Below, one piece after another: positions 1-64,000 of a stretch of DNA of 64,000 nt (positions within the stretch are counted from its first letter, which is position 1; each line of letters begins with the position of its first letter). This DNA comes from Enterococcus viikkiensis (lineage in GTDB: Bacteria; Bacillota; Bacilli; Lactobacillales; Enterococcaceae), in contig NZ_BJDW01000001.1 of assembly GCF_005405345.1 (NCBI RefSeq), positions 124,001 to 188,000 of the forward strand, written 5' to 3'. The notes beneath the pieces are model-generated. The model saw only the letters and a program-made list of their open reading frames with translations, made no database searches and had not been told where the DNA came from. A program made the position numbers and the translations under genes.

Positions 1-607
1 CATCTGCGCCTAATTCTTTCAGCAGCATTTTCCCTTGCCGTTTGTTCAAGCGAAACAGCGGTAAGATATCCGCTCCGCCGTCACCAAATTTAGTAAAGAA
101 GCCAGTCACATTTTCTGCGGCATGGTCCGTACCCACTACGGCTCCTTGATTGTCGCCGGCGATGCCATATTGAGTGATCATCCGTTGCCGTGCTTTGATA
201 TTGCCTTTATTGAAGTCGCTGATGGTGATCCCTGCTTCTTCAAGTGCGGCGACTTGCGCATCCACCGCGCCTTTGATATTTACCCGTAAGCTGACATCGG
301 GTTGGATAAAGTCCAAAGCTCGTTTCGCGTCCGCTTCATCCGCTTGCTCGCCATAAGGCAAACGGACAGCAATAAATTTATAGCTATCGTCACCAGTCTC
401 AGTTCGCAATTCTTCCATCGCTAATTGCGCGAGACGACCGGCTAATGAAGAATCTTGTCCGCCACTGATTCCTAACACAAGTGTTTTTAAAAAAGGATTT
501 TTAGTTAAATACGCCTTCAAAAATTCAATACTCGTCCGAATCTCCGCTTTAGGATCGATCGTTGGTTTTACACCTAGTTCTTTAATAATCGTTGTTTGTA
601 CTGTCAT
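1..607 (-). CDS. nadE: NAD+ synthetase, ammonia-dependent (partial, C-terminus beyond window)
   Basis: The protein starts [15 protein letters not shown] and runs off the left edge after about 202 residues; the full family length is near 275. It carries the N-type ATP pyrophosphatase loop SGGQDSS near residue 47, and the stretch from about residue 90 ([10 protein letters not shown]) is typical of NadE. The enzyme amidates nicotinic acid adenine dinucleotide to NAD+ with ammonia and ATP in the cytosol. It lies 13 bp downstream of pncB on the same strand, so the two form a short nicotinate-to-NAD salvage operon. The start ATG (605-607) follows a GGAGTGG-type ribosome site. Identification is secure; only the C-terminal third cannot be assessed. 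Confidence 0.95.
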
Positions 608-620
608 AAACTATCCACTC

Positions 621-2093
621 CTAATCGTCTTGCTGCATTTTCTTCACAGAATTGCGAACTTGATCCATAATTTTATTCTTATGGTTCCAGCAATCTGTTG
701 AAAGGTCAACTGGATATTTTTGTGGATTCAAATCACGTTTATATTCTTCCCACAATGAGTTTAAGCTCTCTTTAGCGGTTTGTTTTACCACTTCCAAATC
801 TGGCAATTCATACACCAATTTTCCATCGACAAAAATATCTTGTAAAATTGGCCGTGCTTCAAAATTGCGCACCGTCTTGTTAATGTACGTATAGACCGGA
901 TGGAACATGAAGATTTCACTTTCTTCTCGTGGGTCTTCATCCCACAGAGTCACATAGTCCCCTTCTGATTTACCGTCAGAATTACGGGTGATCCGCCAAA
1001 CTTGTTTTTTACCTGGTGTCGTGACTTTTTCAGCATTACTGGAAAGCTTGATGGTATCCATCATCTCCCCTTTCTCGTTTTCGATCGAGACAAGTTTAAA
1101 GACCGCGCCTAATGCCGGCTGATCGTAAGCAGTAATTAGTTTCGTGCCTACACCCCAAACATCGATCTTCGCGTGTTGCATTTTTAAATTCAGAATCGTT
1201 CCTTCATCTAAATCATTTGAAGCATACACTTTCGCATTCGGAAAGCCAGCTTCATCTAATTGTTGACGGACACGTTTAGAAATATACGCCATATCGCCGC
1301 TATCGATACGAACCCCTAAGAAATTAATCTGGTCTCCCATTTCTTTCGCTACTTTGATAGCGTTAGGAACACCTGAATTTAAGGTGTCATAAGTATCCAC
1401 TAAAAAGACGCAATCACGATGCGTTTGTGCATAGGCTTTAAAGGCATCGTAGTCATTGCCGTAAGATTGGACCAAAGAATGGGCGTGGGTCCCACTGTCA
1501 GGGATACCAAAAATTTTTCCTGCTCGCACATTACTAGTAGCATCTGCACCACCAATATACGCTGCTCGTGTCCCCCAAAGCGCCGCATCTAATTCTTGCG
1601 CCCGTCGTGTTCCAAATTCTAATAAAGGATCGTCGCCAATCACAGATTTAATTCGAGCTGATTTCGTAGCGATCAACGTTTGGAAATTAACAATATTTAA
1701 CAAGGCTGTCTCAACTAGTTGGCATTGTAATAATGAACCTTCCACTTGAATGATTGGTTCATTACTAAAAACCAACTCGCCTTCAACCGCTGAACGTACG
1801 GTACAAGTGAATTTAAACTCTCGTAGGTAATCGATAAAAGCATCTGGGTAGCCTTCGACCTCTTTTAAATACGCTAAATCACTTTCACTAAAGCTCAATT
1901 TTTCCAAATAATTAACCAATCGTTCCAATCCCGCAAAGATGACATAACCGTTATCGAATGGCATATTACGGAAATAACATTCGAATACCGCATGAAGATC
2001 GGCACGTCCAGTCTCCCAATAGGTTTTCATCATATTGATTTGATAAAGATCCGTATGGAGGGTCAAACTGTCATCTTCGTACAACTTTTTCAT
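621..2093 (-). CDS. pncB: Nicotinate phosphoribosyltransferase
   Basis: A 490-residue protein with the PncB signature: TDLYQINMMKTYW near the N-terminus, FGTRRAQ around residue 160, and the phosphate/PRPP-binding stretch GVRIDSGDM near residue 265. It makes nicotinate mononucleotide from nicotinate and PRPP, the first step of the Preiss-Handler salvage route. The start is set at the ATG at 2091-2093 (MKKLYEDD), which sits 7 bp after AAGGAG; an ATG two codons upstream lies too close to that site. The gene is first in a pncB-nadE unit. A TATAAT at 2138-2143 is a likely -10 box. Nothing looks broken. Confidence 0.95.
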   Translation of the reverse strand: MKKLYEDDSLTLHTDLYQINMMKTYWETGRADLHAVFECYFRNMPFDNGYVIFAGLERLVNYLEKLSFSESDLAYLKEVEGYPDAFIDYLREFKFTCTVRSAVEGELVFSNEPIIQVEGSLLQCQLVETALLNIVNFQTLIATKSARIKSVIGDDPLLEFGTRRAQELDAALWGTRAAYIGGADATSNVRAGKIFGIPDSGTHAHSLVQSYGNDYDAFKAYAQTHRDCVFLVDTYDTLNSGVPNAIKVAKEMGDQINFLGVRIDSGDMAYISKRVRQQLDEAGFPNAKVYASNDLDEGTILNLKMQHAKIDVWGVGTKLITAYDQPALGAVFKLVSIENEKGEMMDTIKLSSNAEKVTTPGKKQVWRITRNSDGKSEGDYVTLWDEDPREESEIFMFHPVYTYINKTVRNFEARPILQDIFVDGKLVYELPDLEVVKQTAKESLNSLWEEYKRDLNPQKYPVDLSTDCWNHKNKIMDQVRNSVKKMQQDD

Positions 2094-2137
2094 AATCATG
2101 CTCCTTATTTGTTTTAGTAATCTAAACTATTTTAAAT

Positions 2138-2143
2138 ATTATA
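2138..2143 (-). promoter_or_regulatory. Probable -10 box of pncB-nadE
   Basis: TATAAT on the minus strand, 45 bp upstream of the pncB start. No convincing -35 hexamer stands 16-18 bp upstream, so an activator or an extended -10 may be used. Confidence 0.4.
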
Positions 2144-2200
2144 TCACAAGAGGGGCTAACTCGGGATTACAAGCTTCCCTGACCCAAGTCTACATTCATC

Positions 2201-2230
2201 AAAAAAAGAAAGACCCACAGTCTTTCTTTT
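2201..2230 (-). terminator. Terminator of the DUF1827-type gene
   Basis: Perfect 10-bp stem (2205-2214 with 2220-2229) around a 5-nt loop. On the minus strand it is followed by a run of T, just after the stop codon of the small gene at 2237. Confidence 0.85.
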
Positions 2231-2236
2231 GCGACA

Positions 2237-2596
2237 TTATTTTTGTGGAACTTTGTATTCTATCGCGATCATGTCTTTATAGTTTTCCTTCGGCCACATG
2301 CCAGCTTCTAAGATTTGCTTTTTATAACCGACATCAACAGTTACCGCTTGACGATCAACTTTCAATAAGCGATGAATAATCGTATCCACTTCTTGATGAC
2401 TAATCTTCCGTTGGCGATTCAAAAGTAGCAACGTGATCGTGTCAAAGCGATCCGCGTAAATGATTTTTGTTCGGTCATACGCATACAATTTCAGTAATTT
2501 GATTGCTTTACGATTATTAAACATATACTGCATAAGGTTTGGGTACAGTGTTTCTAAATTTACATTGCTATTTAAAGGTGTCTCAATTAATTTCAT
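2237..2596 (-). CDS. Small conserved protein, probably DUF1827 family
   Basis: A 119-residue soluble protein with no signal peptide or membrane segment, beginning MKLIETPLNSNVNLE. The pattern (short N-terminal strand, FNNRKAIKLLKLY, a central YADRFDTITLLLLN strand, a basic C-terminus) recalls the DUF1827 proteins of streptococci and enterococci, but this was judged by eye. Function is unknown. AAAGGAG stands 7 bp before the ATG. The gene is monocistronic, between groEL and pncB, with its own terminator. No catalytic motif is visible. Confidence 0.6.
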   Translation of the reverse strand: MKLIETPLNSNVNLETLYPNLMQYMFNNRKAIKLLKLYAYDRTKIIYADRFDTITLLLLNRQRKISHQEVDTIIHRLLKVDRQAVTVDVGYKKQILEAGMWPKENYKDMIAIEYKVPQK

Positions 2597-2778
2597 ACAA
2601 TTAGCTCCTTTGATATTTTTATTCCTCGTCTACTATCTAATTTTAACATAGGAATGGAAGCATTTTTGATATATAAAAAGATTTTTTTCCTAAAAAATAA
2701 GTAAAAAAACATGATTATTCTTTAAATGCTCGAAAATAGTCGTTTCTTTCAAACAACATTACCGACCAACCAAAGATC

Positions 2779-2812
2779 AAAAAAAGCATCACCGGAATTT
2801 TCCGATGACGCT
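2779..2812 (-). terminator. Terminator of groESL
   Basis: A 13-bp stem (2785-2797 with 2800-2812, including G-T pairs), followed on the minus strand by T7 just downstream of the groEL stop. Confidence 0.85.
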
Positions 2813-2830
2813 AAATTGTTTCGAGGATGC

Positions 2831-4468
<1,638 letters not shown>

Positions 4469-4477
4469 TCATTATTT

Positions 4478-4762
4478 TTATTCGACGATTGCCATAATAT
4501 CTTTTGCAGCGATAATCAAGTATTCACTGCCGTCATATTTTACTTCTGTTCCAGAATATTTTTCAAACATTACCATATCACCAACAGCTACTGGCATTGG
4601 ACTTTTTTCACCGTTTTCTAGTACATTGCCTTCACCGACAGCGACAACTTTTGCCGTTTGTGGTTTTTCTTTGGCTGCAGAAGCTAAAACTAAACCTCCA
4701 ACTGTTTTTTCTTCTTCTTGAGTAACTTCAAGAATGACACGATCACCTAATGGTTTTAACAC
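4478..4762 (-). CDS. groS: Co-chaperonin GroES (Hsp10)
   Basis: A 94-residue GroES beginning with LKPLGDRV and containing the mobile-loop region [13 protein letters not shown]. The start is set at a GTG (4760-4762), because GGAGGG lies 7 bp upstream and the family starts MLKPLGDR; a TTG five codons earlier overlaps that ribosome site and is rejected. GroES caps the GroEL ring. It is the first gene of groESL, and the CIRCE operator lies 36 bp upstream. Confidence 0.97.
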
Positions 4763-4798
4763 GATAAATCCCTCCAACTAGTAATGATATTCAATTTG

Positions 4799-4825
4799 TT
4801 AGCACTCGTTAACTTAGAGTGCTAA
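4799..4825 (-). promoter_or_regulatory. CIRCE element (HrcA operator)
   Basis: TTAGCACTC, nine bases, then GAGTGCTAA: an exact match to the CIRCE consensus, between the promoter and groES. HrcA is expected to repress groESL here; hrcA itself is not in the window. Confidence 0.97.
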
Positions 4826-4837
4826 CTCACAGTTATT

Positions 4838-4866
4838 ATCATACTCATTTTCGATTCTTTTTGCAA
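4838..4866 (-). promoter_or_regulatory. groESL sigma-A promoter
   Basis: -35 TTGCAA (4861-4866), 17-bp spacer, -10 TATGAT (4838-4843) on the minus strand. Transcription would start close to the CIRCE element. Confidence 0.85.
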
Positions 4867-4960
4867 GTCCTTCGTTTGTCTTTTTCGATTTTTCTCCAAC
4901 TAAGTTTTTAAGTGAATTATGATATACTTGGGGACAATAAGAGTTTAGAAAGGAAAAATA

Positions 4961-5620
4961 ATGAACGCAAAAAAATACAGCTTTATTACGATCTTTACTT
5001 ATGGCTTAGTTTTATTCTCTCCCGTGATCTATTTGCAAGTCTTTCACGCGAACCCTTCACAAATTATTCAACTGACAACGTTGACTTATTTCTTAGGAGC
5101 GGCATTGATGATTTTTTATCGTTACAAGTCTCAGCTCTTCGGTATTGAGTCTCAACAAAAAAATGTTCTGATCGCCATTTTGATTGGCGTTATCGGGATA
5201 CCGGTCTCGCTGCTATTGCAAATGCTCATTTTGCAAATTGAGCAACGCTTCCTAGGTCAATCTGCTACTTCTCAAAATACGCAAAATATTGTGGATTTAA
5301 TCATGAACAATATGGTTTTTATTTTCGCTACTACCATCGCTGGGCCAATTATGGAAGAATTCGTTTTCCGGCGTGGGATTTTTGGGGCATTAGAAAAAAG
5401 ATTCGGCTTTCTCATTCCGGCACTCTTAAGCTCATTACTTTTCGCCTTTGCTCACAATGACGGCCATTATCTTTTGTATGCCGGACTAGGCTTCTTATTC
5501 TGCGGCATGTATCGTTATACCGGACGAATCTGGACCTCCATGATCACCCATGTCGGGATGAACTTATTAGTAATTTTGACCCAGCTCGCTATTCATTCAG
5601 AAAAGTTGATTCAACACTAA
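4961..5620 (+). CDS. CPBP family intramembrane metalloprotease
   Basis: A 219-residue integral membrane protein with about six hydrophobic segments. The CPBP (CAAX protease / bacteriocin-processing) signature is complete: MEEFVFRR (EExxxR) near residue 130, FAFAH near residue 160 and the HVGMN pair near residue 198, which supply the catalytic glutamates, arginine and histidines. Such proteins cleave prenylated or other membrane peptides, or protect against bacteriocins; the substrate here is unknown. GAAAGG lies 8 bp before the ATG. It may be co-transcribed with the next gene through the hairpin at 5636-5685. Confidence 0.9.
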   Translation: MNAKKYSFITIFTYGLVLFSPVIYLQVFHANPSQIIQLTTLTYFLGAALMIFYRYKSQLFGIESQQKNVLIAILIGVIGIPVSLLLQMLILQIEQRFLGQSATSQNTQNIVDLIMNNMVFIFATTIAGPIMEEFVFRRGIFGALEKRFGFLIPALLSSLLFAFAHNDGHYLLYAGLGFLFCGMYRYTGRIWTSMITHVGMNLLVILTQLAIHSEKLIQH

Positions 5621-5635
5621 TCTTTTGCCTTTTTA

Positions 5636-5685
5636 GAAAAACCTCCTTAAACTGATACTAAGCAATCAGTTTAAGGAGGTTTTTT
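5636..5685 (+). terminator. Strong hairpin with U-run that also contains the next gene's ribosome site
   Basis: Perfect 17-bp stem (5640-5656 with 5665-5681), extended by A-T pairs, 8-nt loop, then T6. The 3' arm holds AAGGAGG (5673-5679), the ribosome binding site of the gene starting at 5687. It reads as a terminator of the CPBP gene and as a block on translation of any read-through RNA. Confidence 0.85.
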
Positions 5686-5686
5686 G

Positions 5687-6307
5687 ATGAAAGTAGCAAT
5701 TATTGGTGCTACCGGAAATGCCGGTTCGCATTTATTAAAAGAAGCACTCAATCGTGATTTAGCGGTAACTGCGATCGTTCGCCATCCAGAAAAGTTAGAG
5801 GTAAAGGTTCCCATTTTAGTCAAAGATTTATTTGAATTAACAACACAGGACCTAACTTATTTTGATGTTGTCATTGATGCCTTTCGCCCTCCAGTGGGCA
5901 AAGAATTTCTGCATCAAACCTCATTGCGCCATCTAACCGATTTATTAAAAGGAAGCAATACGCGGCTACTAGTCGTTGGCGGAACATCCTCTTTGTTCAT
6001 TGACGAGGCGCATCGCATGATTGATCTTTCTGATCCTAATGCGGTCTACTATCCGACGGCCTATAATATGTACCAAGCATTTCTTGAACTAAAAGAGCAC
6101 CAAGATTTAGGATGGACTTATTTAAGTCCGGCTGCAAATTTTATTCCTGACGGTGAACGAACTGCTCAATACCAAGTTAGTGATGAACATTTACGTAAAA
6201 ATGCCGCTGGAAAAAGCGAAATCAGCATGGCCGATTACGCGATCGCTATGATCGATGAAGTGGTTGCACCAAAACACGAGAAAGAGCACTTCAGCGTTTA
6301 TCATTAG
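5687..6307 (+). CDS. NAD(P)-binding SDR-like protein (atypical extended, YwnB-like)
   Basis: A 206-residue Rossmann-fold protein. The dinucleotide-binding motif GATGNAGSH sits at residues 7-15, and the later GGTSSLF strand matches the NAD(P)H-binding (NmrA/YwnB) family. The substrate is unknown; relatives act as flavin or quinone reductases or as redox sensors. The start is the ATG at 5687, 7 bp after AAGGAGG, rather than a TTG one codon earlier. The ribosome site is buried in the hairpin at 5636-5685, so translation from long transcripts should be poor. A strong terminator follows. Confidence 0.88.
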   Translation: MKVAIIGATGNAGSHLLKEALNRDLAVTAIVRHPEKLEVKVPILVKDLFELTTQDLTYFDVVIDAFRPPVGKEFLHQTSLRHLTDLLKGSNTRLLVVGGTSSLFIDEAHRMIDLSDPNAVYYPTAYNMYQAFLELKEHQDLGWTYLSPAANFIPDGERTAQYQVSDEHLRKNAAGKSEISMADYAIAMIDEVVAPKHEKEHFSVYH

Positions 6308-6321
6308 TATCCGTAAAAATG

Positions 6322-6362
6322 GAAAGAGCCTCTTCAACAATTTGAAGAGGCTCTTTCTTTTA
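6322..6362. terminator. Bidirectional terminator between the NAD(P)-binding gene and rnfB
   Basis: Perfect 16-bp stem (6322-6337 with 6342-6357) and 4-nt loop between convergent genes. T-rich on the plus side (TTTCTTTT); a weaker T-run lies on the minus side. Confidence 0.85.
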
Positions 6363-6365
6363 TGA

Positions 6366-7178
6366 TTAACTGTGAATAATTTCCTTTTTAGTCATCTCTA
6401 CAATACAATTTTGCGGACAAATTTCTACGCACTCACCACAATTAATGCAAAGCTTCGGATCAATCACCGCTACATTGTTGACCATTTTGATGGCATTTTG
6501 CGGACAAGTCTTCACACAACGATTGCAAGTAATACAGCCGACATCACATATTTTACGTACGCTTCCGCCTTTTTCCTGATTAGAGCAAGCCACGATCGAA
6601 GTATTTTCCGCGGGCAGCATCTTGATTAAGTTTTTCGGGCATACCGCGATACACTTCAGACAACCAACACATTTTTCTGGATCAATCTTCGCGATCCCAT
6701 CTACTACTTCGATCGCATCATAATCACAAACAGTCTGGCAATCGCCAAAGCCCATACAGCCAAATTGACAGGCTTGCGGACCACCAAAGATTTGATTGGC
6801 ACCATAACAAGTGCTTGTTCCAGCATAATCCATTTTCTTATTCGTAAATTCGCAAGTCCCGTTACAACGAACAAAGGCAGCGACTCTATCTATCTCTCCG
6901 ACCTCTACGCCTAAAATTGCGGACAAAGCCGTCCGGGTGGAGGCTCCTCCAGGTGTACAGTTGGTTGCGCTAGCCTCGCCTTGCACCATGGCTTTTGCAT
7001 ACCCGTCACAACCGGAAAAGCCGCACGCCCCACAGTTAATCCCTGGCAACGCTCCTCTTAGTGCTTCTTCTTTCTCATCGACAGGTTTATGGAAAATGAT
7101 CGTAGCTAATGAAAGGATTACTCCTGCGATCAAACCCATTCCGCTGACGATGCCAATGGGTAACATGATCTCCGTCAT
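6366..7178 (-). CDS. rnfB: Rnf complex subunit RnfB, iron-sulfur electron entry protein
   Basis: A 270-residue protein with an N-terminal membrane anchor (about residues 5-28). It then has the CGACGFSGC four-Cys cluster motif near residue 50, and C-terminal ferredoxin domains with several CxxCxxCxxxCP motifs (CVGCLKCIAVCP, CITCNRCVKTCP, CINCGECVEICP). RnfB takes electrons from reduced ferredoxin and passes them to the other Rnf subunits. It is last in rnfCDGEAB, 56 bp after rnfA, with its own GGAGGG ribosome site. All expected cysteines appear present. Confidence 0.96.
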   Translation of the reverse strand: MTEIMLPIGIVSGMGLIAGVILSLATIIFHKPVDEKEEALRGALPGINCGACGFSGCDGYAKAMVQGEASATNCTPGGASTRTALSAILGVEVGEIDRVAAFVRCNGTCEFTNKKMDYAGTSTCYGANQIFGGPQACQFGCMGFGDCQTVCDYDAIEVVDGIAKIDPEKCVGCLKCIAVCPKNLIKMLPAENTSIVACSNQEKGGSVRKICDVGCITCNRCVKTCPQNAIKMVNNVAVIDPKLCINCGECVEICPQNCIVEMTKKEIIHS

Positions 7179-7234
7179 TTACGTCCCTCCTATTTTGTCT
7201 GAATGATTCCTGCAATTTCCCTCAATCAACAGAT

Positions 7235-7825
7235 TTATCGGAACAATCCTTCCGCCAATCCAGCAAAGCCTAAAAATGATAACGCAACGATTGCTGCCGC
7301 AATCAAAGTGATCGGCAATCCTTGCAATGATTTAGGAATGTCATTGCCCTCCAAGCGACCTCGAACGCCTGCAAAAATCACCATTGCGACTAAAAATCCG
7401 ATGCCGGCAGCAAAAGCGTTAACCATCGATTGAATAAAGCTATAATTTTTTGAAAAGTTCAAAATCGTTACGCCTAATACCGCACAGTTGGTTGTAATTA
7501 AAGGCAGATAGATGCCCAAAGCATTGTATAAAGGTGTCATATAACGTTTCATCACGACTTCCACCAACTGAACAAGTGCGGCAATTGTCAGGATGAACAC
7601 AATCGTTTGTAAATAATCCAATCCCATCGGAATCAGCAAAGCGCTGTAGATAGGATACGTCACCAAAGTTGCTAAAACCATAACAAAAGTAACCGCTAAT
7701 GACATTCCTACAGCAGTATCCAATTTTTTGGATACACCTAGAAACGGACAGATCCCTAAAAATTGCGACAAAACAAAATTATCCGTTAGAATTCCAGCAA
7801 CTAAAATAGTCACGAAGGCCTGCAT
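7235..7825 (-). CDS. rnfA: Rnf complex membrane subunit RnfA
   Basis: A 196-residue, six-helix membrane protein. It has the paired half-motifs LGICPFLG (near residue 25) and TTNCAVLG (near residue 107), whose cysteines in known Rnf and Nqr complexes co-ordinate an intramembrane [2Fe-2S] cluster shared with RnfE. It forms the core of the ion- and electron-conducting module. The start codon overlaps the rnfE stop (TAATG), pointing to translational coupling. Length and helix pattern are normal. Confidence 0.96.
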   Translation of the reverse strand: MQAFVTILVAGILTDNFVLSQFLGICPFLGVSKKLDTAVGMSLAVTFVMVLATLVTYPIYSALLIPMGLDYLQTIVFILTIAALVQLVEVVMKRYMTPLYNALGIYLPLITTNCAVLGVTILNFSKNYSFIQSMVNAFAAGIGFLVAMVIFAGVRGRLEGNDIPKSLQGLPITLIAAAIVALSFLGFAGLAEGLFR

Positions 7826-8502
7826 TAGTCTTCACCCGCCTTTTCTTCACAAATCGTTGTACAAGCTTCGGCAATTGGACAGGCAGAACAATCTATTTCC
7901 TTGCTCTCGCGGTCGCTAAGTTTATTCGCCACCATGACAAGCATTCCAAACACAAAGAATCCTCCCGGCGGCAGTAGCATAATCGTCATCGGCGGAACTA
8001 CCCCGGCAGTGATAGAAAATCCTAATAAGGTGCCGCTACCTAATAATTCTCGGATCCCTCCCATACATAAAAGCGCCATGGTGAAACCCACCCCCATCCC
8101 CAAACCGTCTAAAGCAGATTGGATGACTGGATGATTTTTCGCGTAAGCTTCTGCCCGGCCAAGAATAATACAGTTCACTACGATCAGTGGCAAATAAATC
8201 CCTAAGGTCGCATCTAGCGCTGGTGCCAAAGCTTTCACCAGCAATTGGACCACCGTTACAAAACCTGCGATGATCGTAATAAAGGCGGGGATTCTTACCC
8301 GATCGGGAATCACTTTTCGTAAAAGCGAAATAACGATGTTGGAACCTAATAAGACAATTGTAGCTGCGATCCCCATTCCCAAGCCATTCATTGCCGATGT
8401 CGTCACAGCCAAGGTGGGACAAGTGCCTAACATTAGGCGAAGAACGGGATTTTCTTTAATTAATCCTTTAGTAAAAATAGCGGATTTCTTTTCATTTTCC
8501 AT
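7825..8502 (-). CDS. rnfE: Rnf complex membrane subunit RnfE with Cys-containing tail
   Basis: A 225-residue membrane protein homologous to RnfA, with the matching half-motifs LGTCPTLA (near residue 28) and VVNCIILG (near residue 111) for the shared [2Fe-2S] cluster. After the last helix comes a soluble tail of about 27 residues with four cysteines (CSACPIAEAC, then C). This could bind a metal or cluster, or simply be a variable end. It overlaps rnfA by one base and follows rnfG by 12 bp. The core function, electron transfer across the membrane with RnfA, is secure; the role of the tail is unknown. Confidence 0.95.
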   Translation of the reverse strand: MENEKKSAIFTKGLIKENPVLRLMLGTCPTLAVTTSAMNGLGMGIAATIVLLGSNIVISLLRKVIPDRVRIPAFITIIAGFVTVVQLLVKALAPALDATLGIYLPLIVVNCIILGRAEAYAKNHPVIQSALDGLGMGVGFTMALLCMGGIRELLGSGTLLGFSITAGVVPPMTIMLLPPGGFFVFGMLVMVANKLSDRESKEIDCSACPIAEACTTICEEKAGED

Positions 8503-8514
8503 TCCTTCTCTCCC

Positions 8515-9072
8515 TTACTTCTTTGAGTCAGCGACTTGATCAAAAAGAGCAAGTGCTTTCTCAACTGATTTCACAACGGCTGTTGACGATTTAGTTGCAC
8601 CGGTGACTGCTTCTACTTGATTTTTACTAGTAGGGGCGCTTTTGACAATTTCTGGTGAACCTTGGAGATTAGAAAATTGATCAACAAACTCTTTTTTTGT
8701 GACATTTTGACCCAAGCCGGGTGTTTCATTTGACGCATCTAAAATATCCACACCCACCACTTTTCCATCTGCTATGGCACTCATCACACTGACCTCACTG
8801 CCATAACCATAGGCCTCAGTGATAAACAAGTAACCTAGAATCTTACCATTTGGATCAAGTGCTTTATAAGCCTGCTGCCCACCAGTTAATTTTTCTTTCT
8901 GAAAATCCTGCGCTTTAATCAATTTTTTCATGACCGCTTGGGTTTGTGCCCATTCCTGCTTAGCGATCCGCTCCTTGAAAGCCGAGCGAGTCCCAGCAAC
9001 GGCAAAAGTCACCACGAGGCAAATCACAAAGAGGCACAGTGCATCTAGTAAAATCACCTTTGAATGCTTCAT
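8515..9072 (-). CDS. rnfG: Rnf complex subunit RnfG, covalent FMN carrier
   Basis: A 185-residue protein with one N-terminal membrane helix (residues about 7-27) and an FMN-binding domain outside the membrane. The flavinylation motif TGATKSST is at residues 157-164, and ApbE would attach FMN to Thr160. RnfG carries electrons between RnfD and the RnfA/E core. Its ATG overlaps the rnfD stop. An apbE gene is needed for its maturation and is not in this window. Confidence 0.95.
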   Translation of the reverse strand: MKHSKVILLDALCLFVICLVVTFAVAGTRSAFKERIAKQEWAQTQAVMKKLIKAQDFQKEKLTGGQQAYKALDPNGKILGYLFITEAYGYGSEVSVMSAIADGKVVGVDILDASNETPGLGQNVTKKEFVDQFSNLQGSPEIVKSAPTSKNQVEAVTGATKSSTAVVKSVEKALALFDQVADSKK

Positions 9073-10010
9073 TTCACCTTCGCCTCCTCACCAAAGACTT
9101 TTGGAATCGTTAAATGCTCGATATGAGGAACGAGGATGTTCATTAATAAAATCGCGTAAGATACTCCTTCAGGCAATGCCGCAAAGAAACGAATCAAGAC
9201 AGTTATGAGACCACAGCCAACACCGAAAAGGATCTTTCCATTTTTGGTGACCGGAGAAGTCGTATAATCCGTTGCCATAAAGATAGCGCCTAGTAATAAC
9301 CCGCCGGACATTAGTTGATACAACGGATTTCCTCCTAGTAAAGTAGCTAAGATAACCACGGTTCCGATGAAACACAGCGGAATCACAGGTGATATCACCT
9401 TGCGAGCGACTAAATAGACTCCTCCAATCAGCAATGCCAAAACACAGGTCTCGCCTAAGCTCCCTGCACGAATCCCTAAAAACATATCCAGCAGCGAAGG
9501 AATTTTTTGGCCGGTTTGCGAAGCTGAAAAGTACGATGCAGATGAAATCACATCGGGTCGAAACATATAATAATTTAATGGTGGCTGCCATGTACTCATT
9601 TGAGAAGCAAAGGACATCATTAAAATGATCCGAGCGGTGATCGCGGGATTGACAAAATTTTGCCCCACTCCGCCAAAAAATTCCTTCACAATTACAATGG
9701 CGATCACTCCACCTAAAGCAGCCATCCAAAAAGGTAGTGTCACCGGCAAGTTTAGTGCGAGTAAAATCCCGGTAACGACCGCAGTCAAATTGTGGATCGT
9801 ATCCGACCGCTTCAAGATTTTCCTCGTTAAATATTCACTTAAAACACAAGCCCCCACGGTGACAATAATCAACATAAGGGCACGAAATCCAAAGATGATG
9901 GTAGCAGCGATCATTGCTGGAATCAAAGCAACAATCACATCCAACATAACGCTACGAGTGCTACGTCCACAATGCAGGTGAGGCGAGATGGAAACAGGTA
10001 ATTTATTCAT
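9069..10010 (-). CDS. rnfD: Rnf complex membrane subunit RnfD with atypical flavin motif
   Basis: A 313-residue membrane protein of the NqrB/RnfD family, about ten helices, with the conserved FFGGVGQNFVNPA stretch near residue 111 and FMATDYTTSPV near residue 245. In other RnfD proteins an S/T-G-A-T motif after the QM-W stretch carries covalent FMN. By eye alignment the matching place here reads DVISSASYF (residues 153-161), with Ser159 where the threonine should be. Flavin attachment may therefore use Ser or be missing. It overlaps rnfC and rnfG by a few bases. Confidence 0.94.
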   Translation of the reverse strand: MNKLPVSISPHLHCGRSTRSVMLDVIVALIPAMIAATIIFGFRALMLIIVTVGACVLSEYLTRKILKRSDTIHNLTAVVTGILLALNLPVTLPFWMAALGGVIAIVIVKEFFGGVGQNFVNPAITARIILMMSFASQMSTWQPPLNYYMFRPDVISSASYFSASQTGQKIPSLLDMFLGIRAGSLGETCVLALLIGGVYLVARKVISPVIPLCFIGTVVILATLLGGNPLYQLMSGGLLLGAIFMATDYTTSPVTKNGKILFGVGCGLITVLIRFFAALPEGVSYAILLMNILVPHIEHLTIPKVFGEEAKVK

Positions 10011-11332
10011 CGAACAGCCTCCCTTTCCATTTGTTTGGCTTGCTTCATTGTTTGAACAAGTCTACGGCCTGCTGGACACACAAATGCACAGCAACCGCAC
10101 TCCATACAGGCTGAAACATTCAGCTTTCTCAACCCCTCTACATCCTTATTACGGGTACAACGTTCAATCTGCACCGGCAAAAGTGACATTGGACAAGCGG
10201 TGACACAGCTTCCGCAGCGAATGCAAGGAGATTCCTCCGGCAAACTTTGCGCCGCTGATAATATGGTAATCGCATTCGTTTGCTTCGTGATCGGTAAGTC
10301 CATTGAAAATTGGGCGACCCCCATCATCGGGCCTCCTAGAATTATTTTGCTAGGCTCGTCGACCAAGCCGCCGCAATAATCAATGACTTCGCCAATTGGC
10401 GTTCCAATCGGTACGACAACATTTTTAGGTTGGGCAACATTTCCATCTATGGTGATTCTTTTATGGGTCAAGGGCATGCCAATCTCGATATAACGCTGCA
10501 AAAGTGAAATCGTTGAGATATTCATAATCAAGCAGCCTACTTTAGACGGAAGTTTTCCTGGAGGTATTTTTCGACCAGTCGTGGCATAGACTAGCATTTT
10601 TTCTGCCCCTTGCGGATATAATGAAGGAATCTCCATTACGTCGATTGTCGGATCAAGCTCCGCCAGCTCATTCAAGTGATCACGCAGTCTTTTCAATCCT
10701 TTTGGTTTATTACGTTCAATCCCAATGACACCATGTCGAATATTCAAATACTTCATCACTAGTTGCATCCCAGATATAATTCGATCTGGATACTCCAAGC
10801 TTTCACGATAATCCGACGTAATAAAGGGTTCACATTCAGCGCCATTAATGACCAGCGTATCAATTGGCGTATCCTCTTTAACGGCAAGCTTTACATGCAT
10901 CGGAAAACCTGCACCCCCGATTCCAACGAGACCACTGTCGCGAGCGGCTTTCAACAACTCTTCTTTTGAATGAATCTCAACGGGGCGTGGTTCAGGAAAC
11001 TCTACCGGTAAGCCGTCACTTTTTAGATGGATTGCTTCACAGGTTTGTCCATTTGCCAGTAACACAGGTTTGATTCCTTTCACTTTGCCGGATACTGACG
11101 CATGGATCGGAGCGGATACAAACGCCTCTGAATCACCAATCACCTGACCAACAGTGACGACATCCCCTTTCTTTACTATCGGCTTACAGGGACCACCAAT
11201 ATGTTGTTGCATAGGGATCATCACAATTTCAGGAGGTTCCATATAAACGCTCTCGTATTCCGCGGTATTTTTATTATGCGGAACTTTGACGCCTCCTTTA
11301 AATTTTGCAATCGCTTTAACCAATGTATCCAT
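10007..11332 (-). CDS. rnfC: Rnf complex peripheral subunit RnfC (NADH/FMN and iron-sulfur)
   Basis: A 441-residue soluble subunit related to NuoF/NqrA. GGAGFP at 139-144 marks the flavin/NAD domain. Two [4Fe-4S] motifs follow near the C-terminus: CIRCGSCVTACP (Cys370-Cys380) and CMECGCCAFVCP (Cys409-Cys419). It is the NAD+-reducing site of the ferredoxin:NAD+ oxidoreductase, which pumps Na+ or H+. Length matches the clostridial-type RnfC without the long C-terminal repeats of proteobacteria. It is first in the operon; GGAGG lies 8 bp before the ATG. The promoter and operators are at 11485-11543. Confidence 0.96.
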   Translation of the reverse strand: MDTLVKAIAKFKGGVKVPHNKNTAEYESVYMEPPEIVMIPMQQHIGGPCKPIVKKGDVVTVGQVIGDSEAFVSAPIHASVSGKVKGIKPVLLANGQTCEAIHLKSDGLPVEFPEPRPVEIHSKEELLKAARDSGLVGIGGAGFPMHVKLAVKEDTPIDTLVINGAECEPFITSDYRESLEYPDRIISGMQLVMKYLNIRHGVIGIERNKPKGLKRLRDHLNELAELDPTIDVMEIPSLYPQGAEKMLVYATTGRKIPPGKLPSKVGCLIMNISTISLLQRYIEIGMPLTHKRITIDGNVAQPKNVVVPIGTPIGEVIDYCGGLVDEPSKIILGGPMMGVAQFSMDLPITKQTNAITILSAAQSLPEESPCIRCGSCVTACPMSLLPVQIERCTRNKDVEGLRKLNVSACMECGCCAFVCPAGRRLVQTMKQAKQMEREAVR

Positions 11333-11430
11333 GGACTATCCTCCCTTGTAATGTGAAGAAACAAACAATAGTGATTTTACTAGTGAATTAAATTCTATTT
11401 TATCTTTTAATATCAGTATTATTAATTGTG

Positions 11431-11465
11431 AAAATCATTTCTATCTACCTTTGAGAAATGATTTT
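11431..11465 (-). promoter_or_regulatory. 12-bp inverted repeat in the rnf leader
   Basis: Arms at 11431-11442 and 11454-11465 are perfect complements with an 11-nt spacer, 15-45 nt after the likely rnf transcription start. No T-run follows, so it is not a standard terminator; it could be an operator or a leader structure. Confidence 0.5.
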
Positions 11466-11484
11466 ACCCTCTCCATTATTTGTT

Positions 11485-11514
11485 ATTATACTCTTATATA
11501 AAGCGCTTTCACAA
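11485..11514 (-). promoter_or_regulatory. rnf operon promoter
   Basis: -35 TTGTGA (11509-11514), 18-bp spacer, -10 TATAAT (11485-11490). The transcript would have a leader of about 145 nt before rnfC. Confidence 0.7.
11497..11513 (-). promoter_or_regulatory. cre site (CcpA operator) over the rnf -35 region
   Basis: TGTGAAAGCGCTTTATA on the minus strand matches 13 of 14 positions of the TGWAARCGYTWNCW consensus. It covers the -35 box and spacer, a place where CcpA binding would repress. Confidence 0.7.
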
Positions 11515-11520
11515 TCGATT

Positions 11521-11543
11521 CTAGTGAGAATCGTTCTTACTAG
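11521..11543 (-). promoter_or_regulatory. Fur-like palindrome upstream of rnf
   Basis: A 10-bp inverted repeat with 3-bp centre and one mismatch. Its core, TGAGAATCGTTCTTA (11525-11539), is identical at 13 of 15 positions to the Fur-like box at the feoA promoter (36457-36471). Confidence 0.6.
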
Positions 11544-11643
11544 CATCAAAATCATCATGAAAATAAAAATAATTTGTATGATTCGCTCTTTCCACCCCTA
11601 TTGTTTGATAGTATCAAGGTGGTAAAAAATGAAAAGAGCAAAC

Positions 11644-11689
11644 AAAAAAAGTGTTTAGAAGATCGGCCTGCCGTCTTCTAAACACTTTT
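11644..11689 (-). terminator. Terminator of the wal operon
   Basis: An 18-bp stem with one bulged base, followed on the minus strand by T7, 10 bp after the walJ stop. Confidence 0.9.
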
Positions 11690-11698
11690 ATGACTATT

Positions 11699-12508
11699 TT
11701 AAATGGCAAATAATTCTGTGGCACTATCTGGATCCGTATCAAAGATTTGGAATTGATGATTGACACCAAGATCGTAACGGGTCAAGGTCTCTTCCATCGT
11801 CATATGAGCCAGTTCCTTCATATTATTCTCTCTACTTAAATGCCCTAAGTAGATTCGTTTGGTTCGATCTCCGAGAATATCTGTCATGACTAATGCTCCA
11901 TCATCGTTGGATAAATGTCCGCGATCTCCTAAGATGCGCTGTTTCAAGCTCCAAGGATACGCCCCCATCCGCAACATTTCTAAATCGTGATTGCTTTCGA
12001 CTAAGTAAGCATCTGCATCGCGAATTGTTCCTCGCAGATGTTCACTAGCATAGCCCGTATCCGTCAACATGACAAACGAATGACCATCCTTATAGAAACG
12101 GTAAAATTGTGGTGCTGCCGCATCATGAGACACGCCAAAACTTTCGATATCTAAGTCTCCGAAAGTCAAAACTTTTCCCATTTCAAAGATATGCTTCTGT
12201 TCAACATCAACTTTTCCAATTAAAGGAGCCATCGCTTCCCAGGTTTTTTCATTCGCATAAACAGGTAATTTATATTTTCTTGCTAAGACCCCAACGCCAT
12301 GAATATGGTCGCGGTGTTCGTGGGTAACTAAGATTGCATCCAGATCTTCCGGTTTTCGATCGACCTCTGCTAATAACGAAGTGATTTTCTTCCCGCTTAA
12401 ACCAGCATCTACCAAGATTCGCTTTTTCGGACTCTCGAGGTATAAAGAATTGCCGGTACTACCGCTTGCCAAGACACTGACATTGAAGGCCTGATTCATT
12501 TCTAACAT
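11699..12508 (-). CDS. walJ: WalJ/YycJ metallo-beta-lactamase-fold hydrolase
   Basis: A 269-residue metallo-beta-lactamase-fold protein. It shows SGSTGNSLYLE near the N-terminus, the metal motif THEHRDH (HxHxDH) near residue 64, and later histidines (SHDAA, LGHLS). YycJ is a cytosolic nuclease-like enzyme encoded with the WalRK system and linked to DNA-damage responses and cell-wall homeostasis. The start is set at MLEMNQAF, 11 bp after GAGAGG; an upstream frame extension lacks a ribosome site. It is the last gene of walRK-yycHIJ. No htrA gene follows, unlike in some Firmicutes. Confidence 0.93.
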   Translation of the reverse strand: MLEMNQAFNVSVLASGSTGNSLYLESPKKRILVDAGLSGKKITSLLAEVDRKPEDLDAILVTHEHRDHIHGVGVLARKYKLPVYANEKTWEAMAPLIGKVDVEQKHIFEMGKVLTFGDLDIESFGVSHDAAAPQFYRFYKDGHSFVMLTDTGYASEHLRGTIRDADAYLVESNHDLEMLRMGAYPWSLKQRILGDRGHLSNDDGALVMTDILGDRTKRIYLGHLSRENNMKELAHMTMEETLTRYDLGVNHQFQIFDTDPDSATELFAI

Positions 12509-12556
12509 GAGCAATTGGTCCTCTCTTTTAAAACTGTCCTCAGTATACAACCCTTT

Positions 12557-13402
12557 TTATGGATTTTCCACTTTTGGAACTAAATTATTTGTGATCACTT
12601 GATTGTTCAACGCATTGACCTTTTCGATCTGTGTCGTCTTATCCGCGGTTCTAATTTTGACAAACCAGACAGGCACATAAACATTTTTTTCTCGCACTTC
12701 CAAGGTTCTAAAATAGCCTAGATAGACATTCGTGATCGTGGATTTTGCTGGAATATTATTATTGATATACAAGGTATTCAAGATTTCCTTTTCTGAATAA
12801 AGCGCCATTTTTTCCCGTAATGGCTCGATCTCTTTCAACCGAGTTTGTGTATATTTCAAGACTTGTACTTCACCATCAGATTTTTCGACGTCTAAAATCA
12901 CCCGTGAAGTCTCATCCATAAAAGGAATTCCTTCATAAGACTGAGCCCCGACAATTTTAGCGAGCTCATCTTCCTTTTTCGAAATATCCGGTAAATAAGA
13001 ATATTGTTGGCCATCCATAATAACTGTGTTTTCCTGCATCAGTTGGTTAAAACTTTTCTGGGTCGTTTTTAAGTTAAACTCCCGATTTTGACTAGGATAA
13101 TACGTTAAAATTTTGTCAGAAACACTGGCTGTTTGTGCGATTGTTTGATTGGAAGGCTCCGATAATAATTTTTGGAAGTCATCTTGTTCAGCACTTAGAT
13201 AGTACCCTTCGCGATGTTCATCAGAGATTTTTTCCTTTAACTCGATGTCATCATTTTTTAGTCGATGTATGATATCTTCCCGCTGCTTTGAATTGGTGAC
13301 TAGGCTTTGCTCGTGTTGATTACTCCAGAAAATACTGAAAAGAAAAATATTCAATCCGATGAAAACGAAAAAGAAGATCCATTCAATTTTTCTAAAATCC
13401 AT
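12557..13402 (-). CDS. yycI: WalI/YycI, membrane modulator of WalK
   Basis: A 281-residue protein with one N-terminal membrane helix (about residues 7-27) and an extracytoplasmic YycI domain. In Bacillus and staphylococci YycI and YycH bind the sensor WalK through their helices and adjust its kinase activity. The ATG follows directly on the yycH stop (TAGATG), so translation is probably coupled. Sequence similarity in this family is low; the assignment rests on topology, length and position, which all fit. Confidence 0.92.
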   Translation of the reverse strand: MDFRKIEWIFFFVFIGLNIFLFSIFWSNQHEQSLVTNSKQREDIIHRLKNDDIELKEKISDEHREGYYLSAEQDDFQKLLSEPSNQTIAQTASVSDKILTYYPSQNREFNLKTTQKSFNQLMQENTVIMDGQQYSYLPDISKKEDELAKIVGAQSYEGIPFMDETSRVILDVEKSDGEVQVLKYTQTRLKEIEPLREKMALYSEKEILNTLYINNNIPAKSTITNVYLGYFRTLEVREKNVYVPVWFVKIRTADKTTQIEKVNALNNQVITNNLVPKVENP

Positions 13403-14716
13403 CTAGCTCGCCTCCGTTTCAAAATTACCTAGCATCATTTGATTTGCTGAATACCAGGTATCTTCATATTTGACGAACCATTCTGGAGTCAACGCAACTA
13501 GCTTATTCACTCCGTCGATATCTTGCCACGTATAGCCGATTATAAAACTGTTTATTTTACTTAAGTCGATCCCGGCTGCCGCTAAATTCGTTTCGATTTC
13601 TAAGGTACTTGGTAGTTCGACCTCTTCATCTGAAGGAATCGGAACTTGGACCGTATCCATGCTGGTTTCGATTTTGACTTGCGGTACCGTTGCTGTATTA
13701 GACGAATCAATCGTTACACTCATTTTCCCTTTGGAAGATTGGCTGAAGATCGGGTAGCCCTCAACGAAGATTCGATAATTTATTTTTCCATCATGGTGAT
13801 TGAAATAGCGCAAATTACCAACCGCCGTACCTAATCGACTGACATAATTAAAGGTCTGACTATAGATGCTCTCATCTTCTAAATCCTCTGGCAACTCACC
13901 TGTAAACGTGACCTGTCGTTTTTGCTCGTCCATCATGATCTCTTCGTGACCACTAACAAATGAGCGGGCCCCGCTCTCTTCTTCTTCCCCTTTTGCCTGA
14001 TCTGGATTTTGGAAAAAGGCATTCCGGAAAAGAGAGTACGATTGTGTTGTTAAAATATAGCTGTATTTTTTTAACCGAATCTGTTCTTTCGTCCGCAATA
14101 AACGAGGAATCAGTGAATTTTCTTCTGTCATCTCCAAATAGCGGATTTGATTTTTTTGATAAATTGTTTCTAAACTAGAAAAATCAGCTGAGATCGAGGC
14201 TTCATAAACCATATTTTTATGATAGTTCAAAAAGCGAATCTTTTTCTTTGAAAAATCGATTTGAATTTTCGAAAAAGAAATACTGTCCGCATCTTTCAAG
14301 GCCTTTAAACTGATGGGCATGTCGAAAACTTTGACGTACTCAGTCAGTGAAAAACCACCCTCATAATTCAATTCAATACCATGATCCAAACTGTAATAGC
14401 TTTGGATCGCTTCTTCACCTTCCGCCACTTGTTGCAGTTGACCAAAGGTACTTTCAGTCAGTCGAGCTTGAGTTGTCGCCAATAGATTCTCACTACTCGT
14501 CTGATATTTTCCATCTGCCAAATCCCAAATCCCTCGAATCGGTAAAAAAGCATCCGTCGCTTTCGCGTAGTTTTGATCATTTTTCACAGCTTGCTTACTA
14601 GTATTCACCTCGGCAATTTTAGCGGTAGGGCTGAGCCAGATAGCATAAGTCAAAGCCAAACTGATTAAGATCAACAGGAGAAGGGCTACGCGAATGATTT
14701 TTTCTGATAGTTTCAT
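13403..14716 (-). CDS. yycH: WalH/YycH, membrane modulator of WalK
   Basis: A 437-residue protein: N-terminal membrane helix (about residues 8-28), then a long extracytoplasmic YycH domain. It acts with YycI on WalK. The start is the ATG at 14714-14716, which overlaps the walK stop (ATGA) and follows GGAGG by 10 bp; a TTG two codons upstream is rejected. Function rests on synteny and topology, as the family is divergent. Confidence 0.93.
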   Translation of the reverse strand: MKLSEKIIRVALLLLILISLALTYAIWLSPTAKIAEVNTSKQAVKNDQNYAKATDAFLPIRGIWDLADGKYQTSSENLLATTQARLTESTFGQLQQVAEGEEAIQSYYSLDHGIELNYEGGFSLTEYVKVFDMPISLKALKDADSISFSKIQIDFSKKKIRFLNYHKNMVYEASISADFSSLETIYQKNQIRYLEMTEENSLIPRLLRTKEQIRLKKYSYILTTQSYSLFRNAFFQNPDQAKGEEEESGARSFVSGHEEIMMDEQKRQVTFTGELPEDLEDESIYSQTFNYVSRLGTAVGNLRYFNHHDGKINYRIFVEGYPIFSQSSKGKMSVTIDSSNTATVPQVKIETSMDTVQVPIPSDEEVELPSTLEIETNLAAAGIDLSKINSFIIGYTWQDIDGVNKLVALTPEWFVKYEDTWYSANQMMLGNFETEAS

Positions 14717-16542
14717 TCCCAAATATCCTCCTCATAAGGTTCATACGGTAAAGAAATATAGAAGGTTGAGCCTTTTCCTTCCACACTTTCAACCCAAATC
14801 TGCCCTTGGTGAGCTTTCATCACTTCTTTTGAGATTGCTAACCCCAGGCCGGTTCCTCCTTGTTTCCGCGCTCTTGCCTTATCGACTCGATAGAAACGTT
14901 CGAAGACTTTTTCCAAATCTTTTTTTGGAATCCCTAGTCCTTCATCCGAAATCCCCAAAACAACGTTGTTATGGGTTTCCATCAAATGAACTTCAATCTT
15001 CCCACCATCTGGTGAATACTTAATGGCATTATTCATAATATTATCGATGACCTGCATGATCTTGTCGGTATCAATTTCTACCCATAAGTCACGTTCCGTA
15101 AATTCGCGAATAATTCGATATTTTTTCTCTTGACTTGTTACCATCATGTCAAAGCGATCCAAAATATAATCGACGAGCTCATTGAAGTTGACTAATTCCA
15201 AATCCATTTGTTGTGCACCGGAATCCATCCGAGAAAGATTCAATAGATCATTGATCATCCGAATCATCCGGTCAGTCTCCCCTAAAGTCACACGAATAAA
15301 ATCAGGCGCGATCTGTTCATCTTGCCAAGCCCCTTCTTCTAATGCCTCCAGATAACTCCGCACACTCGTTAATGGGGTCCGTAATTCATGAGAGACATTC
15401 GATACGAAATGACGCCGCTCCTCGGCCGTCTTCTCCTGTTCAGTAACATCATGTAAAACGACAACTAATCCACTAATAAAGCCTGATTCACGACGAATCA
15501 TCGCGAAATCAGAACGCAAGGTCATACGGTCTTCATCCGCGTCAGATTTAGAACGGTTAATTAAAATCTCTTCTGGGGTCTCCAGTAATTTCCGCAAAGT
15601 ATATTCTTCATCTAGCTCCAACAAAGTCAAAATCGATTGACCAATCGCTGACTCACTCGTGATATCTAATAAAGACAGAGCCATCTCGTTGATCGTAATG
15701 ACCTTGCCTCGACGATCCGTGGCAATAACTCCGTCAGTCATGTGGGTCAATACGCTGTCCAAGCGATTCCGCTCGGCTTCCATCGTATCTTGAGCGTCTT
15801 CGATTCGATCGGATAATTTGTTAAAGGTCTCTGCTAATTGGCTTAATTCATCATGCCCATGGACTTCAACCTTTTCAGAGTAGTCCCCTTGGGCGATTCG
15901 AACGGCCTGCTTCTGCATCTCTTTGATTGGCTTGGTAATCGATCGAGCGACTAATAAAGCCACTACGATGGAAATCAAACCAGCGATCATCGAGGCGGTA
16001 AAAAAGATCAACGCAGTGTTACTGATCTCGGTATATTTTTGTTCAATGTCGCTCTTAACATAAAGAGCCCCGATCACAGCCGAATCGCCGGTCGGGGACT
16101 GAATAGGTTGGACATTGATATATACCCGTTTATTATTGTCATCAAGCGTTACATATTGTTTCATTGAAAAATCATCGATATCGCTGTACTCATTTTTTTT
16201 ACCGACAATCGAATCCTTTTGCCCCACATCATTCGTGGCTAGAACAATTCCCTTATCATCAACGACCCACATATCAGTAATATCAGAAGCATTGTTGTTC
16301 TCAATAATGCGCTGAATTTGATCGGATTCATTGTCACTATCTTCTGTCATGGTGGCACCTAATGTCGTACTCAAATTAGCCACTCGTTGATTCATGTCTT
16401 TGGTAAAGGTATCGATCGTTGATTTTTCAAGTCCACGAATAAAATACGCGCCGATGATTTCAATCGAAATCAACAAGATTAAGATAAAGGAAAAAGCAAT
16501 CTTGAAATTGACCGATCGATAAAAACGGACTTTTTTTTCCAT
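14713..16542 (-). CDS. walK: Sensor histidine kinase WalK (YycG/VicK)
   Basis: A 609-residue kinase. Order: membrane helix (about 14-36), extracytoplasmic sensor of about 140 residues, second helix (about 176-199), HAMP (200-252), PAS (257-370), HisKA with His385 in SHELRTPL, then HATPase with NNAIKYSP, DEGLGIP and GTGLGLAIS. It autophosphorylates and passes phosphate to WalR, the essential regulator of peptidoglycan hydrolases. The gene starts 2 bp after walR. Two helices and a full extracellular PAS-like domain distinguish it from the one-helix streptococcal VicK. Confidence 0.98.
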   Translation of the reverse strand: MEKKVRFYRSVNFKIAFSFILILLISIEIIGAYFIRGLEKSTIDTFTKDMNQRVANLSTTLGATMTEDSDNESDQIQRIIENNNASDITDMWVVDDKGIVLATNDVGQKDSIVGKKNEYSDIDDFSMKQYVTLDDNNKRVYINVQPIQSPTGDSAVIGALYVKSDIEQKYTEISNTALIFFTASMIAGLISIVVALLVARSITKPIKEMQKQAVRIAQGDYSEKVEVHGHDELSQLAETFNKLSDRIEDAQDTMEAERNRLDSVLTHMTDGVIATDRRGKVITINEMALSLLDITSESAIGQSILTLLELDEEYTLRKLLETPEEILINRSKSDADEDRMTLRSDFAMIRRESGFISGLVVVLHDVTEQEKTAEERRHFVSNVSHELRTPLTSVRSYLEALEEGAWQDEQIAPDFIRVTLGETDRMIRMINDLLNLSRMDSGAQQMDLELVNFNELVDYILDRFDMMVTSQEKKYRIIREFTERDLWVEIDTDKIMQVIDNIMNNAIKYSPDGGKIEVHLMETHNNVVLGISDEGLGIPKKDLEKVFERFYRVDKARARKQGGTGLGLAISKEVMKAHQGQIWVESVEGKGSTFYISLPYEPYEEDIWE

Positions 16543-16544
16543 AA

Positions 16545-17249
16545 TTACTCCTGTTCAGGGTTGCGTAGATAATAGCCTACGCCACGTCGTGTTACTAAAT
16601 AAGTTGGATGACTTGGGTTGTCTTCGATTTTTTCGCGGAGACGACGAACCGTCACGTCCACGGTACGGACATCTCCAAAATAATCGTAGCCCCAAACCGT
16701 CTGCAATAAATGTTCACGGGTCATTACTTGCCCGATATGCTTCGCTAAATAATGCAATAATTCAAACTCCCGGTGAGTCAGTTCAATGGTCTGACCACGC
16801 TTTGTTACCATGTAAGCATCGGGATGGATCGTCAAATCACCAATCGTCAAATCGCTTTGAGTCGTTGATTCTTCCTCCTTCGGTGCTTGGCCGCCGCGTC
16901 TTAGGTTGGCTTTCACCCGTGCAACTAATTCACGATTAGAAAAAGGTTTCGTTACATAATCATCGGCGCCTAGTTCCAAGCCTAAAACCTTATCGATTTC
17001 AGAATCTTTAGCTGTCACCATAATGATCGGCATCTCATGGGTCTTGCGTACTTCACGAGCCACTTCCAAACCATCTTTTTTAGGCAGCATTAGATCCAAT
17101 AAAATCAAATCTGGATTGACTTCTTCGACTTTTTCCAAGGCCTCTTCACCATCAAACGCAGTAAAGACTTCATAGCCTTCTTTGGTTAAATTAAATTTTA
17201 CGATCTCCGAGATCGGTTTTTCATCGTCTACAACTAGAATCTTTTTCAC
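16545..17249 (-). CDS. walR: Response regulator WalR (YycF/VicR)
   Basis: A 234-residue OmpR-family regulator: receiver domain with phospho-acceptor Asp52 (LILLDLMLP) and the K of TAKDSEIDK near residue 100. A winged-helix DNA-binding domain follows, with [12 protein letters not shown] and [13 protein letters not shown]. It controls cell-wall metabolism genes. It begins with GTG, preceded by GAGGTGA. It is first in the wal operon; a TATAAT lies about 45 bp upstream. Confidence 0.98.
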
Positions 17250-17590
17250 TAAGAGTCACCTCATACCTTCATAGGATTGTATGTACGCTTTACTATTATA
17301 CAATAATTTCAATAGCGTTTCATCTTTTCAATTAGATGACCATTTATTTACAGGGTTTTAAGGGAGAAAAAAAGAAAAGTTTAATAAACACCTGCTCGTA
17401 TTGAAAAAGATGCTAAGAATAATTCCATCACTAAGCCGTTTGTTTGCTTTCGAGGCTGTTAATTTTTGTAAGTTTGAGCACGCAAAAATACGTCTATTCA
17501 GATTGAAATTGCACCATAATCAGAATAGACGTATTACGTTTCAGATTAATAGTTCACAAACATTCTTGAACAAAGCCGCATCCTTAATAG
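17250..17590 (-). promoter_or_regulatory. Intergenic region with walR promoter
   Basis: A 341-bp gap. A -10 box TATAAT is at 17295-17300; the -35 is weak (TGAAAC-like). The degV terminator lies at 17482-17535. No gene is seen in the remaining AT-rich sequence. Confidence 0.5.
17482..17535 (-). terminator. Terminator of the DUF1836-degV unit
   Basis: An 18-bp stem (17487-17504 with 17518-17535, one mismatch), 13-nt loop, followed on the minus strand by TTTTTG. Confidence 0.7.
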
Positions 17591-18445
17591 TTAATCCAGC
17601 ACTTGGCACACGACGCCTAATGAACCTGGACCAGTATGAACTGACAGTGCCGGTGAAACTTTTCCAAAGTAAATATTTTCAGCAGTCGGAAATAATTCCT
17701 GTAGCCGCTGACGCATTTTTTCCGCTGTTTCCATTGCATCTGCTTGAGTAATGGCCAAATTGAACCGTTTGTGGGTGCCGATTTGCTCTTTGACTAATTG
17801 GATCGTCTTATCAATACTTTTGTTTAATCCCCGCACTTTGGCAACCGTATAATAAATACCTTCTGGGTTGCAAGAAATAATTGGTTTTAATTTCAAGGCG
17901 CTCCCTAGTAATGAAGCAACTAGCCCAATTCTCCCACCTTTTTGCAAGTATTCTAAGGTATCTACATTGAAATAGATCTTAGTAGTAGGAATCTTGCTTT
18001 CCACTTCTTGAATAACCTCAGCAAATGATTTTCCTAGCTTCACTAAATCCCCAGCGTAAATCGCCAAGATTCCTGCACCAATCCCAACATTTTTCGTATC
18101 AATTGATTGGAAAGTCAATCCTTCATAATGTTCTCCTAAAACACGTAGCGCATTATACGTACCACTTAATCCACTGGAAATCGTCACAATGATCACATGA
18201 GTATAGCCTTCTGCTTTGATTTGGTCGAAGACTTCATGGATTAATTCGCCGTCGGGTAAAGAAGTTGTTGGCAGTTCTTTTTTAATCAAAGGAAAAATCG
18301 TATCGGAGCTGATATCCACCCCATCCTTATATTCTCGATCACTAAAAATAATTCGTAACGGCACCATAAAGAATGGACCACTATCCACGACTTCCTTCGG
18401 TACATCTGTTCCCGAATCAACTAAAATCGCAATTTTCTCATTCAT
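17591..18445 (-). CDS. DegV family fatty-acid-binding protein (FakB-like)
   Basis: A 284-residue DegV protein: opening ILVDSGTDVP, a central TISSGLSGTYN near residue 92, and SVHTGPGSLG near the C-terminus. Members bind one fatty acid and present it to the kinase FakA for phosphorylation before phospholipid synthesis. FakA is not in the window. The start overlaps the end of the DUF1836 gene by 8 bp, so the two are one transcript. Which fatty acid it binds cannot be told. Confidence 0.93.
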   Translation of the reverse strand: MNEKIAILVDSGTDVPKEVVDSGPFFMVPLRIIFSDREYKDGVDISSDTIFPLIKKELPTTSLPDGELIHEVFDQIKAEGYTHVIIVTISSGLSGTYNALRVLGEHYEGLTFQSIDTKNVGIGAGILAIYAGDLVKLGKSFAEVIQEVESKIPTTKIYFNVDTLEYLQKGGRIGLVASLLGSALKLKPIISCNPEGIYYTVAKVRGLNKSIDKTIQLVKEQIGTHKRFNLAITQADAMETAEKMRQRLQELFPTAENIYFGKVSPALSVHTGPGSLGVVCQVLD

Positions 18446-18986
18446 TCTTTTCGCCCTCCTGTTCTTTATCTAATTGGATAATTTTTTCGGTTAACATTTT
18501 TTGGGTGAAGGAAGCAACAGCGCCTTCCATCGCCAAATAATAAAAATCGTTACTAGTTCTCGTTAAGCTGACCTCTTCGCCTAAAACGATTTTGGTGATT
18601 TGTAACAACTTTTCTTCCTGAACAATGCAAAAATTGTTGTACGCCTCTTGTGGTTCATATATAGCCAACTGCATCTGAATCAGCTCGTTGATATTAGGAA
18701 TTGAGAACACCTGCTTTAATAAGGTAATCGCTATCAAATAGGCTAAGTGATTGCGATTATACCGCTTTTTAACAGGTGGCGGGACTAATTTATGTTTAAC
18801 ATAGTTATTGACCATCGCGCTTGATAACAACGGATGCTTCTCGTCTTCAATCAGTGGCGACAAATAACGATCAACAATTGTGATCACTTGATCCATATAC
18901 AATTCTAATTCCGGTAACTCATCCCAGCGAGGTAGTTGAATTAATTTTAACTCCTCTGCCCAAGCTTTGAGTTTGGTTTCTTCCAT
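18438..18986 (-). CDS. DUF1836 domain protein
   Basis: A 182-residue soluble, mostly helical protein matching DUF1836: opening region LPRWDELPELELYMDQV, the VNNYVKHKLVPPP stretch near residue 60, and YNRNHLAYLIAITLLKQV near residue 80. That central segment resembles a MerR-type winged helix, so DNA binding is possible but unproven. It overlaps degV by 8 bp, and the pairing suggests a shared role in lipid or membrane sensing. GGAG precedes the ATG. Confidence 0.8.
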   Translation of the reverse strand: MEETKLKAWAEELKLIQLPRWDELPELELYMDQVITIVDRYLSPLIEDEKHPLLSSAMVNNYVKHKLVPPPVKKRYNRNHLAYLIAITLLKQVFSIPNINELIQMQLAIYEPQEAYNNFCIVQEEKLLQITKIVLGEEVSLTRTSNDFYYLAMEGAVASFTQKMLTEKIIQLDKEQEGEKNE

Positions 18987-19097
18987 GAATGTCCAACTCC
19001 TTTCATTCCTATTCTAACAAAATCATCATAATTATACAACATAGTTTCAAAAACGAGATAATTGAATGGCTTTCATAAAAAAATTTAGTTTTTCTTC

Positions 19098-19126
19098 TTG
19101 CATTTTTATTTTCTCAGTGCTAACAT
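19098..19126 (+). promoter_or_regulatory. tRNA-Lys promoter
   Basis: -35 TTGCAT (19098-19103), 17-bp spacer, -10 TAACAT (19121-19126), 17 bp before the tRNA. Confidence 0.7.
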
Positions 19127-19143
19127 ATGAAAGTACTTTGTTT

Positions 19144-19216
<73 letters not shown>

Positions 19217-19233
19217 TTGGGTGCCAAACCCAC

Positions 19234-19300
19234 GCCACATAAGGATTCTTGGCTACTTCGGTAGTTTAGAAAAGAGTCCTTGATGTGGCACTTTTTATTT
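19234..19300 (+). terminator. Terminator of tRNA-Lys
   Basis: Long imperfect stem (GCCACAT..AAGGA..TTCTT with AAGAG..TCCTT..ATGTGGC) ending in a T-rich run at 19292-19303. Confidence 0.75.
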
Positions 19301-19389
19301 TTATTAAAAATAAGTTAACTATAAAAGTACATGGATCTTTCCTTTGAAAAATAATCTAATTTTTTTATAGCTAGCTTTTAACTTCATAG

Positions 19390-19428
19390 AAAAAACAGCC
19401 CAAACAATGATTGTTTGGGCTGTTTTTT
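19390..19428. terminator. Terminator of oppBCDF
   Basis: Perfect 18-bp stem (19390-19407 with 19411-19428) with A6/T6 ends, just after the oppF stop; it would work in both directions. Confidence 0.9.
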
Positions 19429-19440
19429 GTGTACAACAAA

Positions 19441-20394
19441 TTAAACTGCTATTGCTTTTTCATTTTTTAAATGCTGCAATTTTTTCTTATAGTAGACTAC
19501 TTCGTCTTCCGCTGCATAAATAAAATGACCTGGTCCGATTTCTCGTAGTGAACGCTCTTTGCTATCGTGTGGCTCGATTTGATACTTGATCCGGCGGCGT
19601 TGACGTTCATGATCAGGATCTGGCATCGGAATCGCCGATAAGAGACTTTCTGTATAAGGATGCACACCGAAGTGATAAATCTCCTCACTGCTACCCACCT
19701 CTAGTAAGTGCCCATTATTCATTACGCCGATCCGATCACTGATATGTTTCACCATTGAAAGGTCATGAGCGATAAACAAATAAGTCAAATTGTGTTCCTT
19801 CTGTAAGTCTTGTAATAAATTGACCACCTGAGCTTGAATCGATACGTCTAAAGCCGAGATTGGTTCATCACAAATAATAAAGCGCGGACGTACCGCCAAC
19901 GCTCGGGCAATCCCGATCCGCTGACGCTGTCCACCAGAAAATTCATGGGGATAACGTGTGCCGTGACTTGGATTCAGTCCGACTGTCTCCAACAGGTCAT
20001 TCACAATTTTATCCCGCTCTTTGCTAGTGCTAGCCAAGCCGTTGACGTCGATTCCTTCTGCAATGATGTCTTTGACTTTCATACGAGGATTCAAAGAAGC
20101 ATACGGATCTTGGAAGATCATTTGAACATCCCGTCGAAATTGTTTTGAGGCCTCTTTGCCGTGGATTTTTGTAACGTCTTGTCCATCAAATAAGACTTCA
20201 CCCGCCGTTTGCTGGTTCAAGCGAATAATCGTTCGTCCCGTCGTGGACTTTCCACTGCCGGACTCCCCAACTAATCCAAAAGTCTCGCCTTCTTCGATAT
20301 AAAAACTGACATCATTCACGGCACGAACTTCATCTTTTCGGCCGGCATTGAAATATTGTTTTAGATTATTGACTTCTAACAGCCGTTTTGTCAT
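19441..20394 (-). CDS. oppF: Oligopeptide ABC transporter ATP-binding protein OppF
   Basis: A 317-residue ATPase: Walker A GESGSGKST near residue 46, signature SGGQRQR near residue 150, Walker B RFIICDEP, plus the C-terminal Opp/Dpp extension. It pairs with OppD to drive peptide import through OppBC. The start ATG (20392-20394) follows GGAGG by 8 bp; a 57-codon in-frame extension upstream overlaps oppD, has no ribosome site and is rejected. Last gene of oppBCDF. Confidence 0.96.
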   Translation of the reverse strand: MTKRLLEVNNLKQYFNAGRKDEVRAVNDVSFYIEEGETFGLVGESGSGKSTTGRTIIRLNQQTAGEVLFDGQDVTKIHGKEASKQFRRDVQMIFQDPYASLNPRMKVKDIIAEGIDVNGLASTSKERDKIVNDLLETVGLNPSHGTRYPHEFSGGQRQRIGIARALAVRPRFIICDEPISALDVSIQAQVVNLLQDLQKEHNLTYLFIAHDLSMVKHISDRIGVMNNGHLLEVGSSEEIYHFGVHPYTESLLSAIPMPDPDHERQRRRIKYQIEPHDSKERSLREIGPGHFIYAAEDEVVYYKKKLQHLKNEKAIAV

Positions 20395-20410
20395 AGTGAT
20401 CCTCCTCGTG

Positions 20411-21457
20411 TTACGCAGAATGTTGTTTTTGTTTTTTTGCAAAGATATCCCAGCGCCGTTGAATCTCGGCAGGAGGAGTAACTGCAGGTGCTTGTGGTGC
20501 CAATAACCAAGTTGCAGCTTTATGGGTTGCTGAGAGCTCGAAAAATGGCGGCTCTTGCTCAGCATCTATTTTTAAAGCAAATTCATTTCGAGGATAAAAG
20601 GCATCGCCTTTTGGCGGGTCTAATAAATCAGGCGGTGACCCAGGAATCGCGTACAAGCGATCACTTTCACTTTCTAATGTTGGCATTGAGCCTAATAAGC
20701 CCCATGTATAAGGATGCTGCGGATTGTAGAAAATCTCTTCCGCTGTCCCAACTTCTATAATTTTACCCGCATACATCACCGCTACCCGATCAGCCACATT
20801 GGCTACCACCCCTAAATCATGGGTAATGAAAATAATCGATGTTTCGATCTTCGTTTGGATTTCTTTTAGTAATTCTAAGATTTGGGCTTGGATCGTCACG
20901 TCTAACGCTGTCGTCGGTTCATCGGCAATCAAGATTTCTGGATTACAGATTAAGGCAATCGCGATCACAATCCGTTGACGTTGCCCGCCGGAAAATTGAT
21001 GGGGATAACTTTTTAAACGCTTCTCGGCATCGGGAATTCCAACTAAGTTCAACAAATCCAGGGCCGCTTTTAAGCCTTCTTTTTTCGAAACTTTTTTGTG
21101 CTTTCTTAAAGACTCGGCCACTTGTTTGCCAATTGGCATCGTGGGGTCTAAAGAAGTCATAGGATCTTGGAAAATCATAGCGATTTCTCGTCCACGAATT
21201 TTTTGCATTTCTTTTTCTGTTTTGTTGACTAAATTATCACCTTTAAATACTATTTCTCCCTGATCGATATTCGCATTACTGGAGAGTAGCCGCATGATTG
21301 TCCGGGTGGTTACAGATTTCCCGCTACCAGATTCTCCCACAATGGCTAAGGTCTCCCCTTTATTTAGTTCAAAATCGACACCGCGAATCGCGCGAACTTT
21401 TCCCGCATAGGTGTCAAAAGATATTTGTAAGTTGTTTACTTCTAGAATTTTTGTCAT
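20411..21457 (-). CDS. oppD: Oligopeptide ABC transporter ATP-binding protein OppD
   Basis: A 348-residue ATPase with GESGSGKSV (Walker A), SGGQRQR (signature), ILIADEPTTALD (Walker B), and the C-terminal oligopeptide-transporter domain with GSPPDLLDPPKGD. It forms the ATPase heterodimer with OppF. It lies 7 bp after oppC and 16 bp before oppF. Complete and normal in length. Confidence 0.97.
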   Translation of the reverse strand: MTKILEVNNLQISFDTYAGKVRAIRGVDFELNKGETLAIVGESGSGKSVTTRTIMRLLSSNANIDQGEIVFKGDNLVNKTEKEMQKIRGREIAMIFQDPMTSLDPTMPIGKQVAESLRKHKKVSKKEGLKAALDLLNLVGIPDAEKRLKSYPHQFSGGQRQRIVIAIALICNPEILIADEPTTALDVTIQAQILELLKEIQTKIETSIIFITHDLGVVANVADRVAVMYAGKIIEVGTAEEIFYNPQHPYTWGLLGSMPTLESESDRLYAIPGSPPDLLDPPKGDAFYPRNEFALKIDAEQEPPFFELSATHKAATWLLAPQAPAVTPPAEIQRRWDIFAKKQKQHSA

Positions 21458-21464
21458 ACGCTCG

Positions 21465-22502
21465 TCACTCTTTCATTTTCGGATCGAAGGCATCTCGCAA
21501 CCCATCGGCCAATAGATTAAAACAGATCATAATGACGGAGATTGTCACCGCTGGAATCCATAATAAGTAAGGTAAGTATAAGAAGGTTTTGTACCCGTCG
21601 TTCAACAATGTACCTAAAGAAGCATTCGGCGGCATCAAACCTAGACCGATGAAGCTCAAGAAAGCTTCAAAGAAGATCGCCGTTGGAATACTGAACATCA
21701 TTTGAATAATAATGACACTGGAGATATTCGGGACGATATGCTTGAAGGCAATCTTCCATTTAGATTCTCCTAAGGTCATCCCAGCTAAAACATATTCTTG
21801 ATCCTTTAACTTCAAGGTCTGGGCTCGAACAATCCGCGCCATCGGTATCCAGTTGGTAATCGCCATCGCAGCTACAATTGAGAAGATCCCTGGTTCAAAA
21901 ACTACCAGCATCAAAATCATTACCACTAAGTTGGGAATCCCTGAAAGAATTTCTAAGAAACGTTGCATCGCATTATCAACTTTCCCGCCTAAAAGACCAG
22001 AGATCAAGCCATAAGCTACACCGATCGTAATATCAAAGAGAGCGGCGATAAAGGCGATCAATAGTGAGATTCGCGTTCCCATGAATAGTCGGCTCAATAC
22101 ATCTCGACCTAAGCTATCTGTTCCTAATAAATAATTCACGTTGCTGGGGACATCTGCTTGGGCATATTTATTAACCAATTCACCGGCCACCATTGTTTTT
22201 CCGTTCAACCCGTTAATATTCAGACCGGGAATTCGCGGTGGCAAATTGCTGTAATCTACGTTTTGCTTCGTCGGATCTTGGGGTGAAATAAAAATCGTTA
22301 AAATTGAAACCGCGATGATCACGACAAGTAAGCCCATAGAGATCACAGCTGCTTTATTTTTTTTCAAACGGCGCCAAGAATCTTGTAAGAAATTCAAGGA
22401 AGGTGCGGCAATTTCTTCCCGTTCCTTCTCGGTATTTTTTTGTAACGGTTGAAATTCATCAGCAGGAATATCAACGATCGAAGAATATTTGATTGTTTCC
22501 AT
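21465..22502 (-). CDS. oppC: Oligopeptide ABC transporter permease OppC
   Basis: A 345-residue permease: N-terminal cytoplasmic segment, first helix at about residues 52-72, a long extracytoplasmic loop, then five helices including the EAA-loop region LAGMTLGESKWKIAFKHIVP. The insert between the first two helices is typical of OppC. Its ATG overlaps the oppB stop, indicating coupling. Forms the membrane channel with OppB. Confidence 0.96.
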   Translation of the reverse strand: METIKYSSIVDIPADEFQPLQKNTEKEREEIAAPSLNFLQDSWRRLKKNKAAVISMGLLVVIIAVSILTIFISPQDPTKQNVDYSNLPPRIPGLNINGLNGKTMVAGELVNKYAQADVPSNVNYLLGTDSLGRDVLSRLFMGTRISLLIAFIAALFDITIGVAYGLISGLLGGKVDNAMQRFLEILSGIPNLVVMILMLVVFEPGIFSIVAAMAITNWIPMARIVRAQTLKLKDQEYVLAGMTLGESKWKIAFKHIVPNISSVIIIQMMFSIPTAIFFEAFLSFIGLGLMPPNASLGTLLNDGYKTFLYLPYLLWIPAVTISVIMICFNLLADGLRDAFDPKMKE

Positions 22503-23443
22503 CAGCTCTTGCTCCCTTCTGATAAACGAATCCGCGGATCAACAAGCCCATAGAGCAAGTCTACAACTAAAATAACGAAGACTAGCATAAAGGAATAAAG
22601 GATCGTCACCGCCATGATGGTTGGATAGTCATTAGTAGTAATGGACTTAACAAATTGCTCGCCGATCCCAGGAATTGCGAAAATATTTTCAACCACCAAC
22701 GAACCGGTCATCAAGGCCACTGCTAGAGGTCCTAATAAGGTCATTAGAGGAATCAAGCTATTTCGTAAGCCATGCTTAAAGGCGATTTCCCAGCGACTTA
22801 ATCCTTTGGCTCGTGCCAATTCTACATAATCACTGTGGAGGACTTCCACCATCTCGGTTCGAATAAAGCGGGCCGAATCGGCTAGTGGCGACATCGCCAA
22901 GGCAATGGTTGGCAAAATGGTATAAGCGAAGCCTTCCCATTTTGCGATCGGTAAAACCTGCAACTTCATAGCAAAAATGTATTGCAACAAAACAGCAAAA
23001 ACGAAGTTCGGGATTGAACGACCTAAAATGGCGATTAGCGTTGAGGACGTATCCACCCAAGAGTTTTGGCGCATTGCCGCTACCGTTCCTAAAATGATCC
23101 CTACAAGGGTACCGAAAATAATTGCTTGTACCCCAAGTTGTAAGGAAGGTCCGATTCGTCCAGCTAATAAAGTCGCTACCGCTTGGTTTTTAAACTGGAA
23201 GGAAATCCCAAAATCTCCTTGAACTAGGTTTGACAAATAAATGCCGTATTGAACGATCACTGGTTTGTCTAGTCCCACTTGCTTGTTTAACATTGCAATC
23301 GTTTCTGGACTTAGACGTTCTTGATTGGTATACGGTGTCCCTGGTAATAATTGCATCAAGAAGAAAGTGATGGTCGCAATCAGCCATAAGGTAATCAACA
23401 TAAAAAAGACACGCTTCAATAAATACTTAACATAGCTGCTCAT
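22502..23443 (-). CDS. oppB: Oligopeptide ABC transporter permease OppB
   Basis: A 313-residue permease with six helices, N-terminal YLLKRVFFMLITLW, LLPGTPYTN near residue 33, and the EAA loop ELARAKGLSRWEIAFKHGLRN near residue 206. The start ATG (23441-23443) follows AGGAGG by 6 bp; an 18-codon upstream extension lacks a ribosome site. It is first in oppBCDF. The binding protein oppA lies further upstream, beyond an opposite-strand gene. Confidence 0.96.
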   Translation of the reverse strand: MSSYVKYLLKRVFFMLITLWLIATITFFLMQLLPGTPYTNQERLSPETIAMLNKQVGLDKPVIVQYGIYLSNLVQGDFGISFQFKNQAVATLLAGRIGPSLQLGVQAIIFGTLVGIILGTVAAMRQNSWVDTSSTLIAILGRSIPNFVFAVLLQYIFAMKLQVLPIAKWEGFAYTILPTIALAMSPLADSARFIRTEMVEVLHSDYVELARAKGLSRWEIAFKHGLRNSLIPLMTLLGPLAVALMTGSLVVENIFAIPGIGEQFVKSITTNDYPTIMAVTILYSFMLVFVILVVDLLYGLVDPRIRLSEGSKS

Positions 23444-23630
23444 CTGGTGCCTCCTAATTTCTATCGTAATATGTATTTTAAATACATCGAGTGTCATTGA
23501 ATTGTTTGACTAATTTTTATGAATAGAACAAATGCTCTACTAAATGTAATAGCCTGTTCTTTGACTTTAAAGATCATTTTGTTTTACAGTATCAATAGCT
23601 GTCCTTAACTTAAAAATTGGAGTTGTCTAT

Positions 23631-23975
23631 ATGAAAAACAAATTATTTCCCCTCATTATCGGTGGTGGGCTACTAATCTTAACTGTCGTCTACTCTGCTT
23701 TTCAGAATGATCTGACGGCCATATCTTTATCCAACCGATTCTTTTTAGTTAGTCTGCCCTTTTTGATTATCGGCATTTTATTATGGATTTTTTCTTCAGG
23801 CTTCTTTGACTATTTTCAACATTCAATGAAACAAGCCCTTAATAGAAAACAAAAGAAAAAATCAGAAGGCTTAGCCCTCTCCGAAGTTGGACAAGGACGC
23901 TATTTCTTTTGGTTGATCATTGCCGCGATCTTAATCGTTGCATCCATCGTTTGCGTCATTCTGGCAATGATCTAA
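23631..23975 (+). CDS. DUF3899 small membrane protein
   Basis: A 114-residue protein with three membrane helices (about residues 7-25, 38-58, 91-113) and a basic loop RKQKKKSEG between the second and third. The layout fits DUF3899, whose function is unknown. GGAG stands 8 bp before the ATG; a possible promoter TTGACT-17-TTACAG lies upstream. It sits on the opposite strand between oppA and oppB, which splits the oligopeptide permease into two units, and has its own terminator. Confidence 0.8.
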   Translation: MKNKLFPLIIGGGLLILTVVYSAFQNDLTAISLSNRFFLVSLPFLIIGILLWIFSSGFFDYFQHSMKQALNRKQKKKSEGLALSEVGQGRYFFWLIIAAILIVASIVCVILAMI

Positions 23976-23978
23976 AAG

Positions 23979-24014
23979 GAAGTTGGAACAAGGAACGTTC
24001 CAACTTCTTTTTTT
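23979..24014. terminator. Terminator of the DUF3899 gene
   Basis: Perfect 11-bp stem (23979-23989 with 23997-24007), 7-nt loop and T7. A shorter T-run on the other side may also stop oppA transcripts. Confidence 0.85.
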
Positions 24015-24087
24015 AGTCATCATCCCCCGTTTGCACATCAATCAGTCTGTTTTCGATTAATTTTCCACAGGTTCTTTTACTTCTCTA

Positions 24088-25752
24088 CTATTTTTCTACA
24101 TAAGTCCATTTGTAATCCCAAGAAGCGCCAGCTGGGTGATGCACAATACCTTTGACTTTCTCGTTTACTAAATGTGCTTCTGATAATTGGTAAAGTGGCG
24201 CAATCCCTGATTCCTTAGAGATGATTTCGTTAGCCTTTTGTAGATCATCCCAGCGTGCTTCTTCATCACTAGCATCTTTATTGCCAGAATCATCGACTGC
24301 TTTGTCATACTCTTTGTTGCTCCAACGTCCACGGTTGTATGAATTTCCTGTAACGAATAAATCGGTGAAGCTAGATGGGTCTGCATAGTCAGCACCCCAA
24401 CCGCCTAAAAGAACATCGAAGTCGCCGTTATTTGAACGATCCAATCGAACTGAGAATGGTACTGGTGTCGGTTTAACCGTAACACCTGGCAAGGTTTCTT
24501 CTAAAGCACTTTGCATATACTCAATCACTTTTTTCGATGAATCAGTGTCTGACGCCATTAATTCGAATGAAAGTGAATTGATATTCAATTCTTTCTTAGC
24601 TTTGTCCCAATATTCTTTGGCTTTTGCTTTATCATAAGGCGCTAAATTCCCCGCTTCTTTCGCAAAGTCTTCGTCAGTCTTAGGATTTTTTGACATTCCA
24701 GATGGTACTAGACCAGTTGAAACAACTGAACCATCACCTAATACTTGGTTGACTAAAGATTTACGATTGACCGCGTAAGAAATTGCTTTGCGCAAGTTTT
24801 CATTTTTAAATGGTGAGTCCGCTTTGCGTTGATTAAATTCAAGGTAGCTAGTACGGGCCTCTTTAAAGGATTTGTAGGCTGGATCATTGGCATTTTGTTG
24901 TGCCAATTCACCTGAAAGAATGATGTCATCTGCTTCACCATCTTTAAATAAATTTAATGAAGTAGAAGATTCCTTCACGACATTGACTTTAATATTCGAT
25001 AGTTTGACTTCGTCTTTGTCCCAGTACGTATCATTTTTCTTATACTCCCACTCAGTGTCCGTTCCCGGTCCATCAAAGCCTGCTAATGTAAATGGCCCAT
25101 TGTACACGGATTTGTCACTCTTAGTCGCATACTCTTTGCCGTTTTCTTCAACAACTTTTTGATTTTGTGGGAAGAATGAAGGGAAAGCCAATAGGTAATC
25201 AAAATAAGGGGTTGCCTTTGCTAATTTGATTTCAAGCTCGTGATCATTTACTGCTTTGATTCCCAATTCATCAGGCGATTTTTTCCCAGCCGTAATATCT
25301 GCTGCGTTCTCAACTGATTCAAAAAGGTAGGCATACTCTGAAGCGGTTTCAGGCTTCACTGTTCGCTGCCAACCATAAACATAATCTTTGGCGGTAACAG
25401 GATCGCCATTCGACCATTTTGCATCTTTTCTTAATTTAACAGTATAGGTTTTACCATCATCACTGACTTTGACTTTTTCACTAGCACCAGCAGGCTGAGG
25501 CTTATTGTCTTTGTCTAAACGATAAATTCCTTCATAAACATTATTTAATGCGGTGAAGCTGATTGTATCTGTTGCAACTGATAAGTCAGCGGTAGGCATT
25601 TCTTGTTGAACAACTAAATTGAAGGTGCCATTGTTGTCTTTCGAACCGCTGCTAGAACTACTTTTGCTGTCCGATGACGCCCCACCGCCATAACACCCCG
25701 CTAAAACTAGACCACATATTGCGATAATCCCATAAGTAAATTTATTCCTCAT
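24088..25752 (-). CDS. oppA: Oligopeptide-binding lipoprotein OppA
   Basis: A 554-residue extracytoplasmic solute-binding protein (SBP_bac_5). The signal peptide ends in the lipobox LAGC, with Cys19 as the lipid anchor, followed by a Ser/Gly-rich linker. It delivers peptides to OppBCDF. Motifs typical of OppA include LRKDAKWSNGDPVTAKDYVYGWQR cut short here as its central WSNGDPVTA near residue 118. AAGGGG precedes the ATG. Its promoter (25811-25839) and a CodY-like box (25773-25787) suggest control by branched-chain amino acids. It is separate from oppBCDF. Confidence 0.96.
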   Translation of the reverse strand: MRNKFTYGIIAICGLVLAGCYGGGASSDSKSSSSSGSKDNNGTFNLVVQQEMPTADLSVATDTISFTALNNVYEGIYRLDKDNKPQPAGASEKVKVSDDGKTYTVKLRKDAKWSNGDPVTAKDYVYGWQRTVKPETASEYAYLFESVENAADITAGKKSPDELGIKAVNDHELEIKLAKATPYFDYLLAFPSFFPQNQKVVEENGKEYATKSDKSVYNGPFTLAGFDGPGTDTEWEYKKNDTYWDKDEVKLSNIKVNVVKESSTSLNLFKDGEADDIILSGELAQQNANDPAYKSFKEARTSYLEFNQRKADSPFKNENLRKAISYAVNRKSLVNQVLGDGSVVSTGLVPSGMSKNPKTDEDFAKEAGNLAPYDKAKAKEYWDKAKKELNINSLSFELMASDTDSSKKVIEYMQSALEETLPGVTVKPTPVPFSVRLDRSNNGDFDVLLGGWGADYADPSSFTDLFVTGNSYNRGRWSNKEYDKAVDDSGNKDASDEEARWDDLQKANEIISKESGIAPLYQLSEAHLVNEKVKGIVHHPAGASWDYKWTYVEK

Positions 25753-25772
25753 ATCTTTTTCCCCTTTGTTTC

Positions 25773-25787
25773 AATTTTCAGAATAAT
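25773..25787 (-). promoter_or_regulatory. CodY-like box at oppA
   Basis: AATTTTCAGAATAAT (plus strand) matches 13 of 15 positions of the AATTTTCWGAAAATT consensus. It lies in the oppA leader, about 20 bp after the likely transcription start, where CodY would block transcription. Confidence 0.6.
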
Positions 25788-25810
25788 TATGTTTTTCTGA
25801 GTTAATTAGT

Positions 25811-25839
25811 AGTTTAATCACTTGTTTTTAATAAATCAA
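25811..25839 (-). promoter_or_regulatory. oppA promoter
   Basis: -35 TTGATT (25834-25839), 17-bp spacer, -10 TAAACT (25811-25816). Upstream, 25840-26098 is very AT-rich and shows no gene. Confidence 0.65.
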
Positions 25840-26098
25840 TACATTTGCTTAAACTTTTTTTAATTTCAGCAAAAAATCAAAGTAAAACTTGTTAAATCAA
25901 CAATTAATCAAGAAATTTTTTTCTTAGCTAAGTAAATCAAGTAAATGTTGTCTATTTACACCAAAATGTAAGCCAAATTTTTTTGAAAAAAAAATAATAG
26001 CATTCATTTAAGCGTAAAATTATATTTTTTCATTTTTAAAACGCAATCAAATCCATTTAAAATTAAAAATAATTCTCATTGTTTCTTCATAAATACCA

Positions 26099-26127
26099 TT
26101 GACATTCTTTTTGTTTTCTTATACGAT
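26099..26127 (+). promoter_or_regulatory. leu operon promoter
   Basis: Consensus -35 TTGACA (26099-26104), 17-bp spacer, -10 TACGAT (26122-26127). It gives a leader of about 210 nt before leuA. Degenerate CodY-like boxes overlap the first transcribed bases (26138-26162; 11-12 of 15 matches), weak evidence only. Confidence 0.8.
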
Positions 26128-26176
26128 ATTAACAACAAATTTTATAAAAAATTCTGACAATAAACGGGTGGTTGCA

Positions 26177-26221
26177 ATGACGAATACAAAAATAGCTTTC
26201 AACGCAACTTTATTATTATAG
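26177..26221 (+). CDS. leuL: leu leader peptide (14 residues, three terminal Leu codons)
   Basis: ATG to TAG encodes MTNTKIAFNATLLL. The three TTA codons (26210-26218) stand directly before the stop. GGGTGG lies 6 bp before the ATG. The frame sits in the leader between a strong promoter and a terminator hairpin ahead of leuA, the arrangement of ribosome-mediated attenuation. When Leu-tRNA is scarce, stalling at these codons should favour read-through. Leader peptides of this kind are known for leucine operons, including in Lactococcus; this one was identified from sequence only. Confidence 0.85.
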   Translation: MTNTKIAFNATLLL

Positions 26222-26223
26222 CT

Positions 26224-26258
26224 GGGACTCTTTCTTGAAAATTCTTTCAGAGAGTCCC
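26224..26258 (+). promoter_or_regulatory. Attenuator hairpin 1 of the leu leader
   Basis: Stem of 10 bp (26224-26233 with 26249-26258) directly after the leader-peptide stop. Bases 26228-26236 (CTCTTTCTT) can instead pair with 26278-26286 (AAGAAAGAG), inside the 5' arm and loop of the terminator, forming an antiterminator. Confidence 0.7.
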
Positions 26259-26263
26259 TATTA

Positions 26264-26313
26264 GCATTGCATCGAAGAAGAAAGAGGTTCTTCTTCGATG
26301 GAGTGCTTTTTTT
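26264..26313 (+). terminator. leu attenuator terminator
   Basis: A 19-bp stem (26264-26282 with 26288-26306, one mismatch), 5-nt loop and T7, 31 bp before the leuA start. Confidence 0.9.
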
Positions 26314-26343
26314 ATACCCGCTTTTGACTAAGGAGGAAAAAAG

Positions 26344-27864
26344 ATGAGAAAGATCCAATTTTTCGACACTACATTAAGGGATGGCGAACAAACACCAGGG
26401 GTTAATTTTAATGTCAAAGAAAAAATTCAAATTGCTCTACAATTAGAAAAATGGGGCGTAGATGTCATCGAAGCCGGATTCCCTGTCGCCTCACCGGGAG
26501 ACTTTGAAGCGGTCCAACATATTGCACGTCGAATAAAAAAAATGACTGTCACCGGTTTGGCCCGTTGCCAGAAAAAAGATATTGATCGTGCCTATGACGC
26601 ACTGAAAGAAGCAGCTGATCCGCAAATCCATGTCTTTCTAGCTACAAGTGACATCCATATGCAATACAAATTGAAAATGACTAAAGCTGAAGTCCTCGCT
26701 TCTATCAAAGAGCATGTTAGCTATGCCCGGAGTTTATTTAAAAAAGTTCAGTTTTCACCGGAAGATGCTTCGCGAACGGAAAAAGGCTTCCTATTAGAAG
26801 CGGTCCAAACGGCGATTGACGCTGGCGCGACGATTATTAATGTGCCGGACACAGTAGGCTATTCGAACCCCACAGAATACGGCGAGATCTTTCGTTATCT
26901 AATCGAAAATATTCAAAGCGAGATGGAGATCAGTTTTTCTTCTCATTGCCATGACGATCTAGGCATGGCTACCGCCAATGCATTAGCGGCGATTGAAAAT
27001 GGTGCCAATCGAGTCGAGGGTGCGATCAATGGGATTGGTGAGCGGGCCGGCAATACAGCTTTAGAAGAAGTCGCCTTAGCATTATTTATTCGCAAAGATT
27101 TTTATCAATGTGACGCAGGGATCGTTTTAAATGAAACCAAACAGACCAGCGAATTAGTTTCTCGCCTTTCAGGCATTCCTGTCCCCAAAAATAAGGCGAT
27201 CATTGGCGAAAATGCCTATGCTCACGAATCAGGTATTCATCAAGATGGTGTGTTAAAAAATCCCGAAACGTATGAAATCATCACTCCGACTTTAGTTGGT
27301 GTCAGCCAAAATTCCCTCCCCCTTGGAAAATTGTCCGGCCGTCATGCTTTTACTACGAAGCTTGAAGAACTTGGGTATCAAATGGACGAGACAGATCGCA
27401 AAGAAGCCTTTAAACGATTCAAAAATTTAGCTGATAAGAAAAAACAAATCACGGATAAAGATCTAGTTGCACTATTAGCCGACCAATATCGAGAAGAAAT
27501 TGAAAAATGGAAGCTGGCTGACGTCCAAGTTCAGTACAACTCCAACGGTTATCAAGGAGCAATCGTTTCTATCTCAAGTGAGGAGAACGACATCAAAGTG
27601 GCTTCACGAATCGGCTCAGGAAGTATTCAAGCGATCTACAACGCCATTGATGATCTGTTCCAGCAAGAACCTCAGCTAACAGAATACGAAATTCAAGCAT
27701 TAACTGGTGGTGAAGATGCACAGGCTGAAGTTCGGGTCACACTGTTTGATGAAAAGAACAATCGGGAAGTCCGGGGAATCGGCGTCGATTTCGATGTACT
27801 TCATGCCTCAGCTAAAGCTTATGTACAAGCCAGTAATCATTTAATCCAAGCGATAATCGAATAA
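26344..27864 (+). CDS. leuA: 2-isopropylmalate synthase
   Basis: A 506-residue Leu[14 protein letters not shown] at the N-terminus (metal-binding Asp, catalytic Arg), [11 protein letters not shown] near residue 199, GNTALEEV near residue 237, and a C-terminal LeuA dimer/leucine-feedback domain from about residue 380. It condenses acetyl-CoA with 2-ketoisovalerate, the committed step to leucine. AAGGAGG lies 8 bp before the ATG. First of leuABCD, all closely spaced, controlled by the attenuator upstream. Confidence 0.98.
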
Positions 27865-27876
27865 GGAGATGCATTT

Positions 27877-28926
27877 ATGAATAATAAAATTGTTGTTTTA
27901 GCCGGTGACGGGATTGGACCAGAAATCATGGACAGCGGGTTAAAGGTCTTAGCTGCGATTGAGGCACAATGTTCTCACAAATTTACCATCGAAAAACAGC
28001 CTTTTGGCGGTGCCGGAATCGATGAAGCGGGTACCTCCTTGCCTGAAGCAACGCTTGCTGCTTGTCAAACAGCCAATGCGATCCTGCTTGGCGCGATCGG
28101 TGGACCGAAGTGGGAAAAAATGACTGATACTCCAGAAAAAGGTCTATTGGCTTTACGTAAAACCTTGAACTTATTTGCTAATATTCGGCCGATCTCTGTT
28201 TCTTCTGCTTTGCTACATCTCTCACCTTTAAAGCCAGAAATTATTGAAGGCACCGATTTGGTTATCGTTCGTGAATTAAGCAGTGGCATTTATTTTGGCG
28301 AACCACGTGAACTAGGTGAAACGATGGCCGTTGATACTGCTCGATACCAAAAAGCAGAAATCAAGCGGATTTTACATGCTGCTTTTACGATCGCTCAGGG
28401 CCGCAGCAAAAAGGTCACCTCCGTCGATAAAGCAAACGTTTTGGCCTCCAGTAAACTGTGGCGAGCAACCGCCGAGGAAGTCGCAAAGGACTATCCTGAT
28501 TGCCAATTAGAGCATCAATACGTAGACTCCGCCGCGATGAAATTGATTCAAAATCCCAAAGCCTTCGATGTGGTTGTTACAGAAAATCTTTTTGGGGATA
28601 TTTTAAGTGATGAAGCCTCGGTCTTACCTGGCTCGCTTGGCGTCTTGCCAAGTGCCAGTCACAGCTCTGATGGTTCGTCACTTTACGAGCCCATCCATGG
28701 CTCTGCCCCTGATATCGCCGGCAAAGGAATTGCCAACCCGATCTCAATGATTTTATCGGTAGCTATGATGCTGCGACAGTCTTTCCAAGAAGAAACTGCG
28801 GCAGCCACAATCGAAGTTGCTTGCGATACCGTCTTAAAACAAGGAGTATTTACTAGTGATCTTGGAGGACAAGCCTCCACAACAGAATTTACCGACGCTG
28901 TGGTTAAGGAACTAGCGAAAAAATAG
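27877..28926 (+). CDS. leuB: 3-isopropylmalate dehydrogenase
   Basis: A 349-residue decarboxylating dehydrogenase: LAGDGIGPEIM at the start, RELSSGIYFG near residue 133, and the Mg-binding/NAD region NLFGDILSDEAS plus HGSAPDIAGKGIANP. It oxidises 3-isopropylmalate to 2-ketoisocaproate with NAD+. AAGGAG precedes the ATG, 12 bp after leuA. Normal length. Confidence 0.98.
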   Translation: MNNKIVVLAGDGIGPEIMDSGLKVLAAIEAQCSHKFTIEKQPFGGAGIDEAGTSLPEATLAACQTANAILLGAIGGPKWEKMTDTPEKGLLALRKTLNLFANIRPISVSSALLHLSPLKPEIIEGTDLVIVRELSSGIYFGEPRELGETMAVDTARYQKAEIKRILHAAFTIAQGRSKKVTSVDKANVLASSKLWRATAEEVAKDYPDCQLEHQYVDSAAMKLIQNPKAFDVVVTENLFGDILSDEASVLPGSLGVLPSASHSSDGSSLYEPIHGSAPDIAGKGIANPISMILSVAMMLRQSFQEETAAATIEVACDTVLKQGVFTSDLGGQASTTEFTDAVVKELAKK

Positions 28927-28974
28927 AACTGGCTAATCAGATAGCACAAAAAAAGCCGATAAGGAGTACAAACA

Positions 28975-30348
28975 ATGAGACAGACATTATTTGATAAGCT
29001 TTGGCAGCGACACGTTGTTTATGGCGAAGCAGGTGCACCACAACTGCTTTATATTGACTTACATTTGATTCACGAAGTTACTTCCCCGCAAGCTTTTGCC
29101 GGTATTCGTGAAGCGGGCCGAAGCTTGCGTCATCCCGAAAGAACCTTCGCGACAATGGATCATAACATCCCGACAGCCGATATTTTCAACTTTACGGATC
29201 TTATCGCGAAAAAGCAGATCGATACGTTACGAGCGAATTGTAACGAATTCGACGTTCAGCTTTGCGATAATGGCAGCCAGCGACAAGGCATCGTCCACAT
29301 GGTGGGACCGGAAACCGGTTTGACCCAACCAGGAAAAACCATTGTTTGCGGTGATTCCCATACAGCCACTCATGGCGCGTTCGGTGCCTTAGCCTTTGGG
29401 ATTGGGACCAGCGAAGTAGAACACGTTTTTGCGACTCAAACCCTTTGGCAAAATAAACCAAAAAATATGGGCATCAAAATTACAGGTAAATTATCAAAAG
29501 GTGTCTATGCCAAAGATATTATTTTAGCTTTGATTGCTAAATACGGAACTAATTTTGGGGTTGGTTATGCTGCTGAATTTTGCGGTGAGACCATTGAAAG
29601 GCTCTCGATGGAAGAACGCATGACGATTTGTAATATGGCGATCGAAGGAGGCGCCAAGATTGGCTTGATCGCTCCTGATGAAAAAACCTTTGAATACGTC
29701 GAAGATCGCCAGTATGCGCCTAAAAATATGACTGCTGCGATTGAAGATTGGAAACAATTATACACAGACGAAGACGCACAATACGATAAAGTGTTGACGC
29801 TAGAAGTCGATGAGCTGGTTCCTTTCGTTACTTGGGGTACTAATCCCGAAATGGGCGTGCCTTTTAACGGAACCTTTCCCGCGATCACCTCGCCAGATAT
29901 TCAACAAGCCTACGATTATATGGATTTGAAACCCGGACAAACCCCGGCGGATATTCCGATTGGCTATGTCTTTATTGGTTCTTGTACCAACGGTCGGCTT
30001 TCAGATTTGCAAGAAGCGGCTAAAATCGTTGCCGAGAAAAAAGTCAATGACCAAGTCACCGCGATCGTGGTTCCCGGTTCGCGACCTGTTCGTAAAGCGG
30101 CAGAAAAAATCGGCTTGGATAAAATCTTTAAAGCGGCGGGCTTTGAGTGGCGTGAGCCGGGTTGTTCGATGTGTCTCGGAATGAATCCGGACCGCGTCCC
30201 AGCAGGCGTTCATTGTGCCTCTACTTCTAATCGAAACTTTCAAGGACGCCAAGGAAAAGATGCCCTTACACATCTGTGCAGCCCCGCAATGGCCGCCCTT
30301 GCCGCCATTAACGGAAAGTTTGTCGATAGTCGTAAGGAGGTTATCTAA
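28975..30348 (+). CDS. leuC: 3-isopropylmalate dehydratase large subunit
   Basis: A 457-residue aconitase-superfamily subunit. The [4Fe-4S] ligands lie in GSCTNGRL (near residue 338) and in [10 protein letters not shown] (near residues 398-401); [11 protein letters not shown] sits near residue 123. With LeuD it isomerises 2- to 3-isopropylmalate. AAGGAG precedes the ATG. It is joined to leuD by TAATG overlap. Confidence 0.98.
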
Positions 30349-30929
30349 TGGAAAAATTTACCGTCTATACCGGAAAGAACGTCTCGTTGATGAACGACAA
30401 TATTGATACCGATCAAATCATTCCTAAAAGTTTCCTGAAGCAAGTCGATAAAGCCGGCTTTGGCAAACATCTTTTTGATGAGTGGCGTTACTTAGAGGAT
30501 CGTTCAGAGAATCCTGCGTTTATTCTAAATGCACCAGAGCGCAAGGAAGCCACGATTTTGATCTCTGGCGAAAACTTTGGTTCCGGCTCTTCCCGAGAAC
30601 ATGCAGCTTGGGCGATCCAAGACTACGGCTTCAAAGCAGTGATCGCCGGCAGCTACAGCGATATTTTTTACATGAACGCTTTAAAAAATGGCCTGCTGCC
30701 GATTCAATTGTCCCAATCCGTGCGAGATACGCTAAGTCAATTACCAGCAGATCAAAGCATCACGATTGATCTGCCAAAACAAGAAGTCCGCACCCCAGAC
30801 GCCTGCTATGGTTTTTCAATCGACACGACTTGGAAAGAAAAGCTGGTGGAAGGCTTGGATGATATCAGTATCACTTTAGGCTATGAAGACGAGATCACGG
30901 CCTACGAAAAGAAGATGCTAACTTATTAA
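30348..30929 (+). CDS. leuD: 3-isopropylmalate dehydratase small subunit
   Basis: A 193-residue swivel-domain subunit with [10 protein letters not shown] near residue 18 and GSGSSREHA near residue 77, which binds substrate. It completes the LeuCD isomerase. Its ATG overlaps the leuC stop, ensuring equal synthesis. Last gene of the operon, followed by a bidirectional terminator. No ilv genes accompany it here. Confidence 0.98.
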
Positions 30930-30970
30930 AGCCAACACAAGCTCATTGAATCTTTTTCTAAAACAGCAAA

Positions 30971-31005
30971 AAACTCTTCGAAAAAAATTTCGAAGAGTTT
31001 TTTTA
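30971..31005. terminator. Bidirectional terminator between leuD and the ABC exporter
   Basis: Perfect 10-bp stem (30975-30984 with 30989-30998), A-loop and T7 on the plus side, A-rich (T on minus) on the other. It overlaps the stop codon of the convergent exporter gene. Confidence 0.85.
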
Positions 31006-32769
31006 ATTTAACACTTGTTCTTGCACATATTGGGCATAAAGCGGATGCGTTGCGATTAATTCACTATGGGAGCCATGTCCGGTCACTTCCCCTTTTTCAA
31101 TGAAATAAATATGATCGGCATCCACGATGGTGGATAACCGGTGAGCGATCACCAACGTCGTCCGTCCTTCCATCAATTGATCCAATGCCCGTTGGACCTT
31201 TTCTTCTGATTGGGAATCCAAGCTGGCTGTCGCTTCATCCAACATTAAAATCTTAGGATCTCGCAAGAAGGCACGAGCGATGGCGATCCGTTGCTTTTGA
31301 CCACCAGAAAGTTTCACACCTCGTTCACCTAGCTCTGTTTCCAATTGATCTGGAAAATCACGAACAAATTGATCGGCGTAGGCTAATTCCAACCCATGCC
31401 ACAATTCGGCTTCTGTTAAGGTGCGGTCTAATCCATACTGCAAGTTTTCACGAATACTTCCGGCAAAGACCGCACTATCTTGAGAAACATAACCGATTTG
31501 TGAACGCCAATTCGTTAGACTGATATCGTCGATGGTTTCAGCACCAATCTTGATCGTGCCATTGACCGGATTGTAGAAACGTTCTAGCAAGGCAAAAATA
31601 GTCGATTTCCCACCGCCGCTTGGTCCAGCAAAAGCGATCACTGTATTAGGTTTCGCTTCAAAAGAAACATTTTTCAAAATGGGATGATCTTCGGTATATT
31701 GGAAGGATAAATTTTCTGCCTTGATCGTTTGTCCAGTGACATCGATCCGTTTGCCCAGTTCGATTGGTTCTAAATCCGTCTTGAGAATTTGTTCGATCCG
31801 TTCGGTTGCACCCATTGCCTTTTGGACTTGAGAGAAGAACATGGCAAAACTAGCCGCCGGCATCATGATGTTAAAGAGATATAAAAGGAAAGCGACTAAC
31901 TCACCACTCGTCAAGGTACCAGCTTGAACGCGAACTGCACCATACCCTAAAATCCCTACGAATAAACCTAACATAACCGTCGTAATAATCGGTTGCAGCA
32001 ACGCTTCGACTTTAGCATCCTTGATCCCTAAGCTGAAAATTTTGTTAATAAAGGACCCGCCGCTTTCTTTTTCAAAAGTTTCACCATTACTGGCTTTAAT
32101 CAAACGAATCTCCGATAATTTTTCACTAGCTTCCGCATTGAAGTCTGCCGTTGCAGCTTGTAATTGACGACCTAAACGGGACATCACCCGGCCGATCGGC
32201 ATCATAATCAGAGCCATCACAGGCACCGCCAAAAACATCAGTGACGCCATTTTCCAGTCCATCACGAATAAAATCACCATGGAGCCGACTAGCTGGATTG
32301 CCCCAGTTATAAAGTTAGGAAATTGGGTTGCCACCAAATCTTTGATGACAGTCGTATCATTGACTAACCGTGAGCTGCTCTCCCCTGATTTATGGTCATC
32401 AAAATAACCAACTGGCATTTGCAGCAAATGACCCCATAGTTTTTCCCGCAGTGTTTTAACCGCGCTTTCTCCTACAAAACGCAATAAGAAGCTACCGATT
32501 GCTCCAAAAGCTAATTGCGCTACGAAAGCTAAAACTAACACGATCAACATCTTCTTATCGATCTGGGCCAATTTACTCGTATCAATCAAGCCTTTAGTTA
32601 ATTGCGGTACGATCAAGCTGGCACCACTAGTCAGCAAGCTTAAAAATAAGCCAAACATAAACAACGCTTTCTTTGGATTAACACTCGTGATCAACCGGAC
32701 GAAATCCTTTAATTTATAGTTACTTTTAGCCGCAAGTCTTTCCTCTGCCATGTCCACTCCACGATCCAT
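31003..32769 (-). CDS. ABC multidrug exporter, homodimeric half-transporter (LmrA/BmrA type)
   Basis: A 588-residue half-transporter: six-helix membrane domain (residues about 30-320), then an ATPase with GPSGGGKST (Walker A), LSGGQKQRIAIARA (signature), ILMLDEATASLD (Walker B) and the H-loop IAHRLSTI. One gene suggests a homodimer like LmrA, exporting hydrophobic drugs or lipids. The start is the ATG at 32767-32769, 8 bp after AAGGAGG; an eight-codon extension overlaps that site. It follows the marR-type gene and shares its MarR-controlled promoter. Confidence 0.93.
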   Translation of the reverse strand: MDRGVDMAEERLAAKSNYKLKDFVRLITSVNPKKALFMFGLFLSLLTSGASLIVPQLTKGLIDTSKLAQIDKKMLIVLVLAFVAQLAFGAIGSFLLRFVGESAVKTLREKLWGHLLQMPVGYFDDHKSGESSSRLVNDTTVIKDLVATQFPNFITGAIQLVGSMVILFVMDWKMASLMFLAVPVMALIMMPIGRVMSRLGRQLQAATADFNAEASEKLSEIRLIKASNGETFEKESGGSFINKIFSLGIKDAKVEALLQPIITTVMLGLFVGILGYGAVRVQAGTLTSGELVAFLLYLFNIMMPAASFAMFFSQVQKAMGATERIEQILKTDLEPIELGKRIDVTGQTIKAENLSFQYTEDHPILKNVSFEAKPNTVIAFAGPSGGGKSTIFALLERFYNPVNGTIKIGAETIDDISLTNWRSQIGYVSQDSAVFAGSIRENLQYGLDRTLTEAELWHGLELAYADQFVRDFPDQLETELGERGVKLSGGQKQRIAIARAFLRDPKILMLDEATASLDSQSEEKVQRALDQLMEGRTTLVIAHRLSTIVDADHIYFIEKGEVTGHGSHSELIATHPLYAQYVQEQVLN

Positions 32770-32783
32770 GTGCGATTCCTCCT

Positions 32784-32809
32784 TTTTTAGCAAATTTTTT
32801 TGCTAAAAA
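32784..32809 (-). repeat. 11-bp inverted repeat between marR and the exporter
   Basis: Arms 32784-32794 and 32799-32809 enclose a 4-nt loop and include the MarR stop codon; AT-rich with A5/T5 ends. It could act as a partial terminator setting exporter levels. Confidence 0.5.
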
Positions 32810-33507
32810 TCTTCCCATTCAGTCTCTTTTGTTGTTCGGTTTTCATCCGGTCTTTCGGAAAAATCATACCCACCCCAAAAATCCTGACGAAAATCATGCT
32901 TGAAGTCCCTTGAAAAATCACGAGAAGCCTTGCGCATTTCTCGCTTCATTTGATTACGCATTCGGTGCTGTTCTTCCCGCGAGAGATTTCGCCAGTCTTC
33001 TTGCCAATTTTCCGAAAATTGTTCACGCATTGCCTGCATCTGTCGCAAACGATCCATAGGATCAACAAAGCGTCCCGCTTGCTTTTGAAATTCTTCTTGC
33101 CAGCCGGCTGAAATCTTTTGCATGTAGGCACTGAAATTTTCCTGTTCTTCTTCTGTTAAACCGGCAAAAAATGCTTCACTCATGTCTTCACTAACACGGC
33201 TATATTTCTGGGCCTTTTGCCGACCTTGTTCTGTTAAAAAAACACGTTTGATGCGCTTGTCCTGTTTTTCTTCTTTACGCAGAACATCGCCACTTTTTTC
33301 CATTTTTTTCATCAATTCCGCCAATGAACTAGGTCGAATATCTAAAATCTCAGCTAATTGGCTTTGAATTAATCCGTCTTCTTTTGCCAAAACGGCTAGG
33401 ACACGTTGCTGCCCATTTAATTTTTGTCGTTTACTCATGAACGCATTACTCGCTGAACTAATAAAACGTAATTGTCGCATCAAATCTTTAGTAAAATCAC
33501 TCATCAT
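32803..33507 (-). CDS. MarR family repressor with long charged C-terminal tail
   Basis: A 234-residue protein. The first ~140 residues are a normal MarR winged helix (LNGQQRVLAVLAKEDGLIQ, the recognition region RPSSLAELMKKMEKSGDV, wing KQDKRIKRVFLTEQG). A further ~90 residues follow, rich in Met, Arg, Asp, Glu, Phe and Trp, with a repeated [RK]xDF pattern (RDFSRDFKHDFRQDF). The ATG at 33505-33507 follows AAGGAG by 7 bp. It is likely to repress itself and the exporter through the two palindromes at 33536-33588. The tail is not part of the family and its role is unknown. Confidence 0.9.
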   Translation of the reverse strand: MMSDFTKDLMRQLRFISSASNAFMSKRQKLNGQQRVLAVLAKEDGLIQSQLAEILDIRPSSLAELMKKMEKSGDVLRKEEKQDKRIKRVFLTEQGRQKAQKYSRVSEDMSEAFFAGLTEEEQENFSAYMQKISAGWQEEFQKQAGRFVDPMDRLRQMQAMREQFSENWQEDWRNLSREEQHRMRNQMKREMRKASRDFSRDFKHDFRQDFWGGYDFSERPDENRTTKETEWEDF

Positions 33508-33535
33508 CAAGCGCTCCTTCATCTATTTCTATTTA

Positions 33536-33553
33536 AAGTTCGGTACCTAACTT
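33536..33553 (-). promoter_or_regulatory. MarR operator 2
   Basis: AAGTTCGGTACCTAACTT: 8-bp arms with one mismatch, downstream of the -10 box; same core as operator 1. Confidence 0.7.
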
Positions 33554-33566
33554 CATTCCGTTTGCT

Positions 33567-33595
33567 ATTATAGTTCGGTGCCGAACTATTGTCAA
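33567..33595 (-). promoter_or_regulatory. marR-exporter promoter with operator 1 in its spacer
   Basis: -35 TTGACA (33590-33595), 17-bp spacer, -10 TATAAT (33567-33572). The perfect palindrome TAGTTCGGTGCCGAACTA (33571-33588) fills the spacer, so a bound MarR dimer would exclude RNA polymerase. Confidence 0.9.
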
Positions 33596-33626
33596 CAATT
33601 ATGTTGAACTTTTTTTGAAGACGCAA

Positions 33627-33668
33627 AAACACCGACTCTAAAGCAGTCTGCTTTAAAAGTCGGTGTTT
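33627..33668 (-). terminator. Terminator of the feo operon
   Basis: An 11-bp outer stem (33627-33637 with 33658-33668) and an inner AAAGCA/TGCTTT stem; followed on the minus strand by TTTTTG, 8 bp after the stop of the small Cys-rich gene. Confidence 0.85.
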
Positions 33669-33675
33669 AATTTTA

Positions 33676-33807
33676 TTATTTATTCTGCTCTTCTTTGACT
33701 GGACAGCCGCATTCGCAATCTTCACAAGAGCTGCCATTTTTGATCCTGCGATAGATAACCACTCCGGCCCCACCAAAGATCAAGACGCTTAAAATTATAG
33801 TTGCCAT
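33676..33807 (-). CDS. FeoB-associated Cys-rich membrane protein
   Basis: A 43-residue protein, MATIILSVLIFGGAGVVIY then a basic turn RRIK and a Cys cluster CEDCECGC. One membrane helix (residues 3-19) is followed by four cysteines, the layout of the FeoB-associated family (sometimes called FeoC-like). Its ATG lies within the last codons of feoB (13-bp overlap), so it is translationally coupled. It probably helps ferrous iron transport or senses iron or redox state. Identified from sequence pattern and position. Confidence 0.85.
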   Translation of the reverse strand: MATIILSVLIFGGAGVVIYRRIKNGSSCEDCECGCPVKEEQNK

Positions 33808-35957
33808 TCTTTCACCTCTTTGATTTCTTCAATCGTAATTGTCGGTGTTTGCTTCACTGGTTTTCTCAAGATGAAGTACAGCATTGCGACAATCAAACCG
33901 ATCGCAAGAATAAAGCCAACGCCAAGTGTTCCGCCTTCAAAAGCTACATGACCGATTTGGTAAATAATAAAGCTAACCACATAGGCTAAGCCACATTGGT
34001 AGCCGATCGCCCGCCAAGTCCATTTGATATCGCCCATTTCACGGTGAATTGCACCCATCGCGGCAAAACATGGTGCACACAATAAATTAAAGACTAAGAA
34101 GGAATAGCCAGCGACAGGTGTATAGGCCGCTTGCAAGGACTTCCAAATTTCTACTCCGTCTTCCGCTACTTCGGCATGGCGATATAAAATCCCAAAGGTT
34201 CCGATAACATTTTCCTTGGCGACTAAACCAGTGATCGCAGCAACTGCTCCCCGCCAATCACCCCAACCTAACGGTGCAAAAATCGGTGCGATCAACCCAC
34301 CTAAAGCTGCTAAAATGCTGTCATTTTCATTGACTGATTGCAAGGAAAAATTATAGCTGGAAATAAACCAGATTACGATACTAGAAACAAAGATGATCGT
34401 CCCAGCCCGTTTAACAAAAGCTTTACTGTGATCATACGTATAACGGATCGTATTGCCGATTCTAGGCATATGATACAGCGGCAACTCCATTATAAAGGGA
34501 GACGGATCGCCAGCAAAAAGTTTGGTTTTCTTCAAAGCAATCCCTGATAAAACAATCGCTCCCATACCAACAAAGTAAGCCGACGGTGCTACCCAACTGC
34601 TATTTGGGAAAAAGGCCCCCGCCACTAGTGCAATGATCGGCAACTTCGCTGAACACGGCATAAAGGTCGTCAACATTGCCGTCATTCGCCGATCCTTTTC
34701 ATTCTCGATCGTTCGACTCGCCATCACGCCCGGTACGCCACAACCAGTGGCAATCAGCATCGGGATAAAAGATTTACCTGACAGTCCAAACTTACGAAAG
34801 AGCCGGTCCATTACAAAAGCAATCCGGGCCATATAGCCACAGTCTTCCAATAATGCCAGACAAAGGAACAGCACCATCAATTGTGGCAAGAAGCCTAATA
34901 CGGCACCAACACCGGCAATGATCCCATCTAAGATCAAGCTTTGCATCCAACCAGCCACATGCCATGACTGCAAGGTAACGCTGACAAAATTAGGTACAAT
35001 ATCACCAAAGAGATTGTCATTCACCCAATCCGTTCCCATTGCGCCAACCGTCTGAATTGCAATGTAATAAATCAGCCACATCACTAGCATAAAAATAGGC
35101 AACGCTAGGAAACGATTCGTTACGATTCGGTCGATTTTATCTGAAAGAGATAATTTGAATTGATCCTCGTCCACTACGCATAACGCTTTTAAATTGGTAA
35201 TAAAATTATAACGTTCGTTGATGACTAAGCTTTCAGCATCCTCGCCGAAGATTTTTTCCGTGATCTTAGTAATCTCCGCTAAGTCCTTCTGCTGGATTGA
35301 ACTTAACTCTAATTCTTTTTGCGCCCGTTCGTCCCGCTCAAATAATTTCAGACTATACCAGCGACTGTATTTTTCCAACACGGTACTGCCTAAAACTTCT
35401 TCAATCTCGCTAAGTGCTGCTTCCAGCTTCTTATCATAGTGAGGGAAATTAATTTCTTCAACGCCTTTCTTGATTAGATGTAGCGCCTCATTAACAGCTT
35501 TATCGATGCCCCAATTTTTTAAGGCGCTGATTCCTACCACGGGGACACCTAAAGCATAAGAAAGTTTTTCTAAATTGATTTGCTTACCGCTTTTTTTTAT
35601 GATGTCCATCATGTTGACTGCTACAACAACTGGAATACCAGTCTCGATCAATTGCGTCGTCAAATAAAGATTGCGTTCAAGGTTGGTCCCGTCAATAATA
35701 TTAATGATGGCATTTGGCGTACCCGATAGTAAATAGTCCCTAGCTACTACTTCCTCTGGTGAATAAGGGGACAATGAATAAATACCTGGCAGATCATCAA
35801 TAGTAACATCGGAATTCTTTTTGTAGATTCCTTCTTTGCGTTCTACCGTTACCCCCGGCCAATTGCCAACAAATTGATTCGTTCCGGTTAAGACGTTAAA
35901 GGTGCTGGTCTTCCCGCTGTTAGGATTCCCCGCCAATGCAATATGGACATTTGCCAT
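33795..35957 (-). CDS. feoB: Ferrous iron transporter FeoB
   Basis: A 720-residue protein: N-terminal G domain with GNPNSGKTS (G1, about residue 10), DLPGIYSLS (G3 region) and NMMD (G4). A guanine-dissociation-inhibitor helical domain follows, then a membrane domain from about residue 280 with paired Gate motifs (GCGVPGVMASR and CAPCFAAMGAI). It imports Fe2+ across the cytoplasmic membrane. It starts directly after feoA and overlaps the small Cys-rich gene. Fur control is expected from the box at 36457. Confidence 0.97.
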   Translation of the reverse strand: MANVHIALAGNPNSGKTSTFNVLTGTNQFVGNWPGVTVERKEGIYKKNSDVTIDDLPGIYSLSPYSPEEVVARDYLLSGTPNAIINIIDGTNLERNLYLTTQLIETGIPVVVAVNMMDIIKKSGKQINLEKLSYALGVPVVGISALKNWGIDKAVNEALHLIKKGVEEINFPHYDKKLEAALSEIEEVLGSTVLEKYSRWYSLKLFERDERAQKELELSSIQQKDLAEITKITEKIFGEDAESLVINERYNFITNLKALCVVDEDQFKLSLSDKIDRIVTNRFLALPIFMLVMWLIYYIAIQTVGAMGTDWVNDNLFGDIVPNFVSVTLQSWHVAGWMQSLILDGIIAGVGAVLGFLPQLMVLFLCLALLEDCGYMARIAFVMDRLFRKFGLSGKSFIPMLIATGCGVPGVMASRTIENEKDRRMTAMLTTFMPCSAKLPIIALVAGAFFPNSSWVAPSAYFVGMGAIVLSGIALKKTKLFAGDPSPFIMELPLYHMPRIGNTIRYTYDHSKAFVKRAGTIIFVSSIVIWFISSYNFSLQSVNENDSILAALGGLIAPIFAPLGWGDWRGAVAAITGLVAKENVIGTFGILYRHAEVAEDGVEIWKSLQAAYTPVAGYSFLVFNLLCAPCFAAMGAIHREMGDIKWTWRAIGYQCGLAYVVSFIIYQIGHVAFEGGTLGVGFILAIGLIVAMLYFILRKPVKQTPTITIEEIKEVKEWQL

Positions 35958-36428
35958 CTACTCCGCCTCCTTCGCGACTACAATCATCTCTGATTCATTT
36001 TTCCGTAAACTTAATTCATATCCTCGGATTCGTAGTTCCATCGGATCGCCTAACGGGGCTAATTTTACAACTTTGATTTTCGTTCCTTTCGTTAACCCCA
36101 TATCCATTAAGCGCCGTTTAATCGCGCCACTACCATGAACATTCACAACAGTTCCCTGTTCTCCAATCTTCAACTGGTCAAGTGAGATCCACGATTGTTG
36201 CGCTTCCGTTAATTCTTTCACAAGTATTTTCTTTAATAAGGATTGGGATAAGGCTAAGCGGGTATTGTGTAGTAGAATAATCCCGTTATCGCCAGAATGA
36301 TTTACAACCGCAACCTTCGAACCCACAATCATGCCAAGATCTTGCATACGTCGCTTTAAATCATTATCCAATGCCATTTCATCAATTTGAACTACTTGGT
36401 TCAACGAAACATCTGCTAAAGTCGTCAT
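35958..36428 (-). CDS. feoA: FeoA, tandem two-domain form
   Basis: A 156-residue protein, about twice the usual FeoA length. Residues 1-75 and 78-156 each read as a FeoA SH3-like domain: the pairs RRMQDLGMIVGSKVAVV and RRLMDMGLTKGTKIKVV are clearly repeats. FeoA is a small cytosolic partner that acts on the FeoB G domain. It ends immediately before feoB. A GGTGGAGG ribosome site precedes the ATG. The fused form occurs in some Lactobacillales. Confidence 0.95.
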   Translation of the reverse strand: MTTLADVSLNQVVQIDEMALDNDLKRRMQDLGMIVGSKVAVVNHSGDNGIILLHNTRLALSQSLLKKILVKELTEAQQSWISLDQLKIGEQGTVVNVHGSGAIKRRLMDMGLTKGTKIKVVKLAPLGDPMELRIRGYELSLRKNESEMIVVAKEAE

Positions 36429-36456
36429 ATACCCTCCACCTAACTCTAATCAATAA

Positions 36457-36471
36457 TGAGAATCTTTCTCA
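36457..36471 (-). promoter_or_regulatory. Fur box at feoA
   Basis: TGAGAATCTTTCTCA fits the 7-1-7 Fur-family operator (12 of 14 fixed positions of TGATAATNATTATCA). It starts right after the -10 box, so binding would block initiation. Confidence 0.8.
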
Positions 36472-36474
36472 CTA

Positions 36475-36503
36475 AGAATAGCTTCATTTGGCACCAAAGT
36501 CAA
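36475..36503 (-). promoter_or_regulatory. feo promoter
   Basis: -35 TTGACT (36498-36503), 17-bp spacer, -10 TATTCT (36475-36480). Confidence 0.8.
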
Positions 36504-36692
36504 TCATTGGTCGAAGATTTTCTCGTTTGGCGAGCAGTTTGTTTGACAATCACTGATTTATTTGATTTTAAAATTATTTATTAGTTATTAAAAAAATTTT
36601 TCCCTCGAAAAAAAACATCGTTGAATATTTTTTTTAATTATACAACGGTGTTTTTCTTTGAAACAGTCTGCTTTCAATGTTTTTGCAAAAAA
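36504..36692. other. AT-rich intergenic stretch with a hairpin
   Basis: Between the divergent feo and nrd promoters. An imperfect stem (AACATCGTTG / CAACGGTGTT, about 36615-36654) looks like a terminator but serves no visible gene. No reading frame is supported. Confidence 0.4.
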
Positions 36693-36739
36693 CACAAAAA
36701 GTAGTATACCGATATTTCAACGACACAATATATGGTGTT
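36693..36739 (+). promoter_or_regulatory. Paired NrdR boxes
   Basis: Box 2, ACACAATATATGGTGT (36724-36739), is close to the NrdR consensus; box 1, ACACAAAAAGTAGTAT (36693-36708), is weaker. Their starts are 31 bp apart, three helical turns, as in known nrd promoters. NrdR would repress when dATP/ATP is high. Confidence 0.85.
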
Positions 36740-36746
36740 TAACCGT

Positions 36747-36774
36747 TGACTTTTAGCCCACATCTTTTATACTA
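36747..36774 (+). promoter_or_regulatory. nrdHEF promoter
   Basis: -35 TTGACT (36747-36752), 16-bp spacer, -10 TATACT (36769-36774), just downstream of the NrdR boxes. Confidence 0.8.
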
Positions 36775-36804
36775 GTAATTGTAGAAACAAAGGGAGGTCG
36801 TCTT

Positions 36805-37023
36805 ATGGTAAAAGTCTATTCTAAAAATAATTGCATGCAGTGCAAGATGACAAAACGTTATTTAACTGAGAAACAAATTTCATTTGAAGAAGTCAATATC
36901 GACAATGAACCCGAAGCGCTCGTTTTCTTGAAAGATCAGGGTTTCCAAAGTGTCCCAGTTATTTTCGGCGGACAGCAAGCCATCATCGGTTTCCGTCCAG
37001 ATCAATTGAAAGCATTAGCCTAA
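36805..37023 (+). CDS. nrdH: NrdH glutaredoxin-like redoxin
   Basis: A 72-residue protein with the redox motif CMQC (residues 10-13) after VKVYSKNN, and the C-terminal GFRPDQL that marks NrdH. It reduces the class Ib ribonucleotide reductase, taking electrons from thioredoxin reductase. GGGAGG precedes the ATG. It leads nrdE by 270 bp, with a weak terminator between them. Confidence 0.95.
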   Translation: MVKVYSKNNCMQCKMTKRYLTEKQISFEEVNIDNEPEALVFLKDQGFQSVPVIFGGQQAIIGFRPDQLKALA

Positions 37024-37027
37024 CTCG

Positions 37028-37067
37028 AAACTTTGCGGTCCCACGATTGCAAAGTTTTCTTCTTTTA
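37028..37067 (+). terminator. Partial terminator after nrdH
   Basis: A 9-bp stem (37028-37036 with 37049-37057) followed by TCTTCTTTT. It may limit read-through into nrdE. The rest of 37068-37293 has a small stem (CACACCA/TGGTGTG, 37113-37131) and no gene. Confidence 0.6.
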
Positions 37068-37293
37068 TATATATGAAAAAAACGACAGCGAATACCTCCA
37101 GTTTGTTGCCAGTTTCACACCACGCTTTGGTGTGCGTTGGGGAAAGATCGACGTTATACCAATTAGAGTCTTTTTTTACGTTTTTTGAAAGATGAGTGTC
37201 TAAATTGAAATTCGCCAAAGACCCAGACTAAAAAAACTGGTTTACGAAAAAAAATACGAAGAGCAAAAAGATAAAATAGAAAGATGTGATGAA

Positions 37294-39453
37294 ATGAGTT
37301 TAAAAGACCTCGGTGAAGTATCTTACTTCAAGCTAAACAACGAAATCAATCGTCCAGTCAATGGACAGATTCCACTAAATAAAGACAAAGATGCCTTGGC
37401 AGCCTTTTTTAAAGAGAATGTTGAACCAAATACACATAAATTTGCTTCCGTGCAAGAAAAAATCGACTATTTAATAGAAGAAGATTTTCTTGAAGAAGCC
37501 TTTATCGCAAAATACACCTCTGCTTTTATTGAAAAGTTATATGCTTATTTAGCGGAGCAGAATTTTACCTTCAAATCTTTTATGGCGGCGTATAAGTTTT
37601 ATTCTCAGTATGCCCTGAAAAGTAATGACGGTACTGAATATTTAGAAAGCTATGAAGATCGCGTGGCTTTCAATGCGCTATATTTTGCGGATGGCGATGA
37701 AAAATTAGCCTTATCTTTAGCCGACGAAATGATCCACCAACGTTACCAACCAGCTACCCCATCCTTTTTAAATGCCGGACGCAAACGCCGTGGTGAATTA
37801 GTCTCTTGTTTCTTGATCCAAGTTACCGATGATATGAACAGCATCGGCCGTTCGATTAACTCAGCCCTTCAACTGTCTCGGATTGGCGGCGGGGTTGGAA
37901 TCAATCTTTCTAATTTACGGGAAGCTGGCGCACCGATTAAAGGGTACGATGGTGCAGCCAGTGGTGTTGTACCGGTCATGAAATTATTTGAAGACAGCTT
38001 CTCTTATTCTAACCAACTTGGGCAACGTCAAGGTGCGGGTGTCGTCTATTTAGATGTCTTCCATCCTGATATTGACATGTTTTTATCAGCGAAAAAAGAA
38101 AATGCCGACGAAAAAATCCGTGTAAAGACGCTCTCTCTTGGTGTAACTGTCCCAGATAAATTTTATGAATTAGCTCGCAACAATGAAGATATGTATTTAT
38201 TCAGCCCATATGGCGTTGAGCGTGAATACGGCGTACCTTTTTCTTACGTAGACATCACTAAAGAGTACGATAATTTAGTAGCAAACCCGAATATTCGCAA
38301 GAAAAAAATTCGTGCACGTGATTTAGAAAATGAACTGTCTAAATTACAGCAAGAATCTGGTTATCCTTATATTATCAATATCGATACCGCCAATCGTGCC
38401 AACCCAATCGATGGAAAAATCGTTATGAGTAACCTTTGTTCCGAAATTTTACAAGTTCAAACACCGTCTATCATTAATGGCCGTCAAGAGTATGATGTAT
38501 TAGGAACGGATATTTCTTGTAATCTGGGCTCTACCAATATCGTCAACTTAATGGAGAGCCCTGACTTTGGGCAATCAGTTCGAACGATGACTCGAGCATT
38601 AACTTTTGTTACCGATGAATCTGATATTGAAGTAGTACCTTCGATTCAAAACGGTAACCACTTAAATCATACCATCGGTCTCGGCGCAATGGGATTACAC
38701 AGCTTCTTCGCCAAACATTTGATGGAATATGGTTCTGAAGAATCGATCGACTTCACCAATGTTTATTTTACCTTGTTAAATTACTGGACCCTAATGGAAA
38801 GTAACGCGATGGCGAAAGAACGCAAGACGACCTTCCATAACTTTGAAAAATCTGATTATGCCAACGGTTCTTATTTTGATAAATACATGACCGGCGAATT
38901 TGCACCAAAAACGGACAAGGTCAAAGAAATCTTCAAAGAGATCTTCGTCCCTTCTGCTGAAGATTGGGCAAATTTGAAAGCAGCTGTTCAAAAAGACGGC
39001 TTGTATCACCAAAACCGTTTAGCTGTTGCACCAAATGGATCGATCTCTTATATTAACGATACGAGTGCTAGCTTACATCCAATCACTCGCTTGATTGAAG
39101 AACGGCAAGAAAAGAAAATTGGGAAAATTTATTATCCAGCACCTTACTTGAATAATGAAACTTTGCCTTATTATACCTCTGCTTATGATATGGATATGCG
39201 GAAAGTTATCGATGTCTACGCTACGGCACAACAACACATTGATCAAGGCATGAGCTTAACCCTATTTATGCGTTCAGAAATTCCTGAAGGCTTGTACGAA
39301 TGGAAAACCGAAACAAAACAAACGACTCGTGATCTGAACATCTTACGCAACTACGCCTTTTATAAAGGCTGCAAATCAATTTACTATGTCCGGACCTTTA
39401 CGGATGATGCAGAAGAAATCGGTTCGAACCAATGTGAAAGCTGCGTGATCTAA
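37294..39453 (+). CDS. nrdE: Ribonucleotide reductase class Ib, alpha subunit NrdE
   Basis: A 719-residue catalytic subunit: PATPSFLNAGRKRRGELVSCF (active-site Cys region, about residue 170), NLCSEI with its active-site residues near 388, and the C-terminal redox pair in CESC. It reduces ribonucleoside diphosphates using the radical of NrdF. The start ATG at 37294 has only a weak ribosome site, but the N-terminus fits the family. NrdI, which usually accompanies NrdEF, is absent from this cluster. Confidence 0.97.
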   Translation: MSLKDLGEVSYFKLNNEINRPVNGQIPLNKDKDALAAFFKENVEPNTHKFASVQEKIDYLIEEDFLEEAFIAKYTSAFIEKLYAYLAEQNFTFKSFMAAYKFYSQYALKSNDGTEYLESYEDRVAFNALYFADGDEKLALSLADEMIHQRYQPATPSFLNAGRKRRGELVSCFLIQVTDDMNSIGRSINSALQLSRIGGGVGINLSNLREAGAPIKGYDGAASGVVPVMKLFEDSFSYSNQLGQRQGAGVVYLDVFHPDIDMFLSAKKENADEKIRVKTLSLGVTVPDKFYELARNNEDMYLFSPYGVEREYGVPFSYVDITKEYDNLVANPNIRKKKIRARDLENELSKLQQESGYPYIINIDTANRANPIDGKIVMSNLCSEILQVQTPSIINGRQEYDVLGTDISCNLGSTNIVNLMESPDFGQSVRTMTRALTFVTDESDIEVVPSIQNGNHLNHTIGLGAMGLHSFFAKHLMEYGSEESIDFTNVYFTLLNYWTLMESNAMAKERKTTFHNFEKSDYANGSYFDKYMTGEFAPKTDKVKEIFKEIFVPSAEDWANLKAAVQKDGLYHQNRLAVAPNGSISYINDTSASLHPITRLIEERQEKKIGKIYYPAPYLNNETLPYYTSAYDMDMRKVIDVYATAQQHIDQGMSLTLFMRSEIPEGLYEWKTETKQTTRDLNILRNYAFYKGCKSIYYVRTFTDDAEEIGSNQCESCVI

Positions 39454-39463
39454 AAAAAACTAC

Positions 39464-39491
39464 TCCCTCTCGTACGTTGGTCCGAGAGGGA
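39464..39491 (+). repeat. Hairpin between nrdE and nrdF
   Basis: A 9-bp stem (39464-39472 with 39483-39491) without a T-run; likely an RNA-stability or spacing element within the transcript. Confidence 0.5.
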
Positions 39492-39532
39492 ATGCTATGC
39501 GTGAGTATATATTTATCTTAGGAGGAATCTTC

Positions 39533-40498
39533 ATGGCAGAAACGTATTATGAAGCCATTAACTGGAATGAAATCGAAGACGTCATCGATAAATCGACGTG
39601 GGAAAAATTGACGGAGCAGTTTTGGCTGGATACCCGTATTCCGTTATCTAACGACTTAGATGATTGGCGCAAATTATCGCCCTTGGAACATACCGTGGTT
39701 GGTCATGTTTTCGGCGGACTAACGCTACTAGATACTGTACAATCAGAAAGCGGAATGGATCAGTTGCGCGAAGATGTTCGGACACCTCATGAAGAAGCTG
39801 TCTTGAACAATATCCAATTTATGGAGTCGGTCCACGCCAAAAGTTACTCGTCAATCTTTAGTACTTTGAACACGAAGTCTGAAATCGATGACATTTTTGA
39901 ATGGACGAATACAAATCCGTATTTACAAAAAAAAGCAGAACGGATCAATGAGATTTATAAAAATGGCACACCTTTAGAAAAGAAGATCGCTAGCGTGTTT
40001 CTTGAGACATTCCTATTCTACTCTGGTTTTTATACGCCACTGTATTATTTAGGGAACAATAAACTGGCTAATGTGGCGGAGATCATTAAATTAATCATTC
40101 GTGATGAATCGGTTCATGGAACGTATATCGGCTACAAATTCCAACGTGGCTTCAATGAACAACCAGAAGCAGAACAAGAACGTCTGAAAGAATGGATGTA
40201 TGATTTATTGTATGAATTGTACGAAAACGAAGAGCATTATACCGAAGAGCTATATGATGAAATCGGCTGGACGGAAGAAGTCAAAACGTTCTTGCGCTAC
40301 AACGCCAATAAAGCCTTGATGAACCTTGGAATGGACCCACTATTCCCTGACACCGCTGATGATGTCAATCCAATTGTGATGAACGGGATTTCAACTGGAA
40401 CTAGCAACCATGATTTCTTTTCACAAGTTGGTAATGGCTATTTACTTGGTCAAGTCGAGGCGATGAATGACGATGACTATTTAATTGGATTAGAGTAA
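39533..40498 (+). CDS. nrdF: Ribonucleotide reductase class Ib, beta subunit NrdF
   Basis: A 321-residue radical subunit with the di-metal ligands in EEAVLNNIQFMESVHAKSYS cut to its core MESVHAKSYS, and RDESVHGTYIG; the radical tyrosine should lie just after the first motif. It carries a dimanganese or diiron tyrosyl radical. The start ATG follows AGGAGG by 7 bp; a 12-codon upstream extension has no site. Last gene of the unit, followed by a terminator. Confidence 0.96.
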   Translation: MAETYYEAINWNEIEDVIDKSTWEKLTEQFWLDTRIPLSNDLDDWRKLSPLEHTVVGHVFGGLTLLDTVQSESGMDQLREDVRTPHEEAVLNNIQFMESVHAKSYSSIFSTLNTKSEIDDIFEWTNTNPYLQKKAERINEIYKNGTPLEKKIASVFLETFLFYSGFYTPLYYLGNNKLANVAEIIKLIIRDESVHGTYIGYKFQRGFNEQPEAEQERLKEWMYDLLYELYENEEHYTEELYDEIGWTEEVKTFLRYNANKALMNLGMDPLFPDTADDVNPIVMNGISTGTSNHDFFSQVGNGYLLGQVEAMNDDDYLIGLE

Positions 40499-40501
40499 AC
40501 G

Positions 40502-40539
40502 AAAAAGAGAAACTCCTAATTAGGAGCTTCTCTTTTTTT
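40502..40539. terminator. Terminator after nrdF, shared with the mgtC-type gene
   Basis: Stem AAAGAGAA..CTCCTAATTAGGAG..TTCTCTTT with T7 on the plus strand, between convergent genes. Confidence 0.85.
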
Positions 40540-41242
40540 AGACATTAATCATCCGGAGCTTCGTTATATTTTTATACATCGATAAATCTTCAATCACATC
40601 GGTATAATTCATCCCCCGCGGCAAATCAATCGTATAAACATTGGTGTAAATTCGATAATCATCCATGAAATCCACGTCGAAATCGACATCTTCAACTTCA
40701 ATATTTTTACTTTCGAAATAATTCATAATAAATTCTTTGGTGGCTTCACGATGAATGTACCGAATCTCGATTTTTTTAATCGCGTTGATCTTGATCACAC
40801 GCTTCACCACAGTCAGTGCCAGTATAATGCCGACAAAACTACAAATGGCGATTGTATAATAACCCATGCCGATAGCAATCCCTAAGCCAGCACCGGCCCA
40901 GATCGAAGCGGCCGTCGTCAACCCCTTGACCGAGCGATTACTGACCATGATCGTACCCGCACCTAGAAAACCGATGCCGCTGACCACTTGAGCGATCAAA
41001 CGGGCCTCATCTGCTCGAACTACTCCAACAAACTCAGGTTTAGCCGCCGCATAGCGCAACGCCTGATCGGCGATCTCAACTTGGATCAATGCCATAATAG
41101 TCGCGCCCATACACACCAAAATATGGGTCCGAATGCCAGCCGGACGATTCTTATATTCACGCTCTATCCCAATGGCGCCACCCATGACCATGGCTAAAAA
41201 TAAGCGCAACATGATTTCATAAACGGATAATTTCAAATCCAC
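40538..41242 (-). CDS. MgtC/SapB family membrane protein
   Basis: A 234-residue protein: five membrane helices in the first ~145 residues with the signature GGAIGIEREYKNRPAGIRTH, GFLGAGTI and WAGAGLG, then an ACT-like cytosolic domain. MgtC proteins modulate F1Fo ATPase and help survival at low Mg2+ or acid pH in other bacteria; the role here is inferred only. It starts with GTG after GAGAGG. Monocistronic. Confidence 0.9.
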   Translation of the reverse strand: MDLKLSVYEIMLRLFLAMVMGGAIGIEREYKNRPAGIRTHILVCMGATIMALIQVEIADQALRYAAAKPEFVGVVRADEARLIAQVVSGIGFLGAGTIMVSNRSVKGLTTAASIWAGAGLGIAIGMGYYTIAICSFVGIILALTVVKRVIKINAIKKIEIRYIHREATKEFIMNYFESKNIEVEDVDFDVDFMDDYRIYTNVYTIDLPRGMNYTDVIEDLSMYKNITKLRMINV

Positions 41243-41295
41243 TGGTCCATCACCTCTCTATTCAGTATAGCATGCTAGAGAAAAAAGCAACCTCC

Positions 41296-42003
41296 CTAAC
41301 CTTTCAAAGAAGCTATTTCTTCTGCTGTTACTACTCTGTAATTTCCTTTAACTAATTCTGACGGCAATTCCAAGCTTCCCATACGAATTCGTTTTAAGTA
41401 GGTCACTTCTTTTCCGCAAGCCTTGACCATCCGCTTCACTTGATGAAATTTGCCTTCGTGTAAAATGATCCTAACTTCTGACGAGTCTGCTGTCGTCTCA
41501 TCAATCAACAATTCCGCCGGCAAGGTCTTTTCTCCATCTAACAAAATGCCTTCAACAAAGCGCTGTTGGTCTTCTACTGTCATCACACCTGCTACTTTTG
41601 CAAAATATTCCTTCTCTACATGCTTTTTGGGAGATAATAATTCGTGAGCCAACTTGCCATCATTGGTAATCAATAGCAAGCCTTCCGTATCTTTATCTAA
41701 ACGTCCTACCGGAAATAAATCACTACGGTAATCTGCTGGTGTGAATAGGTCCAAAACTGTTCGATCCCTTGAATCTTCTGTTGCACTCACCACCCCTGCT
41801 GGCTTATGCAACAAATAATAATAAAACTCCTGATAATGTAGCGTCTCGCCTTGAAAAGCGATCTGATCCTTTTCCGGTTCCACTTGCTTTTTGTCCGATT
41901 TTTCAATTTGTTGGTTGACGCTGATCTGACCCTTTTTAATCAGCTGCTTAACCTCTTTGCGACTGCCTAGGCCAACTTCTGCTAGAAATTTATCTAAACG
42001 CAT
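41296..42003 (-). CDS. 16S rRNA pseudouridine synthase, RsuA family
   Basis: A 235-residue protein: N-terminal S4 RNA-binding domain (MRLDKFLAEVGLGSRKEV) and an RsuA/RluB catalytic domain with GRLDKDTEGLLLITNDG, holding the catalytic Asp near residue 101. It probably makes pseudouridine 516 in 16S rRNA. The ATG at 42001-42003 is preferred to one three codons earlier on ribosome-site spacing. The last bases before mgtC show no promoter of note. Confidence 0.92.
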   Translation of the reverse strand: MRLDKFLAEVGLGSRKEVKQLIKKGQISVNQQIEKSDKKQVEPEKDQIAFQGETLHYQEFYYYLLHKPAGVVSATEDSRDRTVLDLFTPADYRSDLFPVGRLDKDTEGLLLITNDGKLAHELLSPKKHVEKEYFAKVAGVMTVEDQQRFVEGILLDGEKTLPAELLIDETTADSSEVRIILHEGKFHQVKRMVKACGKEVTYLKRIRMGSLELPSELVKGNYRVVTAEEIASLKG

Positions 42004-42077
42004 TCCTATCATCCTTTTTACTCTGATAATTTACTATAGCCAATGGCAAGAAAAGAAGCAAGGAGATCATAAATAAA

Positions 42078-42110
42078 TAAAAAACGTCAAGGAAAATTCC
42101 CTTGACGTCG
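42078..42110 (-). terminator. Terminator of nagB
   Basis: Perfect 9-bp stem (42084-42092 with 42100-42108) followed on the minus strand by T6. Confidence 0.85.
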
Positions 42111-42126
42111 CTATTCAATCTAATTC

Positions 42127-42828
42127 TTATAGTTTGCTCGCTGCAGCTTCATCGATGATCACTGTTACGTCAGCGTGGTTTTGTAATACGCTGGCAGGTA
42201 CATCCGTAGTTACAGGTCCGTCGATCATCCCTTTGATGGCGTCAGCTTTATCCGTACCGAATGCCATTAACAAGATTTTTTTACTTTGCATGATTGAACC
42301 AATCCCCATTGATAAAGCATGAGTAGGAACATCTTCTACTTTGTCAAAGTTACGTTTGTTGGCTTCAATAGTTGATTCAGTCAATTCAACTACATGAGTT
42401 GTCACATCAAATGGTGTGCCAGGTTCGTTGAATCCGATATGCGCGTTGCGGCCGATTCCTAATACTTGCAAGTCAAGTGGATGATCAGCGATTACACCGT
42501 CGTAACGTTTGCATTCAGCTTCTAAATCTTCCGCTTTGCCGTTTGGTACGAAAGTTTCTTTAAATGGTTTTTTGTTGAATAATTGATCATTCATGAAGTA
42601 ACGATAGCTTTGTACATCGTCGCCTGCTAAACCAACATATTCATCTAAGTTTACAGAAGTCATTTCTGAAAAATCTAAATCACTAGAAGTCATTTCTTGA
42701 TATAACGTTTCAGGAGTACTACCAGTAGCCAGACCTAATACTTTTACTCCGTTTTCCATTCCATCTTTGATAATTTCAAATGCTTTTTTTCCGCCTTCAG
42801 CGGCATCTTTTACGCGAATTACTTTCAT
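42127..42828 (-). CDS. nagB: Glucosamine-6-phosphate deaminase
   Basis: A 233-residue NagB with [13 protein letters not shown] (phosphate loop), [10 protein letters not shown] (catalytic Asp) and [15 protein letters not shown] (catalytic His). It converts glucosamine-6-phosphate to fructose-6-phosphate and ammonia, feeding amino sugars into glycolysis. The start follows AAAGGAG by 9 bp; a 16-codon extension is rejected. It lacks the C-terminal allosteric segment of the E. coli enzyme, as usual in Firmicutes. A GntR-type operator sits at its promoter. Confidence 0.96.
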
Positions 42829-42863
42829 GGGTAAACGCTCCTTTACTCTTTTGGTATACACCA

Positions 42864-42892
42864 ATTCTAACACCATAATCTGACATTTGCAA
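42864..42892 (-). promoter_or_regulatory. nagB promoter
   Basis: -35 TTGCAA (42887-42892), 17-bp spacer, -10 TAGAAT (42864-42869). Confidence 0.75.
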
Positions 42893-42897
42893 CAATT

Positions 42898-42909
42898 AAG
42901 TCTAGACCA
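42898..42909 (-). promoter_or_regulatory. NagR/DasR-type operator at nagB
   Basis: TGGTCTAGACTT matches the GntR-family palindrome TGGTCTAGACCA at 10 of 12 positions, just upstream of the -35 box. Confidence 0.65.
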
Positions 42910-43068
42910 AAATTATAAATTTTTCTATCTTATTACTTGATACTATTATCGTCACTTACTATTTGGGAAGATAAAACCTTTTCCATTAATCAAAAATATC
43001 CAGCTCATAGTTTATTCTGAGCTGGAGAGTCATATTTTGACAGCATGCTGCTGTTTCTATAAAAGCAT

Positions 43069-43557
43069 TTATTTCCCTGTTAAAAACAAGCCGATTTGGG
43101 CAATGATCGTACTTCCAAGATACGTTCCAATAAAAACAAATATCGCAACAATAGCAACTTTCCAAGAAGTTTTCCGCAAATCCATCAGACTATCCGCTAC
43201 TGAGAGACCGGCAAAAGCTAAGATTGGAGTGGTGATCGATAAAAAATCGACTCCAGCGATTGCCTGAACAAAAAAATCAGAAAGCAGACAGAAAAATAAA
43301 GAAGTCAATGATACCCAGCCTAAGATTGGAAAATCGGCTAAAATTTTAATGTTGGTTTTCTTCACTAAGGTTGAAATAAATACACCAATCATTGAAAAAG
43401 CCCATAAGACAATGAGTCCTTGAAGTGTATTTAAGGTAATCGGAGTGGAAGCTGGATTTTTAAGCAATTTGACCCCTTGAGTAAACAAAATCAAGCAAAT
43501 ACTCAATAATAGGACCAAGGATATCTTGAAGTATTCATTGGACTGTTTCTTTTCCAC
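43069..43557 (-). CDS. Small membrane protein, partner of the DUF3100-type protein
   Basis: A 162-residue protein with about five membrane helices. I do not recognise the family with confidence. It begins with GTG, 8 bp after GGAGG, and overlaps the DUF3100-like gene by 23 bp, so the two proteins are made together. A small and a larger membrane protein encoded with an amidase suggests a two-part transporter or exporter for the amidase substrate or product. No obvious charged transport motif is seen. Confidence 0.6.
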   Translation of the reverse strand: MEKKQSNEYFKISLVLLLSICLILFTQGVKLLKNPASTPITLNTLQGLIVLWAFSMIGVFISTLVKKTNIKILADFPILGWVSLTSLFFCLLSDFFVQAIAGVDFLSITTPILAFAGLSVADSLMDLRKTSWKVAIVAIFVFIGTYLGSTIIAQIGLFLTGK

Positions 43558-44344
43558 GGCGTGATCCTCCTGTCAATAAATTGTACATGAAACGCTGCAA
43601 CGGGGCAGCCACAAAAACCATCGTATACGTTCCCACAAAACTGGTCAGCAACTGACTTGCTGCCGCATATGCTGCAATCGTAGTTTCATTTTCAGGCATT
43701 AAAGCAATTAGGGAAGAAGATGCCGCAGTCATCATACTTGCTGAACCGACTCCTGAACTCATTGCCAAGGCACGATAATCAAAGCCCATTCCTGCCATGA
43801 TCGGTGCAAAAATACTGAAAAAAATCGAACCAAACAACGTACCGATTAGATAGAGCGACAACACGCCGCGACCTTCTGCTGAATCTAATGTGTATTTCTC
43901 AGAAATATATGCTAACTCACCTTCACGTCCTAATCCTAAGGTGGCACCGATCGCTTCCCGTCGTAAACCTAACATCAGCGCAATCGGTAAACCAATAATG
44001 ACTGTCCCAACATTTCCCAACTCTTGAAAAAGAAATACCCAGCCGACGGTCAAAATCTCTTTCAATCTCGGTGCCACATCAGCACCGTAGCGCGCCATCA
44101 AGGGTAACATGATATACAATAAATACTTTGCTGAAAACTGGATGTTGCTCTTCGAATAAACCTTCGCAATGAACCCTTTACGAACCCTCGGTAAGCCAAA
44201 TAGCATAGCTAACAACACAGAGAAAACCAATGGTAAAACAGTGATCGTTGTATTTCCTAATGAAATAAACTGCATTCCGACTAATTCTGCAACAGTTACT
44301 ACTGCTATCACAAAACCAATTAACCACAACAACTGCTTTTTCAT
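43535..44344 (-). CDS. DUF3100-like membrane protein
   Basis: A 269-residue protein with eight or nine membrane helices, notable conserved-looking stretches LGLGREGELAYISEKY (residues about 141-156) and SSGVGSASMMTAASSS (about 195-210). It looks like the DUF3100 family, seen next to M20 peptidases, but this was judged by eye. A transport role is likely: re-entrant Gly/Ser-rich loops resemble secondary transporters. It overlaps the amidohydrolase gene by ATGA and the small membrane gene by 23 bp. Confidence 0.65.
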   Translation of the reverse strand: MKKQLLWLIGFVIAVVTVAELVGMQFISLGNTTITVLPLVFSVLLAMLFGLPRVRKGFIAKVYSKSNIQFSAKYLLYIMLPLMARYGADVAPRLKEILTVGWVFLFQELGNVGTVIIGLPIALMLGLRREAIGATLGLGREGELAYISEKYTLDSAEGRGVLSLYLIGTLFGSIFFSIFAPIMAGMGFDYRALAMSSGVGSASMMTAASSSLIALMPENETTIAAYAAASQLLTSFVGTYTMVFVAAPLQRFMYNLLTGGSRRGKETVQ

Positions 44345-45609
44345 ACGTTCCCTCCAATTGAATCGATCAATTCTTTGTATTCCTCAAATGAACGACGATA
44401 GATTTTTTCCCCATCCAAATTGCCAGACATTTCTTTTAGAACCTCTGCCAAGAATTCAGGAAGAATCTCTAAGACAAATTCCGGATCGATCATTTTAAAA
44501 TCATCACCATGAATCGTTCCTGCAAATCCCCCATAACTGATCTGAATACAAGGCATCATAAATGCCAAGTCGCCAATATCTCCAGCTGCTGCGATTCCAC
44601 CGCGATCATCAATGATATCTGGAATCTTGTCAAACTTAGTAAACGCCCGTTCTACAAAACTATTTAAATAACGATCTTGAACAAACGGCAAGTAACCCAT
44701 CTCCGTTTCGATGGTCACTTCGCCTTCCAAAGCATAAGCACTTCCTTTGGCAGCATGATCCAGCTTCCGTGCTACTTCCGTCATATATTCTATTGTCTTG
44801 CAGCGTAAATCTGTCCCTACTGTAATGTGATTTGGAATGACATTCGTTGACATGTCGCTGTCCATTACGATTGGATTCACTCGAATCGATTCCGTATCTT
44901 TAAACTGTTGCCGACTCAAAGCGATTGCTGTGTTGAACAAAGTTGATATGCTGTAGGCATTGATCCCTGAAAAAGGATCGAATCCTGCATGAACGGCTTT
45001 TCCAGAAAAATGATAGCGTTTATACAAGAAGCCTGCTAAATCGCAATTCACTTCGATCGTTGGCCGTTCAAATACTTCGCCGATGGCATGCACACAAACA
45101 CCAAAGTCAACATCGTCAAAAACGCCTAATGACATCGCTTCTGGCTTGCCGCCTAAAAATTGAATCTTGCCAGCCTCTCGAAGTTGCTTGCGGAAATCTA
45201 AATCTAAATACTCCTCTGCGGGTACAAAGATAAAGCACAGATTAAAATCTAATTTCTTATAATCTCCAGTTTTGACATAGTGATCATATAAAGCCAACGC
45301 GATTGCTACTTGCGTAAAGTGACCGCAATTGTGAGCAGCTCCCGTCGTCGCATCTGCTTGGAAATGTGTTGGTGCATAAACCGCGTCTAATTCTGCAATG
45401 AACGCCAGGGTTCTTTTCTTGTCTGTAGACAAAAAAGTTTTGATTCCAGTTCCAGAAAATTTAGAGAATTCAACCGTCGAGTGAATACGATTTAATTCTT
45501 CGATGACTTTTTCTGAAGTCCGATCTTCCTTGTAACCCAACTCAGGATGTAAAAATAAATCTTCAGTGAATGCTTTCAAATGATGATAATTGTCAGCGAA
45601 TGTCGTCAT
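44341..45609 (-). CDS. M20 family amidohydrolase/peptidase
   Basis: A 422-residue zinc hydrolase of the M20D (aminoacylase/AbgB-like) group. Visible metal and catalytic residues: HPELGYKE at the start, HNCGHFTQ (Cys and His ligands) near residue 93, PAEEY near residue 130 and HAIGE near residue 175; a dimerisation lid follows with HAGFDPFSGINAY. It would remove the acyl group from an N-acyl amino acid or cleave a dipeptide-like amide. First of a three-gene operon with two membrane proteins, so the substrate is probably imported. Confidence 0.85.
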   Translation of the reverse strand: MTTFADNYHHLKAFTEDLFLHPELGYKEDRTSEKVIEELNRIHSTVEFSKFSGTGIKTFLSTDKKRTLAFIAELDAVYAPTHFQADATTGAAHNCGHFTQVAIALALYDHYVKTGDYKKLDFNLCFIFVPAEEYLDLDFRKQLREAGKIQFLGGKPEAMSLGVFDDVDFGVCVHAIGEVFERPTIEVNCDLAGFLYKRYHFSGKAVHAGFDPFSGINAYSISTLFNTAIALSRQQFKDTESIRVNPIVMDSDMSTNVIPNHITVGTDLRCKTIEYMTEVARKLDHAAKGSAYALEGEVTIETEMGYLPFVQDRYLNSFVERAFTKFDKIPDIIDDRGGIAAAGDIGDLAFMMPCIQISYGGFAGTIHGDDFKMIDPEFVLEILPEFLAEVLKEMSGNLDGEKIYRRSFEEYKELIDSIGGNV

Positions 45610-45966
45610 TTGACTCCCCCTTATAGTTGATAAAAATGAATGCTAAATTTTGGAAAAGCTGATTTGTGCTCTCTCTAAAAAACTCAGGTTCATCCAGAAA
45701 TTTTTGAATTATCCACGAACATTCATGAAATGAAATTTCTAGACTTTTTTATCATATCTTTTCAAAAAGAAAGAATCAAGTGTTTTTCCGATAAAACACG
45801 AACTATTTTATCACTTAATGCTTTTAATGTTTCTTATTTTGCTGACAATCAACTTAGACGACTATCTATAAAATCACACCTTCTATACCTTTCATATGAA
45901 AATATTTATTTATAATAAAGGAAAAAATATTTTTATCTCTTATTTGAAATAATATTTCTTTATGCA
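45610..45966 (-). other. Intergenic region: amidohydrolase promoter and AT-rich sequence
   Basis: A gap of about 350 bp. The promoter lies at 45751-45779. An 8-bp inverted repeat AGAAATTT/AAATTTCT (about 45697-45741) follows in the leader. Positions 45780-45966 are AT-rich with no supported gene. Confidence 0.5.
45751..45779 (-). promoter_or_regulatory. Promoter of the M20 amidohydrolase operon
   Basis: -35 TTGATT (45774-45779), 17-bp spacer, -10 TATGAT (45751-45756), giving a leader of about 135 nt. Confidence 0.75.
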
Positions 45967-46003
45967 CAAAAAAACCTCCATCACGAACATTCATGGTGGA
46001 GGT
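45967..46003 (-). terminator. Terminator of the mannitol operon
   Basis: A long stem (45974-46003, 14 of 15 pairs) followed on the minus strand by T7, directly after mtlD. Confidence 0.85.
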
Positions 46004-46011
46004 AGAAGAAA

Positions 46012-47151
46012 CTATTTTTGATATTTTGCTGAAATTTCTGCAATTAATTCGTCATCTTTCAAATCGGTTACTTGTTGAATCACTTCAGCCACTGATTTTT
46101 CTTTAAGTAGAGCTTGCAACTCAACACTTTGTTCATCTTTCGGATCATCGTACTTTAAGACCATTGCAACAACATCGACTAGGTTGTCATAACCTAATCC
46201 TCTCTCTTTCAATTCGCGGATTGGACGAATAAAGCGTTCATCAAAGCCTAGTTTACGAATTGGCGTCCGTGCGACACGGCTAATGCTGTCAGAAATGTAT
46301 TTATTTTCAAAACGACTAACAATCTTGTCAATATAAGCAAAGTGTTTCTCTTTGTCAAAGCCCCATTTATTAATTAACAGACTGCCAGTTTCGCCTAAAA
46401 CTGCTCGTAATTTTTCTAAGACTCGTTCATCTGAGATCGCTTCGTCAATCGTTTCATAGCCATCATAAGCGCCCGTATAAGCAACTGTCGCATGGCCGGT
46501 ATTAACTGAAAATAGCTTCCGTTCAATATAAGGCTCTAAATCTTCTACGTATTCCACGTCATTAAGGCGCAAGTCTTTGTTTTTACTTTGTGTTGCGTCA
46601 ATCACCCATTCACTAAAAGGTTCCACTGAAACAAATAGTGGGTCTTCATGATGTTGAATTGGAACGATACGATCGACTGCTGCGTTGGGGAATCCGATGT
46701 ATTGTTCTACATAGGTCATATCCTCAGCGGATAAAAAGCCTTGAACCTTTTCAAATAAGAACTGGCTGCCGCCGATCATATTTTCGCAGGCAATCACGTC
46801 TAAAGGCGCGTTATTTCCTTCACTGCGACGTTTTTGAATCCCTTTTGCGATTAATTCTGCAATAAATGGCAAAATATTAGGACCAATCGCTGTGGTTACG
46901 ATGTCCGCTTTGCTGACAGAAGCAATGACCGCTTCTGGATTCGTTTGATTGTTTAGACCATCCACATTTGAAACATGGATTTCTTTTTGACTTTCGTCTG
47001 CCAATTGAATGGTGTATTCATTTCGTTCATTCAACGCATTGATGATTGTTTCATTGATATCAACAAAATCAATTGAAAAATCGTTCTTTGCTAAAATTTC
47101 TCCGATAAAACCCCGTCCAATATTTCCTGCGCCAAAATGTGTTGCTTGCAT
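46012..47151 (-). CDS. mtlD: Mannitol-1-phosphate 5-dehydrogenase
   Basis: A 379-residue long-chain dehydrogenase: [11 protein letters not shown] nucleotide-binding motif at residues 7-17, [11 protein letters not shown] near residue 153 and the catalytic-Lys region near residue 213 ([10 protein letters not shown]). It oxidises mannitol-1-phosphate to fructose-6-phosphate with NAD+. Last of mtlA-mtlR-mtlF-mtlD, one base after mtlF. Complete. Confidence 0.97.
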
Positions 47152-47152
47152 C

Positions 47153-47590
47153 CTATTCTACCTCCTGAAGATAGCCAATGACTTCTTCTTTTGTTTTTGC
47201 ATCTGCTAATTTTACGACATTTTCAACATCTGAACAAAAGATAGCAATTTTTTGTAGGATGTCTAAATGTTCATTCCCGATTCCAGCGATACCAAATAAT
47301 ACCATTGCTACATCTTCTGTATCATCTTTACCAAAGCGAACGCCCGTTGGGACTTGAATTACTGAAATACCACTTTTTTTCACATAATGCTTAGCTTCGT
47401 CGGTGCCGTGGGGGATCGCAATAAAGTTTCCCATATAAACAGAGACTAACTTGTTTCTCTCAATCATTGCATCCACGTAGCCTGATTCCACACAACCTGC
47501 ATCAACTAGTAGTTGACCACAGGCACGAATCGCATCTTCCTTATTGGCATATTCTTGATCCATTAAAATCATTTCTGGCACTAATTCCAT
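47153..47590 (-). CDS. mtlF: Mannitol PTS EIIA component
   Basis: A 145-residue EIIA of the fructose/mannitol family; the phosphorylated residue is His61 in AIPHGT. It passes phosphate from HPr to the IIB domain of MtlA, and to regulatory domains of MtlR. It lies 23 bp after mtlR and one base before mtlD. The separate IIA is typical of Gram-positive mannitol systems. Confidence 0.96.
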
Positions 47591-47613
47591 TATTGATTCA
47601 CTCCTATCACAGA

Positions 47614-49665
47614 TTAATTATCCCGTATTTCTTTCACGAACAAAGAACTCAATAACTGATAAATGATTTCTTTGTTGCCAAATTTGTAGATTTCCGTGTT
47701 CAAATCACTTTCAATCACGGAGCTGCTGATTTTTCCTAACAGACTTTGTTGACTAGCTGGCATTGGATCAGGGGCAAGCAATAATAATACTCGCGTTAAT
47801 TCAATACTTTTTTTATCCATTCCTTGAATCAAAAACTTCTGGTCCAAATCATAAATGGTGAATAGCGGTTCTTTGACATGCACATCAGCGGCATGGAACA
47901 ACGCAAAATTAGTCTTTGGTACCCCGATTGGTGCCACTAAATAACGTTGAATCACTTTATCTGTCACTGCCGCCGCATCTGTCACAATCGTTCCATTTAA
48001 GGGATCAATGATTTTCGCTAAGGTCTGCTCAATCGTTTCTTCCGACGTAATCGGCTTCACATCAAAACTTTGCAACAGTTGATTGGCAACTCGCATCGTT
48101 TCATAAATCTCATCAAAAGCTTCACTCGGCTCTTGTTCTGGTTCACTCATCATTTCAACCGTTTTATCAGGGTGTAGCGTCTGGATATATTCTTTGATTT
48201 CCTTGATCTCATCATCTAATAGTAAAGGTGAAATGACTTTATAAGGTAAATGGAACCCCGGCAAGAAGACCGTCGCTAAAATCAGATCATAGCTTTTATA
48301 ATCCAGATGATTCATTTCTGAAATTTTTGCGACTTGCACCTGCTCGATCTCGTTCAAATATTTATGAATCCGACTTTCCAAGATACGTGCCGTTCCGATT
48401 CCACTGGAACACAATACTAAAACAGAAAGGGCTCGACCTCTTGGGTAGCGCTCTAAAGATGTTGCAAAATGGATCACGACATACCCTAATTCATCCGTAG
48501 TAAATTCATGATCTGGAAAAACCACCGCCAACTCTTTAATGATCGCTGTCGTCAGTTTTTGGTATTTCTCACGAATTTTTTGCAACAGTGGATTACTCGC
48601 GCCTTGTATAACCGTCAAATTCCGTTTCAAGGCCGCGGACATATGGGCCGATAAATCATTGAAAAGCTGCTCATCTTTGCGGAAATCGATTGTCGTCGCT
48701 TCAGAAACTAAACGAATCAATTCCTTGATCTGATAAGAAAGTTCTACATCAAAACTATCAATGAAAATATTTTGCGGCTGCTTATAATTGACTCCTTCCA
48801 ATTGAAAAGCGAAGAAACGAACCTCCTGTGGCGGAATCGATTTCTTTAATGTTGTCGCCACCTTGATCATGATTTGGCTTGCAATCTGCATACTTTCGGG
48901 CTTGGCTTTGTTTTCTTGTTCTGCCTCAACAAAACGATCTTGTGCCATCCGATCGATTGACAACGCTAATAGAATCAACACTCGCTGCAATTGATTATCC
49001 GTGACCTTCCGGAAAGATTGTTGGGAAACTTGGGTAAAAATCTGGCCAGCCAACAATAAATTCTCTTGATTTAATAATTTCAAAAAGAAATTATCAGTGA
49101 CCGCCTCACCTTCCTCCAATAAATCAAGAAACTGAAAAAAATCAAATTCACTCACACCGTTATAAATCAAATTACTTAATAACTGCCGCCGCTGTTTCTC
49201 ACGACCGTCGATTCGAATTCCACGTCCTTTTAATCGCTTAAGTTCTAAGCGATAATCGATCACGCTTTTTTCGATCGCGGCTAAGTCCGAAGTAATCGTC
49301 GCAGGACTTACTTTAAAATCAATCGCTAGCCCTTCGATTGTTTCTTCTTCATCCATCAACAGCAATGAGCAGACGATCGCACTTTGTCGTTGAACGTTAT
49401 CGGTAAACAACTCCGTTTGTTTCTCGCCTAACTGTTGCTGTAATTGCTCCAAACTTTGGGTCTCACCAACAATCCGGTACCCCTCGCCACGAGGTTTGAT
49501 GATTTGTACATCCACCGATTTGATCGTCTTTTCGATACTGGATATCTCACGATAAACTGTTCGTTTGCTGACTTGTAATAGATCTTGCAACTCCTCCGAC
49601 GTAATGCCGTTGGGGTATTCTAACAAAAGCGAAAGTATCTTTTTTTCGCGAATCGAAAAATACAC
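47614..49665 (-). CDS. mtlR: PRD-type mannitol operon activator MtlR
   Basis: A 683-residue regulator: two N-terminal helix-turn-helix regions (residues about 5-45 and 105-130), PRD1 (~190-295), PRD2 (~310-410), a IIB-Gat-like domain with Cys419, and a C-terminal IIA-Mtl-like domain with His591/His596. PRD2 keeps both histidines (His341, His399), but at the PRD1 sites the sequence reads [10 protein letters not shown] (232-233 region) and FFAFQLEG (Gln288), so both PRD1 histidines seem lost. It activates mtl transcription in response to PTS phosphorylation. Confidence 0.93.
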
Positions 49666-49694
49666 AATATCTCCTCCAATAATTTCAAAGGCTA

Positions 49695-49720
49695 AAAGCA
49701 GTGAGAATCCTCACTGCTTT
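49695..49720 (-). repeat. Hairpin between mtlA and mtlR
   Basis: Perfect 11-bp stem (49695-49705 with 49710-49720), 4-nt loop, followed on the minus strand by TTTTAG; possibly a leaky terminator that lowers mtlR relative to mtlA. Confidence 0.6.
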
Positions 49721-49752
49721 AAGAGTAATACGATTCTTCAAAAAAGACTACT

Positions 49753-51510
49753 TTATTTTCTTAGATTTTGGACCACACGGTCATATTTTTCTGAAGCAAC
49801 TAAATCACTCAACGGTACATGAGTTGCACTTGGTGCTTGTTGTTCCGCTTTGATAGTTTCGTCATTGTTAGTAATAACCAACGCATTCGTTTCATCTGCT
49901 AAATCCTTAATCGCTACCACTGTGACTGGATAATTCATCCCGTTGTCTTTCAGTAATTTCTTCAAGATCGTTGCACCCATGTTAGCAGAGCCTTTGACTT
50001 GATCATAGGCAAAGATGACATGATCGGCTTTCGAATAATCCGCAACGCCTTGAACGACATCATCAGTCAATGGTTTTTCTTCAGTAGCATCCGTTGGTTC
50101 TTCCGATAACCGGTTGACGATTTCATCATACCGTGGTGAATTCATAAAGTTTTCTACTTGAACAAAGGTTGCGTTAGGGGCTTTTTGGCTAGCCCGCTCA
50201 TGCAATTCTTCTTGCGTCACAATCAAAGCATTTGGATCATCGTTTAGATTGTTAATTGCTGAGTTTGATACAGGTAACGTCAGTCCCGCTTTCTTCACCT
50301 TGTCTCGTAATACCGAAGCACCCATCGCACTAGAACCCATTCCAGCATCACAAGCAAAGATAATTTTGTTAATGTTACCAAACATTTCTTGGTTTTCTGT
50401 TTTAACAGCATTTTGACCTTTGCTTTGTGCTTTTGCATCTGCCATAGCAGCTTGATTAGCAGCAAGATCGTCTTCTTCACTGTGATCCGATTTGATAATG
50501 ATCATTGCAACAAAGAATGAAACAGCACAGCCAACAGCGATCCCAGCTAAGTTAGCAAAAATAGCATCCGGTGGTGTCATAGCCATGATTGCAATGATTG
50601 ATCCTGGAGAAGCAGCTGCTCGTAAACCTGCGCCTAACAATTGGAACGTAAATGTTCCGGCAACCCCACCGGCCATAACGGCTAAGAACAATAATGGTTT
50701 CATCATTACATATGGGAAATAAATTTCATGAATCCCACCTAAGAACTGGATAATGATTGCACCTGGTGCTGAGGATTTCGCTGCACCTTTTCCAAACAAT
50801 GTGAAGGCTAATAAGATTCCTAGACCTGGTCCAGGATTTGCTTCTAATAAGAATAAAATTGATTTTCCAGCTTCTGCTGCTTGTTCAATTCCTAGTGGCG
50901 TCAAAATCCCATGATTGATCGCGTTATTTAAGAATAAAATTTTCGCAGGTTCGATAAAGACATTGGCTAATGGCAATAAGTGCATGTTGATGATTGATTC
51001 AACACCTGCAGCCATCAAATGAGTTGCGCCTTCAACGACTGGGCCAATTGCGTAATACCCAATAATCGCTAAAGCAAAACCAATCAAACCAGAAGAGAAG
51101 TTATTGACTAACATTTCAAATCCAGCTTTGATCTTTTCTTGGAAAGCGTCATCAAATTTCTTGATACACCAACCACCTAAAGGTCCCATCATCATCGCGC
51201 CGATAAACATTGGAACATCGGAACCGACAATCACACCCATAGCGGCAATTGACCCAACAACCGCTCCGCGTTGGCCATGTACCATGCTACCACCTGTATA
51301 AGCGATTAATAATGGCAATAAGTAAGTAAGCATTGGTGAGACTAATGAGGCAAGGTTTTCATTCGGAAAGTAGCCATCTGGAATAAATAAGGCTGTAATA
51401 ACCCCCCAAGCGATAAATCCTCCAATATTTGGCATGACCATCCCCGATAGATGGCTCCCAAGACGCTGGACTTTTGCTTTAAGTCCACTTTTTTGTCTAG
51501 TAGCTTCCAT
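49753..51510 (-). CDS. mtlA: Mannitol PTS permease MtlA (IIC-IIB plus degenerate second IIB)
   Basis: A 585-residue permease: IIC membrane domain (~1-340), linker, IIB domain with active Cys387 in IFACDAGMGSSAMG, then a second IIB-like copy (~495-585). In the copy the same motif reads IFAYDQVKGSANMG, with Tyr502 in place of the phosphorylated Cys, so it cannot carry phosphate. The copy keeps the later strands (NALVITNNDETI beside NALIVTQEELHE). It imports mannitol as mannitol-1-phosphate. First gene of the operon; AGGAGG precedes the ATG. Confidence 0.95.
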   Translation of the reverse strand: MEATRQKSGLKAKVQRLGSHLSGMVMPNIGGFIAWGVITALFIPDGYFPNENLASLVSPMLTYLLPLLIAYTGGSMVHGQRGAVVGSIAAMGVIVGSDVPMFIGAMMMGPLGGWCIKKFDDAFQEKIKAGFEMLVNNFSSGLIGFALAIIGYYAIGPVVEGATHLMAAGVESIINMHLLPLANVFIEPAKILFLNNAINHGILTPLGIEQAAEAGKSILFLLEANPGPGLGILLAFTLFGKGAAKSSAPGAIIIQFLGGIHEIYFPYVMMKPLLFLAVMAGGVAGTFTFQLLGAGLRAAASPGSIIAIMAMTPPDAIFANLAGIAVGCAVSFFVAMIIIKSDHSEEDDLAANQAAMADAKAQSKGQNAVKTENQEMFGNINKIIFACDAGMGSSAMGASVLRDKVKKAGLTLPVSNSAINNLNDDPNALIVTQEELHERASQKAPNATFVQVENFMNSPRYDEIVNRLSEEPTDATEEKPLTDDVVQGVADYSKADHVIFAYDQVKGSANMGATILKKLLKDNGMNYPVTVVAIKDLADETNALVITNNDETIKAEQQAPSATHVPLSDLVASEKYDRVVQNLRK

Positions 51511-51535
51511 TTTAGTTCCTCCTTAAATAATAAAA

Positions 51536-51550
51536 TGATTTCGTTTACAT
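51536..51550 (-). promoter_or_regulatory. cre site downstream of the mtlA promoter
   Basis: ATGTAAACGAAATCA fits WTGNAANCGNWNNCW at every position. It lies just after the -10 box, so CcpA would block early transcription. A second, weaker cre-like sequence overlaps the -35 (51570-51583). Confidence 0.8.
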
Positions 51551-51554
51551 TTTT

Positions 51555-51583
51555 ATCATAGCGCCAGAATGATACGCTTTCAA
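51555..51583 (-). promoter_or_regulatory. mtl operon promoter
   Basis: -35 TTGAAA (51578-51583), 17-bp spacer, -10 TATGAT (51555-51560). Confidence 0.8.
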
Positions 51584-51601
51584 GGAATAGAAGATAGAGG
51601 T

Positions 51602-51623
51602 TTGGCACAGAAGTTTGTGCCAA
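51602..51623 (-). promoter_or_regulatory. Probable MtlR operator
   Basis: TTGGCACA, six bases, TGTGCCAA: a perfect palindrome 19 bp upstream of the -35 box. Both arms fit the MtlR consensus TTGNCACA-N4-TGTGNCAA, but the spacer is two bases longer. Confidence 0.7.
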
Positions 51624-51628
51624 AATTA

Positions 51629-51662
51629 AAGAGCCTTTCAGTGCAGAACTGAAAGACTCTTA
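51629..51662 (-). terminator. Terminator of manO
   Basis: Stem of 13 bp with one internal mismatch (AAGAG..CTTTCAGT / ACTGAAAG..CTCTT), then TTTAATTTT on the minus strand. Confidence 0.75.
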
Positions 51663-51664
51663 AC

Positions 51665-52036
51665 TTACTTCTTGAATTTATTTTGTAGACCACGTTTCAC
51701 TACATCGAAGAATCCTAGCGATCTTACCATATGGTCGGGATCGACATACTCACGAATGGCTCGTAAAACCTTTTTAGGTTCTTTTGAAGCAAATGAATAG
51801 GTTCCATTTTTCTTTGTTTGAATCGCGTATCGGGGAATCCACTTCCCTTTAAAAACCACAGAGGCAACGACATAGTCTACTTCTTCCCACGGAATTTGTA
51901 CAAATTTTCGAGCATCACGGTTATTAAAAAATTCGAAGCCTTTATCACCGATCATAATTTTCCCATAATCAGCGACGCCTAAGTACGAGGTAGCATCGAT
52001 CGTCAAATCGACCTTTGTATTGATTGACTGAACCAT
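51665..52036 (-). CDS. manO: ManO, DUF956 protein of the mannose PTS locus
   Basis: A 123-residue soluble protein matching DUF956 (EFFNNRDARKFVQIPWEEVDYV near residue 34, shown here by its core RKFVQIPWEEVDY). Homologues sit at the end of mannose PTS operons in Lactobacillales and are linked to regulating them; mechanism is unclear. GGAG lies 8 bp before the ATG. A terminator and an own promoter (52073-52102) separate it from the IID gene, so it can be expressed without the PTS. Confidence 0.88.
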   Translation of the reverse strand: MVQSINTKVDLTIDATSYLGVADYGKIMIGDKGFEFFNNRDARKFVQIPWEEVDYVVASVVFKGKWIPRYAIQTKKNGTYSFASKEPKKVLRAIREYVDPDHMVRSLGFFDVVKRGLQNKFKK

Positions 52037-52072
52037 TTGATCTACTCCATTTCCATATATGTATCTGTTTCA

Positions 52073-52102
52073 TATTATACTTATTTTTTATTTATTAAGC
52101 AA
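52073..52102 (-). promoter_or_regulatory. manO promoter
   Basis: -35 TTGCTT (52097-52102), 18-bp spacer, -10 TATAAT (52073-52078). The -35 overlaps the T-run of the terminator of the PTS genes. Confidence 0.6.
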
Positions 52103-52131
52103 AAAAATGCCCGGGACAAGCCCGAGCATTT
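52101..52131 (-). terminator. Terminator after the mannose PTS IID gene
   Basis: GC-rich stem (52105-52114 with 52122-52131, one mismatch) followed on the minus strand by T7. Confidence 0.85.
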
Positions 52132-52145
52132 GCATAAGTGCCTTT

Positions 52146-53057
52146 TTACATAACACCTAATACGTGTAAGCCAACACCAACTACGAACAAACCAAGAATG
52201 ATGATGATTGGAGAAACTTTTTTCTTCAATAACCACATGCAAAGTAGTGTCAATAGTAAGGCAGCAAGGCCTGGAATCAATTGGTTCAAGTTATCTTGTA
52301 ATGTTGTAACTTTATGGCTATCAAGAGCAAGACCAGAAGATTGTTGAGTTAACGCTTCTTTGATTCCTTGTGCGCCAGAAGGTAATTTATCCCATTCGAT
52401 ATAAGCACCTTTGTCTAATTTAACAGTAGAAACGACTGGTGTGAATTTCACGTTTACCCAACGTTCTACTAAGGCACCAAGCACGAACATCCCTAGAATA
52501 GATGCACCTTTAGTCACTTTTTGTAACAAACCGCCTGAAAGGTCATCAGTGATTTTAGAACCAGCACGGTAGCCGAATTCTTGTGTGTACCACATGAATG
52601 CCCAACGAATAATATTCCAAGCAAGGAAGAAAATGATTGGTCCTAAGATATTTCCAGCTAATGCTAGAGAAGCTCCTAAAGCACCTAACATCGGACGTAC
52701 AGTAAACCAGAAGACTGGGTCACCAACACCGGCTAAAGGTCCCATCATACCAACCTTAACCCCTTGGATTGCTACGTCATCAACGGGTGCGCCATTGGCA
52801 CGTTCTTCTTCAAGTGCTAGTGTAACCCCGATAATTGGTGAAGCGATATATGGGTGAGTATTAAAGAATTCCAAGTGACGTTGCATTGCAGCAATACGGT
52901 CTTCTTTAGTTTTGTACAATTTTTTGATCGCTGGCATCATTGCGAAACACCAACCACCATTTTGCATACGTTCATAGTTCCAAGATCCTTGAATGAAGGT
53001 AGAACGCCATGCAACGGCTAAACGATCTTTTTTACTTAATTCGATTTTTTCTGCCAT
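52146..53057 (-). CDS. manZ: Mannose-family PTS IID component
   Basis: A 303-residue IID subunit. It has the typical RSTFIQGSWNYERMQNGG opening (core QGSWNYERMQ near residue 23), GVKVGMMGPLAGVGDP near residue 104, and C-terminal helices. With IIC it forms the channel for mannose or glucose, and in relatives it is the receptor of class IIa bacteriocins. AGGAGG precedes the ATG; 21 bp separate it from IIC. Confidence 0.97.
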   Translation of the reverse strand: MAEKIELSKKDRLAVAWRSTFIQGSWNYERMQNGGWCFAMMPAIKKLYKTKEDRIAAMQRHLEFFNTHPYIASPIIGVTLALEEERANGAPVDDVAIQGVKVGMMGPLAGVGDPVFWFTVRPMLGALGASLALAGNILGPIIFFLAWNIIRWAFMWYTQEFGYRAGSKITDDLSGGLLQKVTKGASILGMFVLGALVERWVNVKFTPVVSTVKLDKGAYIEWDKLPSGAQGIKEALTQQSSGLALDSHKVTTLQDNLNQLIPGLAALLLTLLCMWLLKKKVSPIIIILGLFVVGVGLHVLGVM

Positions 53058-53078
53058 TTTATTTCTCCTCCTTCAAGA

Positions 53079-53885
53079 TTAATAATCATTCAAAATGTCG
53101 CCTAGCGGATCACCAGTATTGCCTCCGCCGCCATTAGATGAACCGCCACCAGAACTTTCTTGTAGGTTCAAGTAAATCAAAGCAAATGCAACAGCGATAA
53201 CACCTAGTGCGATTAACGTTAATTCAGAAATAGCTGCAATTGCAAAACCAATTGCGAAGAATGGCCATACTTCACGTGTAGCCATCATGTTGATAACCAT
53301 TGCATAACCAACGGCCACAACCATACCACCACCGATAGCCATACCATCTGTTAACCAAGCAGGCATTGATTCTAAGAATCCACGTACTGTGTCAGCAGGG
53401 ATAACTAATAATGCAGCTGCAGGGATTGCGATACGAATACCTTGCATACATACTGCAATGATGTGCCACATTTCAACTGTACGCATTTCACCTTTTTCAG
53501 CCGCAGCATCCATAAAGTGAACGATTGGTACAGCTAATGTACGAACGATCATTGTTAAGAACAATCCAGCAACAGCCAAAGGAACTGCGATTGCGATGGC
53601 AGAAGAAACACCTTTAACTCCTTGACCACCTAAAACTAAAATAATTGCAGATGCAACAGATGCTAACGCAGCATCCGGTGCTACAGCGGCCCCGATGTTT
53701 GCCCAACCTAAGGCGATCATTTGAAGCGATCCGCCAAGAACGATCCCAGCTTCTAAATTACCAGTTACTAGACCGATTAATGTACATGCTACTAGTGGTT
53801 GGTGGAATTGGAATTCATCCAAGATTCCTTCCATACCAGCTAGAAAGGCAACGATTATTACTAATACCATTGAAATACCAGACAT
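53079..53885 (-). CDS. manY: Mannose-family PTS IIC component
   Basis: A 268-residue membrane subunit with GILDEFQFHQPLVACTLIGL (core DEFQFHQPLVAC, about residue 23) and GGSLQMIALGWANIGAA near residue 51, a hallmark of IIC-Man. The C-terminus is an unusual Gly/Ser-rich stretch (SSGGGSSNGGGG) before GDPLGDILNDY. It builds the sugar channel together with IID. Third gene of the IIB-IIAB-IIC-IID set. Confidence 0.97.
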   Translation of the reverse strand: MSGISMVLVIIVAFLAGMEGILDEFQFHQPLVACTLIGLVTGNLEAGIVLGGSLQMIALGWANIGAAVAPDAALASVASAIILVLGGQGVKGVSSAIAIAVPLAVAGLFLTMIVRTLAVPIVHFMDAAAEKGEMRTVEMWHIIAVCMQGIRIAIPAAALLVIPADTVRGFLESMPAWLTDGMAIGGGMVVAVGYAMVINMMATREVWPFFAIGFAIAAISELTLIALGVIAVAFALIYLNLQESSGGGSSNGGGGNTGDPLGDILNDY

Positions 53886-53916
53886 TATAAGCCCTCCTAT
53901 TAATTAATTTTATTGC

Positions 53917-54909
53917 TTATGCATTTTTTAATTCGTTTTTAGCTTTGTTAAGAATTTCGTCCATGTTGGCTTTAGAATCATTTGGTACTTTACGTACATC
54001 AAATTTGATTCCTTTTGCTTTTAATTTCTCAAAAGTATCAACATCTTCTTGACCCATTGACAATACTTTACTTACTACGACTTTACCGACTGAGTGCGCC
54101 ATTGAACCAACGTTGATCTCTTTAATGTCTACGCCGCCTTCAACCACTCTAAGTACGTCTTCAGGATTTTCAAATAGCAATAATGCTTTTGTATTCCCGA
54201 AACGAGGATCTTTTGAAATTTCGATCATCTTGTCGATTGGAATAACATTGGCTTTAACACCTGGAGGAGCAGCTTGCTCGATTAATCTCTTACGAAGATC
54301 ATCTTTTGCTACCGCATCTGATACAACAATGATCCGGCTCGGTCCAGTTGTTTTTGTCCAAGCAGTTGCTACTTGTCCATGAAGTAAACGAGAGTCCACA
54401 CGTGCCAAGACAAATTTGATGTGTCCATCCCCAAGAACCGTTCCTTCTGGAATAGCCCCTTTAGGTTGGTCGTTATCTGCTGCAACTACTGGAGTTGCTT
54501 CAGTGGGTTCCAATTCTTCTGGACGGATTCTTACGCCTTCTTTTGCTGTTCCTGAAATGTGAGCAGCGATTTCATGCGCAGTTTCCATTGAAAAACGTGA
54601 AGCATAAGCTTCAATCAACATTGGTAAGTTCATACCAGCAACAATTGCCCACTTGTCTTTGTGTTCTTCAAACAAACTATTGGCTTGGTTGAAAGGAGTT
54701 CCACCCCAAAGATCGACTAAGAACAATACTTCGTCTTGGTTTTCGAAAGAAGCGATTGCATCTTTCATTTTTGCCTTAACGTCATCCGGTCCCTCGCTGG
54801 GCATCAAAGTTACAGCTTTGACATTTTCTTGTTCTCCAAAGATCATCGCTCCGGATTGCAAGATACCATTAGCGAATTCACCATGACTGGCAATGATAAT
54901 TCCTACCAT
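53917..54909 (-). CDS. manX: Mannose-family PTS IIAB component
   Basis: A 330-residue fusion. IIA domain: His9 in ASHGEFANG, with DLWGGTPFN near residue 67. A linker rich in Glu, Pro and Ala (about 128-160) joins the IIB domain, whose phospho-histidine is in RLLHGQVATAW. It relays phosphate from HPr to sugar during import. A separate extra IIB is encoded upstream. AGGAGG precedes the ATG. Confidence 0.97.
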   Translation of the reverse strand: MVGIIIASHGEFANGILQSGAMIFGEQENVKAVTLMPSEGPDDVKAKMKDAIASFENQDEVLFLVDLWGGTPFNQANSLFEEHKDKWAIVAGMNLPMLIEAYASRFSMETAHEIAAHISGTAKEGVRIRPEELEPTEATPVVAADNDQPKGAIPEGTVLGDGHIKFVLARVDSRLLHGQVATAWTKTTGPSRIIVVSDAVAKDDLRKRLIEQAAPPGVKANVIPIDKMIEISKDPRFGNTKALLLFENPEDVLRVVEGGVDIKEINVGSMAHSVGKVVVSKVLSMGQEDVDTFEKLKAKGIKFDVRKVPNDSKANMDEILNKAKNELKNA

Positions 54910-54978
54910 CTCTATACCTCCTACTATTATTGTTACAGCTCAAAAATATAAATAAGTTCTAAAAACCTGTAACCAAAA

Positions 54979-55485
54979 TTAAGTTGTTGCAGCATCTTTT
55001 CTTTTTTTGATCAATTGCATTAGATCCGTTTTGCGGTCCGTAGGTACTTGGCGTACTTCCAACTCGACTCCTAGTTCAGCCAAGGTCCTGAAACAAGCAA
55101 GATCGTCTTCATTCATGGAAATAAAGTTTGTGATCATCTTTTTTCCTTCGCAAAAACGCATACCACCGATATTGACTGCCTTCAAATCAACGCCTGCTTG
55201 AACTACTTCTAACACATCTTGTGGAGAAGCAAACAGCAGCATGATCTTCATCCCATCAAACAAATGATCTTGATAAACCTCTACCAATTTTCTTTTGGTG
55301 ACGACATTAGACTTGATACCTGGTGGAGCGGCTTGTTTTAATAGGAATTTTCGCAACTCATCATTAGCCACTTCGTCACTGACTACTAAAATCCGTTCAA
55401 TTCCAGTTGCCTTTGACCATGCAGTAGCCACTTGACCATGGATCAACCGATCATCGATCCGAGTGAGGCGTATATCCATTACCAT
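54979..55485 (-). CDS. Mannose-family PTS stand-alone IIB component
   Basis: A 168-residue IIB domain: phospho-His in RLIHGQVATAW (about residue 16), and similar throughout to the IIB half of the next gene. E. faecalis has the same extra IIB (MptB) at the head of its mpt operon. It may act in phosphate relay or in signalling to the activator. The start is the first ATG, 7 bp after AGGAGG. First gene under the sigma-54 promoter at 55580. Confidence 0.93.
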   Translation of the reverse strand: MVMDIRLTRIDDRLIHGQVATAWSKATGIERILVVSDEVANDELRKFLLKQAAPPGIKSNVVTKRKLVEVYQDHLFDGMKIMLLFASPQDVLEVVQAGVDLKAVNIGGMRFCEGKKMITNFISMNEDDLACFRTLAELGVELEVRQVPTDRKTDLMQLIKKRKDAATT

Positions 55486-55579
55486 CCCACCACCTCCTAC
55501 AACTAATACAAGGCTCCGATGCTAAAAGACTTGTGCTACAATAATGAGTACACTGACAAACAGCTACTCACTTACTATA

Positions 55580-55597
55580 AAGCAATTGCCGTGCCAA
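55580..55597 (-). promoter_or_regulatory. Sigma-54 promoter of the mannose PTS operon
   Basis: TGGCAC, five bases, TTGCT on the minus strand (TGGCAC at 55591-55596, TTGCT at 55581-55585): a full -24/-12 element. The activator gene lies directly upstream. rpoN is not in the window. Confidence 0.93.
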
Positions 55598-55639
55598 AAT
55601 ACACTAACAAGAAATTCTTTAGTTATCAGCTTTCTAGTG

Positions 55640-55686
55640 ATACACAAAAAAAGGATACAGTATACTGTATCCTTTTTTGTGTATTA
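55640..55686 (-). terminator. Terminator of the sigma-54 activator gene
   Basis: Near-perfect palindrome with about 20-bp arms (unequal A7/T6 tracts), T-rich on the minus strand, right after the activator stop. Confidence 0.85.
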
Positions 55687-55687
55687 T

Positions 55688-58462
55688 TTATGCGATTACT
55701 TCTTCATGATTTTTGAGTAATTGATAAATATAGTAACGCTCTGAGGTAGGAATTGAAATTCGAAGTTGACTCTCTAATTCGTTTAGCCCGCGATTCATGA
55801 CTTTATTATCCGTTACCTTCTGATAGATTTTTTTAGACTCTTCATCGACTTTCAACGGCTGCTGTAAAATGCCCCGCTCAATCGTTCCGGCCATATGCAT
55901 AACGAAATTCACCATCACAGCATAGTCCGCGGAATTTCCATTGTTCTCAATAACAGTCGTAGCTAAATGCCATAGAGGCTCAATAATCTTACTAGGATTG
56001 ACAAACGTAAAGCTTTCTTCCATAAATTTAATACACAATTCTCGTGCTTGCTTAGCATCTAAGACGACTTCACCTTGATCTGCTAAATCATTTTCTAATA
56101 GCAATTCGTCAATGACTTGCTCCGCTTTTTGGTTAATGAATTTTTCCATTGGAATATACGGAGCACCAATTTTAGGATCAACAATTCCCGTCGTTGCAAT
56201 AATTTTGTATTCTTCTTTAAAAGTAGGAACTTTGGTTTTTATATCTCCCACCGCCAAAGTCAGCACCTCAATATGTTTCAGATTACGCTGCTTCAATGGA
56301 CGTTCAATAATCTCCTTCAAACGTTGAGCCGTTCCTTCACCGGAAGCACAAACAGCCAAAATCGCCTGCTTTTCACTCACTTCCTCGTTTTCTTGACTCA
56401 CATGACCATAACCACGAAAGCCCTGTAAAGATTCATATAACTCATCCACCCCAGAACCGAGTACACTGGATTTGCGTGCGGCTTCAATTAATAGAGGCGT
56501 CGTCACCATGTCTAAGGTTCGAACCTCTATCCCTGTATCCTTTCGAATCTCTTCATTAAAAGTAGCTAGTGATCCCATATCTACCATAATCAAAACACCG
56601 CTGCCGTCATCAATTTGCGCGACTGCTTCTCGCATTTTTTCATAGGCTACCCGCGGATGCATATCCAGTGGCATATCCACTGCGTTAATATTCGTGACAT
56701 CTAACAACTCGCGAACAACTTGCGCCATCGATGACGCCGTGCTATTTCCATGTGCCGCTACAACCACACCAATCTTGCCTGAAGATTGATCTTCTCGCAA
56801 TGAAACCAATAAAACAGTTAAATAATAATCTTCGCTCTCTGGAATAATTACTTGGAATTCCTGTTCAACTAAGCGACGAATCTCACGAGCTACCGCGAAT
56901 TCCGTCGGATAGTCTTTAGCCATCTCACGAATATTGTCATTGGTCTCACGCGTCTCACCAACATGGATTTTTTTCAAGAAAGACGAAATATGCAGACTCA
57001 TTGCATAAATAAAGTTCTGTTGAAAATGAGTCTCCAGCCGTTCACCCACAAGGGCAGCGATCTTGTTACTCGTATCAATCACATGCTTATCAACAAATTC
57101 CGTTAAGCGTGTTTCCGTGTCAAAGGTAAAGCCGTGATCTTTATAGAATGATTTCAAGTGAACATTGATATCCGTTGAGATAAAATGGTTAATCGTTTCT
57201 TGATCCAGACCTTCCGTTTTCAATAACGCGGCTTTGTCGCCAATGATATCGTACAGATTATACGGCAGCTCATAAGTATCCGTCTTAATCAATTCATCGA
57301 TCTCATTCGGCGTAACCACCATCTCTGGTTCAAGATATGGTGAGATATCCGTTGTTTTGATCCGATCAGCAGAAAGCTGGACTAAGCCGGCCTTAATCCC
57401 TTCCGTCAAATCATTCAATGTGATAGGAATTTCCTCTTGCATCATGTGGTTCATAAAGCCTCGGGCACAAATCAATTGAACATTTGATTTTAATTGGCCG
57501 ACATTTCCATAAGATACACTACCAAGAAGGGCCTTTACCACATCTTCAGTCAAAGTGATCTTGCGTTGAATTCGATTGGCTTCCATCGCTACCATCACCC
57601 GAACCAAATCCAACTGCTCTGCGGCTGGACGACTGCTGAAGGCTGGCATCTGGATATTGATCGGAATTCTTCGAACAAAGGTATCCAACAAGGAGGAATG
57701 CGGATCTTCTGTGGTGGCTCCAACAATCCGAACATTTGCGAAACGATTTTTCCCCGTTTCTCCTAAACGGCTATAAGTTCCATGATCCATAAAATAGAAG
57801 ATCATTTCCTGACCTTCAGGGGGCAGGCGATGAATTTCATCTAAGAACAGCATTCCGCCATCCGCTTGCTGAATCAGTCCATCTTTATCGGTATCCGCTC
57901 CGGTAAAAGCTCCTTTTTCGTATCCAAATAAATGACTCATCAATAGTTCTGGGTTGTTAGCGTAGTCGGCACAGTTAAAGACAACCAACTCACAATCCTT
58001 TTTAATCGTGCCTTCAGTTTGAGCGAATTGAAACATCGCGTGAGCAAAAAATGTTTTGCCCGATCCAGTAGGTCCAGTGATCAAACAATTCAAGCCACGT
58101 GGCGGGTATAGAATTGCCGCCTTCGCCTGTTCCACAGCGTTACGCATACTGCCGGTTGAGCCAATGATTTGAGTAAAAACATTTCCTGCACTCTGATTCA
58201 AAATTTTTTTCTCTGGCGGTTCAATTTTGGTGGTTTTATCATGAACAGGTTCTGGATCAAACGACACTTCTAGTGATTGGGTCGAAACAAAATAGCGAAC
58301 GGGTCTCCCTTCACTTTTATTCAATTGGCCCTCTTTAACAAGTAAATTTAAATCTTTACTGGCATTTGTTCGTTGAATATCTAAAGAATCCGCAACATCT
58401 TTTGTTGTTGCATTCGCGTTCTCAGATACAAAGCGATAAATGCGGTCAATCCGTCGTTCCAT
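55688..58462 (-). CDS. manR: LevR-like sigma-54-dependent activator of the mannose PTS
   Basis: A 924-residue regulator: N-terminal winged helix (~1-60), AAA+ domain with GPTGSGKT (Walker A, ~130), GAFTGAD (sigma-54 contact loop, ~187) and MLFLDEIHR (Walker B). PRD1 (~430-540), EIIA-Man-like domain with VVAAHGNSTASS (~577), EIIB-Gat-like domain with AVCASGEGTA (~705) and a C-terminal PRD2 complete it. PTS phosphorylation of these domains should set its activity. AGGTG precedes the ATG. It lies just upstream of the operon it should control, in the same orientation. Confidence 0.96.
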   Translation of the reverse strand: MERRIDRIYRFVSENANATTKDVADSLDIQRTNASKDLNLLVKEGQLNKSEGRPVRYFVSTQSLEVSFDPEPVHDKTTKIEPPEKKILNQSAGNVFTQIIGSTGSMRNAVEQAKAAILYPPRGLNCLITGPTGSGKTFFAHAMFQFAQTEGTIKKDCELVVFNCADYANNPELLMSHLFGYEKGAFTGADTDKDGLIQQADGGMLFLDEIHRLPPEGQEMIFYFMDHGTYSRLGETGKNRFANVRIVGATTEDPHSSLLDTFVRRIPINIQMPAFSSRPAAEQLDLVRVMVAMEANRIQRKITLTEDVVKALLGSVSYGNVGQLKSNVQLICARGFMNHMMQEEIPITLNDLTEGIKAGLVQLSADRIKTTDISPYLEPEMVVTPNEIDELIKTDTYELPYNLYDIIGDKAALLKTEGLDQETINHFISTDINVHLKSFYKDHGFTFDTETRLTEFVDKHVIDTSNKIAALVGERLETHFQQNFIYAMSLHISSFLKKIHVGETRETNDNIREMAKDYPTEFAVAREIRRLVEQEFQVIIPESEDYYLTVLLVSLREDQSSGKIGVVVAAHGNSTASSMAQVVRELLDVTNINAVDMPLDMHPRVAYEKMREAVAQIDDGSGVLIMVDMGSLATFNEEIRKDTGIEVRTLDMVTTPLLIEAARKSSVLGSGVDELYESLQGFRGYGHVSQENEEVSEKQAILAVCASGEGTAQRLKEIIERPLKQRNLKHIEVLTLAVGDIKTKVPTFKEEYKIIATTGIVDPKIGAPYIPMEKFINQKAEQVIDELLLENDLADQGEVVLDAKQARELCIKFMEESFTFVNPSKIIEPLWHLATTVIENNGNSADYAVMVNFVMHMAGTIERGILQQPLKVDEESKKIYQKVTDNKVMNRGLNELESQLRISIPTSERYYIYQLLKNHEEVIA

Positions 58463-58479
58463 TCAGTCACCTACTTTAT

Positions 58480-58553
58480 TAGTGTATTCCTACTATCAAT
58501 CATCTATAGTTTTTGTTAAAATGTCAAATAATTTGTTATAGAATAATACACTA
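58480..58553. repeat. 9-bp inverted repeat flanking the manR promoter
   Basis: TAGTGTATT (58480-58488) and its exact complement AATACACTA (58545-58553) bracket the promoter, 56 bp apart. Confidence 0.4.
58499..58527 (-). promoter_or_regulatory. manR promoter
   Basis: -35 TTGACA (58522-58527), 17-bp spacer, -10 GATGAT (58499-58504). Confidence 0.55.
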
Positions 58554-58730
58554 TATTTTTTACAAATGGAAATTTTCTTGATTTGTCACAAGAATTATAA
58601 AAACTTCCTTAATAAATCCCGATAATTTCTTTTATCCTTTCCTAATTCCCTAAAAAGATACCTTATTTCTTCTATATAAATAGTAATAATTTGGACTTTC
58701 CCGTCCTTTCACTTGAAATAAACGGTAAAA
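58554..58730. other. Intergenic sequence without a gene
   Basis: AT-rich stretch between the manR promoter and the trkH terminator; no reading frame, RNA or repeat is supported. Confidence 0.5.
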
Positions 58731-58765
58731 CAAAAAAATTCCCATCTTCCAGGAAGATAGGAAAA
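58731..58765 (-). terminator. Terminator of trkA-trkH
   Basis: Stem TTCC..ATCTTCC / GGAAGAT..GGAA with two internal mismatched bases, then T7 on the minus strand, 70 bp after the trkH stop. Confidence 0.7.
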
Positions 58766-58834
58766 AATTCAAATTGAAACAGCCTCTTTCCAAAATTCAT
58801 ATGAGTCAAAAGAAATCAGCTGGTTCTATTGATC

Positions 58835-60274
58835 TTAACTTCGCCAGAAGGATTTTGAAAAGAGAATCAATATTGGAAAGATCTCCAATCGTCCAGCTAA
58901 CATAGCAAAAGATAAGGTCCATTTAGAAAGATTGGATAAAAAACCAAAATTATGAGTGGGACCGACGCCATTGAAACCCGGTCCAACATTATTAATACAA
59001 GTGGCTACTGCTGAAAAAGTCGTCTGGAAATCAACATTCTCCAAAGAAATAATCAGTAATGAACTGGCAAATACTAACAAATACAGGACTAAATACGAAT
59101 GGATGTTGTTAATCGTCTTAGGTGCAACCGCCTCTCCTTCAAAATTCAAGGTAGTGACCGTCCGAGAATGTAAAATTCGTTTTAACTCTTGCAGCGCATG
59201 CTTCGAGAGCATCATGATCCGCGAAACTTTGATTCCCCCACCTGTGGATCCGGCACAAGCGCCAATAAACATCAAGGATAGCAAAGTCACTTGAGAAAAC
59301 ATCGGCCACAAATCATAATCTGCCGTCACAAATCCAGTCGTCGTAATGATCGATGCCACTTGAAAAACGGCATATCGGAAAGCTTTTAAGTACGAAGGAT
59401 ACTGCGAAGCAATATTCACGGTAATTAAAATTGTTGCTGCCGTAATAATTGTCAAATAACCTCGTAGTTCTTCACTTTTCAATACGGGAATAATTTTTCC
59501 AATAATAAAGAAATAAATCAGGTTGAAATTAATTCCAAAGAGAATCATAAAAACCGTGATCACACCATCAGTATACGCACTATTATAGCCAGCAATGCCT
59601 GCATCAGTAACAGAAAAGCCACCCGTCCCAGCAGTTGCAAAAGAATTTAGCATGCTATCAAAAACCGGCATTCCGCCGATGATTAATAAAACAATCTGGA
59701 GTAACGTCAATGCGCCATAAATGACATAGAGTATGCGGGCGGTGACCCGTACCTTAGACACTAATTTACCAACCACCGGTCCTGGCATCTCGGCTTTCAG
59801 AATATGCATCGTTCGCCCAGACGCTAATGGAATAAAGGCAACAGTGAAGACTAAGATCCCCATCCCACCGACCCAATGGGTAAAGCTGCGCCAAAATAAA
59901 CTCGCATGACTCATGCCCTCCAGCGTCGATAATATCGATGACCCCGTTGTCGTAAAACCAGAAACCGTTTCAAAAAATGCATTGGTGAAAGAAGGAATCT
60001 CACCTGTCAAAACGAAAGGCAACGCCCCAAAAAGCGATAGTAAACACCAACTTACCCCCACGATGAAGAAGCCTTCTTTTGCATAAATATTTCTATTTTT
60101 AGGCGGCTTTCGACACAATGAAAAACCCACTAAAAAAACCACTATTGATACGAAGGCATATGAAGCTGTACCTTTTTCCTGATAAATCAACGAGACCAAT
60201 AGTGGCAATAATAGTAGCCCCGCCTCCACCTTCAATAATTTACCTAATGTAAACAGAACCATTTTTTTATTCAT
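58835..60274 (-). CDS. trkH: Potassium uptake channel subunit TrkH/KtrB
   Basis: A 479-residue membrane protein with four M1-P-M2 repeats; selectivity-filter stretches include ETVSGFTTTGSS (~100), FATAGTGGFS (~211), ASIITTTGFVTADY (~310) and NNVGPGFNGVG (~430). It is the K+-conducting subunit driven by TrkA/KtrA-type RCK proteins. It lies 12 bp after trkA. The best AAGGAG is inside the trkA end and is 16 bp from the ATG, unusually far; an in-frame TAA just upstream excludes an extension. Confidence 0.94.
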   Translation of the reverse strand: MNKKMVLFTLGKLLKVEAGLLLLPLLVSLIYQEKGTASYAFVSIVVFLVGFSLCRKPPKNRNIYAKEGFFIVGVSWCLLSLFGALPFVLTGEIPSFTNAFFETVSGFTTTGSSILSTLEGMSHASLFWRSFTHWVGGMGILVFTVAFIPLASGRTMHILKAEMPGPVVGKLVSKVRVTARILYVIYGALTLLQIVLLIIGGMPVFDSMLNSFATAGTGGFSVTDAGIAGYNSAYTDGVITVFMILFGINFNLIYFFIIGKIIPVLKSEELRGYLTIITAATILITVNIASQYPSYLKAFRYAVFQVASIITTTGFVTADYDLWPMFSQVTLLSLMFIGACAGSTGGGIKVSRIMMLSKHALQELKRILHSRTVTTLNFEGEAVAPKTINNIHSYLVLYLLVFASSLLIISLENVDFQTTFSAVATCINNVGPGFNGVGPTHNFGFLSNLSKWTLSFAMLAGRLEIFPILILFSKSFWRS

Positions 60275-60286
60275 AATAATCGATCG

Positions 60287-61654
60287 TTATCTCCTTACCA
60301 GATCATTTAAGCAGCAAATATTTCGATCTGTTGTAATAAACACGATATGATCCTTCAACCGAATTTCAGTATCACCTTTTGGAATAACAAAACCACGTTC
60401 TCTTGAGATTGCCGCAATCAATACATTGTCCTTCAATTGAACCTCAGAGACCTTTTTGTCTAGGAACCTTGACTGAGGCGTAACCACAAACTCCATCGCT
60501 TCAACATCATCATTCACTAATCGATGCAAGGTCTTCACACTGCTATCATCATCCTTATTATTTTTTGCTCGAATGAAGCGCAAGATATGACCAGCGATAA
60601 TATTTTTCGGAGAGATCACGCTATCGATATCCAATTGATCCAAAACATGAACGAAATTCATTCGCGTCACTTTCGCCACGGTTTTTTTTGCGTTCATTTG
60701 CTTGCCGTAAAGCGAAATTACGATATTTTCTTCATCTAATCCCGTTAATGCCACTAACGCATCAATCGATTCGATCCCTTCTTCAATCAATACCTCTTCA
60801 TCGCTGCCATCCGATTCAATGATCGTCGCTTCAGGCAGCTTTCTTGAAAGCTCCAAGCAACGCTTCGGATTGTTCTCAATAATTTTTACTTGAATCCCAT
60901 GTTCAACCAATTGGCGTGCCAAATAAAATGCGATCCGACCGCCACCGACAATGATAATTCGCTTGGTCTTTTGTTTAAATAAATTGATATCCTGACAAAA
61001 ACGTACCAAGTCTCGGTGCTGACCCATCACATGAATTCTATCGTTCTGTTCAAGCACGAAATCTCCATCTGGAATAATCAGTTCTTCCTTGCGGCGAACT
61101 GCACAAATTAGCACATTTGATTTAGAAACCTTTCCTAAACGATTCAATGGTATGCCGTTTAGACGAGTATTCTCCTTTAGTCGAAATTCTGCCAACTCGA
61201 TCTTGCCGCTAACAAAGGTATCCACCTTAAAAGCCGAAGGGAAAAGCAAGATCCGCCGTATTTCATTTGCTGCTTCTAATTCGGGATTAATGATCATGGA
61301 AATTCCTAATTGATCCCGCATAAAGGAACGTTGCTTCAAATAGTCAGGATTCCGAACACGAGCAATGGAATTTTTGGCCCCCATTTTTTTAGCCATCAAA
61401 CACGCTAAAATATTCAGTTCATCTGTTTCTGTCACAGCAATGACAATATCCGCCTCGCTAACTCCGGCTTCCATCAAGATGTCATAGGTGGCACCATTGC
61501 CAACGATCCCCAACACATCGTACTGATTCACGATTGCTTCGACCTTTTCAGCATGTAGATCAATGATGACCACATCATAATTATAATCTTCATTAGATAA
61601 ATGCTGCGTCAGAGATTTCCCGACCTTGCCAGCACCTAAAACGATAATTTTCAT
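60287..61654 (-). CDS. trkA: Potassium uptake regulatory subunit TrkA
   Basis: A 455-residue tandem RCK protein: two Rossmann domains (VLGAGKVGKSLTQHL at residue 4; IVGGGRIAFYLARQL near residue 228), each with a TrkA-C domain after it. It binds NAD(H) or ATP and gates TrkH. The first domain has the intact GxGxxG; the second reads GGGRIA. AAGGAG precedes the ATG. Translation may be coupled to a short frame ending in ATGA at its start. The long leader (promoter 62092) contains the tandem repeats. Confidence 0.95.
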   Translation of the reverse strand: MKIIVLGAGKVGKSLTQHLSNEDYNYDVVIIDLHAEKVEAIVNQYDVLGIVGNGATYDILMEAGVSEADIVIAVTETDELNILACLMAKKMGAKNSIARVRNPDYLKQRSFMRDQLGISMIINPELEAANEIRRILLFPSAFKVDTFVSGKIELAEFRLKENTRLNGIPLNRLGKVSKSNVLICAVRRKEELIIPDGDFVLEQNDRIHVMGQHRDLVRFCQDINLFKQKTKRIIIVGGGRIAFYLARQLVEHGIQVKIIENNPKRCLELSRKLPEATIIESDGSDEEVLIEEGIESIDALVALTGLDEENIVISLYGKQMNAKKTVAKVTRMNFVHVLDQLDIDSVISPKNIIAGHILRFIRAKNNKDDDSSVKTLHRLVNDDVEAMEFVVTPQSRFLDKKVSEVQLKDNVLIAAISRERGFVIPKGDTEIRLKDHIVFITTDRNICCLNDLVRR

Positions 61655-61710
61655 TTTTTCTCCTTATTCGTTTCAATGGATTCATTTTTCTCACGAAAAA
61701 TGAGTTTCAT
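61651..61710 (-). CDS. Short repeat-encoded frame overlapping trkA start (19 residues)
   Basis: MKLIFREKNESIETNKEKK, the truncated third copy of the repeat frame. Its stop overlaps the trkA start as ATGA, and the trkA ribosome site lies in it. Translation is unproven; it has no clear ribosome site. Confidence 0.3.
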   Translation of the reverse strand: MKLIFREKNESIETNKEKK

Positions 61711-61751
61711 TCGAATGCCGTATATCATTCAACTAAACCGTTCACTTTTTT

Positions 61752-61859
61752 TTAACTGTAATTTTTAGATGGTTCGTCTTGTTTATAAATTACTAAAGTT
61801 GAACTGACATCCTTATTCGTTTCAATGGATTCATTTTTCTCATGAAAAATGAGTTTCAT
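61752..61859 (-). CDS. Repeat-encoded small frame, copy 2 (35 residues, frameshifted)
   Basis: Begins MKLIFHEKNESIE like its sister frame; one base lost from an A-run near the end changes the frame and it stops early (PSKNYS). No clear ribosome site. May be a decaying copy. Confidence 0.3.
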   Translation of the reverse strand: MKLIFHEKNESIETNKDVSSTLVIYKQDEPSKNYS

Positions 61860-61877
61860 TCGAATGCCGTATATCAT

Positions 61878-62009
61878 TCAACTAAACCGTTCGCCTTTTT
61901 TTAACCGTAATTTTTTAGACGGTTCGTCTTGTTTATAAACTACTAAAGTTGAACTGACATCCTCACTCGTTTCAATGGATTCATTTTTCTCACGAAAAAT
62001 GAGTTTCAT
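61878..62009 (-). CDS. Repeat-encoded small frame, copy 1 (43 residues)
   Basis: An unbroken frame starting MKLIFREKNESIE and ending KKLRLKKGERFS; soluble, charged, no known family. It spans the junction of two repeat units. No good ribosome site precedes the ATG, so translation is uncertain. Confidence 0.35.
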   Translation of the reverse strand: MKLIFREKNESIETSEDVSSTLVVYKQDEPSKKLRLKKGERFS

Positions 62010-62091
62010 TCGAATACCGTATATCATTCAACTAATTTTGTTAAATAAATCGCAAAACTAAATTAACTTTCTCAGGACATTCTTAACCCTC

Positions 62092-62120
62092 ATTCTAGCT
62101 TTTTATACAAGGGAAAACAA
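62092..62120 (-). promoter_or_regulatory. Probable trkAH promoter
   Basis: -35 TTGTTT (62115-62120), 17-bp spacer, -10 TAGAAT (62092-62097). This gives a leader of about 430 nt that includes the whole repeat array. From 62121 to 62207 nothing else is seen. Confidence 0.6.
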
Positions 62121-62207
62121 CATCCTTTCACAAAGTCTTATCCCATTTTCTTCAATTAAATTTTATAAAAAATCAAATAAAAAATTACCAAGTATTTGCT
62201 TTTGGGA

Positions 62208-62251
62208 AAATTAAAAACCAGCCAAGCTTCGGATCTGCTCTGACTGGTTTT
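62208..62251 (-). terminator. Terminator after the small membrane-protein frame
   Basis: An 8-bp stem (62214-62221 with 62244-62251) around a structured loop, followed on the minus strand by TTTTTAATTTT. Confidence 0.7.
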
Positions 62252-62254
62252 ATA

Positions 62255-62373
62255 TTAAATAATTGTGGTAACAATCGTGATTGCCCCTAAAATGACTCCT
62301 AGCACATTCGCTATAATAATGAGTATATTTTCTTTTGCACAGAAATATGGATTACCTGTTCTTTCTTGTCCAT
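62255..62373 (-). pseudogene. Small membrane protein frame with an apparent frameshift
   Basis: GAGAGGTG stands 5 bp before an ATG that opens MDKKEQVIHISVQKK and stops after 20 residues (62311). In the adjacent frame the sequence continues as ENILIIIANVLGVILGAITIVTTII to a TAA at 62255, a clear membrane helix with no start codon of its own. One extra A in the A4 run near 62333-62336 would join the two into a 39-residue single-helix protein. A terminator follows at once. It could be a pseudogene, a sequencing error, a frameshifting gene, or chance. Confidence 0.45.
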
Positions 62374-62436
62374 AAAAACACCTCTCCCATATTCCGTAGT
62401 TTATCTTGAATAAATAAGTAAAAAGAAGCGAATAAA

Positions 62437-62476
62437 TAAAAAAAGCCCCACCCCTTGCTACACAAGGGATAGAGCT
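62437..62476 (-). terminator. Terminator of rplU-prp-rpmA
   Basis: A 14-bp stem with several G-T pairs (AGCTCTATCCCTTG / CAAGGGGTGGGGCT on the minus strand) followed by T7. Confidence 0.9.
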
Positions 62477-62484
62477 AATTGTAA

Positions 62485-62778
62485 TTAAGCTTCTTGAGCT
62501 ACTGGGTAAACAGACACTTGTTTTTTGTCGCGACCTTTACGTTCGAAACGTACTACGCCGTCAACTTTAGCAAACAATGTGTCATCGCCACCGATACCAA
62601 CATTAACACCAGGGAAAATTTTAGTACCACGTTGACGGTAAAGAATTGATCCACCAGTAACAGTTTGACCGTCAGCACGTTTAGCGCCTAAACGTTTTGA
62701 TTCTGAATCACGTCCGTTAGATGTTGAACCGCCACCTTTTTTGTGGGCGAATAATTGTAAGTTCATATTCATTAACAT
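62485..62778 (-). CDS. rpmA: 50S ribosomal protein L27 (with cleavable N-terminal leader)
   Basis: A 97-residue L27 with [14 protein letters not shown] after an N-terminal extension [11 protein letters not shown]. In Firmicutes this extension is removed by Prp after the NLQ-x-FA type motif, exposing the tail that reaches the peptidyl-transferase centre. The start is the ATG 8 bp after AGGAGG; a GTG three codons earlier overlaps that site. Last of rplU-prp-rpmA. Confidence 0.98.
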
Positions 62779-62790
62779 GAGCTGCACCTC

Positions 62791-63141
62791 CTATGGTTTA
62801 GATTGTGTTTGGACTTCGATGAAATCCAAATAGTCTTTTTCGATTGATTGCAAGCCTAACAATAAATGCTCTAGCAAAATTTGTGAGATATTCATCTGCT
62901 CTTGGGTCAACGAATCATTTATTTCCATTGAAACATGAAGGTAACCACCTTCATCATCATTGGTTTCGATGTTCGGAATGACACCCGCTAGTGCATCCAA
63001 GCTATTTACCGTACTGATAGCTAACGCGGAAACAGCTGCACAGACGATATCACTACCGTAAGGACCTGCTTCAGCATGACCCGTCAGCGTAAATTCACTG
63101 ATTAGACCCGCTTGGTTTCGAGTGAATGTACCTTTGATCAA
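62791..63141 (-). CDS. prp: Ribosomal-processing cysteine protease Prp
   Basis: A 116-residue Prp with the catalytic pair in TGHAEAGPYGSDIVCAAVS (His in GHAEAG, Cys in DIVCAA). It cleaves the leader of L27, and its gene lies, as usual, between L21 and L27. The start is set at a TTG (63139-63141), 8 bp after AGAAGG, since the family begins MI-x-A/G; a GTG three codons upstream overlaps the ribosome site. Confidence 0.95.
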   Translation of the reverse strand: MIKGTFTRNQAGLISEFTLTGHAEAGPYGSDIVCAAVSALAISTVNSLDALAGVIPNIETNDDEGGYLHVSMEINDSLTQEQMNISQILLEHLLLGLQSIEKDYLDFIEVQTQSKP

Positions 63142-63158
63142 CTTAGGCACCTTCTTTT

Positions 63159-63467
63159 TTATGCTTTGATTGAGTCAATGACAACTTTAGTGTAAGGTTG
63201 ACGATGACCTTGTTTACGGTGTGAATGTTTTTTAGGTTTGTATTTGAAAGTTACGACTTTCTTTTGTTTGCCGTGTTTTTCTACAGTTCCTTCAACAGTT
63301 GCACCTTCAACGATAGGAGCTCCTACTTTCGTAGATTCGCCGCCTACTAAAACGACTTGGTCGAAGACAACTTTTTCGCCAGCTTCAACGTCTAATTTTT
63401 CAATGTAGACTGCTTGACCTTCTTCAACTTTGATTTGTTTACCGCCAGTTTTGATGATTGCGTACAT
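63159..63467 (-). CDS. rplU: 50S ribosomal protein L21
   Basis: A 102-residue L21 ([17 protein letters not shown]..., ending [18 protein letters not shown]). It binds 23S rRNA domain V and VI region. AGGAGG precedes the ATG. First of the three-gene unit, behind an L21 leader RNA and a consensus promoter. Confidence 0.98.
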
Positions 63468-63479
63468 GCTTGTGGCACC

Positions 63480-63575
63480 TCCTTATATAATATACTTAGA
63501 CTCGCCATCCCAAGTGACCGAAGTACTTACTACTTGTTCTGTGCGGTTGTAGCTGTGGGTTCCACAATTACAACA
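63480..63575 (-). ncRNA. Ribosomal L21 leader RNA
   Basis: The leader of rplU folds into a stem (TTGTA..TGTGG / CCACAG..TACAA, loop AACC) followed by a smaller hairpin (GTACTTCGGT region). Position and shape fit the Firmicute L21 leader, thought to mediate feedback by L21. Confidence 0.65.
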
Positions 63576-63580
63576 TTCAT

Positions 63581-63609
63581 ATTCTACTAAAAAAGATAGG
63601 CTAAGTCAA
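63581..63609 (-). promoter_or_regulatory. rplU promoter
   Basis: -35 TTGACT (63604-63609), 17-bp spacer, -10 TAGAAT (63581-63586). Confidence 0.85.
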
Positions 63610-63668
63610 TGATTAATTATTGACGCGGCGCCAGCTTTTTTCTACTATAATAAGACGAGGTGATAATA

Positions 63669-64000
63669 ATGGACTATCCAACCGATTTAGTTGACCTAGT
63701 AGCAAAACGTTCAACGGGCTTTCAACTGGAAGGTTTCATTGCGGGTCAAGGACCTATTCATCCAAAACTAATGTTAGTGGGCGAAGCACCTGGTCGAAAA
63801 GAAGTAGAGAACCATATTCCCTTTTCTGGTGCCGCTGGTAAAGAACTGATTCGAGCGATGGAATCGATTGGACTCACCCGAGAGAATACGTATATTACGA
63901 GTGCTGTCAGAAGCCGTCCCTACAAAGTATTAGAGCGTTTGGATAAACGAACGCAGAAAAATGAATTCGTTTATCCGAATCGAATACCAAACAAAAAAGA
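63669..64000 (+). CDS. Uracil-DNA glycosylase family 4-like protein (partial)
   Basis: The first 110 residues only; the gene runs off the right edge. LMLVGEAPGRKEVE near residue 35 and PFSGAAGKEL near residue 54 are the two N-terminal motifs of the UDG superfamily, closest to families 4 and 5. It would remove uracil from DNA in base-excision repair. GAGGTGA lies 5 bp before the ATG. A TATAAT (63646-63651) is the likely -10; the only TTGACG is 20 bp away. It lies divergent from rplU. Confidence 0.85.
   Translation, partial: MDYPTDLVDLVAKRSTGFQLEGFIAGQGPIHPKLMLVGEAPGRKEVENHIPFSGAAGKELIRAMESIGLTRENTYITSAVRSRPYKVLERLDKRTQKNEFVYPNRIPNKK

What the first reader, a model, noticed from the sequence alone, without database searches (positions are those of the whole stretch)
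61662..62035. Tandem-repeat leader of trkA with repeated small reading frames
A 149/150-bp unit present 2.5 times fills the leader of the potassium-uptake operon. On the minus strand each unit opens a frame starting MKLIF[RH]EKNESIE: 43 residues intact, 35 after a 1-base loss, and 19 overlapping the trkA start (ATGA). Each unit also has the same hairpin. This could be a leader RNA or peptide that counts repeats to set trk expression, or a recent unstable duplication of the 5' region. I know of no described element like it.
Basis: seen in the sequence. Interest (0 to 1): 0.8.

Follow-up and report, generated by a model that had tools for sequence, protein, structure and literature searches.

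The report
Ribosome-site-docked repeat family of enterococci
The repeat in front of the potassium-uptake gene is one copy of a large, apparently undescribed family of structured repeats that sit exactly at the ribosome-binding sites of dozens of unrelated genes in enterococci, so it is not a potassium-specific counter but probably a general piece of RNA machinery or a tamed genomic parasite.

Summary
In detail: 149/150-bp units at 61661-62068 (minus strand), slightly longer than reported, between a conserved trkA promoter and the trkA start. It is not specific to trk. The same unit occurs about 75 times in this genome and in all 20 genomes of the genus searched (up to 137 or more), and reaches 5 of 17 Enterococcaceae genera. 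Each unit has a bulged stem (P1), an A/T-rich hairpin (H2) and a tail ending AAGGA. Both stems covary strongly. Of 66 arrays examined, 49 end 2-15 nt (mostly 6-12) before a start codon on the same strand, their last AGGA serving as that gene's Shine-Dalgarno; 13 others begin right after a T-run, usually an intrinsic terminator's. Copy number varies between strains (E. raffinosus trpB 2 or 4, cydD 1 or 3) and species (trkA 3, 4 or 0). The gene-proximal copy diverges about 3% between sister species, the outermost copy 10%, synonymous sites 23%, so the proximal copy is constrained. The small reading frames are not conserved. Best reading: an interspersed, tandem-prone repeat domesticated as a translation-initiation or mRNA-stability module. 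It behaves like BOX/STAR repeats but its docking on ribosome-binding sites is unusual. No Rfam match or description found. Function and dispersal are inferred or unknown.

The parts
61661..62068 (-). Array of three units in the trkA 5' leader
   Evidence: TRF; covariance-model hits 61661-61809, 61810-61959, 61960-62068
61661..61809 (-). Unit 3 (gene-proximal, 149 bp); such last copies are about 3% diverged from E. devriesei over the last 75 nt at six sites
61810..61959 (-). Unit 2 (150 bp)
61960..62068 (-). Unit 1 (outermost), 5' half of stem P1 degenerate
   Evidence: model hit of 77 bits; sequence
61797..61809 (-). P1 5' strand of unit 3 (TGTCAgTTCAACT, bulged G)
   Evidence: alignment and covariation
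61723..61734 (-). P1 3' strand of unit 3 (AGTTGAATGATA)
61681..61704 (-). H2 hairpin of unit 3 (CTCATTTTTC gtga GAAAAATGAA)
   Evidence: covariation
61660..61665 (-). AAGGAG: 3' end of the array plus one base = Shine-Dalgarno of trkA
   Evidence: same arrangement at 49 of 66 arrays
62092..62097 (-). -10 TAGAAT of the inferred trkA promoter (-35 TTGTTT at 62115-62120, spacer 17), present also in species without the array
   Evidence: conservation by eye; not called by the consensus scan
60287..61654 (-). trkA
   Evidence: PF02254 and PF02080
58835..60274 (-). trkH
   Evidence: PF02386

Best explanation
The trkA leader repeat is one site of an Enterococcaceae-wide interspersed repeat family. One unit is about 100-160 bp: stem P1 (about 12 bp, bulged G, variable apical loop of about 10-75 nt), a linker, hairpin H2, and a tail ending in AAGGA. 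Units lie in sense orientation immediately upstream of start codons, often between cistrons of an operon, so that the tail supplies the Shine-Dalgarno of the next gene. A second subtype follows terminator T-runs. Shown: membership, structure covariation, location, orientation, copy-number change, and constraint on the gene-proximal copy. Inferred: the unit folds in the mRNA and works as a cis-acting translation-initiation or mRNA-processing/stability module for the next gene; copies rise and fall by recombination or slippage between the repeats, and upstream copies decay. Unknown: how it reaches new genes.
For: About 75 copies in this genome, all 20 genus genomes, 41 of 105 family genomes in 5 of 17 genera. 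Location: 49 of 66 arrays end 2-15 nt before a start codon on the same strand with AGGA fused to it, and 22 of 24 in other loci of the family, before mraY, plsX, gyrA, mnmG, kup, zwf and others (gene names read from sequence, not profile-searched). Covariation over 109 copies: 93.8% of cells paired (shuffled 81.8%), 270 double changes against 70 +/- 10, score 0.347 against at most 0.112 when slid; RNAalifold finds the same two stems, G bulge included. Orthologous units between this species and E. devriesei: P1 stem 4.3%, linker+H2 6.2%, tail 1.1%, P1 loop 12.7%, against 23.2% at 4-fold sites of 156 genes; last copies 3.1% against first copies 10.3%. Strain-level copy change: trpB 2 or 4, cydD 1 or 3, PTS 1 or 2.
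Against: No transcript, processing or expression data. Sites turn over: trkA is empty in 12 genus genomes and E. gilvus lacks the element at three E. raffinosus sites, so no gene is known to need it. Predicted Shine-Dalgarno accessibility is hardly changed by the element (0.47 native, 0.43 with shuffled upstream sequence). Target genes share no obvious function. The low divergence rests on 8 ortholog pairs (6 for first against last), the tail includes the Shine-Dalgarno, and exchange between copies could lower it. The preference of stems for G-U over A-C mismatches, expected for RNA, is weak (about 50 to 35).
Confidence: 0.55

Rival explanations
1. A purely selfish or neutral non-autonomous repeat (MITE- or BOX-like). 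Insertions survive only where harmless: after terminators and just upstream of genes, where the element's AGGA end restores the Shine-Dalgarno. Constraint reflects only that Shine-Dalgarno region and exchange between copies.
For: Site turnover between species; unrelated target genes; tandem growth and decay of outer copies; a tail-like remnant without the rest at the E. gilvus PTS site.
Against: Divergence of P1 stem and linker+H2 in the gene-proximal copies (4-6%) is far below synonymous sites (23%) although these lie outside the Shine-Dalgarno. Orientation is sense at nearly all sites. No terminal inverted repeats or target duplication could be defined, and no IS200/REP-type transposase (PF01797) is found in this genome or in G003, G007, G010, which are rich in copies.
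Confidence: 0.33
2. The structure matters as DNA, not RNA: palindromes recognised by a recombinase or nucleoid protein, or hairpins that cause replication slippage.
For: Exact-unit copy changes between strains; mismatches of the A-C type are almost as common as G-U.
Against: Sense orientation and fusion to the Shine-Dalgarno; G-U exceeds A-C in H2 (22 to 9); no candidate enzyme found.
Confidence: 0.09
3. A trk-specific leader RNA or peptide that counts repeats to set potassium uptake.
For: Leader position and repeated frames.
Against: Dozens of sites unrelated to potassium; frames and start codons not conserved; accessibility independent of copy number; 12 genus genomes have trkA without any repeat.
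Confidence: 0.02
4. Assembly or sequencing artefact.
For: The window comes from a 45-contig draft; repeats can be mis-assembled, and two contig ends lie in the repeats (C5:1 and C4 end).
Against: Same sites and units in E. devriesei and in E. raffinosus megaplasmid records described as complete.
Confidence: 0.01

Closest known systems
STAR elements of staphylococci (PMC3532100)
   Same: Interspersed intergenic tandem repeats; loci differ between species; arrays expand and contract while the sequences at each locus stay distinct.
   Different: From my own knowledge: STAR repeats are a short G+C-rich motif with spacers. Here the unit is an A+T-rich double hairpin of 100-160 bp whose end is the Shine-Dalgarno of the next gene.
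BOX elements of Streptococcus pneumoniae (PMC3049150)
   Same: Composite structured repeat, variable number of an internal unit, over 100 copies, slow turnover, incidental reading frames.
   Different: BOX is over-represented between convergent genes, which its authors take as evidence against an upstream regulatory role; the present family sits directly upstream of start codons. No boxA/boxB/boxC modules seen.
Efa-1 of Enterococcus faecalis (PMC2267715)
   Same: Intergenic repeat, 163 nt, 65 members, predicted pair of adjacent stem-loops.
   Different: The genome that looks like E. faecalis by Ref1C score (G020, 149.8 bits) has no match to the present model even at E up to 1. Relationship unresolved.
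ERIC, BIME and Correia elements
   Same: Structured repeats that can lie in operons and alter mRNA processing (as reviewed in PMC3049150).
   Different: Not docked on Shine-Dalgarno sequences (own knowledge); no sequence relation tested here.

Membership tests
BOX (S. pneumoniae) | boxA-boxB(n)-boxC modular sequence | not tested
   BOX sequences were not aligned; the unit here is one repeated module
BOX (S. pneumoniae) | Enrichment downstream of genes / between convergent genes | tested here: not met
   49 of 66 arrays lie directly upstream of a start codon
Rfam RNA family (riboswitch, ribozyme, leader) | Score at or above the gathering threshold of any of 4227 models | tested here: not met
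   Only a tRNA and the L21 leader in the window; nothing over threshold in the repeat
REP/RAYT or IS200/IS605-type elements | Y1 transposase present in the genome | tested here: not met
   PF01797 absent in own genome, G003, G007, G010
MITE | Terminal inverted repeats and short target-site duplication | tested here: inconclusive
   No inverted repeat joining the unit ends; 5' flanks repeat the element tail at many sites, but that tail consensus occurs almost only at elements, so it is a partial copy rather than a host duplication
Efa-1 (E. faecalis) | Sequence homology to Efa-1 | tested here: inconclusive
   No R1 match in the E. faecalis-like genome G020; Efa-1 sequence not available
Leader peptide / upstream ORF regulation | Conserved start codon and reading frame | tested here: not met
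   No start codon in 42 of 117 scored type-A copies; peptides end at different places in different frames
Tandem-repeat (VNTR) locus | Copy number differs among strains of one species | tested here: met
   E. raffinosus trpB, cydD and PTS arrays; not tested at trkA within one species

The most novel reading that the evidence does not exclude
A family-wide cis-acting RNA that spreads between genes as a repeat and installs itself as the ribosome-binding region of each: a mobile translation-initiation module, maintained by selection at the gene-proximal copy and tuned by tandem copy number.
Probability: 0.3. Interest if true: 0.8.

Novelty: new variant of a known kind. Interest (0 to 1): 0.6.

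Why it matters
Bacterial interspersed repeats are usually viewed as parasites tolerated in neutral places. This family, with up to well over 100 copies per genome, ends on the ribosome-binding site of many core genes in several Enterococcaceae genera, covaries in structure and is constrained at the copy next to the gene. If functional it is a large unannotated layer of post-transcriptional control; if not, it shows how a parasite can hide by mimicking a ribosome-binding site. Copy number varies between strains, so effects are testable with natural variants.

Tried and rejected
Rfam at gathering and permissive thresholds: nothing credible (the CRISPR-DR7 hits at E 1.5 are only the H2 hairpin). 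IS200/REP transposase as mobiliser: absent from several copy-rich genomes. Target-site duplication read from the 5' flanks: the flanks resemble the element tail, and that tail consensus is found almost only at elements, so they are partial copies. Leader peptide: rejected. Repeat counting through Shine-Dalgarno occlusion: not seen in folding. Internal promoter in the unit: considered from the GATATACG stretch, not conserved in the T-run subtype (inspection). Clean young insertions between this species and E. devriesei over 300 kb: none of the start-codon type found; species-specific arrays were of the T-run or a third subtype with messy junctions. Ref1C was used as a marker to find E. faecalis. 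Literature searches found no description of the family. Limits: genome searches score at most 150 candidates per genome, so high copy numbers are lower bounds; gene names outside the window come from reading the translations or from PLSDB annotation.

Full report
Observation. The repeat is present as described, and the array is a little longer than reported: three units at 61661-61809, 61810-61959 and 61960-62068 on the minus strand, the outermost with a degenerate 5' end. A promoter-like TTGTTT-17-TAGAAT lies just upstream and is kept in relatives that have no array, so the array sits in the trkA leader (judged by eye, the consensus scan did not list it).

It is not a trk feature. A 150-base probe finds 30 places in this genome and a covariance model (R1) finds 75. 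Most of the strong sites are small arrays of 2-4 units, copies within a site mostly 90-100% alike (down to 67% at glmU), copies at different sites 63% on average and at most 83%. One relative (G003) is E. devriesei DSM 22802, identified because its contig 1 has the length of NZ_JXKM01000001.1; the window's own species is close to it, 6.8% diverged in coding DNA.

Anatomy. Each unit reads TGTCAgTTCCACT, a loop of very variable length, AGTGGAATGATA, TACGGCNTGAGAATCAAA, CTCATTTTTC..GAAAAATGAA, and a tail such as TCCATTAAAACGAATAAGGA. RNAalifold recovers the two stems with the bulged G. Over 109 copies 17 of 20 pairs show double changes, 270 cells against 70 in shuffles. In the stem P1 the second pair is mostly G-U. 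Mismatches lean to G-U over A-C only modestly, so covariation shows a stem, with a weak lean to RNA.

Location. Of 66 arrays, 49 end 2-15 nt, mostly 6-12, before the start codon of an open frame on the same strand, and the last AGGA with the following G or GG is that gene's Shine-Dalgarno (21% of random positions pass the looser start-codon test alone). Genes include trkA, aroK, asp23-like, deoD, punA, purM, dagK-like, hslV, glmU, thiI, prfA and pstB (read from the translations). In other loci of the family 22 of 24 arrays do the same, before mraY, plsX, gyrA, mnmG, kup, zwf and others. Thirteen arrays start directly after a T-run, usually of an intrinsic terminator (TTTT|TGCGAG..), and end differently (..GCTAGC).

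Dynamics. In E. raffinosus megaplasmids the trpF-trpB array has 2 units in ATCC 49464 and Er676 and 4 in CX012922 and F162_2; cydB-cydD has 1 or 3; a PTS site has 1 or 2. E. gilvus has short intergenic gaps (37-47 bp) at all three, with a tail-like remnant at the PTS site. At trkA this genome has 3 units, E. devriesei 4, and the other 12 genus genomes with trkA none. At the Zn-ribbon gene site the two newer units carry a different P1 loop from the old unit but the same tail, so copies can be mosaic. Two asp23-site units are identical over 155 bp.

Constraint. Between this species and E. devriesei, eight orthologous units (seven gene-proximal, one older) differ at 4.3% of P1 stem sites, 6.2% of linker and H2, 1.1% of the tail and 12.7% of the P1 loop, against 23.2% at 4-fold degenerate sites of 156 genes. 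Over the last 75 nt at six sites, gene-proximal copies differ by 3.1% and outermost copies by 10.3% with many gaps. This argues that the copy next to the gene does something, and that outer copies decay. Exchange between copies could contribute.

Function. The reading frames are not conserved: 42 of 117 scored copies lack the start codon, and peptides end at different places. Predicted Shine-Dalgarno accessibility does not depend on copy number. I therefore commit, at moderate confidence, to an mRNA-level module that shapes translation initiation, processing or stability of the next cistron. That step is inferred. The main rival is a neutral repeat that survives where its end can replace a Shine-Dalgarno. 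How new sites are reached is unknown; Y1 transposases are absent in several copy-rich genomes.

Comparison with known elements. It behaves like STAR (PMC3532100) and BOX (PMC3049150) repeats, but BOX is enriched between convergent genes, not at ribosome-binding sites. Efa-1 of E. faecalis (PMC2267715) is a possible cousin, not detected by the model in the genome that looks like E. faecalis. No Rfam family matches. Literature was searched only in the open PMC set held here.

Noticed in passing
window 62255-62373 (-): Remnant of a small gene between rpmA and trkA. A longer, apparently open frame at the same place in another genus genome (L058) reads like a SemiSWEET-type small membrane protein; here most of the middle appears deleted and the frame is broken (read by eye, no family search).
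   Followed up: partly
window 63488-63558 (-): Ribosomal protein L21 leader (RF00559, 63.6 bits) upstream of rplU.
   Followed up: no
L113:7724-7825 and L116:19423-19525 (E. devriesei contig 1); also L151:1651-1753: A third subtype lies inside a longer shared sequence (AGAAAGGCTTTCGCGAACTCCCTCAGC ... GCTGAGCAATCAGACCAAAC) present at two E. devriesei sites and absent from the matching places here; it might be a larger composite mobile repeat.
   Followed up: partly
L140, L143, L147, L148, L149, L157: Arrays after T-runs mix TGCGAG- and TGTCAG-type units and often end in a partial copy of the P1 5' strand, the mirror image of the start-codon arrays, which begin with a partial tail.
   Followed up: partly
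L186, L088, L091, L094: Four species of another genus (g4) carry the element directly before mraY, a candidate for long-term retention at one gene.
   Followed up: no
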